From Gammaproteobacteria bacterium RIFOXYD12_FULL_61_37 (GTDB taxonomy: Bacteria; Pseudomonadota; Gammaproteobacteria; Chromatiales; Chromatiaceae), in NCBI GenBank assembly GCA_001801995.1, contig MGZB01000025.1, forward strand, positions 62,001 to 126,000: DNA of 64,000 nucleotides, written 5' to 3'. Shown piece after piece: positions 1 through 64,000 of the stretch. The notes beneath the pieces were generated by a model, which saw only the letters and a program-made list of their open reading frames with translations, was not told the origin of the DNA and did not search any database. Each line of letters begins with the position of its first letter. The first letter of the stretch is position 1. The position numbers were made by a program, and so were the translations under genes.

Positions 1-106
1 AAACGATGGGTTGCGATCGTTCATTTACTCATCGATCCGGTTTGAGAAGACCTATGGGTAAGCTGTTGTATTCTTGGCGTACTTTGCGCCCTTTGCGGTT
101 AGATTT
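1..106 (+). repeat. Long inverted repeat, left copy
   Basis: This 106-bp stretch matches the reverse complement of 9994-10099 without gaps and with three mismatches (positions 38, 53 and 71). It ends in a motif with the core ctttgcgccctttgcggtta, a type of intergenic repeat common in proteobacteria. It may continue left of the window. The two copies bracket about 10 kb containing the racemase, hybrid kinase, GGDEF-EAL and radical SAM genes. No transposase gene was seen, so it is called a repeat and not an insertion sequence. Confidence 0.9.
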
Positions 107-146
107 GAGAAATTTAGGTTGAATATGACCAACAGAGGAAACCGCC

Positions 147-1511
147 GTGCCCACGCCGAAATCGAGAGAGCCCGTCCGTGTCCTCATCATGGGCGCTGCG
201 GGGCGTGATTTTCACAACTTCAACCTCTGCTACCGGGACGATCCCCGTTACCAGGTAATCGCCTTTACCGCCGCCCAGATCCCGGAGATCGCCGGGCGGC
301 GCTACCCGCCGGAGCTGGCGGGAGAGCGTTATCCGGACGGCATCCCCATCCTGGAGGAATCCGAGCTGGAAGAGATCTGCCGGGAACAGGCGGTGGACAA
401 GGTCGTCCTGGCCTACAGCGACATCAGCCACGAGCAGGCAATGCACCAGGCCTCCATCGCCCTGGCGGCCGGGGCCGACTTCGAGATCCTGGGACCCCGG
501 CGCACCATGCTCCATGCCGCCGTCCCCGTGATTGCCGTCTGCGCCGTGCGCACCGGCTGCGGAAAATCCCAGACCTGCCGCTGGCTATCCAAGCGGCTGA
601 AGGCGCGGGGACTCAAAGTCGCCGTGATCCGCCACCCCATGCCCTACGGCGACCTGCGCCGCCAGGCCGTTCAGCGCTTCGCCGAGCGGGCCGACCTGAG
701 GCGCGCCGATTGCACCATCGAGGAGCGGGAGGAGTACGAACCCCACCTGGCCCTCGGCAATGTCCTCTACGCCGGGGTCGATTACGCCGCGATTCTGAAG
801 CGGGCCGAGGCGGAGGCCGACATCATTCTCTGGGACGGCGGCAACAACGACTTTCCCTTCATCCGCCCCGACCTCCACATCGTCCTGGCCGACCCCCTGC
901 GGCCGGGCCACGAGACCAGCCACCATCCCGGCGAGGCCGTGCTGCGCATGGCCGATATCGCCCTGGTCGCCAAGACCAACTCCGCCGCCGACGCCGGTAT
1001 CCGCCAAGTCATCGACAACATCCGCCGCATCAATCCCCGCGCGGCCATCGTTCGCGGCGCCTCGCCCGTAGCGGTGGATAATCCAGCTCTGATCCGGGGC
1101 AAACGGGTGCTGGTGGTGGAGGACGGCCCCAGCATCACCCACGGCGGCATGGCCTATGGCGCGGGCTACATCGCCGCCACCCAGGCCGAGGCCGGAGAGA
1201 TCATCGACCCCAGGCCCTACGCCCTGGGCGAGATCGCCAAGATCTACGCCCAATACCCCCACATTGGTCCCGTGCTCCCGGCGGTGGGCTACCACCCCGC
1301 GCAACTCCAAGCCCTGGCCGACACCATCAACCGCGCCGGGGCGGACCTGGTCGTCTCCGGCACCCCCTGCGACCTGGCCGCCCTGATCGATATCAACAAG
1401 CCCCTGATCCAGGCCCGCTACGAATTCGCCGAACTGGGCGAGCCGGGCCTTGGGGCGCTGGTTGATGCGTTTCTGGAGGGAGAGTTCCACCCCTTAATAA
1501 AGCCGAGTTAG
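147..1511 (+). CDS. P-loop NTPase, cyclic 2,3-diphosphoglycerate synthetase-like (COG2403 type)
   Basis: The 454-residue protein has an N-terminal Rossmann-like segment (GAAGRDFHNFN, residues 17-27) followed by a P-loop ATP/GTPase half with a Walker A motif (RTGCGKS, about 135-141). The GTG start at 147 is supported by AGAGGAA six bases upstream. The family resembles archaeal cyclic 2,3-diphosphoglycerate synthetase, but most bacterial members have no proven reaction. Its stop overlaps by 4 bp the stop of the convergent ornithine-racemase-like gene. A role as an accessory NTPase for ornithine degradation is inference from that position only. Family assignment is fairly secure and function is not. 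Confidence 0.75.
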   Translation: MPTPKSREPVRVLIMGAAGRDFHNFNLCYRDDPRYQVIAFTAAQIPEIAGRRYPPELAGERYPDGIPILEESELEEICREQAVDKVVLAYSDISHEQAMHQASIALAAGADFEILGPRRTMLHAAVPVIAVCAVRTGCGKSQTCRWLSKRLKARGLKVAVIRHPMPYGDLRRQAVQRFAERADLRRADCTIEEREEYEPHLALGNVLYAGVDYAAILKRAEAEADIILWDGGNNDFPFIRPDLHIVLADPLRPGHETSHHPGEAVLRMADIALVAKTNSAADAGIRQVIDNIRRINPRAAIVRGASPVAVDNPALIRGKRVLVVEDGPSITHGGMAYGAGYIAATQAEAGEIIDPRPYALGEIAKIYAQYPHIGPVLPAVGYHPAQLQALADTINRAGADLVVSGTPCDLAALIDINKPLIQARYEFAELGEPGLGALVDAFLEGEFHPLIKPS

Positions 1512-2641
1512 TCGTCGCTGTTCATAAAGCCCCATTTCATGAATTGCCGTGATGATCGCGCCGAATCCCTACCGGCCCGTTCTTTCTTCACGTATTCCGA
1601 GGTCATGGCGGCCAGCAGGGCCGCGTAGTTGGGGTGGAAGTCCACCACCGTGCCGACCTTGATTTCCCCCTCCCCCGCCGCCGAGACATCCAGGACCAGG
1701 TAGTCGCTGCTGGCGCCGGTGATCCGCAAACGGGGATCGGCCGGCGTCAGGCCCTCCACGGCCACATCCTGGCGGCCCAGGTTGAGCAGGGCGCGCCAGC
1801 TCTCGCCGCCGTCTTCGACGGGAGGGACATGACCGAAGGCGTCCTCCCCCCGCTCGCCGAGGGGACTCGTGGGCTTGCGCTTCACCTCCAGCACCTCGGC
1901 GTGGAGCCGGAAGGCATCCTGGAAGGTGCCCGGCCAGGGGTGGCGGCGGGTGGTCTCCCGTCCCAAAAGGATCGCCTCGCCGATGCGGGCGTGGTTGACC
2001 CTCGGCGGCATGCGTCCCGAGACGATCAGATCGAGACCGCTGGAGTTGATGCCCGAGATCCAGTCGAGCCGCAGGCCGAAGTGATCCTCCATCGCCTCGG
2101 CCAGATCCACCAATCGCCGCATATTCGCCTCGCTCGGCATGACCCCGCCGAGGCAGGCCAGGTTGGCGCCCAGCCCGGCGATATGAATACCGGGCAGGGC
2201 CAGGGCCTCGTCCACCAGAGGAATCAGATCCTCGGGCCAAAGCCCTTCACGCAGGTCGCCCAGCTCCACCATGAGGATCACCTGATGGACCTGGTCCCGA
2301 CGCAGGGCCGCCTCGGACAGGGCCTCCAGCACCGCCGGTTCCGATTCGAGGCTGAGGCCGGCCAGCTCCACCGCCTGATCCACACCGGACAGGGGCGGCA
2401 GACGCAGCAGCAGATAGGGCTCCGGCACCCCGCCCTCTCGCAGCCGATGCAGATTTTCGAAGCGGGAATCGGCGATGGAGACCACCCCGCCCCGCAGCAT
2501 GGCCCTCGCAATATCGGGATCGCCGCGCACCACCTTGGTGACCCCCGTGACCGCAATGCCATGCTCCTTGCAAAGGCCCACGATGACGCGGGCATTGTGC
2601 TCGATCTTGGCCAGGTCGATGCTGAGGTAGGGGTAGGTCAT
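1508..2641 (-). CDS. orr: PLP-dependent ornithine racemase-like protein (alanine racemase family)
   Basis: The 377-residue protein has the alanine-racemase N-terminal fold, with the PLP lysine in GVTKVVRGDP (K36), the segment GLGANLACLGGVMP typical of ornithine/amino-acid racemases of this branch, and NHARIGEAILLG in the barrel. It would convert L-ornithine to D-ornithine, the substrate of the OraSE mutase encoded at 55.7-58.2 kb, which makes ornithine the most economical substrate. The C-terminus carries a basic tail of about 25 residues that looks non-conserved. Its start overlaps the stop of the upstream hybrid kinase by 4 bp (ATGA), suggesting translational coupling. Substrate specificity is inferred, since lysine or another amino acid is possible. 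Confidence 0.75.
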   Translation of the reverse strand: MTYPYLSIDLAKIEHNARVIVGLCKEHGIAVTGVTKVVRGDPDIARAMLRGGVVSIADSRFENLHRLREGGVPEPYLLLRLPPLSGVDQAVELAGLSLESEPAVLEALSEAALRRDQVHQVILMVELGDLREGLWPEDLIPLVDEALALPGIHIAGLGANLACLGGVMPSEANMRRLVDLAEAMEDHFGLRLDWISGINSSGLDLIVSGRMPPRVNHARIGEAILLGRETTRRHPWPGTFQDAFRLHAEVLEVKRKPTSPLGERGEDAFGHVPPVEDGGESWRALLNLGRQDVAVEGLTPADPRLRITGASSDYLVLDVSAAGEGEIKVGTVVDFHPNYAALLAAMTSEYVKKERAGRDSARSSRQFMKWGFMNSDD

Positions 2642-5457
2642 CCGCCGGGTTTCATTGCCGCGTTATCCGAAGGCCGCCCGGCGGCCCGCAGGATCTCCAG
2701 GGAGATGTCGTAGTCGAATTGTTCGATACTGCGCTGGAACTGGGCGAAGCGATCGCCCAGAGCGGAACGCAACAGCGGCCTGTTTTCCGCCACCAACTGT
2801 CCGGCGCGGGTATCGCTGGCCGCGAGCAGTTGTTCCAGTTGCGCCAGGATCTGATCCCGCAGCACCGGGTCCAGGGGGGCAGGGGCTTCCAGCTCCGGGG
2901 CTTCAGGCAGCGCCCGGATCTCTATCCTCAGTGCGCCGAGGTCCGATTCGAGGCTATCGACCAGCGGCATAAGGCCGTTGATCTGAACCTCGCCGTCTAA
3001 GGCAAGGGCGTATTCCAGCCGCCCTGCGTGCTCCGCAATCCGTACCGCCCCCAGCGTTGCCGAGGCACCCTTGATGCCATGGGCCAGGTGTCTAGCCTCG
3101 TGAAACTGCTGGTTTGCCAAGAACCCTCGCAGCAGCGCCATATCCCCGGTGTGAGATTCGGCGTACAGGCGCAGCAGATGGCGGTACTTGTCCACTTGAC
3201 CGCGTAGTGCCGACAGCCCCATCGCCAGATCGAGACCGGGCAGCCGGGCCAGCGGCGCCAAGGTCTCCGCATCGGGCCGTTGCGGCCGCCCGGTCTCCAG
3301 GGCATCGGCCGGCAATGGAGAAACCGTCGCAGGCTCCGGCAACCACTTCAACAGTGCCTGATAGAGGGCCTCCGGGTTTACCGGTTTGGCGACAAAGTCG
3401 TTCATCCCGGCGGCCAGGCAAGCGGCGCGGTCCTCGTCGAAGGCATTGGCGGTCATCGCCAGAATGGGCCGGTCCCGCCACGCCGGCAGGGCGCGGATCG
3501 CCTGGGCGGCCTCCAGTCCGTCCATGACCGGCATCTGTACATCCATCAGGATCAGGTCGTATTGGCCGGTGCGCACCTTCTCCAGGGCAATGCGGCCATC
3601 CTCGGCCGTATCTACGGTAAGCCCGGCGCCGTGTAGCAGCTCCAGCGCCACCTCCCGGTTGATGGCGTTGTCCTCCACCAGCAACAGATGGGCGCCGGCC
3701 CGGTGACGGCGAAGCTGCGTCTCGCCGTCTTCGCTCTGGACCGGGGAAACGGGGATCGAGACGCCATGACCCGGCGCAAGCCAAGCGGTGAACCAGAAGC
3801 GGCTCCCCTTGCCCAGCTCGCTCTCGACGCCGGTCGTGCCCGCCATCAACTCGGCCAGCCGGCGCGTGATGGCGAGCCCGAGTCCGGTGCCGCCGTAACG
3901 GCGGGTGGTGGAGACATCCGCCTGTTCGAAGGCCTCGAACAGGCGGGAAAGCTGCCCGGAATCGAGGCCGATGCCGGTATCCTCGACCTCGAACCGCACC
4001 AGCAGCCGGTCCTCTTGCTGCTCCAGCAATTGGGCGCGCAGGATGATGCTGCCTCGCTCGGTAAACTTGACCGCATTGGCGGCATAGTTGAGCAGCGCCT
4101 GGCGCAGCCGGGTGAGATCGCCGCGCAGCCAGCGCGGCGTGCCATCGGTTTCTACGCGGATTTCGAGCCCCTTGGCCCGCGCCGGCTCCCCGATGAGGGC
4201 GCTGACATGGTCGAGCAGGGCATCGAGGCTGAAATCGCTAGGCTCCAGCTCCAGCTTGCCGACCTCGATCTTTGAAATGTCGAGGATGTCGTTGATGATG
4301 GAGAGCAGGTGCCGGGTGGCGGTGTCGATCTTGTTCAGGCGATCGGCCTGACCCGGCAAGGCGCCGTCGCGCCGCAGCAAATGGGCCAGCCCGAGGATGG
4401 CATTCATGGGTGTGCGGATCTCGTGGCTCATGTTGGCCAGGAAGGCGCTCTTGGCGCGGGTGGCCGCTTCGGCCTGATCCCTGGCGCTTTCCAGCTCGCG
4501 GGTCCGCCGCGCGACCAGCTCCTCCAGGTGGTGACGGTGATTGTCCAGCTCCTGGCCAAGACGCTTTTTCTCGGTGATGTCCTCCTTCACCGCGACATAA
4601 TGGCTTACCCTCCCGTCCGGCTGGCGCAGGGGCGTAATGATGGCAAATTCCAAGTATTCGCTGCCATCCTTCCGCTTGTTGTAAAACTCCCCCTTCCAGG
4701 TCTGACCCTGGGTCAAGGTCTTCCAGAGGGCATCGTAGGTCTGCCGGGACGTCCTGCCCGAGTGCAGGACCCGGGGGTTCTGGCCGATCACTTCCTCGCG
4801 GCTGTAGCCCGTGTTGCGCAGGAAGCTGTCGTTGACGTATTCGATATTGGCGTCGAGATTGGTAATGACGATGGATTCCGGGCTCTGCTCCACCGCGAGG
4901 GAAAGCTTGCGCAGCTCCGCCTCCTGAATCCTCAGTTCCCGGTAGGCATCCTCGGCCCGCCGCCGCGCAGCGACGGCATCCTCCATCAGGCTGAGCGCGG
5001 CCTCCCGCGATTGGCGCTGCCACCCAAAGGCCGCAGACTGGCTCTCGGACAAGGCAAACTCGGCGGAACGGCGGGCGCGGCGCTCCTCGGCCTCGTTCAA
5101 GGATCGCTGGATGGCAGGCGGCAGGCGCGCCAAGTTGCCCTTGAGAACGAAATCGGACACCCCCAGACGCAGCAACTCCACTGCCGTCTCCTCGCCGACG
5201 CTGCCGGAGACCAGGATCACCGGCAGATCGGGACAGCGGGCTTTGATGTGTTTCAAGACCTCTCGAAAATCCATGCCCGGCAGGGAGTAGTCTGACAACA
5301 CCAGGTCCCAGGGCTCGTTCAAGGCCTGATCGAGCAGCGCGTCGCTATCGACGCGCCGGAAACGCACCTCCAGTTGGTGCTGGATCAGATAGCGCTCCAG
5401 CAGCAACACGTCAGCGGGGTTGTCCTCAACGATGAGGATGTTCAAGGCTAGGGTCAT
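2638..5457 (-). CDS. Hybrid sensor histidine kinase (REC-PAS-HisKA-HATPase-REC-HPt)
   Basis: The 939-residue soluble kinase has no membrane segment. Its domains in order are: a receiver domain (D56 in [12 protein letters not shown]), a coiled-coil linker, a PAS domain (about 185-300, [13 protein letters not shown]) with a PAC segment, HisKA (SHEIRTP, H345), HATPase with DTGIGL and GGTGLGLAI, a second receiver (D639 in [13 protein letters not shown]), and a C-terminal HPt domain (H793 in AHGIKGA). This is a full phosphorelay in one chain. It is translationally coupled to the downstream racemase, and its ATG overlaps the stop of an upstream response-regulator remnant. No DNA-binding output lies beside it, so its partner and signal are unknown. 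Confidence 0.93.
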
Positions 5458-5597
5458 GGTCTCTTCCTCTCCGCATGGGTTGGAGGCTCGTTGGTCGCCA
5501 GCCAGTAAATCCCCAGCCGCGCCACGACTTCGGCAAATTCAGCGAATTCGACCGGCTTGCGCACAAAGCTGTTGCAACCGTTTTCATAGCTCATCAT
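5454..5597 (-). pseudogene. C-terminal remnant of a CheY-like response regulator
   Basis: An open stretch of about 47 codons encodes [15 protein letters not shown] followed by [19 protein letters not shown]. This matches the last helices of Rcp1/CheY-type regulators, with the conserved KP dipeptide and the hydrophobic end. The phospho-acceptor half is absent, so the gene is truncated. It lies between the GGDEF-EAL gene and the hybrid kinase, whose ATG overlaps its TGA (5454-5456). It is in the same frame as the upstream GGDEF-EAL gene, separated by two stop codons. It is probably what is left of a full regulator that once formed an operon with the kinase. Confidence 0.7.
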
Positions 5598-5636
5598 GGC
5601 GAACGCCGAAACAGCCTGAAGTCTCACCCCTCAACG

Positions 5637-7613
5637 TCAAAGCTGCGCCGGCCTGCCGATGTGGAAACCCTGGGCGTAGGTGATGCCGAGTTTCTTGACG
5701 GTCTGGAGGATGGATTCGGAGGTGACGAACTCTGCGACGGTCTCGGCTCCGGTGTGGTGGGCGAAGGCCACGATGGTCTCCACCACGATCCGGTGGCGGG
5801 GATTGACATCGATCTCGCTGATGAGGGAACCGTCGATTTTGATGTAATCGACCTCCAGCTTGAGGACGTTCTCGAAGTTGCTGTAGCCCGTGCCGAAGTC
5901 GTCGATGGCGATTTTCGCGCCCAGGGCCTTGACCCGCTTGATGAAGGCGCTCATGCGGTCGAAATTCTCCACGCCCTCGGACTCGATGATCTCGAAGATC
6001 ACTCGCGGCCCCACACCGGTCTTCTCCAGGGTCTCCAGGATCTTCTCCTCGGTGACGGGATCGCGGATGTCCCTGGCCGAGAGGTTGATGGAGACCGTCT
6101 CTTCCCGCGACGCGAAGAGATTGCAGGCCTGCCAGACCACTTCCTGGGTGATGTAGGGATAGAGCTTGGTGTGCTGCACGATGCCCAGGAAGTCGTAGGG
6201 CGGGGTGATATTGCCCCGCTCGTCCACCACTCGCACCAGGGCCTCGTATTTGTCCACCTTGCCGGTCGCGCAATGCAGGATGGGCTGGTAGTGGCAGCGG
6301 ATGCGGTTATTGGCCAGGGCCGATTTGACCAGGGCGGAGACGGCCATGTTGATCTTGAACCGCTCCTCGATGTTCTCCGACTCGTCATAGAAGGCGATGG
6401 ATTTCCTTGTCTCCTTACCGCGATGGAGGGCGATATCGGCCCGCGTCAGGGCCTTGTCCGGGGCCATGGAGACCCCGGCGGTCATGGTCAGGGTGATGGG
6501 GTTGCCGTCAACGACGAAGACCTTGTCGGACAGCAGGGCGAGGATGGTCTGCACCCGGTGCTGGATCTCCTCGCGGGAGACCGGCTTGGCGATCAGAAAG
6601 GCGAACTCGTCTCCGCTGACGCGATAGGGATCGAGTTCCAGGTCCTTCATCCAGAGGGCCACCTGTTGCAGAAGGGAATCGGCGGTAGCGACGCCGAAGA
6701 AGTCGTTGATCTCCTTGAAGTCGTCGATATTCAGCAGCACCAGGGCGTGAAAATTCCTTTCGCTGAGGTCCGCGTGCAACCGGTAGCGGTTGGGGAGCTT
6801 GGTCAGGGAGTCGGTGGAAATGTGGCTGAGGAGCTCGGTGGTCTTCTCCTGAACCACATCCCCCAGGTGGGAGTTGATTTGGCGCAGCTCGTTGTTATGC
6901 GTGGCCAGCTCGCGCTGGTAGAGGATCAGCAGGGGCAACCCGCTCAGCATAACGAAGAAAAAGTACCAGAACTCCTTATAGGCCGACTCGCGGGAGGTCT
7001 CCTCGATGCCGCTTACCTCAAGATCCGCCCCCAGGACATAGGTCAGCCCCGCCTTGGTCGTGTAGGGGATGAAGATGCTGCGGGAAACGCCCCATTGGTC
7101 CGGCGTCCCCGTATCGACGACAGTCTTTTGGGTCGCGAAGGCCTGCATCAGGCTGGGCATGCCCTCATAGGGGTCCATGAAGCGGGTCAGCTTGTCGCCG
7201 CTGCGCAATTCCTCCTCCGTCGCGCTGCTGGAGGTGAAGCGCACCACCCGGCGCTGATCGAGGATCATGGAGTAGATGTATTTCACCTGAAGATCGTTGG
7301 CCATCTTCGACAGGGTCTTGATATTGGCCATATCCTCTTCCGGCGTCAGGGGGTGGCTCTGGACCCGGTCATGGAAGGCGTCGCCGATGACGAACCAGGA
7401 CGACTTGGCCGCGCGGGCCAGGCGGCTGTCCAGCTCGTCGTAGATCGCCGACTTGGCGTCCAGATAGTGCAGCCAGCCGTAGAGAATGACCGACACCATG
7501 AACAGCAGCAGCGCCAGGATGAACCTCGGCCTGCCCCACAACAGCCGATACCAGGTCATGGGAGGAACCTCCGCCGCCGGCATCGCTGCTTGACGTTCGA
7601 CTTCATCATCCAT
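5637..7613 (-). CDS. Membrane GGDEF-EAL protein (c-di-GMP turnover)
   Basis: The 658-residue inner-membrane protein has a TM helix at about 30-50, a periplasmic sensor region, a second TM at about 225-245, then GGDEF and EAL domains. The GGDEF signature reads SGDEF (first glycine replaced by serine), so cyclase activity is uncertain. The EAL domain looks complete: YEALVRV, INLSARD, EIIESEG, DDFGTGYSNF, IKIDGS and VAEFV all keep the usual metal-binding and catalytic residues. It is therefore more likely a c-di-GMP phosphodiesterase or a bifunctional enzyme. The gene is followed directly by a response-regulator remnant. Confidence 0.93.
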   Translation of the reverse strand: MDDEVERQAAMPAAEVPPMTWYRLLWGRPRFILALLLFMVSVILYGWLHYLDAKSAIYDELDSRLARAAKSSWFVIGDAFHDRVQSHPLTPEEDMANIKTLSKMANDLQVKYIYSMILDQRRVVRFTSSSATEEELRSGDKLTRFMDPYEGMPSLMQAFATQKTVVDTGTPDQWGVSRSIFIPYTTKAGLTYVLGADLEVSGIEETSRESAYKEFWYFFFVMLSGLPLLILYQRELATHNNELRQINSHLGDVVQEKTTELLSHISTDSLTKLPNRYRLHADLSERNFHALVLLNIDDFKEINDFFGVATADSLLQQVALWMKDLELDPYRVSGDEFAFLIAKPVSREEIQHRVQTILALLSDKVFVVDGNPITLTMTAGVSMAPDKALTRADIALHRGKETRKSIAFYDESENIEERFKINMAVSALVKSALANNRIRCHYQPILHCATGKVDKYEALVRVVDERGNITPPYDFLGIVQHTKLYPYITQEVVWQACNLFASREETVSINLSARDIRDPVTEEKILETLEKTGVGPRVIFEIIESEGVENFDRMSAFIKRVKALGAKIAIDDFGTGYSNFENVLKLEVDYIKIDGSLISEIDVNPRHRIVVETIVAFAHHTGAETVAEFVTSESILQTVKKLGITYAQGFHIGRPAQL

Positions 7614-7839
7614 TTGCTTGCCCCACCCTTATTTCACCGGGAAGTCCTTGCATTCTGCGTCCCCGGACAGACAACTTCAATCCACCCCCGTTCTGCTCCC
7701 GCAAAATCCCATCGCCGGAAACGCCCGAGTTGTGGTCGAATGGACAGCACCTCCCCTATCTCGGAAAATACATCGGCGATCCAACGACTTGTTTCCCCCA
7801 AGCATTCCACCATTACTCAGAACATAGAGGTATTTGGAG

Positions 7840-8754
7840 ATGAAGGCATTAGCAGCGGCCCTCGGCGCCCTGGTCCTAGCCCTCGCCGCAGGCGTTTTCT
7901 ACTTTTACAACGCGGCCTCGTCGGCGGGGGGCGAGATGGATGCCCTGCGGCGCGACAACCTGGAAATCAACCAGCGGGCCGCATCTCTGGAGCAGGAGAA
8001 GGCGGGCATCACCGCCGAGCTGGCAACCCTGCGCGCCGACAAGGAGACCTTCGCCGCCCAATTGGATCAGCTCGCCCAAAGCAAGAACGAAACGGCCGCC
8101 GAGATCGAGGCCCTGCGCAAGGAAAAAGAGGAACTGGCGCAAAGGCTCGCGCAACTGGAAAAGGAAAAGTCGGATGCCGCCGCCCAGCTGGAGACCCAGG
8201 TAAGCCAGCTCTCGGTGCAGAAGGAAGAGGAAGTCGCCAGGCTGAAGGAAGAAGCAGACAAGAGGCAGGCGGAAAAAGAGGCCGAGATCGCCCGGCTCAA
8301 GAACACCCATGACCAGTTGACGGCCGGGATGAAACAAGAAATCCAGCAGGGACAGATCAAGATCACCCAACTGGCGGACCAGCTCTCCGTGAGCATGGTC
8401 GATCAGATCATCTTTCCCTCCGGCAGCGCGGATATCTCCCCGGAAGGACTCAAAGTCCTGCAACGGGTCGGCGACATCATCAAAAAGGCCCAGGGCAAGA
8501 CCATCCGGGTCGAGGGCCACACCGACGATCAGCCCCTGAGCTGGTATCTACGCAGCAAGTTTGCCTCCAACTGGGAGCTTTCGACCCTGCGCGCCAGCAA
8601 CGTGGTCCGCTTCCTTCAGGATAAGGTGGGCATTGAAGGGACGCGCCTGAAGGCCGTCGGCCTTTCCGAGTACCGCCCCATCGCCGACAACAAAAACCCC
8701 GAGGGCCGAAGCAAGAACCGCCGGATCGAGATCACCCTCGAAGCCGCCCGTTGA
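7840..8754 (+). CDS. OmpA/MotB-domain protein with long coiled coil
   Basis: The 304-residue protein has one N-terminal TM or uncleaved signal (residues 3-22), a Glu/Lys/Ala-rich coiled coil of about 150 residues, and a C-terminal OmpA-like peptidoglycan-binding domain (IRVEGHTDDQPL, TLRASNVVRFL, EGRSKNRRIEI). The architecture resembles MotB-like and other envelope-anchoring proteins, but there is no MotA partner and no proton-channel Asp in the TM. A motor stator role is therefore not supported. The ATG at 7840 has AGAGG nine bases upstream and is preferred over the in-frame TTG at 7834. The gene stands alone, diverging from the GGDEF-EAL gene across about 230 bp. Confidence 0.85.
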   Translation: MKALAAALGALVLALAAGVFYFYNAASSAGGEMDALRRDNLEINQRAASLEQEKAGITAELATLRADKETFAAQLDQLAQSKNETAAEIEALRKEKEELAQRLAQLEKEKSDAAAQLETQVSQLSVQKEEEVARLKEEADKRQAEKEAEIARLKNTHDQLTAGMKQEIQQGQIKITQLADQLSVSMVDQIIFPSGSADISPEGLKVLQRVGDIIKKAQGKTIRVEGHTDDQPLSWYLRSKFASNWELSTLRASNVVRFLQDKVGIEGTRLKAVGLSEYRPIADNKNPEGRSKNRRIEITLEAAR

Positions 8755-8778
8755 GATTGCCGCAAGGCAGAAACCTAT

Positions 8779-8808
8779 GCAGGCGCGATAGGAGGTTATC
8801 GCGCCTGC
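8779..8808. terminator. Perfect 12-bp hairpin between convergent genes
   Basis: A perfect stem (gcaggcgcgata / tatcgcgcctgc) with a 6-nt loop sits between the convergent OmpA-like and YARHG genes. No strong T-run follows on either strand, so it is only a likely transcription end or RNA-stabilising structure. Confidence 0.5.
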
Positions 8809-8824
8809 AAGCCGCTCCCGCCGG

Positions 8825-9127
8825 TCAGCGGCAGCCCTTGCGGTATTCCCACTCCTCGATACGGGCGACCCGCTCTTTTTCCCAGCCGGTCAGACGGCCG
8901 TAGGGGGGAAAGCATCCCCGGCCGAAAGCGTCCTGCGCCCTGGGTGTCTTGAAGCAGTACCCGTTGCGGGCATAGATGGAATTGCGCTCATACCACAGCT
9001 CATCGCAGCCCAGGTCACGCAAGGGTTGCGCCTGGACTTCGGGGGCAACCGCCATGAGCACCGCTGCGGGAGCGAGATAGAGGACCGCCGACAGGATCGC
9101 GGAATGGAACAGAATCGATGTCTTCAT
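8825..9127 (-). CDS. Secreted YARHG-domain protein
   Basis: The 100-residue protein has a signal peptide (hydrophobic core about 10-27, cleavage after VQA) and a mature region with the YARHG-type signature LWYERNSIYARNGYCF, plus conserved cysteines at GCDELW, GYCF, GCFPPY and KGCR. YARHG proteins are extracellular or periplasmic and of unknown function, and this one is close to the minimal domain length. Four cysteines could form two disulfides. The gene is monocistronic, convergent with the OmpA-like gene and separated from it by a hairpin. Confidence 0.8.
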   Translation of the reverse strand: MKTSILFHSAILSAVLYLAPAAVLMAVAPEVQAQPLRDLGCDELWYERNSIYARNGYCFKTPRAQDAFGRGCFPPYGRLTGWEKERVARIEEWEYRKGCR

Positions 9128-9246
9128 GGCTGACTCCCCAATGGTAAAAAACCCAAACGCGCTCTGTAGCGCAATCTGAGTATGGCAAAAATCGGCGGCG
9201 CGTCAGATTTTTCCCACCCTCTTTTGCCGCCAGACAATTGCCGGGA

Positions 9247-9852
9247 CTAACCAACCACATCCAGTTTCCGCTGGCGGAAATGCACCCCACACCCGGCCGC
9301 AAGACGCTCACAGGCCGCGATATCGACGCCCTCCAGCCCCTCGATGGCGGTCGCCGTCACCTCTGGGATGTATCTCGGCGCCTCCTTCAAAAACGCCAGC
9401 ACCGCTTCGAAGGAACCGGGCAAGGCCGGCCGGCAGTGGCGCTCATAGGTCGCTGCGTCCTGGGCGTTGAGTGAGACGGAGAGGCAATCCACCTTGCCCG
9501 CCATCTCGGGCAGGACATCCCGCTTGTGGACCAAATTCGCGAGCCCATCCGTATTGACCCGCACCTTGCCGCCCTGTCTTTTCACATGGTCCGCAACCGC
9601 CAGCAGGGTTTTCAGCCGCAGGGTCGGCTCACCGTAACCGCAAAAGACGATCTCGGAATAGCGGGACGGATCGCCGATGGCGGCGATGATCTCCTCTACC
9701 TCCGGCCGGTGGTCGAGGGCCAAGTCGAAATCATGCACCTGGGTGGTGCCGTTGAACTTGGGGCAGAAAGCGCATTCCAAGGTGCAACGGTCGGTGATGT
9801 TCAGATAGAGGGCGCCACGGATCTCGTAGGCGATGGTTTGTTGAACGGCCAA
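9247..9852 (-). CDS. Radical SAM protein (TatD-associated type)
   Basis: The protein has about 201 residues from a TTG at 9850-9852, preceded by AGGAG at 7-nt spacing. A TTG at 9882 would add ten residues but lacks a good ribosome site. The CxxxCxxC cluster motif reads CTLECAFC, and the glycine-rich SAM motif is GYGEPTLR. The short length and ALYLNITDRC entry match the radical SAM proteins often found beside TatD nucleases, whose substrate is unknown. No TatD gene is in this window. It is the last gene before the right copy of the long inverted repeat. Confidence 0.78.
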   Translation of the reverse strand: MAVQQTIAYEIRGALYLNITDRCTLECAFCPKFNGTTQVHDFDLALDHRPEVEEIIAAIGDPSRYSEIVFCGYGEPTLRLKTLLAVADHVKRQGGKVRVNTDGLANLVHKRDVLPEMAGKVDCLSVSLNAQDAATYERHCRPALPGSFEAVLAFLKEAPRYIPEVTATAIEGLEGVDIAACERLAAGCGVHFRQRKLDVVG

Positions 9853-9993
9853 GCTTTGACTCCTGAAGAAAGTTTCGCGCAAAGGCGCTGAGGGATGGGG
9901 ATAAGCTCCCTATTTCCAATGCAACAACCAGGCTACGTCGAGTGTCCTGGAACTGCCAGCTGGAAATCGCGCAACTCCGATTCCACTACTGAG

Positions 9994-10099
9994 AAATCTA
10001 ACCGCAAAGGGCGCAAAGTACGCCAAGATTACAACAGCTTACCCATGGGTCTTCTCAAACCCGATCGATGAGTAAATGAACGATCGCAACCCATCGTTT
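9994..10099 (-). repeat. Long inverted repeat, right copy
   Basis: This is the reverse complement of 1-106 with three mismatches. It fills the 324-bp gap between the radical SAM gene and rsmJ. Just outside it, at about 10103-10135, a second shorter copy of the motif occurs in the other orientation (ctttgcgtcctttgcggtta), so the site is a cluster of the same repeat family. The rest of the gap, 9853-9993, shows no recognisable feature beyond the ribosome site of the radical SAM gene. Confidence 0.9.
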
Positions 10100-10176
10100 T
10101 TCTTCGTGTTCTTTGCGTCCTTTGCGGTTAAATTCAGGATTTAGGTGAGATCAAAACGCCCAGCGCTTACCTTTTT

Positions 10177-10971
10177 TCATATTTTGCTGGGCCTCGCCTC
10201 CGCGAAAGCCTTGACCACATAAACATCGTACCGGGTCGTCTTGCCTTCGATCACATGGCTGGGCGGGGGACCGTCCAGCCGTTCGGCCAGACGCGGGCGC
10301 TTAACGACCACCCGCTTGCCCGCATGGGCCAGGGCGATGCGCAGCAGTCCGGCGGCGTCGTTATCGTCCCCTATTAGTTCGCGGAAGAGCCGCATCTCCT
10401 TCTTCACCAGGGCACTCTTGTCGCGGTGGGGATACATGGGGTCGAGGTAGATCAGGTCCACCGGCTCCCGCACCGTCTCGGCGGGCAGCAGCCGGGCGGC
10501 ATCCCCCTGAATCAAATGGAGACGCTCACTTACCCAGGGGCCGATCACAGGGTCCCGCGCGGCCCGTTCCAGCCCGTCCCGTAGCAGGGCAGCGATGATG
10601 GGCGAACGCTCCATCAGCCGTACCCGGCAACCCAGAGAGGCCAGTACAAAGGCGTCCCGCCCAAGCCCGGCAGTGGCATCGATGACCGAGGGCGTGGCGC
10701 CACCCTTGAGGCCGGCGGCCTTGGCGATGTCCTGGCCGCGCCCGCCGCCGAAGCGGTGGCGATGGCCAACAGGCCCGCCCAGGAAATCCACGAAGAGGGG
10801 TCCCATGCCACCGCCGGGGACCAGTTCCAGCCGCTCCCTTGTCAGATGAAGATAGGACCCTTCGGGGCATTGCTCCAGCAGGGGCAGCCCTAGCGAACCC
10901 GCCAGTCCGGCGGCCTCTGACTGGCAATCCTGGGTCCCGGTGAATAGGCCCGCTAGACGGAAGTGCTCCAT
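10177..10971 (-). CDS. rsmJ: 16S rRNA m2G1516 methyltransferase
   Basis: The 264-residue SAM-dependent methyltransferase of the RsmJ (YhiQ) family has [14 protein letters not shown] in the N-terminal part, the SAM motif [19 protein letters not shown], and the target motif YLDPMYPHR (a DPMYP variant of the N-methyltransferase motif). It ends with a basic stretch around VVVKRPR. It would methylate G1516 of 16S rRNA. The length matches the family. It is monocistronic and divergent from the cytochrome operon. Confidence 0.93.
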
Positions 10972-11013
10972 AGTCTTGGTCCCTGTTTAAAAGGGCGATT
11001 GTAACCTCCCTCC

Positions 11014-11034
11014 TTTCAGCTTGGTTTCAGCTTG
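11014..11034 (+). promoter_or_regulatory. Tandem direct repeat, candidate OmpR-family regulator site
   Basis: Two identical copies of tttcagcttg lie 11 bp apart, one helical turn, 43 bp upstream of the cytochrome b start. TATCCT at 11041-11046 could be the -10 element, which would place the repeats over the -35 region. This spacing is typical of sites bound by OmpR/PmrA-type regulators, and such a regulator is encoded in the operon (12978-13646). Autoregulation is inferred. Confidence 0.5.
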
Positions 11035-11076
11035 CCCCCTTATCCTGATAACAACAGAGGTAAGGAGGGGCGCGAG

Positions 11077-11649
11077 ATGTCCAACACAAACGAGATAAGG
11101 GTCTGGGACCCGCTGATCCGAGTCTTTCACTGGACCCTGGCACTGGCGGTGCTGGTGGCGCTGATCACCGAGGATGATCTGCTCTGGGCGCACACCTGGG
11201 CCGGATACACGGTACTGGGACTGGTGGCTGCGCGGTGGGTCTGGGGCTTCATCGGCAGCGAGCATGCCCGCTTCAGTGATTTCGTCCGCCCGCCGCACGA
11301 AACCCTGGCCTATCTGGGCGACGTGGCGGCCTTCCGGGCGCGCCGCTATCTCGGCCACAACCCGGCTGGCGGGGCAATGGTGGTGGCGATGCTGCTGCTT
11401 CTACCCCTGGTCGCCCTGTCGGGCATGGCTGTCTACGGCTACCTGGAATTTTCGGGACCCCTGGCCGGGTTGTTCAACGCCTCGCCCGACTCCTGGAGCT
11501 CGGTCCTGAAGGAGATCCATGAACTGCTGGCCGATCTGTTGCTGGTCTTGGTGGGGTTGCATCTGGCCGGTGTCGCCATCGCCAGCCTGCAACACCGGGA
11601 AAACCTGGTCCGTTCCCTCTGGACCGGACGCAAATCGAAACATGAATGA
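11077..11649 (+). CDS. Cytochrome b561-type diheme membrane protein
   Basis: The 190-residue protein has four predicted TM helices of the bacterial cytochrome b561 / hydrogenase-type b fold. Histidines lie in the first helix (VFHWTLA), after the second (AHTWAGY), in the PHETLAYLGD region and in the last helices (IHELLADLLLVLVGLHLAG), consistent with two b hemes. ATG 11077 follows AAGGAGGGG. It is the first gene of an operon with an SHP-like c-type cytochrome, a diheme cytochrome c, a PepSY protein and a two-component pair. By analogy with the Rhodobacter/Shewanella SHP-DHC-cyt b locus it would pass quinol electrons to the periplasmic cytochromes. Confidence 0.88.
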   Translation: MSNTNEIRVWDPLIRVFHWTLALAVLVALITEDDLLWAHTWAGYTVLGLVAARWVWGFIGSEHARFSDFVRPPHETLAYLGDVAAFRARRYLGHNPAGGAMVVAMLLLLPLVALSGMAVYGYLEFSGPLAGLFNASPDSWSSVLKEIHELLADLLLVLVGLHLAGVAIASLQHRENLVRSLWTGRKSKHE

Positions 11650-11659
11650 GGAAAAACCC

Positions 11660-12040
11660 ATGAAACGACTGCTGATGACTTTTGTACTTACGACCGGCCT
11701 GACCACCACCTGGGCCGCCGGATCGGATTTGATGATGGCGGCCTATCAGGCCCAGGCGGGCGCGCCCTTCGATGCCGTCGAAGGCAAGGCCCTCTGGGGC
11801 CGCGCGGGCCAGGAAGGGCGGCAATGCGCCGATTGCCATGGCCAGGACCCGAAAGCGGTCGGCAAACACGCCACGACCGGCAAGCGGATCGAGCCCATGG
11901 CGCCGAGCGTCAACCCCGAACGGCTGACCGATCCGAAGAAGGTGGAAAAATGGTTCAAACGTAACTGCGAGGGGACCTGGGGGCGCGAATGCTCCGCCCA
12001 GGAAAAGGGCCATCTGCTGGCCTGGCTATCACAACAATGA
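11660..12040 (+). CDS. SHP-like monoheme cytochrome c (DUF1924)
   Basis: The 126-residue periplasmic protein has a signal peptide (cleavage near TWAAG) and one heme c site, CADCH. A second cysteine pair (RNCEGTWGRECS) fits the disulfide of Sphaeroides heme protein. The ATG at 11660 has GAGG eight bases upstream, and an in-frame ATG at 11642 is less likely. SHP binds oxygen through a high-spin heme and is reduced by the diheme cytochrome DHC, encoded next. The physiological role of this family is unsettled, with oxygen or NO detoxification proposed. Confidence 0.85.
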   Translation: MKRLLMTFVLTTGLTTTWAAGSDLMMAAYQAQAGAPFDAVEGKALWGRAGQEGRQCADCHGQDPKAVGKHATTGKRIEPMAPSVNPERLTDPKKVEKWFKRNCEGTWGRECSAQEKGHLLAWLSQQ

Positions 12041-12046
12041 ACAAAT

Positions 12047-12107
12047 TATTCAGCTCCCCCCAACCCTCCTGAAAGGGGGAGGGGGAATTCCCGAATTGAG
12101 CTGAATA
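12047..12107. repeat. Hairpin-forming repeat between SHP and DHC genes
   Basis: The outer arms tattcagctc / gagctgaata (10 bp, perfect) enclose a pyrimidine/purine block (ccctcct..gggggaggg) that can pair internally. It lies in the intercistronic space of a single operon, so it may attenuate or stabilise the transcript. The C/G-rich core looks like a dispersed repeat. Confidence 0.55.
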
Positions 12108-12136
12108 GTTACAAATCCTGACACGAGGAGACTGAT

Positions 12137-12685
12137 ATGAAAAAGACTATGCTTACCCTGACCCTGCTGGGGATCGCTCTGGGGGGCGCACCCTGGGTAC
12201 TGGCCGACGATAAGGGCGAACGGAACTTTCTCGGCTACGGCCGGGACGTGGACCCGGCCCTCAGCGCCACGTACAAGGAAGAATGCGGCTCCTGCCACTT
12301 CGCCTATCAACCGGGCCTGCTGCCCGAGCAATCCTGGAAAGGAATTATGACGGGTCTTAACGATCACTTCGGCGACAACGCCGAACTGGAGCAGCCGGTG
12401 CTGGATCAGATCAGCCAATATCTCACCGCAAATGCCGCAGATCGAACCAAGACAGGCCGTTCCCCCGGCATTGCCAAATCCCTGGCCGCCAAGGACGCGC
12501 CGCTTCGGATCACCGAGACCGCCTATTTCCGCCGCAAGCATGACGAAGTCCCCCTCCGGATGGTGAAGGACAACCCCAAGGTAGGCAGCTTCAGCCAATG
12601 TCAGGCCTGTCACACCAAGGCCGACACCGGCTCCTACGACGAAAACCAGGTCCGCATCCCCGGTTTCGGCAGGTGGGATGACTGA
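12137..12685 (+). CDS. Diheme cytochrome c (DHC)
   Basis: The 182-residue periplasmic protein has a signal peptide (cleavage after VLA) and two heme c motifs, CGSCH near residue 51 and CQACH near 155. The length and wide heme spacing match DHC, the partner that reduces SHP. Ribosome site ACGAGGAG precedes the ATG. Its stop overlaps the start of the PepSY gene (TGATG). In the proposed chain electrons run from the membrane b561 through DHC to SHP. Confidence 0.87.
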   Translation: MKKTMLTLTLLGIALGGAPWVLADDKGERNFLGYGRDVDPALSATYKEECGSCHFAYQPGLLPEQSWKGIMTGLNDHFGDNAELEQPVLDQISQYLTANAADRTKTGRSPGIAKSLAAKDAPLRITETAYFRRKHDEVPLRMVKDNPKVGSFSQCQACHTKADTGSYDENQVRIPGFGRWDD

Positions 12686-12978
12686 TGACTCGCCTGATCG
12701 CCGCCTTGCTCCTGATCCTGGCCGCGACGGCGAACGCCGGACGGGACCAGGACGAGGCGCGCGATCTGGCTGCGAAGGGGGTGATCCTGCCCCTCTCCGC
12801 GATCCTGGAAAAGGCCCGGCAGATCCATGACGGCCGGGTGCTGGAGGTGGAACTGGAGCATGAACGGGAACACGGCGGCTATGTCTACGAGCTGGAGATA
12901 CTGGACGCGCATGGGATGGTCTGGGAGCTGGAGTTCAATGCCGTCAGCGGCGAGCTGATCGAACGGGGGAAGGAGTGA
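12685..12978 (+). CDS. PepSY-domain periplasmic protein
   Basis: The 97-residue protein has a signal peptide (cleavage near ANA-G) and a single PepSY domain: [24 protein letters not shown], then [12 protein letters not shown] and [13 protein letters not shown]. PepSY domains bind or inhibit proteases and often sit beside sensor kinases. Here the gene lies between the cytochromes and a two-component pair, with start and stop overlaps on both sides. It may serve as the periplasmic input or a modulator of the kinase, which is inference. Confidence 0.88.
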
Positions 12979-13646
12979 TGCGTTTGTTGCTGGTGGAGGA
13001 CGACACCCGCCTGGTGGAGTCCCTGCAACGGGACCTGACGAAAGCAGGCTATGCCCTGGACTGGGCGGGCGACGGCCCGGCGGCGGAGTTCATGGGGCGG
13101 GAGATGGCCTACGATGCCGTCATTCTCGACCTGGGGTTGCCGGGGCTCTCGGGGCTTGAGGTGTTGCGCCGCTGGCGGGAACAAGGGAAGTCCGTGCCGG
13201 TGCTCATCCTCACGGCCAGGGACGGCTGGCGGGAGCGGGTGGACGGGCTCAAAGCCGGAGCCGACGACTATCTAGGCAAGCCCTTCCATGTGGAGGAACT
13301 GCTGGCGCGGCTCCAGGCCCTGATCCGGCGCAGCCAGGGCCGTGCCGAAGCGGTCTTGCGCACCGGCGGCCTGACCCTGGACGAGGACCATCAAAGGGTC
13401 TGCCTCGCCGATGGAACGGCGCTTGAACTGACCGCCACCGAATTCCGCCTGCTGCGGGTCTTCATGTCCCATCCAGGCGAACTGCTCTCCAAGACCCGCC
13501 TGACCGAGCATGTCTACGACCAGGACTTCGACCGCGACAGCAACCTGATCGAGGTCTACGTGCGCCGCCTGCGGGACAAGCTCGGCAGCGAGCGCATCCA
13601 GACCCGGCGCGGCCAGGGCTACATCTTCCAGGGGCAGGCCGGGTGA
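12978..13646 (+). CDS. OmpR-family response regulator
   Basis: The 222-residue regulator has a receiver domain with D51 or D52 (VILDLGLPG, depending on the start) and a C-terminal winged helix ([38 protein letters not shown]). It belongs to the PmrA/QseB/PhoP-like branch. The start is either ATG 12978 or the in-frame GTG 12975, and both overlap the PepSY stop. The cognate kinase starts within its last codons. The likely target is its own operon, through the 11-bp-spaced direct repeat at 11014-11034. Confidence 0.92.
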
Positions 13647-14980
13647 TCTCCCTGGAACAGCGCCTGCGGCGATCCCTGGCCTGGTCGCTGCTGCTGTTGA
13701 TGGGCCTGCTGGGGCTGGGAGGCGGATACGCCATTGATCGCATGACCCGCGAATTCGTCGCCTCCCGCCTGGCCCACGATGCCGAGGCTCTGCTTGCGGC
13801 CCTGGAACCCAAAGATGGAGGCTTCGCCCTGAACGAGCGGGCGCTGGTCCCGGTCTATCAGCAGCCCTATTCCGGTCACTATTACCTCCTGCTCGACCGG
13901 GGCGCCAGTCTGCGCTCCCGCTCCCTCTGGGACTGGAACCTGGACCTGGAACCCCTTCCGGCCGGCAAGGTCCGGCTTGCCGAGATCCCCGGCCCGGACG
14001 GCCAGCGGCTGTTGCTCCGGGTGGGCGGATTCAGCAAGCAAGGCATGGCGATCACACTGGCCCTGGCCGAGGACCTGAACCCGATACGCCATTGGCGGCG
14101 GCTGTTCGAATGGGGTGTGGGCCTGATGGCGCTGCTCGGTCTGGCGGCCATGCTCTGGGTACAGCGGACTGTCCTGCGCAACGCCTTCTCTCCACTGGAC
14201 GGCCTGCGCCGGGAGATGCGCGCCCTGGAGCGGGGAGAGCGGGACTCCCTCAGCGAGGAGGCCCCCAGCGAAGTACGCCCCCTGGTGGTCGAATTCAACC
14301 GCCTGCTTACCTCGCTGGGGCAACGAATAATCCGCTCCCGCAATGCCGCCGGCAATCTGGCCCATGCCCTCAAAGGGCCGCTCAACCTGCTCTACCAGGA
14401 GATCGGGCGCGGCAAGACGGCGGACAGGGAGCGCCTGCGCGGGTATGCCGAGGAGATCGGCCGCCTGATGGATCGAGAGCTGCGGCGGGCCAAGCTCGCC
14501 GGCGGCGGGGCGCCTGGGCGCCGCTTCGCCCCCCGCGAGGAATTGCCCCTGCTGTTCGAGCTGTTCGGGCGACTGTACGGCGAACGCTGCCCCCGTTTCG
14601 ACCTCCAGTGCCCGGAGGGGTTGCAGCTTCCCCTCGACCGGGAGGACATGCTGGAGATGCTGGGCAATCTCTTGGATAACGCCTGCAAATGGGCCACCGG
14701 ACGGGTGGCCGTCAGACTGGAATCCGGCCCGGCCTTCCGCCTGCGGGTGGAGGACGACGGCCCCGGCGTCTCCCCGGCGGGCCTCGAATCCCTGGCCCAA
14801 CGGGGCCTGCGCCTGGACGAAACCGTCGAAGGCCACGGCCTGGGCCTCGCCATCGTCCGGGAACTGGTCGAACTCTACGAAGGGACCATCCATTTCGACT
14901 GTGCGGGAGAGCTGGGCGGGCTGCGCGTCGTTGTCGAATTGCCGCTTCCCCTCCCTTCATATCCCGCCATGCTTTTTTGA
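13643..14980 (+). CDS. PhoQ-like sensor histidine kinase
   Basis: The 445-residue membrane kinase has TM1 at about 11-31, a periplasmic region of about 120 residues, TM2 at about 153-175, a HAMP-like linker, and a dimerisation helix with H241 in LAHALKGPL (PhoQ-type H box, not HELRTP). Its ATPase domain has [17 protein letters not shown] and [12 protein letters not shown]. The GTG start overlaps the regulator stop by 4 bp. It forms a pair with the preceding OmpR-type regulator. The signal is unknown; the operon context points to redox or oxygen/NO status or envelope stress. Confidence 0.9.
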
Positions 14981-15055
14981 CCCCGCCTTTTCCCCTGTGC
15001 CACACTCTGGCCGCGAAATCTCCCTGGCCCCTCTACGGATGATCCTGACGACCCC

Positions 15056-17305
15056 ATGAGCGACAACTTACAGCCGGTAATGGAGGGCATCGAACGCCTG
15101 CCTTTCAAGGTATTCACCGAGAAGGCGTACCTGGACTACTCCATGTACGTCATCCTTGACCGTGCCCTGCCCCATATCGGCGATGGCATGAAGCCTGTGC
15201 AGCGGCGCATCGTCTATGCCATGTCGGAACTGGGGCTCTCGGCGGCGGCCAAGTACAAGAAATCGGCGCGCACGGTCGGGGATGTGCTCGGCAAGTTCCA
15301 TCCCCATGGGGATTCGGCCTGTTACGAGGCCATGGTGCTGATGGCTCAGCCCTTCTCCTATCGCTATCCCCTCATCGATGGCCAGGGCAACTGGGGCTCC
15401 CAGGACGACCCCAAGTCCTTCGCCGCCATGCGCTACACCGAGTCGCGTCTCACCCCCTACGCCCAACTCCTGCTGCAAGAGCTGGGTCAGGGCACCGTGG
15501 AATGGTTGCCCAATTTCGACGGCACCCTCAAGGAGCCCCAGGTGCTGCCCGCACGGCTGCCCAATGTGCTGTTGAACGGCGCCACCGGGATCGCGGTCGG
15601 CATGGCGACCGACATCCCGCCCCACAACCTGCGCGAGGTGGTGGCCGCCGCCGTCCACCTGCTCGAACACCCCGAGGCAACGGTGGGCGAGTTGTGCGCC
15701 TTCCTGCCCGCCCCCGACTACCCCTGCGACGCCGAGATCATCACGCCGATGGCCGATCTGGCGCGCATCTACGAAACCGGCAACGGCAGTGTCCGCCTGC
15801 GGGCACGCTATGAGCGGGAGGACGGCGATATCATCATCACCGGCCTGCCCTATCAGGTCTCCGGTGCAAAGATATTGGAGCAGATCGCTGCCCAGATGCA
15901 GGCGAAGAAACTGCCCATGGTGGAGGATCTGCGCGACGAGTCGGACCACGAAAACCCCGTCCGACTGGTAATCATGCCGCGCTCCAACCGGGTCGATATG
16001 GAACGCCTCATGTCCCACCTCTTCGCCACCACGGATCTGGAACGGAGCTACCGGGTCAACGTCAATCTGATCGGACTGGACGGCCGACCCTCGGTGATGG
16101 ATCTAAGGGAACTGCTGTCCCAATGGCTGCACTTCCGCACCGATACCGTGCGCCGCCGCCTGGAGTATCGCCTGGAGAAGGTGATCGACCGGCTGCATTT
16201 GTTGGATGGCCTGCTGATCGCCTTCCTCAATATCGACGAGGTCATCCGCATCATCCGCGCCGAGGACGAGCCCAAGCCGGTGTTGATGGCGCGTTTCGGG
16301 CTGAGTGAAGTGCAGACGGACTATGTGCTGGACACCAAGCTGCGGCAACTGGCCCGGTTGGAAGAGGTCAAGATCCGTGCCGAGCAAGATGAGTTACGGA
16401 AGGAGCGGGAGCATCTGGAGCAAATCCTGGGATCGAAGAAGCGCCTGACCGCGTTGATTCGAACGGAATTACAGGCCGACGCCGAGAAATACGGTGATGC
16501 GCGCCGGACCCCCATCGTGGAACGGGAGCCGGCAGAGGCCATCGGCGAGACCGAGATGGCCCCCAGCGAACCGGTGACCGTCATCCTCTCCGAGAAGGGC
16601 TGGGTGCGCGCGGCCAAGGGCTACGACATCGACCCCGAGTCCCTGCTCTACAAATCGGGTGACCGCTTCCTGCAAACGGCACAGCTACGCAGCAATCAGC
16701 AAGTTGCCTTTCTCGACTCCACCGGACGGAGCTATTCACTCCCCGCCCACGGCCTGGCCTCGGCCCGCGGCCACGGGGAACCCCTCACCGGCAAATTGAC
16801 GCCACCCTCGGGGGCCGAATTCATCAGCGTCCTGGGCGGCGACCCCGGCCAGTGGCTGGTCCTGGCTTCCGATGCCGGCTACGGTTTCCTGGTTCAGCTC
16901 AAAGAGTTCTACGCCAAGAACAAGGCAGGCAAGGTCTTGCTGACCCTTCCCCAGGGGGCCAGGCCCCTGCCGCCCCAGTGGGCCGAGGACAGGGAAACCG
17001 ATCTGCTCGTGGTGGCCACCACCGAAGGGCGCATGCTGATCTACCCGCTCAGGGAACTGCCCGAGCTGACCAAGGGCAAGGGCAACCAGTTGATCTCCAT
17101 CCCCACAGCTCGCGCCGCTTCACGCGAGGAGCTGGTCTGTGCCCTGCTCTGCCTCCCCCAGGGCAAGAACCTGCGCATCCTTTCAGGGAAGCGCTTCATG
17201 ACCTTGAAGCCCGCCGATCTCGAAGCCTACCGTGGCGAACGCGGGCGCCGGGGCAACAGGCTGCCCCAGGGATTGCAGCGGGTGGATGGGTTGACGGTGG
17301 AATAA
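15056..17305 (+). CDS. parC: DNA topoisomerase IV subunit A
   Basis: The 749-residue type IIA topoisomerase A subunit breaks and rejoins DNA to decatenate daughter chromosomes with ParE. The catalytic tyrosine is Y127 in AMRYTE. The winged-helix segment [23 protein letters not shown] is intact, as are the tower and coiled-coil regions. The C-terminal beta-pinwheel part (from about residue 500) is short, as in ParC and unlike GyrA. No ParE gene lies beside it. Length and sequence are typical. Confidence 0.96.
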
Positions 17306-17387
17306 CGGAACTGCCGGGATGGATTGCTGAAGGTCAGCGGCTTTCGTCATATACTCCAGCGTCAAGCCCACAGCCCCGGACCCCAGA

Positions 17388-17747
17388 ATGGACATCGTTT
17401 TTATTCGCGGCCTGCGCATCGATACCCTCATCGGCATCTTCGATTGGGAACGCAAGACCCGCCAAACCCTGATCTTCGACCTGGAAATGGCCACCGACAT
17501 CCGCCGCGCGGCGGAGAGTGACGATATCGAGGACACCCTGGACTATAAAGCCATCTCCAAGCGCCTCTCGGCCTATGTGAGCGAAAGCCAGTTCCAACTG
17601 GTCGAGACCGTGGCCGAGCACTGCGCCGCCCTCATCCGCGACGAATTCGGGGTCCCCTGGGTACGGCTCAGCATCAACAAAAAGGGCGCGGTCAGCGTTG
17701 CCGAGGACGTGGGCGTGATCATCGAACGCGGTTCCAGGCCCGGCTGA
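17388..17747 (+). CDS. folB: Dihydroneopterin aldolase
   Basis: The 119-residue enzyme of folate synthesis cleaves 7,8-dihydroneopterin to 6-hydroxymethyl-dihydropterin and glycolaldehyde. The sequence shows IRGLRIDTLIGIFDWER, DYKAISKRL, the substrate-binding glutamate in FQLVETVAEH, and the catalytic lysine in INKKGAV. Length is standard. It is followed after 5 bp by folK, the next enzyme of the pathway, so the two are co-transcribed. Confidence 0.95.
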   Translation: MDIVFIRGLRIDTLIGIFDWERKTRQTLIFDLEMATDIRRAAESDDIEDTLDYKAISKRLSAYVSESQFQLVETVAEHCAALIRDEFGVPWVRLSINKKGAVSVAEDVGVIIERGSRPG

Positions 17748-17752
17748 ACGCC

Positions 17753-18241
17753 ATGGCCAGGGTCTGGCTGAGCATCGGCAGCAACCGGGAGCGGGAGCGC
17801 CACGTGCGCGCCGCCGTCGCGGCCCTGAGGGCGGCATTCGGCGACCTCCTGCTCTCCCCCGTCTACGAAACGGCGGCGGTAGGCTTCGTGGGCGCTCCCT
17901 TTTACAACCTGGCCGCAGGATTCGAAACCGGGCTCAGCCCCGAAGTGGTCTCGACAATCCTGAAGGGGATCGAGGAATCCCTAGGGCGGGTGCGGACCAG
18001 CAAGAGATTCGCCCCCCGCACCATCGACATCGACCTCCTCACCTACGGCAATCTCTCCCTGCGCGGGCCGGGGCTTGAAATCCCACGCGCCGAGATCCTC
18101 CAATACGCCTTCGTGCTCAAACCCCTGGCCGACGTGGCCCCTGACGAGATCCATCCGATCGCCGGCAAGAGCTACGCCGAGCTGTGGCGGGAATTCGAGG
18201 GGGATAAGACTCTCCGCCTGATTCCCTTGGATTGGGATTAA
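17753..18241 (+). CDS. folK: HPPK, 6-hydroxymethyl-dihydropterin pyrophosphokinase
   Basis: The 162-residue enzyme transfers pyrophosphate from ATP to 6-hydroxymethyl-7,8-dihydropterin. Family marks include WLSIGSNRERERHV near the N-terminus, SPVYETAAVGF, and the signature RFAPRTIDIDLLTYG with the two metal-binding aspartates. It forms an operon with folB. A pteridine-reductase-like SDR lies about 4.4 kb downstream on the other strand. Confidence 0.95.
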   Translation: MARVWLSIGSNRERERHVRAAVAALRAAFGDLLLSPVYETAAVGFVGAPFYNLAAGFETGLSPEVVSTILKGIEESLGRVRTSKRFAPRTIDIDLLTYGNLSLRGPGLEIPRAEILQYAFVLKPLADVAPDEIHPIAGKSYAELWREFEGDKTLRLIPLDWD

Positions 18242-18366
18242 ATTCCCTTCAGACCGTTGGGAAAACTCAAACGCGCGCCATCCTTCCTCGCGGGCTGTTG
18301 GATATGTGAGAATCGCCATGGAAACGTGCGACGCAACCGCCGACAGGCATTTCAACTGGGAATAGC

Positions 18367-20085
18367 ATGGTCAATCGATTGATGATGGCGCAATCCGCCG
18401 TGGCGATGGGGTTCTGGAAATCTGCCGCCATTGTGGCACTTGCAGCGGTGGCCGCATTGACGACTCTGACGGCCGATGCCGCGACGAGACGGACGCGCCC
18501 CGCGCCGCCCCCCAAGGAGGCGGCAGTGGCGCGCGCCGCCGGTGAGCCGATCATGGCGATCGTGTCGATCAAGTCCCAGCAGGTCATTTTCTACGATGCC
18601 GAGGGCTGGATCCTGCGCGCGCCGGTGTCGACCGGCACCAAGGGGCGCGAGACGCCGGCGGGGGTCTTCGCCGTCATCGAGAAGGAAATGGATCACCACT
18701 CCAGCATGTATGACGATGCCTGGATGCCGCACATGCAACGCATCACTTGGAACGGCATCGCGCTGCACGGTGGTCCGCTGCCCGGCTATGCCGCCTCGCA
18801 CGGCTGTGTGCGGATGCCTTTCGGCTTTGCGGAGGGGCTGTACGACAAGACACGGATCGGGATGCGGGTGATCATCTCGCCGAACGATGCGGTCCCGGTC
18901 GAGTTTTCCCACCCGGCGCTCTTTGTGCCGAACGCGGAGGCCATCGCGGCCGCTCCCGCTCGTGCCATGCCGCTCGCTCGTGAGGCGGCGGAAGCCGCCA
19001 TGGCGGCCGACGATGCGAAGAGGGCCGCTGCGGAGGCGGCGCGCGAGGCGGCATCGCTCGCGGCGTTGCTGCGCAAGCTGGAATCACTCAAGAAGAGTGC
19101 CGAAGCCCAACTCGCACTCGCGGACAAGGCGATCGCCGCTGCGGATCAAGCCAAGGCGCGGGCCGAGGAGCGGCAGCAAAAGGCGGCTGCCAAGGTCGGG
19201 GAGCTGGCGGCGCAGATCGAGACCACTGCCGCCGCAAATGACGCCACCCAGACGAACGACGAAGCGAAGAATACCCTGCGGATTGCGGCGCTACGCAAAC
19301 TGGAAGCGATCAAGGCCCGTGCCGGCGCCGAACTCGCACTCGCCGAAAAGACGATCACCTCCGCGGATCAAGCCAAGGCGCGGGCCGAGGAGCGGCGGCA
19401 AAAGGCCGCTGCAAAGGCCGCAGAACTGGCGACGCAGATCGATACCGCCAGGTCAGACTCGGAGGCGAAGGTCGCTGACGCTGCTGCCGCAAAGGATGCC
19501 GTCAAGGCAGCCCAGATCAGGAAGGCCGAGACCGCCAAGGCAGTACTAGATGCGAGGCTAGCGTTCGAGCCGGTATCCGTCTACATCAGCCGCGCGACGC
19601 AGAAGCTTTACGTGCGGCGCAACACACATAAGCCGGCCCCGGACGGGGGCGGCGAGGTGTTCGACACGAGTATCGAGGTTCCGGTCACGATCCGCGATCC
19701 CGACATGCCCATCGGCACGCATGTGTTCACCGCGATGGCGCGCAACGATGCGGGTCTGCGCTGGACCGCAGTCACCATCAATGACGGAGACGATGCCAAG
19801 GACGCGCTCGACCGCATCACCATCCCGCAGGAAGTACTCGATCGCATCGCGCCGACCGCATTGCCGCGATCCTCGATCATCATCTCGGACGAGCCGCTGA
19901 GCCAGGAGACCAACTATCGCACCGAGTTTGTGGCGGTGCTCAGCAATCATCCGCAGGGCGGCTTCATTACGCGCAAGCCGACCGTGGTCCCCGTTGCGAG
20001 GGACAGCTTTTTCTCTTTTTTCGAATATAGAGACAGCCCCCGCAGACGGTGTTCAAATTGTTCGGAGGGGAGCCTCTTTCATTAA
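18367..20085 (+). CDS. L,D-transpeptidase (YkuD) with coiled-coil repeats and a degenerate second domain
   Basis: The 572-residue protein has an N-terminal signal (hydrophobic 20-37) and a catalytic YkuD domain with GIALHGGPLPGYAASHGCVRMP (His and nucleophile Cys both present). A long Ala/Glu/Lys coiled coil follows, containing two copies of a unit of about 50 residues 74 residues apart (LRKLESLKKSAEAQLALADK and LRKLEAIKARAGAELALAEK). Last comes a YkuD-like segment (VSVYISRATQKLYVRR, DPDMPIGTHVFTAM) without a catalytic cysteine. It would cross-link peptidoglycan. The architecture resembles alphaproteobacterial proteins. The last 20 or so residues (basic, Cys-rich) look like a junction artefact and lead into a repeat region, so transfer is possible. 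Confidence 0.85.
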   Translation: MVNRLMMAQSAVAMGFWKSAAIVALAAVAALTTLTADAATRRTRPAPPPKEAAVARAAGEPIMAIVSIKSQQVIFYDAEGWILRAPVSTGTKGRETPAGVFAVIEKEMDHHSSMYDDAWMPHMQRITWNGIALHGGPLPGYAASHGCVRMPFGFAEGLYDKTRIGMRVIISPNDAVPVEFSHPALFVPNAEAIAAAPARAMPLAREAAEAAMAADDAKRAAAEAAREAASLAALLRKLESLKKSAEAQLALADKAIAAADQAKARAEERQQKAAAKVGELAAQIETTAAANDATQTNDEAKNTLRIAALRKLEAIKARAGAELALAEKTITSADQAKARAEERRQKAAAKAAELATQIDTARSDSEAKVADAAAAKDAVKAAQIRKAETAKAVLDARLAFEPVSVYISRATQKLYVRRNTHKPAPDGGGEVFDTSIEVPVTIRDPDMPIGTHVFTAMARNDAGLRWTAVTINDGDDAKDALDRITIPQEVLDRIAPTALPRSSIIISDEPLSQETNYRTEFVAVLSNHPQGGFITRKPTVVPVARDSFFSFFEYRDSPRRRCSNCSEGSLFH

Positions 20086-20100
20086 ACCTTAAAAACCTAG

Positions 20101-20218
20101 TTGACCACGAAATACACGAAAACGAATCAAGCACTTGAGCGCATTCGTTCCTTCACCCATTCAGTGATAGGGAAAATACTTGTATCTACCTGAATACTCT
20201 CGTGTATTCCGTGGTTGA
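20101..20218. repeat. Inverted intergenic repeat (accacgaaatacacgaaa family)
   Basis: Imperfect arms at 20101-20121 and 20198-20218 (ttgaccacgaaatacacga.. against ..cgtgtattccgtggttga) enclose about 76 bp of lower GC. Short sequences of this kind recur between genes in many proteobacteria. It separates the L,D-transpeptidase gene from the convergent copA gene and could be a transcription end. No gene was seen in it. Confidence 0.6.
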
Positions 20219-20240
20219 AAAGAGGTTTACAGGTTAAAAA

Positions 20241-22433
20241 TCACCCCGCCGCCTTGCGTATCCGCAAGCTGTTGCCCACCACGAACAGGCTGGAGAGGCT
20301 CATGGCCAGGGCCGCCAGGGCGGGGTTGAGCATGAGGCCGGTGAAGGTGTAGAAGGCCCCGGCTGCGACGGGGATCAGGGCTGCGTTGTAGCCGAAGGCC
20401 CAGAAGAAGTTGCCCTTGATGGTGGACAGGGTCTTTTCGGCCAGCCGCCGGGCGCGGACCACCCCTTCGATGTCGCCCGATACCAGCAGCACGTCGCCCG
20501 CCTCCTGGGCGATGTCCGTCCCCGTGCCGAGGGCGAGGCCGACATCGGCCTGGCTCAGGGCAGGGGCGTCGTTGATGCCGTCGCCGACGAAGGCAACTTT
20601 GTACCCCTGCCCTTGCAGGCGCCGGATCTCCTCGACCTTCTGCTCCGGCGAAAGGCCAGCGAGAAAACCGCCGACTCCCGCCGACTCGGCCACTTCTCTG
20701 GCGGCCCCGATGACATCGCCAGTCAGCATGAGGGTTCCAATCCCCCGCTCTGTAAGGGCGGCAACCACCCCGGCCGCGTTGGCCTTGATCTGGTCCTTGA
20801 CCTGAATCCGGGCGCGATAGACCCCATCGACCGCCACATGGAGGGATGCCCCGCTCTGGGAGGGTTCGACCGCCTCCAGCGCAATACCGAGCCCGGCGAG
20901 CCAATCGGCCCGGCCGACGCAGACCTCGCTGCCTTCCACCTGGGCGCGAACGCCACGGCCCGTCTGGGTCTCGAAGCCGGCGGGTTCCGCCAGGGCGATG
21001 TCGCGTTCCCTGGCAGCGGTAACCAGCGACTTGCCAAGGGGGTGCTCGCTGTGCAGTTCGGCAGAGGCCGCCAGCCGCAACACCTGTACCTCCTCCATGC
21101 CGAAGGTCTCGATGCCGGAGACGACGGGCCGGCCTTCGGTGAGGGTCCCGGTCTTGTCGAACACCACCTTGTCAATATGAGCCAGGCGCTCCAGCGACTC
21201 GCCGTGGCGAAACAAAATTCCCTGCTCCGCGCCGCACCCCGTCGCTACCATCACGGCTGTGGGGGTGGCCAGGCCCATGGCGCAGGGACAGGCGATCACC
21301 AGCACGCTGACGGAGGCGACGAAGGCCTGGGCCAGCGCCTGCTCGCCGCCGAGGCCGTACCAGAGGGCGAAAGTGACGAGGGCCACCAGCATCACCAGGG
21401 GCACGAAGACCCCGGCGATACGATCCGCCATCTGCTGGATCGGCGGCTTGCTTGTCTGGGCCTCTTTCACCAGGCGGATGATGTGGGCCAGCCGGGTCGC
21501 CCCGCCGACCCGCTCGACTCGCACCTTGAGGGCGGAGTCCTGGGAGACGGTGCCGCAGGCGACCTCGTCGCCGTCCTGCTTGGCCACGGGCAGGGGCTCG
21601 CCGGTCAGCATGGCCTCGTCCACGTAGCCCCGGCTCTCCACCACCCGGCCGTCCACCGGCAACCGCTCGCCCGGACGCACCAGGATCAGGTCGCCGACCT
21701 TGAGGCTTTCCACCGGGACCTCGCGGTTCCCCTCCAGGAGGAAGGCCATGGCGGGCTGCAAGGCCATCAGCTTGCGCACAGCCTCGGAGACCTGCCGCTT
21801 GGCGCGGTCCTCCAGGTACTTGCCGAAGAGGATGAGGGTGACGATCAGGGCCGCGGCCTCGAAATAGCGGTTGGCCGTGCCGTGGGGAAAGACCTCGGGA
21901 ACCACCAGCGCCGTGAAGGAGTAGAACCAGGCGGCGGCGGAACCCAACGCTACCAGCGTGCTCATGCCGGGGCTGAGGTGGCGGATCTCGCTGAAGGCCT
22001 GGCGGAAGAATCGCCGCCCGGCGATGAACAACACGACGGCGGAGAGGACTGCCTCCACCCAGGGCCATGGCCCGGCGGGGGCCTGATGCATCGCCTCCGG
22101 CCCGGACCAGAGCATGGGGCCCATGGCCAGGATCAGTACGGGCAGGGACAAAATGGCGGCAAGCCAAAGGTCGAACGAGGGACCTGACCGCTCCTTATCC
22201 GTCCGTTCGGCCACAGCCACCTGATAGCCCGCCTTTTCCACTGCCTGGGAGAGGATCGCCGGGTCCAGCAGCTTGGCTTGGAAACGGACGAAGGCCTCGC
22301 CCGTCGCCAGGTTCACAACCGCCTCCTCGACCCCCTCCTGGCGCTTGAGAACACGCTCTACCCGCGCCGAGCAGGCGGCACAGCTCATGCCCTCGATTTG
22401 CAGCCGGATCTCGGCTCTGGCTCCCTGCTTCAC
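20241..22433 (-). CDS. copA: Copper-exporting P1B-type ATPase
   Basis: The 730-residue Cu+ pump has one N-terminal metal-binding domain (GMSCAAC, C18 and C21), eight expected TM helices, the ion motif CPC in [15 protein letters not shown], the phosphorylation site DKTGTLTEG, the SEHPLGKSL motif, and the hinge [16 protein letters not shown]. The last helix has MSLSS (the MxxSS marker of Cu+ pumps). GTG 22433 with GGAGG seven bases upstream is taken as the start, because the stretch upstream looks non-conserved and runs into copZ. It sits 25 bp downstream of copZ, which supplies Cu+. Confidence 0.94.
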
Positions 22434-22458
22434 CCTGCCGCCTCCATCTTTGGAGCCG

Positions 22459-22656
22459 TCAGATGACACGGGCGTCGTAACCCTTGTCTTCCACGGCGGA
22501 GACCAGCGCGGCGGCATCCACATCCCCCTCGACCGCCGCCTCGCCCTTCTCCAGATCCACCTGCACGGAACCGGCCCCAGCCACGCCCTTGATGGCCTGT
22601 TCCACGGCGGCCTTGCAATGGCCGCAATTCATGCCGTCGATTTTCAGTTTGATCAT
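22459..22656 (-). CDS. copZ: Copper chaperone, HMA domain
   Basis: The 65-residue single heavy-metal-associated domain has the motif [11 protein letters not shown] and a short acidic second half ([16 protein letters not shown]). It would carry Cu+ to the CopA ATPase encoded directly downstream. The ATG at 22656 follows GGAGACAAGATC. Length is typical of CopZ. Confidence 0.92.
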
Positions 22657-22680
22657 GATCTTGTCTCCAGGTTAAAAATT

Positions 22681-23424
22681 TTACTGTTGCACCGTCCGCC
22701 CGCCGTCCACGGTAAGGATCTGGCCAGTGATGTATTCGGCGTCCCGCACCAGGAACAGGAGGGTGCGGGCGATGTCTTCCTCGCGGCCGGCTCGCCGCAG
22801 CACTGTTCTTTCCAGGATCTGGACCTTATGGTCCTCGGTCATTGCCTCTTCGGGCCAGAGGATCACACCCGGCGCCACCCCGTTGACCCGCACCTCCGGC
22901 CCCAGTTCCCTCGCCAAAGCCTTGACCATCATGGCGTTGCCTGCCTTGGCCATGGAATAGACCGGGAACCCCATTTTCGGCCGCTCCGCGTGAATATCCA
23001 CCAGATTGACGATACAACCGCCATGGAGACGCAGCAGGGGGGCGGCCGCCTGGGCGAGGAAGAAGGGGCCGCGCAGGTTGCTGTTCATCAGATCGTCCCA
23101 CTGCTCCGGGCCCACCTCGCCGACCGGGGTCGGAAAAAAGCTGGAGGCGTTGTTGACCAGGACATCCAGCCGCCCGAAGCTCTCCTGGGCCAGACGCGCC
23201 AAACCCTCCAGTTGATCGATCCGTCCCAGGTCGGCCCGCCCCAGGACAACCGAACCGGGCCGCTGCCCATTCAGGTCGTCTCGCAGCCGCTCGGCCCCGC
23301 CGAGGGAGTCGCGGTAGTGCAACACCAGATTCATTCCCTCGCCGTGCAGCATGCGCACGATGGCGGCCCCGATGCGGTGGGAGGCCCCTGTCACCAGAGC
23401 GGTCTTTCCGGTTAGTTCGATCAT
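22681..23424 (-). CDS. Pteridine reductase-like short-chain dehydrogenase
   Basis: The 247-residue SDR has the cofactor motif TGASHRIG (the arginine-containing TGX3RXG form of pteridine reductases), LVNNASSFFPTP, the catalytic YSMAKAG, and ITGQILTVDGG at the end. It probably reduces dihydropterin or dihydrofolate with NADPH, like FolM or PTR1. The folB-folK pair nearby fits a folate role. It lies 24 bp upstream of copZ on the same strand and may share a transcript, though no functional link is evident. Other SDR substrates cannot be excluded. Confidence 0.82.
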   Translation of the reverse strand: MIELTGKTALVTGASHRIGAAIVRMLHGEGMNLVLHYRDSLGGAERLRDDLNGQRPGSVVLGRADLGRIDQLEGLARLAQESFGRLDVLVNNASSFFPTPVGEVGPEQWDDLMNSNLRGPFFLAQAAAPLLRLHGGCIVNLVDIHAERPKMGFPVYSMAKAGNAMMVKALARELGPEVRVNGVAPGVILWPEEAMTEDHKVQILERTVLRRAGREEDIARTLLFLVRDAEYITGQILTVDGGRTVQQ

Positions 23425-23545
23425 AGGCCCTTGGAAAACGGTTGGTTAGAAGGGAGAATTCGGAGGTCGGAATAAATTCATGACCACATGCTTCAACTCC
23501 GAATCCTGTCCCTGACTTTACCCCAAGCGCCGCGTATTGACACCC

Positions 23546-24736
23546 ATGGACACCTCATTGAAATCCGCACTCAGCTCTCTGCCTGAGCCCGATCAGGACT
23601 CCCTTGAACTCAGCGGGCGGTTAACGGCCCTGATCCTGGAAGAAATGGCAGAGAACGGCGACCGCCTTCCCTTCGACCGCTACATGGAGCTGGCCCTTTA
23701 CGCCCCTGGTCTAGGCTATTACAGCAACGGCCTGCGCAAATTCGGCGAGGCGGGCGATTTCGTCACCGCCCCGGAGATTTCCCCGCTGTTCGGCCGCTGC
23801 ATCGCAGGCCAGTGCCGGGAGGCCATGGAACAACTCGGCGACTGCGACATCCTGGAATTCGGAGCCGGTTCGGGGCGCCTGGCGGCCGACATCTTGGCCG
23901 AGCTTGATCGCCTCGGGCATCCGCCCCAGCGCTACCTGATCCTGGAGTTGAGTGCCGCCTTACGCCAGCGGCAACAGTCGCTGCTGGCGGAAGAACTGCC
24001 CCATCTCGCCGGACGCGTCCAGTGGCTGAACCGCCTGCCGGAGCGCTTCCGGGGCGTCGTGGTCGCCAACGAGCTGATCGACGCCATGCCGGTGCAGCGC
24101 TTCCGCCTGTCGGAACAGGGCACCCAGGAGCAGTTCGTGCGATGGGAGGGGGAACGCCTGCAACCCTTCTGGGATGAACCTCGTACCCAGGGACTCGCCC
24201 AGTCCGTGGGTGCTTTGGCGGCGTGTTATGGGCTCCCGCCGGGCTACGAGTCTGAGATCAATCTCCGCGCCCGTGCCTGGATCGCTGAGTTGGCCGGTTG
24301 TCTTGAGGAGGGACTGGCCCTATTGATCGACTACGGCTACAGCGGGCGAGAGTTCCATCACCCGCAACGGGACCAGGGTACCCTGATCTGCCACTACCGC
24401 CACCGGGTGCATACCGATCCCTTCATCCTGCCGGGCCTGCAAGACATCACCGCCAACGTCGATTTCACCGCCCTCGCCGAGGCGGGGGAAACTGCGGGCT
24501 TCGAGCGGATCGCCTTCACCAGCCAGGCCTGGTTCCTGCTCGGCGGCGGCCTGGAACGCTTGCTCGCCGAACTCCCTGGCTTCGAACAGGACCCCCGCCG
24601 CCATCTGGGCCAACTCCAAGCCATCAAGCGACTGACCCTGCCTAACGAGATGGGGGAGCGCTTCAAGGTGCTGGGGCTGGCAAAAGGATTGAAGGCGCTA
24701 CCCTCCGGCCTGGCCTTCCATAGCCTGCCCCTGTGA
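23546..24736 (+). CDS. SAM-dependent methyltransferase, MidA/NDUFAF7 family (DUF185)
   Basis: The 396-residue protein shows family marks FDRYMELALYAPGLGYYS, FVTAPEISPLFGRC, ILEFGAGSGRLAADIL (SAM motif), VVANELIDAMPVQRF and LLIDYGYSGREFHHP. The mitochondrial relative methylates an arginine of complex I subunit NDUFS2; the bacterial target is unproven. ATG 23546 is preferred to the in-frame TTG at 23537, and no clear ribosome site is visible for either. The stop overlaps the start of the TauE/SafE permease (TGATG). Confidence 0.9.
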   Translation: MDTSLKSALSSLPEPDQDSLELSGRLTALILEEMAENGDRLPFDRYMELALYAPGLGYYSNGLRKFGEAGDFVTAPEISPLFGRCIAGQCREAMEQLGDCDILEFGAGSGRLAADILAELDRLGHPPQRYLILELSAALRQRQQSLLAEELPHLAGRVQWLNRLPERFRGVVVANELIDAMPVQRFRLSEQGTQEQFVRWEGERLQPFWDEPRTQGLAQSVGALAACYGLPPGYESEINLRARAWIAELAGCLEEGLALLIDYGYSGREFHHPQRDQGTLICHYRHRVHTDPFILPGLQDITANVDFTALAEAGETAGFERIAFTSQAWFLLGGGLERLLAELPGFEQDPRRHLGQLQAIKRLTLPNEMGERFKVLGLAKGLKALPSGLAFHSLPL

Positions 24737-25572
24737 TGAACGAGATCTTTTTCATCTATCTGGGAATCGGTGCCCTGACGGGGGTCCTGGCCGGTCTGCT
24801 GGGCGTCGGCGGTGGACTCGTCTTCGTGCCCTCGCTCTTTTACTGTTTCCGCGTACTGGGCTTCGATCAGGGACTGCTGTTGCATTTGGCACTGGGCACT
24901 TCCCTGGCTGCCATCTTCTTCATATCGCTCTCTTCGATACGGTCCCATCACCGGCGCGGTGCCCTGCGCTGGCCCTTGGCCCTGCAACTGGCCCCCGGCA
25001 TATTGCTCGGCACGCTGTTCGGCGCCTTGGTCGCGGATCATCTCAGCACCCTCTGGCTACAGCGGTTCTTCGCCCTCTTCGCCATCGGGGTCGGCCTCCA
25101 GATGCTGCTGAGTTACGGTGACGGTGACACTTTACTAAATACACTCGATAAAGTGCATTTAGTAAAGTGTCACCGTAATTCCGGTCGGCTTGGCCAATCC
25201 CTGGCCGGGGCTGTTATCGGCCTGGTCTCGGCCTTGACCGGTATCGGCGGCGGCTCGCTGACCGTTCCCTTTCTTACGGCCTGCCGTGTCCCGATCCGCG
25301 AGGCGGTTGCTACCTCCAGTGCCTGCGGCCTGCCCATCGCCCTGGCGGGGACAGCCGGTTACCTCTGGACGGGCTGGAACCATCCCCTGTTGCCGCCCCA
25401 GAGTTTCGGTTATATCCACTGGCCCGCCGTGGCCGGGCTCGCTATCGCGGGTGTTCTCTCCGCCCCTTTTGGCGCTTATCTGGCCCATACGCTGCCCACC
25501 CGCCTGTTGAAGCGGTTCTTCGGGCTGCTCTTGGTGATTCTGGGAGCGCGGATGATTTCCCTGACTCCTTAA
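24736..25572 (+). CDS. TauE/SafE family permease with an in-frame palindromic repeat insertion
   Basis: The 278-residue membrane protein has two homologous halves, each opening with the family glycine motif (GLLGVGGGLVFVPSL and ALTGIGGGSLTVPFL), and about eight TM helices. It would export or import a sulfonate, sulfite or similar anion; the substrate is unknown. Between the halves the protein contains a segment of about 19 residues (GDTLLNTLDKVHLVKCHRN) encoded by a REP-like palindrome at 25121-25176. The reading frame is kept, and the insert falls in the loop joining the two halves, where it is most tolerable. The gene is coupled to the upstream MidA-like gene. Confidence 0.88.
   Translation: MNEIFFIYLGIGALTGVLAGLLGVGGGLVFVPSLFYCFRVLGFDQGLLLHLALGTSLAAIFFISLSSIRSHHRRGALRWPLALQLAPGILLGTLFGALVADHLSTLWLQRFFALFAIGVGLQMLLSYGDGDTLLNTLDKVHLVKCHRNSGRLGQSLAGAVIGLVSALTGIGGGSLTVPFLTACRVPIREAVATSSACGLPIALAGTAGYLWTGWNHPLLPPQSFGYIHWPAVAGLAIAGVLSAPFGAYLAHTLPTRLLKRFFGLLLVILGARMISLTP
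25121..25176. repeat. REP-like palindrome inside a coding sequence
   Basis: A 24-bp stem (acggtgacactttactaaat.. against its complement, one mismatch) encloses an 8-nt loop at 25145-25152. The flanking sequence on the left carries an extra ggtgac. A diverged half copy occurs at 47644-47671. The form (stem-loop with GGTGAC ends, A/T-rich core) fits REP elements mobilised by RAYT-type transposases, but no such transposase is in the window. Confidence 0.85.
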
Positions 25573-25785
25573 CGTCCCAAAGGCACACAAAATTGCGAAC
25601 CCAGGGTTCTACCTCAGCCTTTTTTAGACAGGAGCCAGGCGAGACCTCTAACAAACCGCCACGCGAGTTTCACTTTAATGACTTGTCATGCCGATGCAAA
25701 GAGTGGTTAGCTATCGCTTGTAGCCACCCTGAATCAGGGTTCATACGGATTTAACAGCAATTCATGAGGAATCGAGGATAGTACG

Positions 25786-26238
25786 ATGGCCGAGCAAATG
25801 GTGGATGTCTTTGCCCAGGAGCGCCGCTTTGGCACCCAAGAGCTGATCGATGAGCTTCTGTCGGAAAGACAAGAGGTGCTGGTGCTTTTTTGCAGACTGG
25901 CGGGCATTGATCCCTATAATCACGAAAAATCCATCCTGGATGAATTGCGCGACTTCTGCGAGATATTGGTCGACTACACGGCCCTGACCCATTTCGAGAT
26001 CTATGAGCGCATCCTGGAGGGGAAAGAGCGCCGCCAGAACGTGATCGAGACGGCGGAGGAAGTTCACCCCCGGATTTCGGAGCTGACGACGGAAATCGTT
26101 GCCTTCAACGACAAATACGATGAATCGGATCATGCCCTGATCCTGAACCACCTTGAGAATGACCTCTCCCAACTGGGAATGATTCTGGCCAATCGTATCG
26201 AACTGGAGGACCGGATCATCAGGGCCTTGCAGGAATGA
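25786..26238 (+). CDS. rsd: Rsd/AlgQ-family regulator of sigma 70
   Basis: The 150-residue all-helical protein has the family segments QELIDELLSERQEVLVLFCRLAG, LRDFCEILVDYTALTHFEIYERI and HLENDLSQLG. Rsd binds the housekeeping sigma factor and favours alternative sigma factors in stationary phase; AlgQ also affects alginate and other traits in pseudomonads. The ATG follows GAGGATAGTACG. The next gene starts 35 bp downstream and may be co-transcribed. The 213-bp space upstream shows only a short ccctgaatcaggg palindrome near 25729. Confidence 0.88.
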   Translation: MAEQMVDVFAQERRFGTQELIDELLSERQEVLVLFCRLAGIDPYNHEKSILDELRDFCEILVDYTALTHFEIYERILEGKERRQNVIETAEEVHPRISELTTEIVAFNDKYDESDHALILNHLENDLSQLGMILANRIELEDRIIRALQE

Positions 26239-26273
26239 TCCCCACCGCTCACCCACAGGACCGCTAGCGGTAG

Positions 26274-28661
26274 ATGTTTTCAAGAATCAGACAGACCCTG
26301 CTGAAACCCGACCTGGAGGCGCTTAAACCCCACCTCTACCCTCCTGTCGTCTTCGAGCCGCTCAGTTTCAGCCGTCTTCCCAAGGGCATCGACAACATTC
26401 ACTACGATGCCGCCATCAGTCCCGATTTCCGAAGGGTGGTCGTCCGGCTGGTGAGGATCTGGCTCCAGAACGCCCTCTACCCCGAGACCGGCAAGACCCA
26501 GCGCAAGCTGGAGGTCGATCAACTGGAGACCCTCCACAAGACCTACCTTCATCTTTCTGAAAACGCCGTCCACCTGGCGCGCCGTCAACGCGGCATTCAG
26601 GTACTGCAACTCTTTCAGATCGGCATCACCAAATTCCTCCTGCAAACCACGCGGGAGGAGGCCCAGAGCTTCCGCCAGGAATTGCAGGACCAGGCCTCCA
26701 AGAGCCGTGGGGAGAACGTCGAGAAGCACGAAAAGCTCGTCGTCCTGGCCAAGGAGGAGCCGCTGTACCTCTACGGCATCCGCCGCAAACTGTTCAGCCA
26801 CCTGCATAAGCTGGAGCAAACCAAACTGCGGCGCGTGCGCCACTCGCTCCTGGGCTCTTACTGGCCGGTGCCCCAGCGGCTGATCATCAATCCCATGCTG
26901 GTGCTGCCTTCCCTGCACCTGGATGAGGCGGTAATGAACGATTACCACCTGCTGCTGACCGACCGGGAAGGGCTCAACGGCTTCAACGAACTCAATCGCC
27001 TCGTCACCCACCTCTTCAACGAATACCTGCCGGGGGAGATCCTCTCCCCCCTTGGTGACGAAAAGGGTCCGAGCCAGGAAAACACCATCGAGGTGCGTAA
27101 TCGCCTGGACCAAGGAACCCTGAGCGGCTTCCTTGAAGCGGAGCTTTTTCTTCGCGAGGTATTGCAGGAGGAGGAGTATCAGGACGGAATCGACTCCTGG
27201 CTCGACATACCGGACAACATGTCGATCCTGTTCCCCCCCGACGACAGCTTCGAATGCCCCGTCGCACGGACCCGGCAGACCAGCGTCAAATGGCGCGGCT
27301 ATCTGGTCTGGCTGGCCGAGGCCGCTCGCTTGCGACTTAAAAAGGCTGGCCTGCTGGAGCGGGTCTCCGCCCACCAGGAGGCGGTGCGGCTCTACCGCGT
27401 CTTCAACGGACGGCTTCCGGTTCGGATCATCTACCACTTCCTCGCCGGACTGAGGGACAAAAAGCAATTACAACGCTACCTGCTATCGCAGAACCTCGGC
27501 AGCCTCTCCACCGACGAGGTGGCGCGGCAGCTTCAGCTTGCCCGCCGCAAGGTCCAGCGCCGTTCCAACGCCGAGCTCCAGCGTGACATCAGCGATTGTC
27601 TTTTGAGCTTCGCGCGCTTCCGTTGCGATCTCAAGAACGCCTATCGCGCCTATGTGGTCATGGATCAGATCCGGATTCTCAAGGACAAAAGCGATATCGA
27701 GCTGTCAAAGGCCAACAACAGCCTGCACGTTTTCTATCGCGATTCGGAGGGGAGCGGCGAGCAACAAAGCACGGACATCGTCAACCACGTCATCATCAAG
27801 GCCGACCTGCGCGGCTCCACCCATATCACGGAGCAACTGGTCAAACAGGGACTGAATCCGGCCACCCATTTCAGCCTCAACTTCTTTGATCCCATCAACA
27901 AACTGCTCGACGCCTTCGGGGCGGAAAAGGTCTTTGTCGAGGGCGACGCCGTTATACTGAGCATCTTCGAGTACGGCGACAAATCCAATGAGTGGGTTTG
28001 CGTCAGCCGCGCCTGCTGCCTGGCGCGCAAGATGATCGAGGTGATGGACAACCAGAATTCGAAGAACAAGAGCAACGGGCTGCCCACCCTGGAAATGGGC
28101 ATCGGCATCGCCTTCTCGAATGGCCCCCCGGCCTTCCTCTACGACGGCGACCACCGCATCATGATCTCCCCCGCGATCAACCGCGCCAGCCAGTTGTCCA
28201 ACTGCTCGGCGGTACTAAGGAACAGCCCCATGGGCAAGATCACGGGCGACCGCGGGCTGCGCGTGGTCACAGCGAGCGAGGATCTGATGGACAAGATCGC
28301 AGACGACCGCCTGCTCCGCTACAACGTCAACGGCGTCGAGCTGGATCTCCCCGCCTTCCTGAAGATGCAGAAGGAGCTATCGCTCTACAAGGGCAACGAC
28401 AGGGAGGAGAAAAACACCCGGTATTTCATGGGGCAGGTCGCGGATAAATTGGGCGCGCTGCACACCCTGGTGGTCAGGGACGGCCCGGTGCGCGTCTGGC
28501 AGGATAACAGTATCGGGGGAGAAGACCGGCGCGGGAGGCGTTTTTTTGAAGTGGTCAGTGAGGCCGAAAAGATCCAGGAGGCGAAAAGGCTGCTCGACTC
28601 TGCCACCTCCCGCCCGCAGCCCCCCTCGTCCCCATCCGAGGCATCAGGAGAAGCGGGATAG
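26274..28661 (+). CDS. Large protein with a class III nucleotidyl cyclase-like domain, function unknown
   Basis: The 795-residue cytosolic protein has no TM segment. The first 490 residues form a helical region I do not recognise. Residues about 505-650 resemble a class III cyclase: ADLRGST with D511, VEGDAVI with D558 (47 residues later, the usual spacing of the two metal-binding aspartates), MGIGIAFSNGPP, and ISPAINRASQL. In the last motif the transition-state arginine (N-x3-R) is glutamine, so cyclic nucleotide synthesis is doubtful. A low-complexity Pro/Ser tail closes the protein. It follows rsd by 35 bp. It could be a nucleotide-binding regulator, but no function is asserted. Confidence 0.6.
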   Translation: MFSRIRQTLLKPDLEALKPHLYPPVVFEPLSFSRLPKGIDNIHYDAAISPDFRRVVVRLVRIWLQNALYPETGKTQRKLEVDQLETLHKTYLHLSENAVHLARRQRGIQVLQLFQIGITKFLLQTTREEAQSFRQELQDQASKSRGENVEKHEKLVVLAKEEPLYLYGIRRKLFSHLHKLEQTKLRRVRHSLLGSYWPVPQRLIINPMLVLPSLHLDEAVMNDYHLLLTDREGLNGFNELNRLVTHLFNEYLPGEILSPLGDEKGPSQENTIEVRNRLDQGTLSGFLEAELFLREVLQEEEYQDGIDSWLDIPDNMSILFPPDDSFECPVARTRQTSVKWRGYLVWLAEAARLRLKKAGLLERVSAHQEAVRLYRVFNGRLPVRIIYHFLAGLRDKKQLQRYLLSQNLGSLSTDEVARQLQLARRKVQRRSNAELQRDISDCLLSFARFRCDLKNAYRAYVVMDQIRILKDKSDIELSKANNSLHVFYRDSEGSGEQQSTDIVNHVIIKADLRGSTHITEQLVKQGLNPATHFSLNFFDPINKLLDAFGAEKVFVEGDAVILSIFEYGDKSNEWVCVSRACCLARKMIEVMDNQNSKNKSNGLPTLEMGIGIAFSNGPPAFLYDGDHRIMISPAINRASQLSNCSAVLRNSPMGKITGDRGLRVVTASEDLMDKIADDRLLRYNVNGVELDLPAFLKMQKELSLYKGNDREEKNTRYFMGQVADKLGALHTLVVRDGPVRVWQDNSIGGEDRRGRRFFEVVSEAEKIQEAKRLLDSATSRPQPPSSPSEASGEAG

Positions 28662-28673
28662 CCTCAGTGCCCC

Positions 28674-29759
28674 TCAGATCATCTGGCTGAGGATGTTGTG
28701 GGCCACCTCGGATTGTTTCTCATCCCCGTGCTGCAATACGTCATATAGCAGCTCGCGAGCCTCTTCTTCCTTGCCGTCCAGACGCAGTTCATTGGCCTGC
28801 TTGAGCGCCTCATCCAGATCCACGGGGGGAATGATCTCGCTGTGGTGGCCGTCGATCTCTTCTTCCTCACCCTCGGGGTTTTCCTCATCCTGCTTCTCGA
28901 TGGCGTTCAGCTCCGCCTCCATCTCCTGCTGGGTCAGGGGCTTGAATTCGGAAGCCGCGCCAGCCAGGGCCAAGGGTGCAGGGGAGGTCTCGGCCGGTTC
29001 GGCGGCTGAACCGGCGGTATCATCCTTCTTCTCGATCGCGAGACGGGCAAAAAAGAGCCCGGCCTCAAACAGCATCCACATGGGAACGGCCAGCAGGGTC
29101 TGGGAGATGACGTCCGGGGGCGTCAGCAGCATGCCGACGACGAAAGCGCCGACGATGATGTAGGGCCGCTTCTCGATCAGGGCCTCGGGGGTAGTGACCC
29201 CCATGACGACCAGCAGTACGGTCGCGACGGGGACCTGAAAAGCGGCCCCGAAGGCAAAGAAGAGGGTCATCACGAAATCGAGATAGGCCCCGATGTCGGT
29301 CATCATGGCCACCCCGTCCGGGGTGACGCTCACCATGAAACCGAAGATGAGGGGAAAGACCAGGAAATAGGCAAACGCCATCCCGCCGTAGAAGAGGGAG
29401 ATGCTGCTCACCATCAAGGGCACGGCCAGCCGCTTTTCGTGCTGGTAGAGTCCGGGGGCCACGAAGGCCCAGAATTGGTACAGAATCCAGGGTATGGAGA
29501 GAAACACAGCCGCCATCAGGGCCAGCTTGAAGGGCACCAGGAAAGGAGAGGCCACCTGGGTGGCGATCATCTGGGAGCCCTGGGGCAGAAGGGCGATCAG
29601 AGGGGAGGCGACGAGGTGGTAGAGATCGTTGGCGAAAGGGAACAACGCCAGCAGCATCAGGGCCACGCCCAGCAGCATGCGCAGCATGCGGTCGCGAAGC
29701 TCGATCAGGTGCGCGATGAAGGGCTGGTGCCGATCCGGCGAATCGGAGTAATCAGTCAT
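28674..29759 (-). CDS. tatC: Sec-independent translocase TatC with acidic C-terminal extension
   Basis: The 361-residue protein has residues about 1-250 as a standard six-TM TatC ([13 protein letters not shown] at the start, FRVP-type segment as [16 protein letters not shown], and [19 protein letters not shown]). A tail of about 110 residues follows: an acidic linker ([14 protein letters not shown]-like) and a terminal helical hairpin ([21 protein letters not shown], then [17 protein letters not shown]) resembling the FimV C-terminal or TPR-like module. ATG 29759 is used because TatC family similarity begins there; it overlaps the tatB stop by 8 bp. It recognises twin-arginine substrates with TatB. 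Confidence 0.93.
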
Positions 29760-30069
29760 TGCCGCGATGGGAGTCCTTCGCCCCCTGCTCAACCCCTGTC
29801 ACCTCGTCCTGGACCTGGTTGAGGGTATACCGGGTCTCATCAATGATCTGTTCCAGGGGATTGCTCTTCTGCTGCTGTTCGAGGATGCGTTTCAGCTCCT
29901 CCGCCTTGAGTTCCCTGTCGATATCGGCCTTGACGTTGCCGACAAAGGAACGCGCGCGCCCAATCCAGGCCCCGGCGGTGCGGGCCAGACCGGGCAGGCG
30001 CTCAGGGCCGACCACAAGCAGGGCCACAACGCCAACCAGCACCAATTCCATGAAGCCGATATCGAACAT
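29752..30069 (-). CDS. tatB: Sec-independent translocase TatB
   Basis: The 105-residue protein starts with [21 protein letters not shown] and PERLP, the TatB marks (a glutamate in the single N-terminal TM). An amphipathic helix and a charged, poorly conserved tail follow. With TatC it forms the receptor for folded twin-arginine substrates. It lies 21 bp after tatA and overlaps tatC by 8 bp. Confidence 0.95.
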
Positions 30070-30090
30070 GGGAATTTACCGCTGGGCTGT

Positions 30091-30330
30091 TCAGCCGTTG
30101 CTGTTCTTCTTTTCCCGGTTCGACTCTTCGCCGGCGGCCTCGCCCCCGTCCTTCTTCTCGATGCGGGCAGAATCGCCTTCCTCTTCGCCGCTACGCATAG
30201 CGCTGCGGAAGCCCTTTATGGCATTGCCGAGATCGGAACCGATATTGCCCAAACGCTTGGTGCCGAATAGCAGCATGATGATGACCAGAATGATCAACAA
30301 CTGCCAAATGCTGATGCCGCCTAATCCCAT
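30091..30330 (-). CDS. tatA: Sec-independent translocase TatA
   Basis: The 79-residue protein has an N-terminal TM ([18 protein letters not shown]), [18 protein letters not shown] amphipathic helix and a Lys/Glu tail, the standard TatA layout. It oligomerises to form the transport pore. It is the first of tatABC and lies 89 bp after hisE, the usual gammaproteobacterial his-tat junction. Confidence 0.95.
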
Positions 30331-30419
30331 GTGACACTCCCGATTGATGCCGATGGATGAACAAAAGATGCGGGGGATGATACCCCAGTGATTAAAAGCA
30401 GGCTAACGACTTTGGCGTT

Positions 30420-30749
30420 TCAGCCTTCCGGCGTCCCTTTCCGGGACGCTTTCTCTTCCAGACCCGAGAGGCCGAAACGCCGGTCCAGCTCCCGCAACAC
30501 GTCCTGGGGACCCAGCCCCTGATGGGCCAGCAGCACCAGGCTGTGGAACCAGAGGTCCGCCGTTTCGTAGACAATCTTGGCGGGATCGCCGTCCTTTGCC
30601 GCCATGACCGTCTCGGTCGCCTCCTCCCCGATCTTCTTGAGGATGGCGTCCAGGCCCTTGTGGTAGAGCTTCGCCACATAGGAACTCTCCGGGTCCGCGC
30701 CCTTGCGCTGTTCCAGGACTTGAGACAGTTTCGTCAGTGTATCGTTCAT
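30420..30749 (-). CDS. hisE: Phosphoribosyl-ATP pyrophosphatase
   Basis: The 109-residue MazG-like enzyme catalyses the second step of histidine synthesis, PR-ATP to PR-AMP. It shows [25 protein letters not shown], the acidic metal-binding helix (EEATET), and [15 protein letters not shown]. It is a separate protein, not fused to HisI. ATG 30749 matches the family start. It follows the SYLF gene by 25 bp. Confidence 0.93.
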
Positions 30750-30774
30750 TGATGAACTCAGTATGGGAACGGGG

Positions 30775-31452
30775 CTATCTCGAATATTGCCCCAGCAGGT
30801 CGCGCAAACGCCGGGAAGTCTCCGGGGGATTCGCGACCCTGCCATCCAGTATTTCACTGGCCGCGATATAGGGCTGACGGTAATACTGTTCGTTATTCTG
30901 ATGCTTGATCTGGATGGCGGCGCCGTCGAGGGCAATCCCCGCGAAGAGGCCACGGCTGCGGGAATAGGAGAAGATCTCCGCCCTCAGATTCTCGTCGGTG
31001 GCGGCGGCGGCCTTGCGCCCCATGGGGCCGGCGGCCACGGAGGCATCGGCGCCCAGGGTGAACTTGCCGTTCATGATGCCATCCACGCTACGCCTCGACT
31101 TGAACACCAGCACCACATCGGATGACTGGGCGCCAATCTGCCAGCCGACGCTGCCGCCCGTTATGGAGACAAAGACCGGATCGCTCCAGGTACCGTCGGC
31201 CATCCGAACACTGAGGACACCCTCGCCGTAGCTCCCGCCCACCACGAATCCGACCTTGACCACCGAGGGGATAATGGCGATCCCGTAGGCGTTTTTCATC
31301 AATAGCGGCGGCACCGACCTTTCCGGCAGGCGCTGGATCTCGCTATAGACATCGATCACCTCGCGCATCTTCGCGTTCTGATCGGCCCCCGCCGAAACGG
31401 GTGCCGAAACCAGGGACAACAGCGCGACCAACAATCCGAATATCTGTTTCAT
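30775..31452 (-). CDS. Secreted SYLF-domain (Ysc84-like) lipid-binding protein
   Basis: The 225-residue protein has a signal peptide (cleavage near VSAG-AD) and a SYLF domain: [53 protein letters not shown], and [17 protein letters not shown] near the end. SYLF proteins bind phospholipids or phosphoinositides; bacterial members are periplasmic or outer-membrane associated with undefined roles. It sits inside the histidine operon, 16 bp after hisF and 25 bp before hisE, where hisI is often found. It has no evident role in histidine synthesis. Confidence 0.88.
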
Positions 31453-31468
31453 TGCCCTAACTCCTCAG

Positions 31469-32225
<757 letters not shown>

Positions 32226-32228
32226 GCG

Positions 32229-32969
32229 CTATACCCCACTCAATTGGTCGGCCAAGCGTTGTCCCTCGCCGAAATCGAGGGTACCCTCGTAGATGGCCCG
32301 GCCGGTGATGGCCCCCATGATGTTACGGGTCGAGGCCCCGCAGAGGGCACGAATGTCGTCCAGATTGGTGATGCCGCCGGAGGCGATGATGGGGATCGAA
32401 ACGGCGTTGGCCAGATTCACCGTCGCCTCCAGATTCACCCCAGCCAGCATGCCGTCACGCCCTATATCGGTATAGACGATGGCGGAGACGCCGTCATCCT
32501 GAAAACGCCGAGCCAGCTCGACCACGTCGATGTCCGTCACCTCCGCCCAGCCGTTGATGGCCACCATGCCCTCCTTGGCATCCAAACCCACGATGATGCT
32601 GCCGGGGAACTCGCGGCAGACGGTGGAGATGAAATCGGGCTCCTTTACCGCCTTGGTGCCGATGATGCAGGCATCGATCCCCAGATTCAGGTAGGTCTCG
32701 ATGGTCGCCTCGTCCCGGATGCCACCGCCCACCTGGATGGGAAGACTGGGATAGGCCTCGCGGATGGCCTGAATGACCTCGCCGTTCACCGGCTGGCCGG
32801 CAAAGGCGCCGTTCAGGTCCACCAGATGCAACCGGCGCGCCCCTTCCATTACCCAGCGGCCTGCCATTTCCACAGGATCGTTGGAGAAGACCGTATCGTC
32901 CTCCATGCGTCCCTGGCGGAGCCGGACACATTTACCGTCTTTTAGATCGATTGCAGGAATCAACAACAT
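32229..32969 (-). CDS. hisA: ProFAR isomerase
   Basis: The 246-residue TIM barrel catalyses the Amadori rearrangement of ProFAR. It shows [19 protein letters not shown] (catalytic Asp), [23 protein letters not shown] (second Asp) and [16 protein letters not shown] 32969 is taken as start; an in-frame TTG two codons upstream is less likely. It lies 52 bp after hisH. Confidence 0.95.
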
Positions 32970-33021
32970 AGCCAATCACTCATTAGTTATGGTTATTCGC
33001 TCGGCCTTGGGCGAAAAGGGG

Positions 33022-33645
33022 TCAAGGTTTCCAGTTCACGAAGTTGCGCAGCAACCGCAGCCCGTTGTCGGCGCTCTTTTCGGGATGGAACTGCACGGCA
33101 AAGACGTTGGCGTTTGCAATGGCGCTGGGAAAGCAGATGCCATAATCGGTCTCGGCCGCCTTCAAGCCCGGATCGTCCGGGACGACATAATAGCTATGCA
33201 CGAAATAGAAACGGCTGCCCGGCTCGATGCCCGTCCACAGGGGATGATCGCCCACCGGCAGGACCTGGTTCCAGCCCATGTGAGGAACCTTAAGACCGGT
33301 ATTGGGAAAACGGACCACATTGCCGGGATAAAGACCCATCAACGGTGTGCCCCCGTTCTCCTCGCTGTGATCCAGCAGGACCTGAAGCCCCATGCAGATA
33401 CCGAGGAAGGGCTTCTCGCGTGCGGCCTGCAAGACCGCTTGGCCCAGATGATGCTGGCCGATGGCGGCCATGCAGTCCCGCGCGGCCCCCTGGCCGGGGA
33501 ACACCACCCGGTCAGCGGCGGAGATATAGGCTGGATCGTCGGTGACCCGCACCTCATCGCCCTGACCGGCCACATGCTCCACCGCCTTGGAGACTGAACG
33601 CAGATTCCCCATGCCGTAGTCGATGACTGCGATCCTCTGCCCCAT
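33022..33645 (-). CDS. hisH: Imidazole glycerol phosphate synthase glutaminase subunit
   Basis: The 207-residue class I glutamine amidotransferase has VIDYGMGNLRSV at the start, the nucleophile Cys in FLGICMGLQ and the His-Glu pair in VQFHPEKS. It delivers ammonia to HisF. It starts 1 bp after hisB, so the two are tightly coupled. Confidence 0.95.
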   Translation of the reverse strand: MGQRIAVIDYGMGNLRSVSKAVEHVAGQGDEVRVTDDPAYISAADRVVFPGQGAARDCMAAIGQHHLGQAVLQAAREKPFLGICMGLQVLLDHSEENGGTPLMGLYPGNVVRFPNTGLKVPHMGWNQVLPVGDHPLWTGIEPGSRFYFVHSYYVVPDDPGLKAAETDYGICFPSAIANANVFAVQFHPEKSADNGLRLLRNFVNWKP

Positions 33646-33646
33646 C

Positions 33647-34237
33647 TCAGAGACTCCCCTTGGTGGAAGGGACCGTTCCCGCCATGCGGGGGTCCGGCTC
33701 CAACGCCTGGCGCAAGGCCCGACCGAAGGCCTTGAACAGGGTCTCTGCGATGTGGTGGGCGTTGCCGCCACGGATATTGTCCAGGTGCAGGGTCACCCCC
33801 GCATGATTGACGAACCCCTGGAAGAACTCGCGGAAGAGGTCCACCTCGAAGCCGCCGATCTGGGCGCGACGGAAATCCACATGGAACTCCAGGCCGGGCC
33901 GGCCGGAGAAGTCGATCACCGCGCGCGACAGGGCCTCGTCCAGGGGCACATAGGCATGGCCGTAACGGCGAATCCCTTTCTTGTCCCCGGCCGCCTTGGC
34001 GAAGGCCTGACCCAGGCTGATGCCGATATCTTCCACTGTGTGGTGGGCATCAATGTGCAGATCCCCCTGGGCCTTCAGGTCGATGTCGATCAGGCCGTGG
34101 CGCGCGACCTGGTCCAGCATGTGCTCCAGGAAAGGGACTCCTGTGGCGAAGGCGGCCTTGCCGTCGCCGTCCAGATTGAGTGAGACACTGATCCGGGTCT
34201 CCAGCGTATTGCGCTCGATAGTGGCTGTTCGTTGCAT
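33647..34237 (-). CDS. hisB: Imidazoleglycerol-phosphate dehydratase
   Basis: The 196-residue monofunctional IGPD has family motifs [24 protein letters not shown] and [21 protein letters not shown], and GGNAHHIAE for metal binding. There is no fused histidinol-phosphate phosphatase domain. It is the first gene of hisBHAF-SYLF-hisE-tatABC. The 44 bp to dtd upstream would allow a shared transcript. Confidence 0.95.
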
Positions 34238-34281
34238 CGCGACATCCGCTCGATGGAAAGGGTTACATTACCACAGGCCTG

Positions 34282-34719
34282 TCAGACCTCCAGCCAAAAG
34301 GTAACCGGCCCGTCGTTGATCAGGGAAACCTGCATGTCGGCACCGAATACCCCGCATTCCACCAGAGGGTGGCGCTCCCTGGCCAGTTCGACCAGATGGT
34401 GGAACAGGCGGCTGCCATCGATGGGCTCGGCGGCGCTGGAAAAGCTGGGACGCATGCCTTTGCGGGTGTCGGCGGCAAGGGTGAACTGGGGCACCAATAA
34501 GAGGCCGCCCCCCACATCCGGGAGGCTGAGGTTCATTTTGCCCGCCGCGTCAGGAAAAATCCGGTAGCCCAGAAGCCTTTCCAGCAGGCGGTTCGCCTTA
34601 TTCTCGTCGTCTCCGCGCGAAACGCCCACCAACACGAGGAGCCCCGGCCCTATTTCACCCCTGATCTTGCCCTCGACCGCTACACGGGATTCCTTGACTC
34701 GTTGCAGCAATCCGATCAC
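34282..34719 (-). CDS. dtd: D-aminoacyl-tRNA deacylase
   Basis: The 145-residue enzyme frees D-amino acids from mischarged tRNA. It shows [33 protein letters not shown] (the SQFTL-type catalytic motif with proline) and [11 protein letters not shown] (Gly-cisPro motif). Length is standard. A D-amino-acid quality-control enzyme is notable in a genome that makes D-ornithine, but dtd is near universal. Confidence 0.95.
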
Positions 34720-34762
34720 TTTCAGAAATTTCCTACAAAAACATCAGATTTTCTCCCTAGCC

Positions 34763-34903
34763 GGGAGGGTCAGGACTCCCCATACTAAGGGCGTCGTCAA
34801 ACAGGAATCAGACGGAAAACCACCTCAAGGACATCCACGGACCACTTGCCAACCAAGCCCGACGACGTTCTAACCCCGCAGGGATGCGGGGTTTTCTTTT
34901 TCC
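34763..34903 (+). ncRNA. Candidate structured small RNA with GGA motifs (CsrA/RsmA-binding type)
   Basis: In the 190-bp space between dtd and typA (both minus strand) the plus strand ends in a strong intrinsic terminator, so something is probably transcribed there. A hairpin gggag-ggtcagga-ctccc at 34763-34780 shows AGGA in its loop. Four more GGA triplets follow at 34804, 34814, 34829 and 34839. Cgtcgtc (34792-34798) can pair with gacgacg (34861-34867), enclosing the GGA-rich part. GGA in loops or single-stranded stretches is the mark of CsrA-sequestering RNAs. The 5' end and promoter are not identified and no GacA box was seen. Confidence 0.4.
34872..34903 (+). terminator. Rho-independent terminator, plus strand
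   Basis: A stem aaccccgca / tgcggggtt (9 bp, perfect) with loop ggga is followed by ttcttttt. No annotated plus-strand protein gene ends here; typA and dtd both run the other way. It therefore supports an unannotated plus-strand transcript. Confidence 0.85.
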
Positions 34904-34909
34904 GCTCGA

Positions 34910-36733
34910 TCACTCCTCCCGGCCGGCCCGCTTGCGCTCGTGCTCCTTGAGGTGCTTCTTGCGCAGTCGGATGGCCTTGGGCGTGATCTCGACCAGCTCA
35001 TCGTCCTCGATGAACTCCAGGGCCTGTTCCAGACTGAACTGAACGGCCGGCGTCAGCATGAGATTGTCGTCTTTCCCTGCGGAACGGATGTTGGTCAATT
35101 GCTTGCCCTTGAGCGGGTTGACCGTGAGATCGTTGTCCCTTGAATGTAGACCGATCACCTGCCCCTCGTAGACCTCGTCGCCCGGCTTGACGAAGAGCCT
35201 GCCGCGTTCCTGGAGATTCATCAGGGAATAACCCAGCGCCTTGCCGACACCGTTGGAGATCAACACGCCGTTCTTGCGCGGGGCAATGCCGCCGCGCTGG
35301 GCCGGTCCGTAGTGATCGAAGACATGGTAGATCAGACCCGAACCGGAGGTCAGGGTCATGAAATCGGTCTGAAAGCCAATCAGGCCCCGCGAGGGGATCA
35401 TGTAGTCGATGCGCACCCGGCCCCTGCCGTCCGGGGCCATATTTTTCAGCTCCCCGCGCCGGATGCCCAGCGCCTCCATCACGGCACCCTGATTCTGTTC
35501 CTCGATATCGACGGTCAACTGTTCATAGGGCTCGCAGATCTCGCCCTCGATCTCGCGGAAGATGACCTCGGGGCGGGAGACCGCCATTTCGTAGCCTTCC
35601 CGGCGCATGTTCTCCAGCAGGATCGAGAGGTGCAGTTCGCCGCGGCCCGAAACCTTGAACTTATCCGGGTCGTTGCCCTCTTCCACCCGCAGGGCCACGT
35701 TGTGGATCAGCTCCCGTTCCAGACGTTCCTTGAGTTGGCGGGAGGTCAGATATTTCCCCTCCTTGCCGGCAAAGGGCGAGTTGTTGACCTGAAAGACCAC
35801 GCTGACCGTGGGTTCGTCGACCGTCAAAGGCGGTAGCGCCACGGCCTCGGCGGGATCACAGAGGGTATCCGAGACATTCGGCGCCTCGATCCCGGTCAGG
35901 GCCACGATATCCCCGGCGCTGGCCGACTGGACCTCATGCCGGTCCAGACCCATATAGCCGTAGACCAGGCCCACCTTGGCCCGATGGCTGTCGCCGTCTC
36001 GTTTGATCACAGTGATCTGCTGGTTGGGTTTCACGCTGCCCCGCGTGATGCGACCGATGGCGATAGCGCCCACATAGCTGTTGTAGCCCAGGGTGGAAAT
36101 CTGCATCTGGAAGGGGCCGTTCGGGTCGACCTGGGGCACCGGACAGTGATCGATGATCGCCTGGAACAGGGGGGTCATGTCGCCAGAGTTAACCGTGTTC
36201 TCCAAGCCGGCATAGCCATTGAGGGCCGAGGCGTAGACGATGGGGAAATCGAGCTGCTCGTCGGTGGCGCCAAGCCGGTCGAAGAGTTCGAACACCTGAT
36301 CGATGACCCAGTCGGGCCGGGCGCCCGGCCTGTCGATCTTGTTTACCACCACGATCGGACGAAGCCCGTGGGCGAAGGCCTTCTGGGTCACGAAACGGGT
36401 CTGGGGCATGGGGCCTTCCTGGGCATCCACCAGCAGCAGCACCGAATCGACCATGGAGAGCACACGCTCCACCTCGCCACCAAAGTCGGCGTGTCCGGGA
36501 GTATCGACGATGTTGATGCGGTAGCTATCCCAATTGATGGCCGTGTTCTTGGAGAGGATGGTGATACCGCGCTCCTTCTCCAGGTCGTTGGAATCCATCA
36601 CCCGTTCGATGTCGCCATAACGCTCGCCGAGGGTGCCCGATTGCTTCAGCAGCTCATCGACCAGGGTCGTCTTGCCATGGTCGACATGGGCGATGATGGC
36701 GATATTTCGCAGATTTTCGATCAAGGAAGTCAC
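34910..36733 (-). CDS. typA: Ribosome-associated GTPase TypA/BipA
   Basis: The 607-residue translational GTPase has the G1 motif [31 protein letters not shown] (G3) and NKIDRPGA (G4), then EF-G-like domains III and V ([36 protein letters not shown]). The C-terminal BipA domain ends in a Lys/Arg-rich tail. It acts in 50S assembly and in stress and low-temperature translation. Length is standard. Confidence 0.97.
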
Positions 36734-36806
36734 CTCGGCAGGATAAAGACGCGGGATTATATGTCAGCCACCGCGTAACTGCTTGGCAATCTTGGCCTTC
36801 AGCATC

Positions 36807-37256
36807 TCATGAATCCCCGTGCCAGAGTTTCCGCCACCAACGCTGGCGGCTTTTGGCCGCTGCCAGAGACTGATCCAGCTTTACCGGCGGGATCTTGCAC
36901 ATCACCCAGCCCGGCAGGGGTGGATTCTTGCTATAGCCGCATGAAACTCCCAGATTGTGCGGGTCATATATCTTGATAAAGGAGGGATCGCTCAAATCGT
37001 CCGCATAGACAATGCCGCAATAGTCTTCCGCATGATCCTCCCGCAACAGCTGGTCGATATGGGTGAGAAAGAGGGCAACCTGGACCGCGTCCGACGGCAG
37101 CTCCGGCGGCTCCTCACCCAGGGCATAGATAAACCAGCCCCCGGCGGCGTCCCGGTGAACATTGCCCCAGAGGGCGTCCAGGTGGTGCCAGCGCAGGGCC
37201 GAGGTAAAGCTGCCCCTGAAGGCCCGCAGAAATTCCTCCTCCAGCGTCGAGTTCAT
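36807..37256 (-). CDS. Conserved hypothetical protein
   Basis: The 149-residue soluble protein begins with MNSTLEEEFLRAF after a good ribosome site (GAGGAGATCGCT). It has many aromatic and acidic residues, with recognisable blocks WFIYALGEEPPELPSD, ADDLSDPSFIKIYDPHNLGVSCG and PPLPGWVMCKIPPV. No signal, TM or known domain was recognised. It lies between typA and the divergent purC. The coding call rests on the clean start, codon pattern and lack of a competing gene. Confidence 0.75.
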   Translation of the reverse strand: MNSTLEEEFLRAFRGSFTSALRWHHLDALWGNVHRDAAGGWFIYALGEEPPELPSDAVQVALFLTHIDQLLREDHAEDYCGIVYADDLSDPSFIKIYDPHNLGVSCGYSKNPPLPGWVMCKIPPVKLDQSLAAAKSRQRWWRKLWHGDS

Positions 37257-37318
37257 AGCGATCTCCTCATAGTTTTATTTATACTGGGACATTCCATTTT
37301 AGAACCCCAGACACCGAA

Positions 37319-38203
37319 ATGAGTGAAGCACTTTATCAATCCGAACTGAGCGGGCTCCGTTTGATCAACCGTGGCAAGGTCCGCGACATCTACGACCTGG
37401 ACGACCGTCACATGCTGATCGTCACCAGCGACCGCCTCTCCGCCTTCGATGTCATCCTGCCTCAACCCATCCCCGGCAAGGGCGAGGTGCTGACGCGCGT
37501 CTCCAACTTCTGGTTCGGCCGCACCGCCGGCATCATCCCCAACCATCTGACTAAGATCCCGCTCCAAGACGTGGTCACCGGCGCGGCCGAGCGTGCGCTC
37601 CTGGGAGACAGGGCCATCGTCGTCCGCAAGCTGAAACCCCTCCCCGTCGAGGCTATCGTGCGAGGGTACATCATCGGCTCCGGCTGGAAGGATTATCAGA
37701 AAAGCGGCTCCGTCTGCGGCATCCCCTTGCCCTCGGGGCTTCGCATGGCCGACAAGCTGCCCCAGCCCCTCTTCACCCCCTCGACCAAAGCCGAACTGGG
37801 CTCACACGACGAGAATATCGATTTCGATCAAGCTGCCGCATTGCTGGGCCGCGAACTTGCGGAGCAGGTCCGCGATGCCAGCCTGCGCATCTATACCGAA
37901 TGCGCCACCTACGCCCTGGAACGCGGCATCATCATCGCCGACACCAAGTTCGAGTTCGGCCTCGACGAAAACGGCAAGCTGCATCTGATCGACGAGGTTC
38001 TGACCCCTGACTCCTCCCGCTTCTGGCCCGCCGACCAATACCAGCCCGGCATCAGCCCTCCCAGCTTCGACAAACAATTCGTGCGCGACTACCTGGAGAC
38101 CTTGGACTGGGACAAAACCCCCCCGGCCCCGGAGCTCCCCGCCGAGATCATCGATAAGACCGCCGAAAAGTACCGCGAAGCGGAGCGGCGGTTGACTCGT
38201 TGA
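37319..38203 (+). CDS. purC: SAICAR synthetase
   Basis: The 294-residue enzyme of purine synthesis joins CAIR and aspartate with ATP. It belongs to the longer, yeast Ade1-like class: [44 protein letters not shown], and [28 protein letters not shown]. An AT-rich upstream stretch with TATACT near 37280 could be its -10 box. It is monocistronic. Confidence 0.96.
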
Positions 38204-38254
38204 CGAGGCGGGTCATGCCAGCATGAGAGACCAGACTTGCTGGGCCTCATGGAT

Positions 38255-39526
38255 TCAATGCACCGCGCAGGAGAAACAGGGATCGTAGTTACGTATCACA
38301 TGCCCGGCGCGGCGGCACAGTTCTGCTGCATCCTTGTCCAGGCCGAAGCGTTCCAGACTTAGGCGAATATCCTCTTCCATGCGCGCTTGGTTTTGGCTGG
38401 TGGGGGAGATGATCCAGGCCGCATTTACCCGTCTCCGGAAGTCGATCTCATAGCAATGCCAAAGCAGGCCCTGCGGCGACTCGATTGTGCCGTAGGATAT
38501 TCCCTCCGCGTGCGGGACATCGACAAAGGACGTGGCGGGGCTCTCGTACTCATCCACCAGGCGCAATGCCTCCTGGACGGCCCATAGCAACTCGACGGCA
38601 CGGGCCAGGATGGAGTGAAACATGTTGTGGCTGGGAAAGGGGATTCCGGTCGCGCCCAAGGCCTGCCTGACCGGGGGCGGCAACTCCGGAAATCCCAGAT
38701 TGAGACGCGCCAGGGGACCCACCAGATAGGGGCGTTTATCCAGGCTGCTGTGCGGCGCTAGGGAACCGTCCACTTCGTATCGATCGAAATGGCGCATGAA
38801 TTCGCCGGCTTCGATATCCAGCCAGTCTCCGGATTGGATTCGCGTCCCGCCCATGGGATAACCGCTCGCGGGGCTCAGCGCGACGCTGGTGAAGGGATGT
38901 TCGTCCAGCGGAAAAGCCAGACTGGAGGCGAGCCAGGCCAGCAACGCCTCCGCCTCCGGCAGGGCATCGCGAAGCCGCTCGCGCATGGCCCGTACCTCGA
39001 CCGGACCGGGGGCACGGTGGAATCCGCCGATCCGCACCCCAACCGGATGGACCGCCCGGCCGCCGAGGAGGGTGATCAGGTCGCGCCCGAGGGATTGAAG
39101 ACGCCAGCCCCTGCCCAGCTCTTCCCGATAGCCTGCCATCAAGCCCAGCATATGGCCGCAACCCAGGAAGTCGGGCAAGGCCATCAGGTGAATATGGCGG
39201 CTGTGGCTCTGAATCCACTCCCCACACAGCATCAGCCGCCGCATCGCCTGGACCCAGGGGCCAGGGTCCAGGCCGGCGAGGCGTTCGAAGGCCTGGGCCG
39301 CGCATAATTGGTGGGCCACGGGGGAATGTCCGCCGATACGGGGCGCCATCTCCACCACCTGCTCCCGGTCGTGACCCTCCATGAGCTTTTCGAAGAAACG
39401 CGGCGGTCCGGGGATATTCAAGACCGGCCTCGACACCTCGCCTTCCCGGATCTCAAGCCGCAGACCGCAACGGCCCTCCACCCGCGTCAGCAATGGAATC
39501 TCGACAACGATATCCCTCCCGCTCAT
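38255..39526 (-). CDS. hydA: Group 3b-like [NiFe] hydrogenase large subunit lacking the N-terminal CxxC
   Basis: The 423-residue protein matches the alpha subunit of cytosolic group 3b (sulfhydrogenase-type) enzymes: LTRVEGRCGLRLEI, PPRFFEKLMEGHD and the C-terminal NYDPCFSCAVH. The usual N-terminal Ni motif RICGICPVA is here RIGGHSPVA (residues 63-71), so both cysteines are replaced (G65, S68). C417 and C420 remain. The chain ends right after the last histidine, so the usual C-terminal peptide removed by a maturation protease is missing. The ATG overlaps the small-subunit stop by 4 bp. A normal NiFe site seems unlikely; an altered or absent metal centre is possible. Confidence 0.88.
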   Translation of the reverse strand: MSGRDIVVEIPLLTRVEGRCGLRLEIREGEVSRPVLNIPGPPRFFEKLMEGHDREQVVEMAPRIGGHSPVAHQLCAAQAFERLAGLDPGPWVQAMRRLMLCGEWIQSHSRHIHLMALPDFLGCGHMLGLMAGYREELGRGWRLQSLGRDLITLLGGRAVHPVGVRIGGFHRAPGPVEVRAMRERLRDALPEAEALLAWLASSLAFPLDEHPFTSVALSPASGYPMGGTRIQSGDWLDIEAGEFMRHFDRYEVDGSLAPHSSLDKRPYLVGPLARLNLGFPELPPPVRQALGATGIPFPSHNMFHSILARAVELLWAVQEALRLVDEYESPATSFVDVPHAEGISYGTIESPQGLLWHCYEIDFRRRVNAAWIISPTSQNQARMEEDIRLSLERFGLDKDAAELCRRAGHVIRNYDPCFSCAVH

Positions 39527-40296
39527 CGGCCCTCCAACTTGTCCGCAGCCAGGGAGTAAGGTTTCGCGTTGCCCTGGATGAAGCGAAACCTGCGCGCCGT
39601 TTCGGCCTCGGACAGCCCCAACGTTTTGAACCGCCGGGCCAGGGCCAGATGATTTACCTGTTCGGCGGGGCCGGAGCAGGCATGACAAGCCCGGCCAAAA
39701 GCGGGGCAGAGGGCGCCGCAACCGGCTTGGGCAACCGGCCCCATGCAGGGCTCACCCTTGGCCACCAGGGTACAAACCGACTGCTTCTGCTTGCATTCCA
39801 TACAGAGGGGACGAGTGTCGTTTTTCGGCCTTACGCCGGACAACAGATCACGCAGCAGGGTCCAAACCTGCTGCCCGCTGACGGGGCAGCCCCAGAGCGT
39901 CCAATCGACCTTGACCTGGTCCGCGATGGGGGCCGTGGCCGCCGATAGATCGATGCCATCCGGCCGTTCGTAGAGTTCGCCGGCCCAAGCCTTGCCGTCG
40001 AACCGGTTGCGCAGGGACTGCAAACCGCCCGAGGCGGCGCAGGCGCCGAGGGAGACCAGAAAACCGCACTTTGCCCGCACCCGCTGGAGCCGTTCCCGTT
40101 CCGGCGCGGTGGAGATACTGCCCTCGACCAGGGCCACATCCACCTCGGCATCCTCATCCAGGAAACCGGCGGCGGCGAAGTGGACGATCTCGAATCCCTG
40201 GGACAGCTCGACCAGCCGCTCGCCCGGATCGAGCAAGGCCAACTGGCAACCGCCGCAGGAGCTGAATTGATGAACAGCGATCTTGGGTTTCGTCAT
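39523..40296 (-). CDS. hydD: Group 3b-like hydrogenase small subunit (delta)
   Basis: The 257-residue NuoB/HydD-type subunit has proximal [4Fe-4S] ligands in FSSCGGCQLAL, SLGACAASGG and WGCPVSGQQ. It also has the extra cysteine-rich segment typical of 3b enzymes (PLCMECKQKQSVC, GEPCMGPVAQAGCGALCP, RACHACSGP) for two more clusters. All expected ligands appear present, in contrast to the large subunit. It relays electrons between the large subunit and HydG. It overlaps hydA by 4 bp and is separated from hydG by a gene on the other strand. Confidence 0.92.
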   Translation of the reverse strand: MTKPKIAVHQFSSCGGCQLALLDPGERLVELSQGFEIVHFAAAGFLDEDAEVDVALVEGSISTAPERERLQRVRAKCGFLVSLGACAASGGLQSLRNRFDGKAWAGELYERPDGIDLSAATAPIADQVKVDWTLWGCPVSGQQVWTLLRDLLSGVRPKNDTRPLCMECKQKQSVCTLVAKGEPCMGPVAQAGCGALCPAFGRACHACSGPAEQVNHLALARRFKTLGLSEAETARRFRFIQGNAKPYSLAADKLEGR

Positions 40297-40429
40297 TTTG
40301 ATTTCTGCCGTTCGCTAGAGTATGGACGCCAGCAGACGCAAAGCAACCTCGGGCATCCCAACCTTAGGCTTGCCCGTGCATCGGCCTTTTCTGGGATAAT
40401 GGGAAACCCCAGCCCTGGAAAACCAATGG

Positions 40430-40831
40430 ATGAAAAAGCAGTTACTTCTCATTTTACTGATCGCATTTATCAGTCTTGCCCATGCGGAAGACTATGATTT
40501 TCTCGCCCCCAAGAACCCTGACTTCTCCCGTCTCATCGTCGGCGACTGGGAGGCCCAGTCGGACAATCTCATCGCCAGGGTGATCATCAACGGGTCAGGG
40601 AATTTTTCCGGGGTACTGGGCGAGAGCGGCAAGGTCTCCTGGGTCTACAGCGGAACCTGGAAAATCGAGGGGAAGGAATTGGTCTGGCACTACGACAACT
40701 CTTTCCAGGAACTGCCCGAACACCTGAGAAACAAGGCGGAAAGGAACAAAATCATGTCCCTCGACGATGAGAAGCTCATCCTGCAAGAGACCGATGGCAG
40801 GGTCACCCGCTACCACAGACGAAAGAAATAG
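40430..40831 (+). CDS. Small secreted protein of unknown function
   Basis: The 133-residue protein has a clear signal peptide (KKQLLLILLIAFISLAHA, cleavage before EDY). The mature part predicts as beta-rich: FSRLIVGDWEAQSD, GSGNFSGVLGESG, VYSGTWKIEGKELVWHYD and a basic end (RYHRRKK). Short proteins of this lipocalin-like DUF type are common and uncharacterised. It lies on the opposite strand inside the hydrogenase-like cluster, 8 bp from the hydG stop (convergent), dividing hydB-hydG from hydD-hydA. Confidence 0.75.
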   Translation: MKKQLLLILLIAFISLAHAEDYDFLAPKNPDFSRLIVGDWEAQSDNLIARVIINGSGNFSGVLGESGKVSWVYSGTWKIEGKELVWHYDNSFQELPEHLRNKAERNKIMSLDDEKLILQETDGRVTRYHRRKK

Positions 40832-40839
40832 GACAAAGG

Positions 40840-41670
40840 TCAAAATCCCCTGATGCCGAAGAAATCGGCGATCTCCGGGTAGCAGAACACGGGTCCGTCC
40901 TTGCAGACGAAGAGGGGGCCGATCTGGCAGTGCCCGCAGAGGCCATTGCCGCAAGGCATGTTGCGTTCCAGGCCCAGCCAGATATCCCTGTCGCCGAGAC
41001 CCAATTCGCGCAGTTGAGCAATGGCGTCCATCAGCATCAGTTCCGGTCCGCTCAGCAGGGCGATGCTGCGCCCCGGTTCCAGCATCAAACGCGAAAAAAA
41101 CTCGACCACGGGACCTTCCTGGAAGCGCGCGCCCTCCTGGGACAGATCCGCCGCCAGCAAGACCTGGGTATCGGGTTGCGCCGCCCAGGCGTCGTAGCGT
41201 TCCCGCCAGATGAGATCGTGGGCATGGCACACCCCTTGCAGGAGCGTAATCCGGCCATACCGATCCCGGCGGCGCATGACGTAATTGATCAGGGAGACGG
41301 CGGGGGCGCAGCCCAGCCCGCCGGTGACTATGATCAGGTCTTTGCCTTCCGCCTCCGCCAGGGGCCAGCCACGGCCGAAAGGACCACGGATGCCCAGGCG
41401 GTCCCCTGCCATCAGGGAGAGCAGCCCCCCGGTCACCCGTCCGGCGGCGCGAATGCTGTGATCGAAGCAATGTGTATCCTCCGGGTCGGAAACGATGGAG
41501 ATCGGGATCTCTCCCACGCCATGCAGATACAGCATGTTGAACTGACCGGGCTGAAACTCGAACGCCCTGCGGTGATCCTCATCCACATATTCAAGCCGCA
41601 GGGTGAAAATATCCGGTGCTTCCATCAGGCGCTCGACGACGACCGCCTCCCTCGGGACGGAGCGGCTCAT
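40840..41670 (-). CDS. hydG: Hydrogenase-like FAD/NAD(P)-binding subunit (gamma)
   Basis: The 276-residue ferredoxin-NADP reductase-like subunit has QPGQFNMLYLHGVGE (flavin), DRLGIRGPFGRGW, IIVTGGLGCAPAVSLI (NAD(P)), and a C-terminal [2Fe-2S] site CGNGLCGHC with further cysteines in VCKDGPVFC. It exchanges electrons with NAD(P)H in group 3b complexes and is related to PyrK and sulfide dehydrogenase subunits. ATG 41670 overlaps the hydB stop by 4 bp. Confidence 0.92.
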   Translation of the reverse strand: MSRSVPREAVVVERLMEAPDIFTLRLEYVDEDHRRAFEFQPGQFNMLYLHGVGEIPISIVSDPEDTHCFDHSIRAAGRVTGGLLSLMAGDRLGIRGPFGRGWPLAEAEGKDLIIVTGGLGCAPAVSLINYVMRRRDRYGRITLLQGVCHAHDLIWRERYDAWAAQPDTQVLLAADLSQEGARFQEGPVVEFFSRLMLEPGRSIALLSGPELMLMDAIAQLRELGLGDRDIWLGLERNMPCGNGLCGHCQIGPLFVCKDGPVFCYPEIADFFGIRGF

Positions 41671-42770
41671 AGACGGCCCTCCGCGATGCTTTTCAAGGCT
41701 TCGATGAGATCGATCCCGGCCGGGCACCAGGCGATGCACCGGCCGCAGCCGACGCAACCGCTACGTCCGAACTGTGCCTGCCAGCCGGCCAGCTTATGGG
41801 TCAGCCATTGACGGTAGCGCAGTTTGATCTCGCCGCGCACCGCCCGCCCGTGCAGAAGGCTGTGGCCCTCGTTGAAACAGGAATCCCAGCGCCGCACCTG
41901 AGGGGACTCGTGACCATCCAGGGCCGGTTCGCTGACAGGGTCGTGGCAAAAGCAGGTGGGACAGACTGCCGTGCAGTTGCCGCAAGAGAGGCAGCGTTCG
42001 GCCAATCTGCTCCAGGCAGGATGATCTAGGGAATCGAAGAGTATCCGGCCAGGCTCCGGCCCCGGCAGTCTCCTCGTCTGGCCCAGGCTGGCGGCCTCCA
42101 GGGCCTGGTTGGCCCGCTCCAGCTGGGTTTCGCTTGCCTCCGGCAGAGTCAGGGATGCCAGGATTTCTTCACCGGTGTCACCGGAACTCCACAGCAGGAA
42201 GCCCTCGTCCAGCTCGGTCATGCCGATATGGTAGCCGCCGGTCAGTGCCGGGCCGTCCCCGGTGGAGCGGCAGAAACAGGTGGCCGCCGGATGATGGCAG
42301 TCCACTCCCAGCAATAGAAGCCCGCCGCGCCGTGCCTGGTAAGGGGCATCCCCGGCGAAATGGCGGTCCAGCATGGCCAGGGCGGCCAGATCGCAGGCCT
42401 TGACGCCGATCACCGCCAGACTGGGTGCAGGGGGCTCGACGGCATTGAATCTGAGCCCGCCATCGGGGTCACGGAGCGCGCGCCAGAGGACCTCTTCCGG
42501 CGCGAAGCTGAGGGGCTTCAATGCCTGGGGACCCGAGGCCCAGGCGAAGCAGCGGGGGCTCCCGGTCCGGTGCAGCCGGTATTCTCCCGGCGATTGCCGG
42601 TCACTCCAGCCGTGCGGCAGTTCAACGCTGGTGTCGAGCCGGTCATAGACGATGGCTCCCTCTCGGACCTGGGGGCCGATGCAGACATGGCCGCTCCCCC
42701 GCAAGGCGTCGAGGAGACGCTCCAGTTCCTCCCTGAGCAGAAAGAAGGGACGGCGGTGGGGGCTAGGCAT
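41667..42770 (-). CDS. hydB: Hydrogenase-like [4Fe-4S] subunit (beta)
   Basis: The 367-residue subunit has two C-terminal ferredoxin motifs (CLSCGNCTAVCPTCFC and CVGCGRCIAWCPAGID). An N-terminal domain includes VIGVKACDLAALAMLD and DCHHPAATCFC, typical of the sulfhydrogenase beta subunit and of anaerobic sulfite reductase A. It carries electrons between HydG and HydD. It is the first gene of the module, and an FNR-like palindrome lies about 90 bp upstream. Confidence 0.92.
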   Translation of the reverse strand: MPSPHRRPFFLLREELERLLDALRGSGHVCIGPQVREGAIVYDRLDTSVELPHGWSDRQSPGEYRLHRTGSPRCFAWASGPQALKPLSFAPEEVLWRALRDPDGGLRFNAVEPPAPSLAVIGVKACDLAALAMLDRHFAGDAPYQARRGGLLLLGVDCHHPAATCFCRSTGDGPALTGGYHIGMTELDEGFLLWSSGDTGEEILASLTLPEASETQLERANQALEAASLGQTRRLPGPEPGRILFDSLDHPAWSRLAERCLSCGNCTAVCPTCFCHDPVSEPALDGHESPQVRRWDSCFNEGHSLLHGRAVRGEIKLRYRQWLTHKLAGWQAQFGRSGCVGCGRCIAWCPAGIDLIEALKSIAEGRL

Positions 42771-42858
42771 GGCTCAAGTATTTGAATGGGCTGGTGTCAT
42801 TGAGTAAAGACCGGAAGGGCAGATCCATCAACCCTAGCCCCCAATCGGCCCGCCGCTT

Positions 42859-42872
42859 TTGACATGAGTCAA
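42859..42872. promoter_or_regulatory. FNR/DNR-like palindrome
   Basis: TTGACATGAGTCAA is a perfect TTGAC-N4-GTCAA palindrome, close to the FNR/ANR/DNR consensus TTGAT-N4-ATCAA. It lies in the 226-bp spacer between the divergent hydB (start 42770) and DHOD-like (start 42997) genes, about 95 bp from one start and 130 bp from the other. It could activate either or both. No FNR-type gene is in the window. Confidence 0.6.
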
Positions 42873-42996
42873 GCAAGCAGCTTCTACGCTTGCGCCTTTG
42901 ACGCTATCGACACATCCTCTCCCATGCGAATCAATTGCCCGGCACCGTGAACAACCGTGCGCCCACCGCGACCCACATCGATCAGGGAGACCCCTT

Positions 42997-43998
42997 ATGG
43001 ATTTGACGACGAAATGGCTCGGACTTGAGCTGAAAAACCCCTTCGTGCCATCGGCCTCGCCGCTGACCAAGAGTCTGGGCATGGCGAAACAACTGGAGGA
43101 CGCGGGAGCCGCCGCCCTGGTCATGCACTCCCTGTACGAGGAGGTGGTGGTGGCCTTCGACGAAGGCGTGAGCCGCTTCGCCCATCAGGGCTGCGGCCAT
43201 GCGGGGGCGCGGCAGGATCAGAATTTCCCTTGCGAACTGGACTGTTACCTGGAACAGCTCTCCTCCCTCAAGTCGAGCCTGGGGATTCCCGTGGTCGCCA
43301 GTCTCAACGGCGTCACCCCCGGCGGTTGGGTCGAACATGCCAGGGAGTTGCAGGACGCGGGCGCGGATGCCCTGGAGCTGAATGTCTACCATGTGGCGGC
43401 CGATCCCGAGGAATCCGGCTTCGAGGTGGAGGAGCGCTATCTCAACCTGCTGGAACTCCTGGAAGACCAGATCAACATCCCCATCAACATGAAGCTCGGC
43501 CCCTTCTTCAGCTCGCCGGCCCATCTGATCACCCTGCTGGAACCGGCGGGCGCGGCCGGGGTATCCCTCTTCAACCGCTTCTACCAGCCGGATATCAACA
43601 TCGAGACCCTGCGGCTGATCCCCACGCTGCACCCCTCGACCTCGACCGAGACGCTACTGGCCGTACGCTGGATCGCAATCCTTTATGGGCGTTCGAAACT
43701 CTCCCTGGGCGCCACCGGCGGGGTACACAGGGCGGAGGACGTGATCAAGCTGCTGCTGGCCGGGGCCGATGTGGTGCATCTCTGTTCCTCGCTCTTGCAG
43801 CACGGACCGAAACACCTGGGCGTCCTGATACAAGGTCTGGAGCAGTGGATGGAGCGGCAGGGATTCGGGTCGATCACCGAGGTCCGGGGCCGCATGAGCC
43901 AGCTCAACGTTGCCGACCCTAGTGAACTCGCCCGCGCCAACTATGTGATGATGTTGGATGGCTACTCGCCGGATGCGGCAGGCGGGCCTGGTATGTAG
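42997..43998 (+). CDS. Dihydroorotate dehydrogenase-like flavoprotein (class 1B-like)
   Basis: The 333-residue FMN barrel begins with the segments LGLELKNPFVPSASPLTKS and LVMHSLYEEVV. It also has VVASLNGVTPGGWVEHA, ALELNVYH, NINMKLGPF-like PINMKLGPFF, and GATGGVHRAEDVIKLLLAGA. This branch of DHOD-like proteins is often found near ferredoxin-linked oxidoreductases and is not the PyrD of pyrimidine synthesis. ATG 42997 follows CAGGGAGA. It is divergent from the hydrogenase-like operon, sharing an FNR-like site; the electron partner is unknown. Confidence 0.85.
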   Translation: MDLTTKWLGLELKNPFVPSASPLTKSLGMAKQLEDAGAAALVMHSLYEEVVVAFDEGVSRFAHQGCGHAGARQDQNFPCELDCYLEQLSSLKSSLGIPVVASLNGVTPGGWVEHARELQDAGADALELNVYHVAADPEESGFEVEERYLNLLELLEDQINIPINMKLGPFFSSPAHLITLLEPAGAAGVSLFNRFYQPDINIETLRLIPTLHPSTSTETLLAVRWIAILYGRSKLSLGATGGVHRAEDVIKLLLAGADVVHLCSSLLQHGPKHLGVLIQGLEQWMERQGFGSITEVRGRMSQLNVADPSELARANYVMMLDGYSPDAAGGPGM

Positions 43999-44023
43999 GG
44001 GCGGGTTTGAAACCCGCCCCTAC
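43995..44023. terminator. Perfect palindrome spanning two convergent stops
   Basis: Gtaggggcgggttt is followed by a single central g and its exact complement (14-bp arms). It contains the stop codon of the DHOD-like gene and touches that of ffh, so it probably ends both transcripts. The same palindrome type is a common dispersed repeat in bacteria. Confidence 0.65.
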
Positions 44024-45381
44024 TAGAAGGGCATCCCCGGCGGCATCTTGCCTCCCATGGCGCGCATCATCTTTTGCAGGCCACCGCCCTTCATCTTTTT
44101 CATCATCTTCTGCATCCCCTGGAACTGCTTTAACAGCTTGTTGACCTCCTGCACCTGGAGCCCACAGCCCAGAGCGATACGCTTCTTGCGGGAGCCCTTG
44201 ATGACGTCGGGAAAGCGCCGTTCATGGGGGGTCATGGAGTTGATGATGGCGATCTGGCGGCGCATCTCCTTGTCGTTGACTTGGTTTTTGACCGCGTCCG
44301 GGACATTGCCCATGCCGGGCAGCTTGTCCAGCAGGCTGACCATGCCGCCCATGTTCATCATCTGCCCCAACTGGTCGCGCAGGTCCTCCAGGTCGAAGCC
44401 CTTGCCCTTTTGCAGCTTCTTGGCGAGCTTGGCCGCCTGCTCGTGATCGACCTTCTGCTGTACCTCCTCGATCAGGGAGAGGACATCGCCCATGCCGAGG
44501 ATGCGGGAGGCGAGGCGGTCGGGATGAAAGGGTTCCAGGGCGGAGGTCTTTTCGCCGACCCCGAGGAATTTGACCGGTTTGCCGGTGATATGGCGCACGG
44601 AGAGGGCGGCCCCGCCGCGGGCATCGCCATCGGCCTTGGTCAGGATCACCCCGGTCAGGGGCAGGGCATCGCCAAAGGCCTTGGCGGTATTGGCCGCATC
44701 CTGGCCGGTCATGGCATCGACCACGAACAGGGTCTCCACCGGCTTCATCTCGGCGTGGAGTTCCTTGATCTCGGCCATCATGGCGGCATCCACATGGAGC
44801 CGTCCGGCGGTATCAACGATGAGCACGTCCATGAAGCGCTTGCGCGCCTCAGCCAGCGCGGCGCGGGCGATGGCGATGGGGCTCTGGTCCGGCGAGCTGG
44901 GGAAGAAATGGGCCTCGATCTCGCCCGCCAGGGTCTGCAACTGCTTTATGGCGGCCGGACGATAGATGTCGCAGCTCACCAGCATGACTGACTTCTTCTC
45001 GGTCTGGATCAGGCGCCGCGCCAGCTTGGCCGAGCTGGTGGTCTTCCCTGAGCCTTGCAGGCCCGCCATCAACACCACGGCGGGGGGCTGTGCGGCCAGA
45101 TTCAGGCTTTCGTTGGCATCACCCATCAGGTGGATCAGCTCCTGATGGACCACCTTGATCAGCATCTGCCCCGGCTTCAGGCTTTGCAGCACCTCCGCGC
45201 CGACGGCCTTCTCCCGCACCCGGTCGATGAAGGCCTTGACCACCGGCAGGGCCACATCGGCTTCCAGCAGGGCCATGCGCACCTCGCGCAGGCTGTCCTT
45301 GATGTTGTCCTCGGATAGGCGGGCCTGGCCGCGCAGGGTAGCGACCACTTTATTGAGGCGTTGCGTCAGATTGTCGAACAT
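44023..45381 (-). CDS. ffh: Signal recognition particle protein Ffh
   Basis: The 452-residue SRP GTPase has an N domain, then G domain with GLQGSGKTTSSAKLA (G1), DTAGRLHVD (G3) and TKADGDARGGAAL (G4 and following). The methionine-rich M domain at the C-terminus (QFQGMQKMMKKMKGGG, MPPGMPF) binds 4.5S RNA and signal peptides. Length is standard. It is divergent from the ypjD-like gene, the usual arrangement. Confidence 0.97.
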   Translation of the reverse strand: MFDNLTQRLNKVVATLRGQARLSEDNIKDSLREVRMALLEADVALPVVKAFIDRVREKAVGAEVLQSLKPGQMLIKVVHQELIHLMGDANESLNLAAQPPAVVLMAGLQGSGKTTSSAKLARRLIQTEKKSVMLVSCDIYRPAAIKQLQTLAGEIEAHFFPSSPDQSPIAIARAALAEARKRFMDVLIVDTAGRLHVDAAMMAEIKELHAEMKPVETLFVVDAMTGQDAANTAKAFGDALPLTGVILTKADGDARGGAALSVRHITGKPVKFLGVGEKTSALEPFHPDRLASRILGMGDVLSLIEEVQQKVDHEQAAKLAKKLQKGKGFDLEDLRDQLGQMMNMGGMVSLLDKLPGMGNVPDAVKNQVNDKEMRRQIAIINSMTPHERRFPDVIKGSRKKRIALGCGLQVQEVNKLLKQFQGMQKMMKKMKGGGLQKMMRAMGGKMPPGMPF

Positions 45382-45534
45382 GGCGATACCAGGTTAGCTG
45401 TTGCAGGGCGGCCGAGGCGGGAGGGTTCAAATCCAGCGGATACGTAGTATCCTGTAGATTGCTGCCTGGTCGTCCCGCCGGGGTTGCGACCGAGGATTAT
45501 AACGGCACTGCGCCAGTTCCACAGCCGGATCGAC

Positions 45535-46350
45535 ATGACTACGGAAATCAATCTGCTCGCCATCCTCTCCATCGTCTTCTTCTTCGGCGGTGGTCTGTCC
45601 ATCGCCTTGCGTCTCTTTGCCCTGCCCGAGAATCGCACACCGCCCCGGATGCTGGGCATCACGATGGGCTTCATCGCACTGGCCTTCCAGGCCCTGGCCC
45701 TTTATGGAGAGCTGATTACCCCGGTCGGCCTCAATCTCAGCATCTTCAACGTCTCCGCCCTGGTGGCCTGGACCATGGTGCTGTTGCTGCTGCTTTCTTC
45801 CCTGACCAAACCGGTCGAGAATCTGGGTATCCTGCTACTGCCCGGAGCCGGGGTCGCCATGATCCTGGCCATCCGCTTCCCCCATCTGCGGCTGCTCCAT
45901 GATTCAGAGTCCCTGGGCCTGAACCTGCACATCCTGATCTCCCTCCTCGCCTATAGCCTACTGACCCTGGCCGCCGTCCAGGCAACCCTGCTGGCCATCC
46001 AGGACCAGCACCTGCACAACCGCCATCCCGGCGGCTTCGTGCGCGCGCTTCCTCCGTTGCAGACCATGGAAACCCTGCTGTTCGAGATGATCGGGGCCGG
46101 CTTCTTCCTGCTCAGCCTGGCCCTTTTGAGCGGGTTCCTGTTCCTGGAGAACCTCTTCGCCCAACACCTGGTCCACAAGACGCTCCTCTCCATCCTCTCC
46201 TGGATCGTCTTCGGCACCCTGCTCTGGGGCCGCTTCCGCTTCGGCTGGCGCGGACGCACCGCCATCACCTGGACCCTGGTTGGCTTTCTCATGCTGATGC
46301 TGGCCTACTTCGGCAGCAAAGTCGTCCTAGAACTGGTCCTGGGCCGGTAG
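45535..46350 (+). CDS. CcsA/YpjD-like inner-membrane protein
   Basis: The 271-residue protein has eight or so TM helices and the cytochrome c assembly (CcsA/HemX) fold: NISLLAYSLLT-type segment LHILISLLAYSLLTLA, FEMIGAGFFLLSLALLSGF and KTLLSILSWIVFGTLLWGR. The classic tryptophan-rich heme-handling loop is not obvious. It is widely conserved beside ffh in proteobacteria. Roles in heme or cytochrome assembly are inferred from the family. ATG 45535 matches the family start. Confidence 0.87.
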   Translation: MTTEINLLAILSIVFFFGGGLSIALRLFALPENRTPPRMLGITMGFIALAFQALALYGELITPVGLNLSIFNVSALVAWTMVLLLLLSSLTKPVENLGILLLPGAGVAMILAIRFPHLRLLHDSESLGLNLHILISLLAYSLLTLAAVQATLLAIQDQHLHNRHPGGFVRALPPLQTMETLLFEMIGAGFFLLSLALLSGFLFLENLFAQHLVHKTLLSILSWIVFGTLLWGRFRFGWRGRTAITWTLVGFLMLMLAYFGSKVVLELVLGR

Positions 46351-46581
46351 CGCAACATCTGCAATATGGGCGGGGAGTGATGTTGAAATGTTAGCGAACT
46401 GACCCCGAGGACAGTCCGTAACTTGAGCGATTGTTGAGAAACGACTTTAACTTCCATCCGCGATATTTTGGGATGTGTTATTAGGTCGCACAACGGATAA
46501 AGCTTTTAGCATCATGTGCTTATGTAGATACGAATCGATTTAGTCGGCATGAGGCGTTACGGTTCGTGTCGTCTATTTTAC

Positions 46582-46588
46582 GTTAGGC
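46582..46588 (+). other. Probable integron attC 3' core site (GTTAGGC)
   Basis: GTTAGGC followed by ATC fits the GTTRRRY core where integron cassettes join. It stands 24 bp upstream of the GTG of a low-GC gene whose 3' end carries attC-like sequence. The 230 bp to the left (46351-46581) is also AT-richer than its surroundings. It contains no gene and no recognisable complete attC or integrase. Confidence 0.5.
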
Positions 46589-46612
46589 ATCAATCTACGC
46601 GGAGCATCGACG

Positions 46613-47401
46613 GTGCAAGTAACAGACAACCCATATCAGGAACATCGCGTATTCGCTGAACTCCAGCAATACATGAAGTTCTATGAGCAATTGGTCATGT
46701 CCGTGTTCTCCTTCGCCACGATGGGTACCAAGGCCATCTGCAATATCGACACCTACGTCTACTCCTCAATGCAGGGTACGGTCGAATCAATGAGAACGAT
46801 CCTGCTTGCGGGACGCATCAACGACGCATACGCGTTGCTGCGAAAGTACTACGATTCAGCGGTAATCAATGTCTACTCGAATCTGTACCTCCACGACAAT
46901 TTCAGCATCGAAAGCTTCATCGTCGAGAAGATAAACAACTGGCTCCAGGGAAAGGAAAAGCTGCCAGAGTACCGAGTGATGTCGCAATACATAAAAGCCT
47001 CGGGAGCGCTCAAACCGATCAATGATGTGTTTGCTGGCGATGACAGATACAAGCGCCTTCGCGATAGGTGCAACGATCACACGCATTACAACTTCTATCG
47101 CCATGCGATGCTAAATGACAACGAAGTTCACATAGAGAATCGCGGCTGGTGGCTTAACCGTTTTGCTGAGGACGCACGAGACATATTCATTCTGCACCTT
47201 GGATACATCTTCTTCTTGAACAACCATTACATGATGTCCAGTGATCATATGGATGCACTCGAGTGCGGCATGCAACCGGAAGAAGATTCACAGTATTGGG
47301 TCGCTCCGTTTATCCAAGAGATGTTCGACGTAGTCATTACGCCGAGACGCCAAGATGTTACGGCTACGATCAAGTCAAATTCCGCAATGCAACTCTCATG
47401 A
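46613..47401 (+). CDS. Hypothetical protein in a probable integron gene cassette
   Basis: The 262-residue soluble protein matches no family I recognise. It is rich in Tyr, Asn, His and Met, with segments YMKFYEQLVMSVFSF, LLRKYYDSAVINVYSNLYL, DRCNDHTHYNFYRHAM and LHLGYIFFLNNHYMMSSDHM. A weak amphipathic or membrane-associated helix is possible. GTG 46613 has GGAG eight bases upstream. Codon use and GC are clearly lower than in the neighbours, and the gene lies between an attC-type core (46582) and a partial attC (47412), so it was probably acquired. No integrase is in the window. Confidence 0.72.
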   Translation: MQVTDNPYQEHRVFAELQQYMKFYEQLVMSVFSFATMGTKAICNIDTYVYSSMQGTVESMRTILLAGRINDAYALLRKYYDSAVINVYSNLYLHDNFSIESFIVEKINNWLQGKEKLPEYRVMSQYIKASGALKPINDVFAGDDRYKRLRDRCNDHTHYNFYRHAMLNDNEVHIENRGWWLNRFAEDARDIFILHLGYIFFLNNHYMMSSDHMDALECGMQPEEDSQYWVAPFIQEMFDVVITPRRQDVTATIKSNSAMQLS

Positions 47402-47411
47402 ACCGATTGAT

Positions 47412-47442
47412 GCCCAACCCTTCGGTCAACCGGACCTGCGCG
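47412..47442 (+). other. Partial attC site (5' half)
   Basis: GCCCAAC (RYYYAAC core) is followed by ccttcggtcaaccggacctg and cgcg, the typical left half of an attC stem. The complementary right half (..ccggtt..GTTRRRY) is not found; sequence continues as gaaaaggattaccatgac. The cassette therefore looks frozen or truncated at its 3' end. The remaining 250 bp to lpdA hold only a degenerate REP copy. Confidence 0.55.
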
Positions 47443-47630
47443 AAAAGGATTACCATGACAGTTTACCAAATACCCTTAATTGCCCCATCGTTGCTTTTGT
47501 AACCACGCTTTTGCGGTTTCAGAATCCTACTCGCTGCATTTCAAGCTTTTCGCCGTGATTCGCTACCCAATGGCCCAAGGAAAAGGGCAGCCGGCAACAA
47601 CGAAACGGGGCAGTCGCGACATAGCGAGAA

Positions 47631-47671
47631 TGTGACATATTCAGTGTATTTAGCAAATTGTCACCGCAATT
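47631..47671. repeat. Degenerate copy of the REP-like palindrome
   Basis: The reverse complement of 47644-47671 reads aattgcggtgacaatttgct and then aaatacac, differing at four of 28 positions from the arm of the element at 25121-25176. The opposite arm is reduced to tgtgacatattca. It lies just downstream of lpdA. Confidence 0.65.
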
Positions 47672-47693
47672 CTGATCTCGGCCGATACGCAAA

Positions 47694-49157
47694 TTACTTG
47701 CGCTTCCTCGGCGGCACCAGATCGGTGATGGTCCCCTCGGCCATCTCGGCCGCGAGGCCGAGGGTCTCGCAGAGGGTGGGATGGGGATGGATGCTCAGGC
47801 CGATGTCTTCCATGTCCGCGCCCATTTCCAGGGCCAGGACCGCCTCGCCGATCAGTTCTCCGGCGTTGACGCCGACGATGCCGGCACCGAGGATGCGTTT
47901 GGTCTCGGGGTCGAACAGCAGCTTGGTCATGCCCTCGTCGCGGCCGATCCCCAGGGCGCGGCCGCTGGCGGCCCAGGGGAAGGCGCCCTTTTCATAGGCG
48001 ATGCCGCGTTCCTTGGCTTCGGTCTCGGTCAGGCCCATCCAGGCGATCTCGGGGTCGGTGTAGGCCACGGAGGGGATGGCCAGGGGATCGAACAGGGCGG
48101 GCAGACCGGCGATGACCTCGGCCGCCACCTTGGCCTCGTGGGTGGCCTTGTGGGCCAGCATGGGATTGCCCACCACATCGCCGATGGCGAAGATGTGCGG
48201 CACGTTGGTGCGCATATGCTGGTCCGCCGGGATGAAGCCGCGCTCGTCCACCCGCACCCCCGCCGCCTCGGCGCCGATCAGCTTGCCGTTGGGCGTGCGT
48301 CCCACCGCCACCAGGACGCGGTCGTAGAGCATCTCACCCTCGGGGGCCGCCTTGCCCTCGAAGCGCGCCGCCAGCCCTTCGGTCCGGGACTGGATCGATG
48401 TCACCCGTGTCTCCAGCATGATGTTCCGCACCCGCTGTTTAAGCCGCTTCTCCAGGGGCTTGACCAGGTCACGGTCGCAACCGGGGATCAGACCGGGCTG
48501 GAGTTCGACGATGTCGATGGCCGTGCCCAGGGCAGAATAGACCGTCGCCATCTCCAGGCCGATGATGCCGCCGCCGATGACCAGCATGCGGCCGGGGATG
48601 TCGCGCAGTTCCAGGGCGCCCGTGGAATCCATCAGGCGCGGGTCTTCATAGGGGAGACCGGGGATACGCAGGGGACTGGAGCCACAGGCGATGATGCAGT
48701 GGTCGAATCCCACCCGCAGCGTCCCCTCGCCGGTCTCGACGGCAATGCGGTTGGGGCTCTCGAAGCGGCCGGTGCCGGTAACCACTTCGACCTGACGCTG
48801 CTTGGCCATGGCCTTGAGACCGCTGGTCAGCTTCTTTACCACCCTGTCCTTGCCCGTACGCATGGCCTCCAGGTCGATGGCGGGGGCGCCGAAACTGACG
48901 CCCATAGGGCCCAGTTCGGCCGCCTCGTTGATGACGGCGGCGGCATGGAGCAGGGCCTTGGAGGGGATGCAGCCCACATTAAGGCAGACCCCGCCGAGGC
49001 TGGCGTGGCGCTCGATCAGGACCGTCTTGAGACCCAGATCGGCGGCGCGGAAGGCCGCCGTATAACCGCCGGGACCGGCGCCCAGCACGGCCACCTGGGC
49101 CTGGATGTCGATGCCCTTCGCCGGCGCGGGGGCCGTCTCGGCCAACTTCTCGCTCAT
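47694..49157 (-). CDS. lpdA: Dihydrolipoamide dehydrogenase (E3)
   Basis: The 487-residue flavoprotein has VAVLGAGPGGYTAAFRAADLG (FAD), the redox disulfide GGVCLNVGCIPSKAL, VIGGGIIGLEMATV (NAD), and the C-terminal HPHPTLCET catalytic His-Glu region. It reoxidises lipoyl groups of E2 with NAD+. There is no N-terminal lipoyl domain, only a short Ala/Pro leader. It is the third gene of aceE-aceF-lpdA and may also serve other 2-oxoacid complexes. Confidence 0.96.
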   Translation of the reverse strand: MSEKLAETAPAPAKGIDIQAQVAVLGAGPGGYTAAFRAADLGLKTVLIERHASLGGVCLNVGCIPSKALLHAAAVINEAAELGPMGVSFGAPAIDLEAMRTGKDRVVKKLTSGLKAMAKQRQVEVVTGTGRFESPNRIAVETGEGTLRVGFDHCIIACGSSPLRIPGLPYEDPRLMDSTGALELRDIPGRMLVIGGGIIGLEMATVYSALGTAIDIVELQPGLIPGCDRDLVKPLEKRLKQRVRNIMLETRVTSIQSRTEGLAARFEGKAAPEGEMLYDRVLVAVGRTPNGKLIGAEAAGVRVDERGFIPADQHMRTNVPHIFAIGDVVGNPMLAHKATHEAKVAAEVIAGLPALFDPLAIPSVAYTDPEIAWMGLTETEAKERGIAYEKGAFPWAASGRALGIGRDEGMTKLLFDPETKRILGAGIVGVNAGELIGEAVLALEMGADMEDIGLSIHPHPTLCETLGLAAEMAEGTITDLVPPRKRK

Positions 49158-49223
49158 GGTTGTTCCTCACTTCGTCGGGATGCCGGACTTATAACACTTT
49201 GCCTGGGAGTTCATGAAGATAGG

Positions 49224-50504
49224 CTAAAGCAACAATCGCCGGATATCGCCCAGCAGCGATGCCAGGAGGACGACGAACCGGGCACCCTGGGCACCGTCGA
49301 TGACCCGGTGGTCGTAGGAGAGGGAGAGTGGCAACATCAGGCGTGGCCTGAATTCGCTCCCGTTCCAGACGGGCTTGGTCTCGGCGCGGGAGACGCCGAG
49401 GACGGCTACTTCCGGGGCGTTGACGATAGGGGTGAAGGCCGTGCCGCCGATGCCGCCCAGACTGGAGATGGAGAAGCAGCCCCCTTGCAGGTCGGCGGGC
49501 GAGAGCTTGCCGTCGCGTGCCCGGCCGCTGGTGGCCTTCAACTCCGCCGCCAGCTCGAAGAGGGATTTGCGGTCCAGATCCCGGATCACCGGGACCACCA
49601 GGCCGTTGGGGGTATCCACCGCCACGCCAATGTGGACATATTTCTTCATCACCAGCGATTCGCCGTCCGGGGCCAGGGAGCTGTTGAACTCCGGCATGGC
49701 CTTGAGGGCGGCGGCGCAGGCCTTCATCAGGAAGGGCATGAGGGTCAGCTTGAGGCCCGACTGTTCCGCCTCGCCCCGGAGCCCCAGGCGGAACGCCTCC
49801 AGCTCGGTGATGTCCGCCTCGCCGAACTGGGTGACATGGGGCAGGTTAAGCCAACACCGGTGCAGGTGCGCCCCGCTGAGCTTTTTGATACGACTCAGGG
49901 GGACAAATTCCACCTTGCCGTATTTGCTGAAATCCACCTCGGGTAGCGCGGGCAGAGCGAAGGCCCCGGCCGTCAGGGCGGGACGTTCGCCCTTGAGGGC
50001 CTGTTTGACGAAGGTCTGCACGTCCTCCTTGAGCACCCGCCCCTTCGGCCCCGTGGCGGCGGCCCGGTTCAGATCGACGCCCAGCTCGCGGGCGAAACGG
50101 CGCACGGCGGGACTCGCGTGGGCATTGCGTCCCCTGGCGATACCTGCCATATCGGCCGGGGTCGGCATGACCGGAGGCCGTTGCCGGGCCTTCTCCCCAG
50201 GGGCGCGAGCGGCCTCCAGGGCTGCGTCTTCTGCCGGTTCCGCCGCTTCGCCGGGTGTCTCGGGCTCGACCTTCAGGGTCAGGACGAGATCGCCGACATT
50301 GACCTTATCGCCAAGTCGCACCTTGATCTCGCCCACCTCGCCCGCCTGGGGCGAGGGGATCTCCAGGGATGCCTTGTCGCTCTCCAGGGTGATCAATGAG
50401 CTGTCCCGCTCCACCCGGTCGCCGGGGGAGACCAGGATCTCGATCACCTCCACGTTGTGGAAATCGCCGATGTCCGGCAGCAATACTTCAATCAGATTTG
50501 CCAT
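49224..50504 (-). CDS. aceF: Pyruvate dehydrogenase E2, dihydrolipoamide acetyltransferase
   Basis: The 426-residue protein has a single lipoyl domain (lipoyl Lys in TLESDKASLEIP, about residue 44), an Ala/Pro/Glu linker, a peripheral subunit-binding domain (SPAVRRFARELGVDL, GPKGRVLKEDV), and the catalytic domain with the active-site motif DHRVIDGAQGARF near the end. Only one lipoyl domain is present where E. coli has three. It transfers acetyl to CoA and forms the complex core. It lies 15 bp after aceE. Confidence 0.96.
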   Translation of the reverse strand: MANLIEVLLPDIGDFHNVEVIEILVSPGDRVERDSSLITLESDKASLEIPSPQAGEVGEIKVRLGDKVNVGDLVLTLKVEPETPGEAAEPAEDAALEAARAPGEKARQRPPVMPTPADMAGIARGRNAHASPAVRRFARELGVDLNRAAATGPKGRVLKEDVQTFVKQALKGERPALTAGAFALPALPEVDFSKYGKVEFVPLSRIKKLSGAHLHRCWLNLPHVTQFGEADITELEAFRLGLRGEAEQSGLKLTLMPFLMKACAAALKAMPEFNSSLAPDGESLVMKKYVHIGVAVDTPNGLVVPVIRDLDRKSLFELAAELKATSGRARDGKLSPADLQGGCFSISSLGGIGGTAFTPIVNAPEVAVLGVSRAETKPVWNGSEFRPRLMLPLSLSYDHRVIDGAQGARFVVLLASLLGDIRRLLL

Positions 50505-50519
50505 TGTTCCTCCGCTGCC

Positions 50520-53177
50520 CTAAGCCCCCATGGGGTTTGGCTTTTCGGGATCTATCCTATAGAGCTTGATCGCCTTCCTCACGACATCGGCATCCAGCTC
50601 GCCGTCGCCCGCCAGCGCCTTGAGCGCCGCCACGGCCACATAGTAGCGATCGACCTCGAAGTGTTTGCGCAACTGGGCGCGCATGTCGGAGCGGCCGAAG
50701 CCGTCGGTGCCCAGGGTGAAGTAGCGGCGGTCCTGGATGTAGGGCCGGATCTGCTCGGCGTGGTTGCGGATGTAGTCGGTCACGGCGATGACCGGCCCCG
50801 TGCTGCCCGCCAGTTGCGTCTCCAGATAGCTGGCCCGCTGGGGCAGGTCGGGGTGGAGCATGTTCCAGCGTTCCACGCCCGCCCCTTCCCGTTGCAGCTC
50901 GCTGAAGCTGGTGAGGCTCCAGACATCGGCAGCGACGTTGAAATCCCGCTCCAGCAGATCGGCGGCGGCCAGGGCCTCGCGCAGGATGGCCCCGCTGCCC
51001 AGCAATTGGACGCGGGTCTTATGCTCGCCGCCCCGGCGGTAGAGATAGATCCCCCTGACGATCCCCTCCTCCACGCCATCGGGCATGGCGGGCTGGAGGT
51101 AGTTCTCGTTCATGGCCGTGATGTAGTAGAAGACATCCTCCTGCCGCTCGAACATGCGATAGAGGCCGTTCTGGACAATGACCGCCAGCTCGTAGGCGAA
51201 ACAGGGGTCGTAGACCAGGCAGTTGGGGATAGTGGCCGCCACCAGGGGGCTGTGGCCGTCCTGGTGCTGCAAGCCCTCGCCAGACAGGGTGGTGCGGCCG
51301 GCGGTGCCGCCGATGAGGAAGCCGCGCGCCCGCATGTCGCCGGCGGCCCAGGCCAGGTCGCCGACACGCTGGAAGCCGAACATGGAGTAGTAGATGTAGA
51401 AGGGGATCATGGCGATCCCGTGGTTGCTGTAGGCCGTGGCCGCCGCGATCCAGGAGGAGATGGCCCCGGCCTCGTTGATCCCTTCCTCTAAAATCTGCCC
51501 CTTCTTGTCCTCCCGGTAGTACATCACTTGGTCGGAATCGACCGGCTCGTAGAGCTGGCCGACCGAGGAGTAGATGCCGAGCTGGCGGAACATCCCCTCC
51601 ATGCCGAAGGTGCGGGCCTCGTCGGGAACGATGGGCACGACGCGGGGACCCAGCTCCTTGTCGCGGGTCAGGGCGGTCAGCAGCCGAACGAAGGCCATGG
51701 TGGTGGACATCTCCCGGTCGCCGCTGCCCTCGGTCAGGGCCTTGAAGAGGGAGAGATCCGGGGCCTTGAGGGGCGGGGTGTCGGCGTGGCGCTGGGGCAG
51801 ATAGCCGCCCAACTGGCGGCGGCGCTCTTGCAGATACTGGATCTCCGGGCTCTCTTCCCCCGGCTTGAAAAAGGGGGCGGAGGCGATCATCTCCTCCGGG
51901 ATGGGGATGTTGAAACGGTCGCGGAAGGAGCGCAGGCTCGCCTCGCCCATCTTCTTCTGCGAGTGGGTGATGTTCTGGCCCTCACCGGCCACGCCCATGC
52001 CGTAGCCCTTGACCGTCTTGGCCAGGATCACGGTCGGCTTGCCGTTGGCCTTCATGGCGGCGGCGTAGGCGTTGTAGATCTTGATCGGGTCGTGGCCGCC
52101 ACGGTTGAGGCGCCAGATGTCCTCGTCTGACATGTTGGCGACCATGTCGGCCAGCTCGCGGTACTTGCCGAAGAAGTGCTTGCGGGTATAGGCGCCGCCG
52201 TGGGCCTTGTAGGCCTGATAGTCGCCGTCCACCGCCTCCTCCATGCGCTTGATGAGGATGCCCTTCTTGTCCCTGGCGAAGAGGGGATCCCAGTAACTGC
52301 CCCAGATCACCTTAATGACGTTCCAGCCAGCACCCCGGAAGACCGCCTCCAGTTCCTGGATGATCTTGCCGTTGCCGCGCACCGGGCCGTCCAGGCGTTG
52401 CAGGTTGCAGTTGACCACGAACACCAGGTTGTCGAGACGCTCGCGGGCCGCCAGGGAGATGGCGCCGAGGGATTCGGGCTCGTCCATCTCGCCGTCGCCG
52501 CAGAAGGCCCAGACCTTGCGCCCCTGGGTGTCGGTCAGGCCGCGATCGTGCAGATAGCGCATGAAACGGGCCTGATAGATGGCCATCAACGGCCCCAGTC
52601 CCATGGAGACGGTGGGGAACTGCCAGAAGCCGGGCATCAGCCAGGGGTGGGGGTAGGAGGAAAGCCCCTTGCCCTCCGTCTCCTGGCGGAAGTTATGGAG
52701 CTGGTCCTCGTTGATGCGCCCTTCCAGGTAGGCACGGGCATAGATGCCGGGGGCGGAGTGGCCCTGGAAGAAGACCAGGTCACCCCCATGGTTCTTGTCA
52801 CGGGCATGGAAGAAGTGATTGAAACCCACGTCAAACAGGGTCGCCACCGAGGCGAAGCTGGAGATATGCCCCCCCAGCTCGGTGGAAAGCCGGTTTGCCT
52901 GCACCACCATGGCCATGGCGTTCCAGCGGATGAAGGAGCGGATACGCCGCTCCATGGCCTTGTCGCCGGGATAGGGTTCCTGCCGGGTCAGCGGGAGGCT
53001 GTTCACATAGGCCGTGTTAGGGCTGTAAGGGAGATAGGCCCCGGACCGGCGCGCCTTGTCGATCAGCCGCTCGATCAGGTAATGGGCCCTGTCGATCCCC
53101 TCGCTCTCCAACACAGAATCGAGAGCATCGAGCCACTCCTGGGTCTCCTGGGGATCGATGTCGGGTTTTACTGCCAT
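50520..53177 (-). CDS. aceE: Pyruvate dehydrogenase E1 (homodimeric)
   Basis: The 885-residue ThDP enzyme has FFQGHSAPGIYARAYLEGR, the ThDP-Mg motif GDGEMDEPESLGAI..NLVFVVNCNLQRLDG, and DEARTFGMEGMFRQLGIY in the second half. It decarboxylates pyruvate and acetylates the E2 lipoyl group. Length and class match the proteobacterial homodimeric form. The ATG follows GAGGACGAG. A small hairpin (53213-53236) lies in the leader. Confidence 0.97.
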   Translation of the reverse strand: MAVKPDIDPQETQEWLDALDSVLESEGIDRAHYLIERLIDKARRSGAYLPYSPNTAYVNSLPLTRQEPYPGDKAMERRIRSFIRWNAMAMVVQANRLSTELGGHISSFASVATLFDVGFNHFFHARDKNHGGDLVFFQGHSAPGIYARAYLEGRINEDQLHNFRQETEGKGLSSYPHPWLMPGFWQFPTVSMGLGPLMAIYQARFMRYLHDRGLTDTQGRKVWAFCGDGEMDEPESLGAISLAARERLDNLVFVVNCNLQRLDGPVRGNGKIIQELEAVFRGAGWNVIKVIWGSYWDPLFARDKKGILIKRMEEAVDGDYQAYKAHGGAYTRKHFFGKYRELADMVANMSDEDIWRLNRGGHDPIKIYNAYAAAMKANGKPTVILAKTVKGYGMGVAGEGQNITHSQKKMGEASLRSFRDRFNIPIPEEMIASAPFFKPGEESPEIQYLQERRRQLGGYLPQRHADTPPLKAPDLSLFKALTEGSGDREMSTTMAFVRLLTALTRDKELGPRVVPIVPDEARTFGMEGMFRQLGIYSSVGQLYEPVDSDQVMYYREDKKGQILEEGINEAGAISSWIAAATAYSNHGIAMIPFYIYYSMFGFQRVGDLAWAAGDMRARGFLIGGTAGRTTLSGEGLQHQDGHSPLVAATIPNCLVYDPCFAYELAVIVQNGLYRMFERQEDVFYYITAMNENYLQPAMPDGVEEGIVRGIYLYRRGGEHKTRVQLLGSGAILREALAAADLLERDFNVAADVWSLTSFSELQREGAGVERWNMLHPDLPQRASYLETQLAGSTGPVIAVTDYIRNHAEQIRPYIQDRRYFTLGTDGFGRSDMRAQLRKHFEVDRYYVAVAALKALAGDGELDADVVRKAIKLYRIDPEKPNPMGA

Positions 53178-53212
53178 GCAATCTCGTCCTCGGGGATTTT
53201 GGGATAGATTCA

Positions 53213-53236
53213 GCCCCGCGAATATTTGAGCGGGGC
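53213..53236. other. Hairpin in the aceE leader
   Basis: A 7-bp stem gccccgc / gcggggc with a 10-nt A/T-rich loop lies about 36 bp upstream of the aceE start. It could be a leader structure or a protein site. No PdhR-type operator was recognised and no function is claimed. Confidence 0.3.
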
Positions 53237-53330
53237 GCTCAATTTTTTATCTGAACGGAGAATACCAAGCCGGGAAGGGCCTAAATAGCCAGAGAAAACC
53301 TTGTATTTCGGCGTACCCGGTCCGATCAAT

Positions 53331-53356
53331 AAAAAACCCCCAGGAAGGGGGTTTTC
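53331..53356 (-). terminator. Rho-independent terminator of mlaA
   Basis: The 9-bp stem aaaaccccc / gggggtttt with loop aggaa reads on the minus strand as a G/C stem followed by a T-rich run (ttttttatt). It lies 33 bp downstream of the mlaA stop and upstream of the aceE promoter region. Confidence 0.85.
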
Positions 53357-53388
53357 AATGAAGCCGGATCAACTATGGATATCCGCGC

Positions 53389-54135
53389 TCACCATTTTTC
53401 CGGAATCTCATCGGTTCCCGCCTCTCCCGTCGCGGTATCGTCCGAGACACCGTCCCTGACCTGGTCTTCGCGCTTCTGCAAGTAGGCGTCTCGCACGAAA
53501 GCGTAGGGGTCCAGGGCCGCCTCTTCAAGCACATTGGAAGCGCTCAACAGATCGGCGCGTTTGTCGACGAAATGGAGCGCGTGCAAGCCGTACTTCCAGC
53601 CGTCGGGTTCGACATAGTTGACGGGGTCCAGATACCAATCCCCGATCATGCCGACGGAATCCCGGACGTTGCTAGGCCCCAGGAAGGGCCAAACGAAGTA
53701 GGGGCCAGGACCTATACCCCAATAGCCGAAGGTTTGGCCGAAGTCCTCGCCATACTTCTCAAGATGCAGCTTGCTGGCCACATCCACCAAGCCGAACACG
53801 CCGATGGTGGAGTTGATGATCACGCGCCAGACATCCGAAGAAGCTCGCGCCAGCTTGAATTGCAGAACGTTGTTGGCTGCTGAGTTGATGTCGGCGAGGT
53901 TGGAGAAGAAGTTGGTGACGCCGCGATCGACGGGCTCGGGAGTGACGGCTTGGTATCCTTTCGCGATGGGCTTGATGATCGACCTGTCCAGGCCGTCGTT
54001 GAATCTGTACATGGCGCGGTTATAGCCTTCCCAGGGATCGCGCGGGTCCCGCTCGCCGGAGGTGGTGGCGCATCCGCTCAGTACGGTCAGCAACCCGGCG
54101 AGAATAAGCTTTACTGTTATTTGTTTTGTTGTCAT
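53389..54135 (-). CDS. mlaA: Phospholipid-binding lipoprotein MlaA (VacJ)
   Basis: The 248-residue lipoprotein has lipobox LTVLSGC, then family motifs DPWEGYNRAMYRFND, GVTNFFSNLADINSAANN, FGQTFGYWGIGPGPYFVWPFLGPSNVRD and DPVNYVEPDG. It removes misplaced phospholipids from the outer leaflet of the outer membrane with porins and MlaFEDB. ATG 54135 directly precedes the signal peptide. The acidic C-terminal tail is not conserved. A terminator follows. The 296 bp upstream (54136-54431), to rnt, shows no gene or clear element. Confidence 0.95.
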   Translation of the reverse strand: MTTKQITVKLILAGLLTVLSGCATTSGERDPRDPWEGYNRAMYRFNDGLDRSIIKPIAKGYQAVTPEPVDRGVTNFFSNLADINSAANNVLQFKLARASSDVWRVIINSTIGVFGLVDVASKLHLEKYGEDFGQTFGYWGIGPGPYFVWPFLGPSNVRDSVGMIGDWYLDPVNYVEPDGWKYGLHALHFVDKRADLLSASNVLEEAALDPYAFVRDAYLQKREDQVRDGVSDDTATGEAGTDEIPEKW

Positions 54136-54431
54136 CGGTTGGTTTCCATGCAAGGAAAATCGCTTTCGCCTATCCGCTCCAGGGGCTGGAGGCTGGACTC
54201 GGCGTCCCCTCAATACGACGATCCGGCTTTTGTATACCACAAGGGCACACTGGACGAGTAGAATAGCCGCCGTGCCTCCTCGCTTCAAGTCATTCATTGG
54301 AAAAAAGAAATTCGGAGCTGAGGGCCAGGACAATCCAAATTAGATATATTTCGCAACCGGCTGTAGCATAAAAACAAAAATCAAGAACAGTCTCCACCAG
54401 CCCATTTCCCGAACGAGGAAGATCCCCGACC

Positions 54432-55073
54432 ATGCCGGACGCGCCCCCTTACAGCCACCTCATCGCCAAGCGATTTCGCAGCTATTTGCCGGTTATCGTC
54501 GATGTGGAGACCGGCGGCTTCAACGCCGCCACCGACGCCCTGCTGGAGATCGCGGCGGTCACGCTGTACATGGACGACGATGGATTACTCCACCCCGGCG
54601 AGACCCTGGCCTGCCATGTGGAAGCCTTCCCCGGCGCACGCCTCGACCCCAAGGCCCTGGAGTTCAACGGCATCGATCCCGAACACCCCTTCCGCGATGC
54701 CCTGCCCGAGGCAGCGGCCCTGAGAAAGATCTTCGAACCCATTCGCAAGGCGATAAAGGCCAGCGGCTGCACCCGCGCCATCCTGGTGGGCCACAACGCC
54801 TTCTTCGACCTGGGATTCCTCAACGCCGCTGTCCAGCGGGCGCAGATCAAGCGCAACCCCTTCCACCCCTTCAGCACCTTCGACACAGTCACACTCGCCG
54901 GCATGGCCTTCGGTCAGACCGTCCTCGCCAAGGCCGCCAAAGCCGCCGGCATGAAATGGAACGGCCACGAGGCCCACTCCGCCATCTACGACGCCGAGGG
55001 CACGGCAGAGCTTTTTTGCCATATCCTCAACCGTTGGGACAGTCTGTGCGTGGAGAAGCCCTGGGAGATGTAG
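54432..55073 (+). CDS. rnt: Ribonuclease T
   Basis: The 213-residue DEDDh exonuclease trims tRNA and other stable RNA 3' ends. It shows [23 protein letters not shown] (D and E), [17 protein letters not shown] (D), and [18 protein letters not shown] (H and D). Length matches the family. It is monocistronic. Confidence 0.95.
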
Positions 55074-55184
55074 GAGGGAGCGGCCCTGCAATTTCGCCAA
55101 AGCCGTCAGCAAGGCGAAAAACCCAAACGGGGTGGCACGTAAGGAGCGAAAAGGACCCGCCTCACGCATCCTGTTCGGCAAGTT

Positions 55185-55586
55185 TCACCGCTTGCAGAGT
55201 GGCCTCAGATCGGAATTCTCGACGGCATCGACAATGGCGTTGACCAGATCGCCAAGTTCCACCAGGGTAATGGAGCCAAGCAGCTTGTTGACCAGCGCGG
55301 GCTCCACCGCCGCCAGCACTGAACGCCCATCCTTCAGATTTACCGCGATTCCCACCTTGTGGATGTACTCCTCCCCATCCTCTCCGGCGGTCAGTTCCTC
55401 GGTCATATCCAGCAGCTCGTCGTAATAGGCCTCGATCTGATCCAGCAGCGCGTCGTCCAGCTCCTCCGGCAGAAGGACGTTGGTGCTGAGATCCTCCTGT
55501 TCCAACCGGGGTATCAAACCTTTCCCCTCGATGAAGTCACAGAAAAGCCCGCAGGGTTTGGGGTGGAAGAAGGCATATTCGAGCAT
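55185..55586 (-). CDS. Conserved hypothetical acidic protein
   Basis: The 133-residue soluble acidic protein starts at ATG 55586 after AAAGGATCGGCGC. It contains FFHPKPCGLFCDFIEGKGL, LLPEELDDALLDQIEAYYDELL and VGIAVNLKDGRSVLAAVEP. No domain was recognised. It is transcribed in the same direction as the oraE operon but upstream of nothing else; the 111-bp gap to rnt is unremarkable. Confidence 0.72.
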   Translation of the reverse strand: MLEYAFFHPKPCGLFCDFIEGKGLIPRLEQEDLSTNVLLPEELDDALLDQIEAYYDELLDMTEELTAGEDGEEYIHKVGIAVNLKDGRSVLAAVEPALVNKLLGSITLVELGDLVNAIVDAVENSDLRPLCKR

Positions 55587-55681
55587 GCGCCGATCCTTTC
55601 TTGTGCTGTTGCGAAAGGTCAATCATACCCTTACATGACCCAGCCATGCCGTTCAGGATTTGCTGACCGGGTCCCCGGCAT

Positions 55682-57886
55682 TCACCCTTGCCGGGAAATT
55701 ACACCGGACGCCCTGGACTGCCACTCCTTCACCAGATAACTGGCAACGTCCCAGCCACGGGTGCCACGGCCGAAGCCGGTATCCAACCCACATGCCTTGG
55801 CTAGTTCTCCGGTGACATGAGCGCCGCCGGCGACGAGCAGCAGGCGGTCGCGCAGGCCGCGTTCCTGGGCCAGTTGGTGCAGCCGTTTCATGTGAACCTT
55901 GTGTACATCGTTGTGGGTGACGATGGTGGAAACCAGCACCGCCTTGGCGCCGAATCGCTCCGCCGCATCGAGCAGCCGTTCCACCGGCACGGATGAGCCC
56001 AGGTCATGGATGAGGAAGCCGTATCTCTCGATGCCGCCGTGCTTGATGTCGAGAATCTCATGCAGGCCGACGGTATGTTCGTCCTCGCCCAGGGTAGCGG
56101 CGACGATGGCAATCTTACGGGGCCGGACCCAGGCCTCGATCGCCGCCTGGTCCAGCAGCTCGCTCTGGGGGGCCAGGGTGAGAAGTCCGGCACGGATGGG
56201 CAAGTCGAATATCCCCTTGATCTCGAACAGGCTTCCCTCGGCGGGGTGCAGGACGCGGCGGCTGATCACCTCGGGCGCTTTGAGGCCCATGTGGAGCGCC
56301 ATCTCCAGGGCTGCGGCCTCGGCAACCGCCGGGCTTTCGGGCACGAAGAGGCTGAGGCAGACGACGCCGTCGCCGTGCTTCTCCACCTCGGGCCGGAGGA
56401 TGCCTTCGGCCCTCTCGGCCAGAGGGCGTTCCAGCCGTTTGTTGACGTTGTCTTCCGGGTCCAGGTCGTCGATGTAGCGGATGCGGTCCGGGTTGCAGAG
56501 GGTGCAGCCGCCGTAGGTCTGGCATGACTTTTCCGGGTAGCAGTTGTTGCCGAAGTGGCTGCATACGGGGGCGCCATAGCCGGGTTCGCGCGGGACAACG
56601 CTACCGGCACGGTCGCCGCCCTCGGGGTCGCGGGCAATGCCATCCCCCTTGCGTTCGGGAAAGTAGCCCTGATCGACGAACATCCCAGCGGCCACGGCCG
56701 CGTAGTAGCCGCCCAGTTCCAGGATCTCTTCCAGGAACAGCACAGCCCGTTCCTTCAACTCGCGGACGGTCTCGCGCAGCGGCCCTTCCTGTTTCAGCGC
56801 CAGCAACTCGTCGAGGCCGTCAAGCCCCATCAGGGTCTGGCGGGCGGTGTTGACCCCGGCGATGTTGTTGTAGTGCCAGGGGATGTTGCGCCCCTCGTCG
56901 GGGGTGATGGTGGATTGGATGTCGGCGGAGGTGAGGCGGGAGACGAGGGTATCGAGGACGTGCGACACCGTGGTCTCCAGGGTGTCGGTCTCCATGTAGC
57001 GGGTGTTCTGCTGGGCGCGGAAGCGGAAGCCAGCAAACAGCTCGCGCAGGGCGATCGCGTAGGGCAGATCCAGGCGCAGCTTGGGTGCCGGGGGCGCGGT
57101 AGGCGGCACGGTGGAGAGGGCGATCAGCCCCTCGGGCATGCCGGCGGCCTGGGAATAGGCGCAATTGACGGCGTGCTGGACGAACAGCTCCGGCGTCACT
57201 TTCCAGGCCTCCTTGGCGGTGGCATTGGCGTTGTGGGCGCCGTCCAGTTGCAGGATGCCGCCGCCGGCCAGGATGTGCTTGGCTTCCGCCGCGTCCACGA
57301 AGGAGCGGTGCATGTTGATGTCGCGGTAGAGGACGTTGTACTGGGGGTCCTGGTGACAGCCGTTGACCCCCTCCTCGACGAAGAGGACCGCCATCTCCGG
57401 TCCCGCCAGGCCGCTCACATAGGAGTGGAAATTGATGGGCCGCCCCACCTCGTCCTCGATGGCATCCAGGGCCTTGCGGCTGGCGCGCAGTTGCTTGCGG
57501 GTCACGGGGATGCCGCCGACGCCCTCCGGCGTCCCCTCAATCAGGCCGTCGATGTGGGACTGGCCGGTGGTGCGAATCACCATGATGTGGTCGGCCCCGT
57601 GCCAGGCAGCCATGCGCATGCGGCGGATGTCGTCCTCGAAGCGGCCGGAGGCGATCTCTGTGGTGATGACGCAGGACGATTGCGGATCGATGTCGCCAAA
57701 ATAGTGGGCGGCGGGCAGGGGAATGGAGTTCGCCAGACTCTCGGAGCTATCCCGATAGACAAAGGGGCCGATGGCCTGGTTTTCGACCTGCTTCCGCCAA
57801 GTCCAGCCCTTGCGCCGGGGGCGATACCGTTCCAGGTCCTTGAGCACCTCCAGCAGGTCGATCTTTTCATTGGGCTTGAGTTTCAT
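55682..57886 (-). CDS. oraE: D-ornithine 4,5-aminomutase, catalytic subunit
   Basis: The 734-residue adenosylcobalamin- and PLP-dependent mutase subunit moves the terminal amino group of D-ornithine to give 2,4-diaminopentanoate. A PLP-binding barrel (GADHIMVIRTTGQSHIDGL, YVSGLAGPEMAVLFVEEGVNG) is followed by a Rossmann B12 domain with the cobalt-ligand motif DEHTVG (D602, H604, G607) and VSTIVTHNDVHKVHMKRL. Length is close to the clostridial enzyme. ATG 57886 overlaps oraS by 4 bp. It is the last gene of ord-ortA-ortB-oraS-oraE. No B12-enzyme reactivase gene lies beside it. Confidence 0.93.
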   Translation of the reverse strand: MKLKPNEKIDLLEVLKDLERYRPRRKGWTWRKQVENQAIGPFVYRDSSESLANSIPLPAAHYFGDIDPQSSCVITTEIASGRFEDDIRRMRMAAWHGADHIMVIRTTGQSHIDGLIEGTPEGVGGIPVTRKQLRASRKALDAIEDEVGRPINFHSYVSGLAGPEMAVLFVEEGVNGCHQDPQYNVLYRDINMHRSFVDAAEAKHILAGGGILQLDGAHNANATAKEAWKVTPELFVQHAVNCAYSQAAGMPEGLIALSTVPPTAPPAPKLRLDLPYAIALRELFAGFRFRAQQNTRYMETDTLETTVSHVLDTLVSRLTSADIQSTITPDEGRNIPWHYNNIAGVNTARQTLMGLDGLDELLALKQEGPLRETVRELKERAVLFLEEILELGGYYAAVAAGMFVDQGYFPERKGDGIARDPEGGDRAGSVVPREPGYGAPVCSHFGNNCYPEKSCQTYGGCTLCNPDRIRYIDDLDPEDNVNKRLERPLAERAEGILRPEVEKHGDGVVCLSLFVPESPAVAEAAALEMALHMGLKAPEVISRRVLHPAEGSLFEIKGIFDLPIRAGLLTLAPQSELLDQAAIEAWVRPRKIAIVAATLGEDEHTVGLHEILDIKHGGIERYGFLIHDLGSSVPVERLLDAAERFGAKAVLVSTIVTHNDVHKVHMKRLHQLAQERGLRDRLLLVAGGAHVTGELAKACGLDTGFGRGTRGWDVASYLVKEWQSRASGVISRQG

Positions 57887-58236
57887 GACGGCAGCTCCTC
57901 CCACCCTTCCCCATTCAGCAGGGCGGTGGCGGCCTCATTCAGGCTAATCCCCTTGCGCTGGGCCAGCTCCAGCACCAAGCGCCCCGCCCCCCGGCCGAGG
58001 AGCCCCCGCTCCTGGAAACGATCTACAAGGGCCTTGGCCTCCAAGCTGGAAAGCCCCATGCGCAGCAGGACCGAACGCTCGATGGACGGCGTGGTGTAGG
58101 TACGCGCCTCCTCCAGCAAGGGCTCCAGTATCCGGCGCGTCAGCGCCCAGAAGCGTTCATGCAGCTCATCGTCCGACAGGCCGCGCAGGTGGTGGCTGCG
58201 TTCCTCGAAGTCATCGGTCCGTTCGGGGCATTTCAT
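57883..58236 (-). CDS. oraS: D-ornithine 4,5-aminomutase, small subunit
   Basis: The 117-residue helical protein has LSDDELHERFWALTRRILEPLLEEA, YTTPSIERSVLLRMGLSS, and GRGAGRLVLELAQRKGISL. This matches the small subunit that stabilises OraE and is essential for activity. ATG 58236 lies inside the 3' end of ortB (26-bp overlap), and its stop overlaps oraE. Such tight packing indicates one transcript. Confidence 0.9.
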   Translation of the reverse strand: MKCPERTDDFEERSHHLRGLSDDELHERFWALTRRILEPLLEEARTYTTPSIERSVLLRMGLSSLEAKALVDRFQERGLLGRGAGRLVLELAQRKGISLNEAATALLNGEGWEELPS

Positions 58237-59638
58237 CGATGATCTCCTTGACATGGGCGGTGGTGGTGCGGGTCTCGGCGGAGAGGAAGGCCAGATCCGC
58301 CTCTCCGAGTTCCGCGCCCGCAGGCAGTTGTTCCAGTGCATGGCGGATATAGGAACGGCGCAGGGGCTCCAGCTTCACTTCGGTCGCCGCGAGCTGTTCC
58401 GGCCGCTCGGGAATGAGGATGCGCTCGCCGGGCCGGCCCCCTCGCGGATCGCCCCGCCGGACATCGATCCCCAGGCACCGGGCCAGGTTGAGCTGGGCGA
58501 AGGGATGCTTGCCCGCGCCGGTGTATTCGGTCTCCTGCACTACGATGATCTGTTCCTCATCGAGTTCCTGGGCAATGGCGAAGGCTGCGGCCAGGGAGGT
58601 GTTCCCGGCGGGGCCGCGCTCCATGCCCTCCAGCACCGCCAGCAGTTGGGTGGCGTAAAAGACCTCGCCCTGGCTCAGGGTAACGAAGCGGTCCATGTAG
58701 CGCAGGGGCCGGGCAGCGTTGAAAGGCACGTCGGCCCGGTCGGGCCAGGTGGTGAAGGGCATGGCGAAACCGGTGTGGCCGGTGGTGAAAGACTTGCGGT
58801 TGAAATCCCGGTCCGAGGCCATGTGCAGGCCGGCGAGATCGACGCTGGCCGCCACCAGCCGGGTCCCGGCGGCGCCCGCCTTGAACAGGCCCCGAGCGGT
58901 CCCGGTGATATTGCCGCCGCCTGCGTGGGTGACTATGACCATATCGGGATCACGCCCGGTCAGCGTCCGGGTTTGCTCCGCCAATTCGTAGCCGAGCGTC
59001 TCGATGCCGAGGATGGAATAGGGACTGTAGAGGGAGGCGTTGAAGAAGCCGGTCTCCTTCAGCACTTGCAGGAAAACGGCAAAAAGCTCCGGCCCCACGG
59101 AGAGACGGATCACCTCGGCCCCGTAGGCCTCGCAGGCACGGGTCTTTTCGGCAATCTCCGGCTGGGCCAAGCCCTGGCTGTCGAAGGCCTCTTGCAACAG
59201 GATGCACCTGAGCCCCGCCTTGGCCGCCTGGGATGCGACCGCCGCGCCATAATTGCCGCTGGTTGCAGCTGCCACGCCCTGGTAGCCGCGTCGCTTCGCC
59301 TCGTGGATGGAGAGGGAGGCGCGTCGGTCCTTGAAGGAGCCGGAGGGGTTGGCCGCCTCGTCCTTGACGAAGATCCGCGCCCCCTTGCCCGGCCCAGCGC
59401 AACGCCGCGCCAGGGCGGTGATGTTGCGCAGTTCCACCAGCGGGGTATCACCCACGGCGGTGCGCCGCTGGATCTCAGTCACCTGGGCCAGGCCGTAGCC
59501 GGTGTCGCGCATCAGCCCCTCGTAGTCGAAAGCGATCCGGCCGATGCGGTAACGGTCGTAATCGATGCCCACCGAGGCGCGCATGATCTCGCCGCGCTGG
59601 GTCATGATCTCGGCGTAGCTTGTGTGGCGGAAGGTCAT
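58211..59638 (-). CDS. ortB: 2-amino-4-oxopentanoate thiolase, beta subunit (PLP)
   Basis: The 475-residue protein has a threonine synthase-like PLP fold: PSGSFKDRRASLSI (Schiff-base lysine), AATSGNYGAAVASQAAKAG, and VTHAGGGNITGTARGLF (phosphate loop). OrtB with OrtA cleaves 2-amino-4-oxopentanoate with CoA to alanine and acetyl-CoA. It is distinguished from threonine synthase by the context and by segments such as YDRYRIGRIAFDYEGLMRDTGY. It overlaps ortA by 4 bp. Confidence 0.92.
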   Translation of the reverse strand: MTFRHTSYAEIMTQRGEIMRASVGIDYDRYRIGRIAFDYEGLMRDTGYGLAQVTEIQRRTAVGDTPLVELRNITALARRCAGPGKGARIFVKDEAANPSGSFKDRRASLSIHEAKRRGYQGVAAATSGNYGAAVASQAAKAGLRCILLQEAFDSQGLAQPEIAEKTRACEAYGAEVIRLSVGPELFAVFLQVLKETGFFNASLYSPYSILGIETLGYELAEQTRTLTGRDPDMVIVTHAGGGNITGTARGLFKAGAAGTRLVAASVDLAGLHMASDRDFNRKSFTTGHTGFAMPFTTWPDRADVPFNAARPLRYMDRFVTLSQGEVFYATQLLAVLEGMERGPAGNTSLAAAFAIAQELDEEQIIVVQETEYTGAGKHPFAQLNLARCLGIDVRRGDPRGGRPGERILIPERPEQLAATEVKLEPLRRSYIRHALEQLPAGAELGEADLAFLSAETRTTTAHVKEIIDEMPRTDR

Positions 59639-59922
59639 TGGCGCAGTTCCCCGGCGATGGCCAGCAACTCGACGATGGGCGGGCCGAAGCTGTGATCGTA
59701 GGCGGGATTCGCCGCCAGGAGGCTTCCGCTCAGGCGCCGTCCCGCCAGGGTCTCGATCCGGGCCTCCGTACCGATGGCGGCGGGTTCCAGCAGAAAGCCC
59801 TTCACCCGCATCTCCAGGGGAACGGTCTGAGTATCCGCAGGCACCTGGGGCGCCCGCCCGCCGGGGGGCAACAGGACATTTCCAATCTCGACCCAGGTCC
59901 CGGCGGGGACTTCCTCATCCAT
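59635..59922 (-). CDS. ortA: 2-amino-4-oxopentanoate thiolase, alpha subunit
   Basis: The 95-residue small subunit of the thiolase has WVEIGNVLLPPGGRAPQVP, the block MRVKGFLLEPAAIG and ETLAGRRLSGSL, matching OrtA. It has no known catalytic motif and acts only with OrtB. It overlaps both neighbours (ord by 8 bp, ortB by 4 bp). Confidence 0.9.
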   Translation of the reverse strand: MDEEVPAGTWVEIGNVLLPPGGRAPQVPADTQTVPLEMRVKGFLLEPAAIGTEARIETLAGRRLSGSLLAANPAYDHSFGPPIVELLAIAGELRQ

Positions 59923-60946
59923 GGCGCACTCCCAGAAAGGCGGCGGAGACCGGCAAGTCCGCCATGGAATAGAGCCCCGGCGAGGCGTCGAGCACCCTCG
60001 GAATCATATTCACCGCCAAGGCTGTGGTGGCCTGGCCGCCGGGGATCTCGGGGTGGCCGCTGAAATGGATGGGGGGCGTGCCCTCGATGGTGATTTCGTC
60101 GCCGGTCTCGATCCCCTCCAGCTCCGGACGGACCTGTTGGGGGTGGATAAGGGTAATAACCGGCTCGCCCGCCCGGTAGGCGACAGCGCTGTGATCACAG
60201 CCAGCCACCTGGCCCGGCTCGACGGTGACGAAGGGGGTACTCCGCCGGACTTTTGAAATGATGGGGTCCCGGCGCTGCTCGATGGCGTCGATCGCCCAGC
60301 CGAGGGCCTGGGCAATCATGCCGATCGACTGAGGAAAGCCGAAGTGGCCCGCCACAGAGCCGTCCCGGAGCCCCTGCTCAAAGGCCTCGGGCGTCAGCCC
60401 CACGCCTTGGGTTCGCAACACCGAGGGGCCATAGGGGGCGAGGTCGTTCACACGCCGGGCGGTGATGGAGCGGACATGGGCGCAGGCGCCGGAGAGGAAA
60501 ATCGGCAGCAGGTCGAGGACGAAGCCGGGGTTGACCCCGGTCCCCAGCAGGGCGACGCCCATTTGCTGGGCCAGTTCCCGGAACCGCCGCGCCAGATCCG
60601 GCGAGGCGGCGGCGGGAAAGGCCATCTCCTCGGCGATGGAAATGAGGCTGACCCGGTGGTTTAACAGGCAGAGAATCTCGCCCGAGGCATCGGCCAGACG
60701 CGAGCAGGTGGCCTGGATGGCGATCCGGGGGCGATGCGCCTCGATCAGGGCAGGGAGGTCATTGCCGATGGACAGGCCTGTCTCCCGCTCCAGCCCAATC
60801 GCCTGGCCCAGGTCCATCCCCGCCCGTTCCCGCCGCCGGGCAAAGGCGCCCACCAGCACTAGGTCGGGTCTTTCAAGCAGCAGACGCGCAATGCCGGACC
60901 CCATCTGCCCGGTGCCGAGCAACAAGACGCGAATAGGTTCGCCCAT
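59915..60946 (-). CDS. ord: 2,4-diaminopentanoate dehydrogenase
   Basis: The 343-residue NAD(P)-dependent oxidoreductase has a dihydrodipicolinate reductase-like N-terminal Rossmann motif LLLGTGQMGSGIARLL, then LLGTGVNPGFVLDLLP and HFSGHPEIPGGQATTALAVNMIPRV at the C-terminus, typical of Ord. It deaminates 2,4-diaminopentanoate oxidatively to 2-amino-4-oxopentanoate. ATG 60946 has AGAGGA upstream. It is the first gene of the operon, with an FNR-like site 71 bp upstream. Confidence 0.92.
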   Translation of the reverse strand: MGEPIRVLLLGTGQMGSGIARLLLERPDLVLVGAFARRRERAGMDLGQAIGLERETGLSIGNDLPALIEAHRPRIAIQATCSRLADASGEILCLLNHRVSLISIAEEMAFPAAASPDLARRFRELAQQMGVALLGTGVNPGFVLDLLPIFLSGACAHVRSITARRVNDLAPYGPSVLRTQGVGLTPEAFEQGLRDGSVAGHFGFPQSIGMIAQALGWAIDAIEQRRDPIISKVRRSTPFVTVEPGQVAGCDHSAVAYRAGEPVITLIHPQQVRPELEGIETGDEITIEGTPPIHFSGHPEIPGGQATTALAVNMIPRVLDASPGLYSMADLPVSAAFLGVRHG

Positions 60947-61016
60947 CAGGAAGTCCTCTGTGAGTAACGGTTCGGCTCCCATCCAACCTAATCCTAAGAC
61001 TAGCTCATGCAGACGC

Positions 61017-61030
61017 TTGATGGCGGTCAA
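61017..61030. promoter_or_regulatory. FNR/DNR-like site between ord and norD
   Basis: TTGATGGCGGTCAA matches TTGAT-N4-ATCAA at nine of ten positions. It lies midway in the 147-bp spacer between the divergent ord (start 60946) and norD-like (start 61094) genes, centred about 77 and 70 bp from the two starts. It could couple ornithine degradation and norD to oxygen limitation or NO. The regulator is not in the window. Confidence 0.5.
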
Positions 61031-61093
61031 GGCGGCGGCCGCTGGAATGGTCCCAAAGTAACCGCTTCATTTCCCGCAAACGGCAAAGGTCCG

Positions 61094-62932
61094 ATGGAAG
61101 AACAGGTCGGCGAGCTCTGGCACCGCCTCATTACCCGCTTGGCGGATGACCGCCATTTGGCGGCAAAGGTCCGCCTGACCCAGGTCCAGCGGCCCTTGAG
61201 CATCTATTTCCGCGCACTGGGAGGCGACGGCGGCCTGCAAATCGAGGCCGCCGACGCCACAGCCAGCCGCGCGCGGCGCAACTGGCTGCAACGCATCGCC
61301 GGTTTCGGCTGCAAGGTGGAGCTGGCTTGGCGCGACCAGCGCTCGCTTCGCCTGCCGGGGGAGATCGCCTGGTTCAGCGAGACCTCACTCAATCGCGATC
61401 TCTACTATTGGCTGGCGGCCCTGGCCGTGGACGACTCCTGTAATCGCGGCGACTGGTTCAACGCCAATCAGGCCCTCAGCCGTAAGACTCTGGAGCGATT
61501 TCCCGGCTTGGCGCCCCGTTATGAACGTCTGGTACAGGCCCATCTGGCACAGCGCCCCGCCCCGGAAAGCCTCAAGCCGGACGAGACCCAGGCAGAGCTG
61601 GCGGTCCGGGCTGCCCTGGAGCGGCCTGGCTCCATCGCCGCCCTGCCCAGCGCCAAGCGACCGCCCTTTCCCGTCCCCCTCTGGCTCCATCCCGACCCGC
61701 CGCTGACAGCCGCCGACAAGAAACCCCAGGAGCTGGATGAAAACGGGGTAAACGAAGGTGCGAAGCAGCGCAACCTGGAGGATGTCGCCCGGCGTCAGGC
61801 CGAGCGGGTGAAGGAGCCCGAGGCCGATCGCGGCCTTGTCGCCATCCGCATGGAAAACATCCTGACCATGGGCGAGTTCGTGAATGTGGACCGGGGCACG
61901 GAGGACGAGGAGGACCTGGACCAGGCCGAGGCCATGGCCCGCGAACTGGACCGGATCTCGGTCAGCCGGGGCAAGAAGAAGGCGTCGTCTCGCCTGCGGT
62001 TCGACCTGGATCTGCCGGGAGCGGCGGATGACGACCTGGTCCTGAGCGAGGGCCAACTGTTGCCGGAGTGGGACTGGCGCAAGCAGCAACTGCAACCCAA
62101 CCATTGCCGCATCGTCTCCCTGCTGGCGAACAAGGCGCCTCCCATCCCCCTGCCCGATCATCTGAAACGTACCGCAAAGAAATTGCGCAACCAGTTTCAG
62201 GCCCTGGCCCCGGCCCGCATCTGGCATCGCGGCCAGCCGGACGGGGAAGAGGTCGATATCGACGCCTATATCCGCTTCGCGACCGACAAGGCCGCCGGCC
62301 GGGGGACCGGCAGCGACGGGCTCTACCGGGAGATGCGTAGCGGCGCCCGTGACCTGGCTTGCCTGCTGCTGGCTGACCTCTCCCTTTCCACCGACAGTTG
62401 GATCAACGATCACCACCGGGTCATCGACGTGATCCGCGATAGCCTTTTTCTCTTCGGCGAATCCCTGGCCGCCACCGGCGACCGTTTCTCCATCCTCGGC
62501 TTCTCCTCGCGTAAGCGGGACCCGGTGCGGGTGCATAGCATCAAGGGATTCGGAGAGAACTATGGGGGGACAATCAGGGGCCGGATTCAGGCCATCAAGC
62601 CCGGCTACTACACCCGCATGGGCGCGGCCATCCGCCATGCCACTGGTCTGCTGAACGGTCAACCGGCCGGAAGGCGGCTGCTGCTGATCCTGACCGACGG
62701 CAAACCCAACGACCTGGACAAATACGAGGGACGCTACGGCATCGAGGATACCCGCCACGCCGTGCAGGAAGCCCGGCGCACCGGACTGGAACCCTTCTGC
62801 GTCACCATCGACAAGAAAGGCAACGACTATCTCCCCCACCTCTTCGGCAGCGGCGGCTACCTGGTGATCGGCAACCCGGCCGAACTGCCCAAACGCCTGC
62901 CCCTGCTCTATGCGCGATTGACAGCTGCCTGA
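61094..62932 (+). CDS. norD: NorD/CbbO-like VWA-domain activation protein
   Basis: The 612-residue protein has a C-terminal von Willebrand A domain: MIDAS motif LLADLSLSTDSW, FSILGFSSRK, TRMGAAIRHATGLL and LILTDGKPNDLDKYEGRYG. The N-terminal half is the helical NorD/CbbO region (RIWHRGQPDGEEVDIDAYI leads into the VWA part). Such proteins work with MoxR-type AAA ATPases (NorQ, CbbQ) to insert metal into or activate NO reductase or Rubisco. No ATPase partner or target enzyme is in the window. ATG 61094 follows AAAGGTCCG and is preferred to a start at 61007, which would overlap the FNR-like site. Confidence 0.85.
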   Translation: MEEQVGELWHRLITRLADDRHLAAKVRLTQVQRPLSIYFRALGGDGGLQIEAADATASRARRNWLQRIAGFGCKVELAWRDQRSLRLPGEIAWFSETSLNRDLYYWLAALAVDDSCNRGDWFNANQALSRKTLERFPGLAPRYERLVQAHLAQRPAPESLKPDETQAELAVRAALERPGSIAALPSAKRPPFPVPLWLHPDPPLTAADKKPQELDENGVNEGAKQRNLEDVARRQAERVKEPEADRGLVAIRMENILTMGEFVNVDRGTEDEEDLDQAEAMARELDRISVSRGKKKASSRLRFDLDLPGAADDDLVLSEGQLLPEWDWRKQQLQPNHCRIVSLLANKAPPIPLPDHLKRTAKKLRNQFQALAPARIWHRGQPDGEEVDIDAYIRFATDKAAGRGTGSDGLYREMRSGARDLACLLLADLSLSTDSWINDHHRVIDVIRDSLFLFGESLAATGDRFSILGFSSRKRDPVRVHSIKGFGENYGGTIRGRIQAIKPGYYTRMGAAIRHATGLLNGQPAGRRLLLILTDGKPNDLDKYEGRYGIEDTRHAVQEARRTGLEPFCVTIDKKGNDYLPHLFGSGGYLVIGNPAELPKRLPLLYARLTAA

Positions 62933-62942
62933 AACAGGGCAA

Positions 62943-62971
62943 AACGAAGCCGCCTCTTGGGCGGCTTCGTT
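62943..62971. terminator. Hairpin between convergent norD and degP
   Basis: A perfect 12-bp stem aacgaagccgcc / ggcggcttcgtt with a 5-nt loop lies 11 bp after the norD stop. T-runs are short, but the position between convergent genes supports a terminator. Confidence 0.65.
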
Positions 62972-63005
62972 ACCTATGAAAATCCGCCGGGTCCGGCGAC
63001 GTTGT

Positions 63006-63036
63006 GGTGGATGCGCTACCGCTTATCCACCCTACG
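63006..63036. repeat. Dispersed hairpin repeat (ggtggatgcg..tatccaccctacg)
   Basis: Ggtggatgcg and cgcttatccacc form an imperfect stem, followed by cctacg. Sequences of this form (GTAGGGTGGATAAGCG.. on the other strand) are widespread between genes in proteobacteria. It lies downstream of both norD and degP. Confidence 0.5.
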
Positions 63037-63089
63037 CAATTTTCATCTTCCGGGGTGACTCGACTCGCCCCATGATCGTTAGCCCAAGG

Positions 63090-64000
63090 CTACTTCTTGG
63101 GTATCCGCAACGGCAGGAAGCGGGTGCCGTTGTCGCGTTGTACCAAGACGGCGACGGAACGCTCGGCGGGGAGGGCGGCAACCAGTTGGCGCAGAGCTGC
63201 TGCATTGGGGATGGCTTTGCTGTCTATCATAAGGATCACATCGTTAACCATGACGCCGGCGCTGGCGGCGGGTCCCACGGCGACCTGGGTGACGAGGACG
63301 CCGATGGGCTGCTTGATATCCAACTGTTCCCGCTCTTGCGGGGTCAGGTCGCGCACGGCCAGTCCCAGGCGGCCTTCGTTGTTGGGTCCCTTGGGCTGCA
63401 TGGCGGTAGCGAGCTTTTCCTGTTCGGGCAGCTTACCGATGGTGACGCTGATCTTCTGGCTCTTACCTTGACGCAGCACGTCGAGTTCGGCCTTTTCGCC
63501 TACCGGGGTGCGCCCGACCAGGTGGGGCAGCTTGGCGGAGTCGCCCAGCTCCTCGCCCTTGAAGGTCAGGATGACATCGCCCACCAGCAGACCGGCCTGT
63601 TCCGCCGGGCTGCCGGGCGTCACCTTGGCCACCAGGGCACCCCTGGGCTTATCCATGCCGAAGGATTCGGCCAGTTCACGGTTCACATCCTGGATGTAGA
63701 CGCCGAGCCAACCCATGGTGACGTGGCCGGTGGCGCGCAACTGATCGACCACGCCCATGGCCACGTCCATGGGGATGGCAAAGGAGAGCCCCATGAAGCC
63801 GCCGTTCTTGCTATAGATCTGGGAGTTGACGCCGACCACCTCGCCGTCCAGATTGAACAGGGGGCCGCCGGAGTTGCCGGGGTTGATGGCCACGTCGGTC
63901 TGAATGAAGGGGACATAGGTCTCGTCGGGCAGGCTGCGGCCCTTGGCGCTGACGATGCCGGCGGTGACGGTGTGGTCGAAGCCGAAGGGAGAACCGATGG
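63090..64000 (-). CDS. DegP/HtrA-family periplasmic serine protease (5' end outside window)
   Basis: The 303 codons seen are the C-terminal part of a Do-family protease; the gene continues past 64000. The visible part starts in the protease domain at [20 protein letters not shown] and contains the catalytic serine in [10 protein letters not shown]. Then come PDZ1 ([36 protein letters not shown]) and PDZ2 ([33 protein letters not shown]). The catalytic His and Asp would lie outside. Two PDZ domains fit DegP, DegQ or MucD, which degrade misfolded envelope proteins; the exact member cannot be fixed here. Confidence 0.94.

Follow-up and report, generated by a model that had tools for sequence, protein, structure and literature searches.

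On balance, we consider it probable that a group 3b-type [NiFe] hydrogenase was stripped of its Ni-Fe site in the ancestor of a gammaproteobacterial genus, lost its H2 chemistry, and was kept as a redox complex, an explanation that rests on the two genomes carrying the altered form. The stretch of 64,000 nucleotides analyzed here (the window) codes on its minus strand, between positions 38255 and 42770, for a complete group 3b-type set, HydB-HydG-HydD-HydA. The parts that would hold the Ni-Fe center have been lost, yet the gene set is kept intact, which probably points to a different electron transfer job; the set is best read as having been retained as an NAD(P)H-linked iron-sulfur/flavin oxidoreductase.

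The hydB-hydG-hydD-hydA module recognized in an earlier, sequence-only reading of this DNA is borne out by the open reading frames (ORFs) and by profile searches, in which HydA, HydD, HydG, and HydB are hit by the alpha, delta, gamma, and beta sulfhydrogenase models of NCBIfam, respectively, with all scores far under the curated equivalog cutoffs (for HydA versus NF040832, E = 5.5e-61 and 207 bits against a cutoff of 880). The assignment to group 3b is based on these profiles and gene order. The best PDB sequence matches of HydA, 5yxy, 9e15, and 9nez, are cytosolic hydrogenase or sulfhydrogenase 1 alpha subunits and cover the query from residue 8 or 9 to residue 423. For HydB and HydG there are additional matches to AsrA and AsrB, models of anaerobic sulfite reductase, and the four-gene set includes no membrane subunits. 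The electron transfer subunits have kept their motifs, as had been proposed: all conserved cysteine columns of HydB and HydD (Table 1), together with four at the Fe-S domain of HydG, are present in both species of the genus, and the NAD(P)/flavin parts are retained.

In HydA, the first cysteine-containing motif (L1) reads RIGGHS at residues 63 to 68, as had been reported and as the codons at 39340-39323 confirm. Beyond what had been noted earlier, Arg352 is replaced by glutamine, the adjacent protease gene is absent, and an opposite-strand gene divides hydBG from hydDA. Arg352 belongs to the APRG motif, and we take it to be the pendant arginine over the Ni-Fe center. The role of this strictly conserved arginine is given in the part of PMC10430524 available to us. 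Arginine occupies the position in 149/149 other clade members (at least 35% identity) and in 193/193 other full-length homologues. The second motif (L2) is present without a tail behind it, again as described before; HydA ends in NYDPCFSCAVH, followed by TGA. Some active hydrogenases, such as the regulatory hydrogenases, also have no C-terminal tail, so its absence alone is not diagnostic. With two cysteines, the pendant arginine, and the tail missing, along with the neighboring protease gene, the HydA site very probably cannot hold a normal Ni-Fe(CN)2CO center.

Table 1. Features of the altered hydrogenase locus and its surroundings (positions in the window)
Feature	Position	Strand	Basis or remark
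hydA-like gene, group 3b-type [NiFe] hydrogenase large subunit homologue	38255..39526	-	423 aa; without two Ni-Fe ligands
hydD-like gene, small (delta) subunit	39523..40296	-	Profile match; 12/12 conserved Cys columns present in both species
hydG-like gene, NAD(P)-binding gamma subunit with DHODB-type Fe-S domain	40840..41670	-	Profile and domain matches
hydB-like gene, beta subunit with 4Fe-4S dicluster domain	41667..42770	-	15/15 conserved Cys columns present in both species
Orphan gene between hydG and hydD, 133-aa protein with signal-like start (by eye)	40430..40831	+	In 2/38 genomes, both of the genus
Dihydroorotate dehydrogenase-like gene, divergent from hydB	42898..43998	+	ORF; by eye, the true start probably lies downstream of 42898
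HydA L1 motif RIGGHS replacing RICGIC (C65G, C68S), residues 63-68	39323..39340	-	Codons CGT ATC GGC GGA CAT TCC
HydA Gln352 replacing Arg of APRG (SPQG; sister species SPCG)	38471..38473	-	Alignment
HydA L2 motif DPCFSCAVH intact, then stop; C-terminal extension absent	38255..38284	-	Translation
HydA Cys75, gained Cys common to both species of the genus	39302..39304	-	Cys in 1/149 other clade members
HydA Cys358, gained Cys common to both species of the genus	38453..38455	-	Cys in 1/149 other clade members
HydA His72, in both species	39311..39313	-	Tyr in 149/149 other clade members; His in more distant hydrogenases

One further genome of the genus was found (G001; contig JAHJDE010000122.1, loci L007/L124), and it codes for a HydA that is 74% identical and reads RIGGLS; it has likewise lost Arg352 (to Cys), the tail, and the protease gene and carries the inserted gene. 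A homologue with an altered L1 motif and no tail, of the kind whose discovery had been proposed as a check, is thereby in hand. Searches with HydA as the query covered 38 relatives (30 loci retained at E <= 1e-3) and broader samples comprising 195 genomes at the level of the order (E <= 1e-40), 369 at that of the class, and 398 at that of the phylum (E <= 1e-30 for both), all samples being nearest kin or drawn evenly from the larger group; one contig scan (25 loci) complemented them. Each listed match from the order, class, and phylum searches was read as a locus, a survey that covers matches above the thresholds in the sampled genomes. Both L1 cysteines and the arginine are present in 193 of the 195 distinct full-length homologues (E <= 1e-15 to the HydA query, P0001), a set that takes in other hydrogenase classes such as 3d and from which 12 of 207 rows, including L031, had been dropped as partial before counting; the exceptions are the two members of the genus, and no further case of independent loss was seen among these 195. 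L031 itself is a distant, solitary, partial HydA homologue without any motif whose best relatives are canonical HydA loci, and it looks like a case of simple decay. Intact HydA relatives, at 51 to 55% identity, are found in Thiodiazotropha and vestimentiferan symbionts. Close relatives with RICGIC, which the sequence-only reading had named as evidence against its proposal, thus occur outside the genus and not within it. These distributions suggest that the loss arose in the ancestor of the genus and, as far as sampled, is confined to it.

In 9 of 11 compared locus copies outside the genus (7 of 9 independent loci; not L088 and L102), the next ORF after hydA is for a HycI-type protease; no such ORF is seen after hydA in the window or at the sister locus L124. 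In a PF01750 search, which may overlook diverged proteases, a 3b-adjacent protease was recovered from 3/3 comparison genomes and from neither of the two genus genomes (G000 and G001). The orphan gene inserted between hydG and hydD has a dN/dS of 0.17 between the two species. A promoter scan of this locus found no sigma-70-like promoter, against 0.6 expected by chance. The splitting of the operon by an opposite-strand gene and the lack of a recognized promoter weigh against taking coexpression of hydDA for granted. At the tubeworm symbiont locus (L012/L127), a relative of the dihydroorotate dehydrogenase-like gene is placed behind nifJ, which is missing at the window locus. We rejected nifJ loss as a genus-specific trait: G026, which has an intact HydA, is also without a match, and the intact loci L011, L126, and L109 have no nifJ within the stretch examined. 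The window genome carries two dsrA copies, and the genus probably consists of sulfur bacteria.

All four frames are open and without stops in both species. Between the two, NG86 dN/dS is 0.217 for HydA (bootstrap 5 to 95%, 0.163 to 0.262), 0.264 for HydD, 0.145 for HydG, and 0.212 for HydB, ratios that are rough at a dS of 0.68 to 0.86; the bootstrap maxima across the four genes are 0.23 to 0.37, far below 1, and YN00 gives 0.11 to 0.20 for HydA, HydB, and HydD. The single intact pair tested has lower ratios (HydA, 0.079; HydG, 0.059; HydD, 0.046) at a saturated dS of 1.9 to 4.8. When the tree is fixed, the share of total length that falls on the stem branch of the genus is 6.6% in HydA, 4.3% in HydD, 2.9% in HydB, and 1.3% in HydG, and the share of the two tips is 3.9, 3.8, 2.8, and 2.8%, respectively. 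Otherwise invariant HydA sites have changed in both species at 9/32 positions in the pocket motifs versus 5/63 elsewhere (P = 0.014, which is only indicative, as the windows were set around known motifs after the changes had been seen). Between the two species, identity is 87% within the pocket windows versus 73% elsewhere; three similarly diverged intact pairs keep 92 to 100% identity in these windows, and three more diverged pairs keep 87 to 88%. Given the 92 to 100% in intact pairs of similar divergence, the constraint on the pocket seems partly relaxed. The substitution ratios indicate that purifying selection on the set persists after the loss. The earlier proposal of an altered active site on a retained electron transfer chain thus stands as regards the site, which very probably could not hold the Ni-Fe center, the kept motifs, the occurrence in both genomes, and the purifying selection; the new reaction that it went on to suggest has the more conditional standing of what follows.

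If the set has indeed been kept as a redox complex, HydA would be made already in its "mature" C-terminal form and would not need cofactor insertion before joining HydD. NAD(P)H would deliver electrons to the HydG flavin, from which they would pass through the HydG and HydB clusters and the HydD chain to the proximal cluster next to the emptied pocket of HydA, with a substrate other than protons or H2 being turned over either at this pocket or at the HydBG end. Polysulfide or persulfide, in either direction, may tentatively be named as the most likely single substrate. This guess draws on the dsr genes of the host and on the closest precedents, MBS and the sulfur reduction discussed for group 3b, which act on sulfane sulfur.

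It is conceivable, if doubtful, that HydB-HydG alone works as a diaphorase or sulfur reductase that uses NAD(P)H as donor and sulfur, ferredoxin, or some other compound as acceptor, with HydD-HydA serving as a structural base without pocket chemistry. Such a division would fit the distribution of stem change, least in HydG and most in HydA and HydD, as well as the AsrA and AsrB matches of HydB and HydG and the inserted gene that parts hydBG from hydDA. However, HydA and HydD show purifying selection after the loss (dN/dS of 0.22 and 0.26), the L2 sequence does not differ between the two species, and the full complement of conserved cysteines is present in HydD.

We regard as unlikely a rebuilt metal site, in which the HydA cavity would bind a different metal or cluster via Cys417 and Cys420 together with the gained Cys75, Cys358, and His72. 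The three gained residues lie at most 7 residues from the lost L1 cysteine or the lost arginine, and their rarity or absence among the other clade members (Table 1) speaks for such a site; position 72, however, is also histidine in distant hydrogenases, so that this gain may not be new. An AlphaFold2 model of HydA (25 sequences; mean pLDDT, 60.8; pTM, 0.64) is weak at the pocket loops (pLDDT below 50 at residues 61 to 68, 347 to 356, and 413 to 423). A Foldseek search with the model ranks Pyrococcus furiosus SHI large subunits first, at a TM score of about 0.5 and a root mean square deviation of about 11 Å, and the model is therefore useless for judging contact between the new cysteines. Moreover, the two cysteines retained in MBS are not catalytic, according to the portion of PMC7684303 consulted.

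Slow decay, in which H2 function was lost and both species inherited a broken complex that is becoming a pseudogene, is improbable. It would account for the nifJ, protease, and kinase neighbors of several intact relatives that are missing in the genus, the long HydA and HydD stem branches, dN/dS values above those of the one intact pair (with its saturated dS), and the precedent of L031, the solitary homologue in another genome that has lost every motif. Against it stand the four open frames at the above dS, bootstrap maxima far below 1, and the conserved Fe-S cysteines. A sequencing or assembly error, or a strain-specific mutation, can be dismissed, as the second genome, whose protein is 74% identical, shares these losses.

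The preferred reading, a redox complex derived from a hydrogenase, can be set beside several known systems. The group 3b enzymes or sulfhydrogenases (P. furiosus SHI HydBGDA and tubeworm symbiont Hyd3b) have the same four subunits, gene order, and Fe-S and NAD(P) motifs; the set of the genus differs from them by C65G, C68S, R352Q/C, E19R, no C-terminal extension, and no adjacent HycI-type protease. Ehr-type complexes have the hydrogenase large-subunit fold without the four cysteines. The same holds for Nqo4/NuoD of complex I in the available part of PMC7684303, and PMC6349859, in the part accessible to us, mentions the Ehr-type complexes without giving ligand detail. Both of these are membrane coupled and ancient, whereas here the loss lies in one genus, in a set that is NAD(P)H linked and has no membrane subunits. 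MBS/Mbx of P. furiosus, derived from group 4, is a hydrogenase-type complex that has lost two of the four cysteines and reduces polysulfide; the sections of PMC7684303 consulted state that catalysis depends on an underligated proximal cluster and does not require the two retained cysteines, and that these are C85 and C385, one of each cysteine pair as we read the numbering of that paper. MBS is membrane bound and has a proximal cluster with three cysteine ligands, whereas the set of the genus is of the soluble type, has lost both L1 cysteines and kept both of L2, and retains the HydD CxxC and later cysteines. Because HydD keeps its cysteines, the MBS mechanism is not directly transferable; the change resembles that from MBH to MBS in group 4 but is a separate event. 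In the part of PMC4853749 that was available, the hupL gene of Thiomargarita (group 2c) provides a [NiFe] large subunit of a sulfur bacterium without an L1 motif, but that gene is incomplete and frameshifted, with a MITE inserted in it, whereas both species of the genus have an intact HydA gene. Within the parts of the literature searched, drawn mostly from outside subscription journals, we came across no group 3 enzyme with such a ligand loss.

Hydrogenases have turned into nonhydrogenases in ancient lines bound to the membrane (MBH to MBS to complex I), whose intermediates are very old. Here, the change is confined, as sampled, to one genus with intact sisters at 51 to 55% identity, it affects an NAD(P)H-linked complex, and selection following the loss can be traced in two species. 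Its steps can therefore be tried by swapping residues between sisters. If the HydA pocket has in fact been rebuilt, the complex would be a new NAD(P)H-linked enzyme and would represent an intermediate in evolution whose close sisters are intact. Profile-based annotation would label the genus as an H2 metabolizer by way of a group 3b enzyme, a label that is very probably wrong.

The genes hydB, hydG, hydD and hydA all lie on the minus strand of the window, between positions 38255 and 42770, and all four subunits match sulfhydrogenase models of NCBIfam, with scores far below the equivalog cut-offs. Residues 8/9 to 423 of HydA align in phmmer searches with solved cytosolic/sulfhydrogenase 1 alpha subunits, and the set plainly descends from group 3b-type enzymes. 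Judged by its sequence, however, it does not qualify as a functional [NiFe] hydrogenase. PF00374 matches occur in three other places in the 3.47-Mb genome (G000).

Features of the window, its genome and the compared loci
Feature	Location	Strand	Remarks
hydB	41667-42770	minus	NCBIfam sulfhydrogenase model, E 6.5e-36
hydG	40840-41670	minus	NCBIfam sulfhydrogenase model, E 2.2e-45
hydD	39523-40296	minus	NCBIfam sulfhydrogenase model, E 2.8e-44
hydA	38255-39526	minus	NCBIfam sulfhydrogenase model, E 5.5e-61
Orphan gene, 133 aa	40430-40831	plus	signal-like start; runs against the hyd genes and separates hydG from hydD in either species
DHOD-like gene	42898-43998	plus	adjoins hydB
PF00374 match, G000	C53		group 1-like large subunit (class from motif and length)
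PF00374 match, G000	C16		3d-like large subunit (class from motif and length)
PF00374 match, G000	C19		short, probably NuoD-like (class from motif and length)
dsrA, G000	C11:37901-39112		above family cut-off
dsrA, G000	C17:47232-48377		above family cut-off
Locus L126, hydD (G026)	6756-7580		TSDDGCQ
Locus L031, hydA-like	JAJUGG010000038.1, 3047-4252		Ectothiorhodospiraceae MAG
Locus L106	G062:C1:40500-49500		one-contig assembly
Locus L217	G513:C184:2100-5500		

As the sequence-only reading had stated, and as the codons verify, the N-terminal RICGIC-type motif of HydA (L1) reads RIGGHS, both cysteines being replaced, by Gly and Ser. The same reading was right that hydA stops directly after the C-terminal DPCFSCAVH (L2); the commonest tail in the clade is nine residues (107 of the 151 ORFs with a readable L2). 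Gln352 occupies the position of the APRG arginine, which we take to be the pendant arginine over Ni-Fe. The role of the pendant arginine is described in PMC10430524. The two species of the genus both conserve 68 of the 88 HydA columns that are invariant in 55 intact clade members, and at least one of them departs in the other 20, two of these being tail positions; changes common to both species include E19R, C65G, C68S, Y72H, R352Q/C and I418F. His72 stands in both species where all 149 other clade members have Tyr, and both also have Cys75 and Cys358, each found in just one of those 149. A rebuilt metal site, in which these residues would meet the retained Cys417 and Cys420 in space, would be a bold reading of the HydA pocket, where the structural model is weak, and we regard it as improbable.

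The sole other genome of the genus found, G001 (JAHJDE010000122.1, a gammaproteobacterial MAG), encodes a HydA with 74% identity to that of the window, with RIGGLS, SPCG and DPCFSCAVH followed by a stop. It is the homologue with G65/S68 and no extension for which a search had been proposed, and it rules out sequencing error or strain mutation as the source of RIGGHS. RICGIC in close relatives, which the earlier reading had set against its own claim, is not seen within the genus but does occur outside it, at 51-55% identity, in HydA of Thiodiazotropha and tubeworm symbionts, with APRG or its equivalent and C-terminal tails, FLKLNVNRG being one example. Once the matches in order, class and phylum samples had been included, the set stood at 207 distinct ORFs, 195 of them full-length once 12 partial ones were dropped. 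All features are canonical in 190; three keep both L1 cysteines and the arginine, with the C terminus cut off or out of frame; the two that have lost both cysteines and the arginine are the two species of the genus. As far as sampled, loss of the Ni-Fe-site residues appears confined to this one genus.

Separately, locus L031 carries a solitary HydA-like ORF without any of the four cysteines; in the class sample it matches HydA loci best. By eye, hydB, hydG and hydD are not recognizable beside it, and it appears to be a lone subunit that has decayed or been co-opted. At L106 and L217, hydA appears out of frame close to its 3' end, with the C-terminal 51 residues in another frame in the former. 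In the Lamellibrachia barhami symbiont (G175; L015/L070/L115), the full hydA is followed after about 0.7 kb by a second, partial one (query residues 213/214-423).

Of the 11 locus copies compared from outside the genus, 9 (representing 7 of 9 independent loci) have a 138- to 171-aa ORF of one family after hydA, whereas L088 and L102 showed none. The one copy searched against Pfam is HycI (PF01750, 4e-8). The search for hyp genes and an endopeptidase suggested earlier had a divided outcome: HypD is present in all five genomes examined, so that general cofactor assembly probably remains for other hydrogenases, and no HycI-family ORF follows hydA in either the window or the G001 locus (L124). G000 has one PF01750 protease, near the C53 hydrogenase, and G001 one, on a contig also carrying a hydrogenase match; in the comparison genomes G008, G066 and G026, one adjoins the 3b set. 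In 12 of the 151 clade ORFs whose L2 can be read (L154, L196, L202, L100, L192, L162, L184, L153, L170, L176, L159 and L098), hydA extends into a maturation protease domain of HycI type (C-terminal 160-201 aa), detected with a profile from the stand-alone copies, 11 at E <= 1e-13 and L098 at 4e-4. Such a fusion would have to cut itself or a neighbor.

The two species give NG86 dN/dS ratios of 0.217 for HydA, 0.264 for HydD, 0.145 for HydG and 0.212 for HydB, with bootstrap maxima of 0.23-0.37; because both species have the losses in common, selection after the losses is the simplest reading. In one intact pair, three subunits have lower values of 0.05-0.08, with dS saturated, and constraint in the genus may therefore be somewhat relaxed. 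With 39 loci fixed to a single topology, 6.6% of the HydA tree length falls on the stem branch of the genus, against 4.3% for HydD, 2.9% for HydB and 1.3% for HydG (two tips: 3.9, 3.8, 2.8 and 2.8%); the large subunit and its partner HydD were thus altered most on the stem. Of the sites that do not vary among 37 intact loci, both species have altered 14 of 95 in HydA, 5 of 46 in HydD, 2 of 53 in HydB and 2 of 48 in HydG, the excess in HydA having p 0.012 against HydB plus HydG and p 0.041 against all three others. The claim that the electron-transfer subunits keep their motifs holds: both species retain the conserved cysteines of HydB (15/15) and HydD (12/12) and the four at the Fe-S domain of HydG, another HydG cysteine (fragment position 200) being Ser in the window. 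HydD of L126, the one exception among the 37 intact loci, has no cysteine at the first position of the CxxC that serves the proximal cluster; HydA there keeps RICGIC.

In some intact relatives nifJ and hydB diverge (L008, L012/L127, L019), a DHOD-like gene lying behind nifJ in the tubeworm-symbiont locus L012/L127, and some have a Ser/Thr-kinase-HDOD gene 3' of the protease gene. The hyd locus of the genus is without nifJ, and its genomes have no close copy (the top match has E 4.0e-27 for G000 and 1.2e-37 for G001, versus E = 0 in G008 and G066). This absence is not tied to Ni-Fe loss, since G026 has an intact HydA yet no nifJ match. The DHOD-like gene still adjoins hydB in the genus although nifJ is gone, and as HydG matches DHOD electron-transfer subunit models, a partnership of the two is conceivable. 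The orphan gene is found in 2 of 38 genomes, both of the genus, and its product has no Pfam match over the cut-off.

By sequence, the cysteine ligands, the arginine, the tail and the adjacent protease are lost, the electron-chain motifs are kept and selection is evident; the sequence-only reading, which proposed a new reaction, stands insofar as Ni-Fe residues are lost and the electron chain is retained. We lean toward HydBGDA being a working oxidoreductase free of Ni-Fe. HydA would fold and join HydD without cofactor insertion, and electrons from NAD(P)H would travel by way of HydG/HydB and then HydD into the emptied pocket of HydA or, alternatively, leave at HydBG. The nearest biochemical precedent is MBS, presented in PMC7684303 as a polysulfide-reducing module of hydrogenase type that carries no Ni-Fe; MBS acts via an under-ligated proximal cluster, whereas such a cluster is not indicated in the window complex. 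PMC11636981 discusses a connection between the Riftia-symbiont Hyd3b and the metabolism of sulfur. Two dsrA copies each are likewise present in G001, G008 and G066. Given the dsrA copies of the host, the MBS precedent and the Hyd3b discussion, sulfane sulfur is the best single guess, and sulfur may, tentatively, be the substrate of this oxidoreductase.
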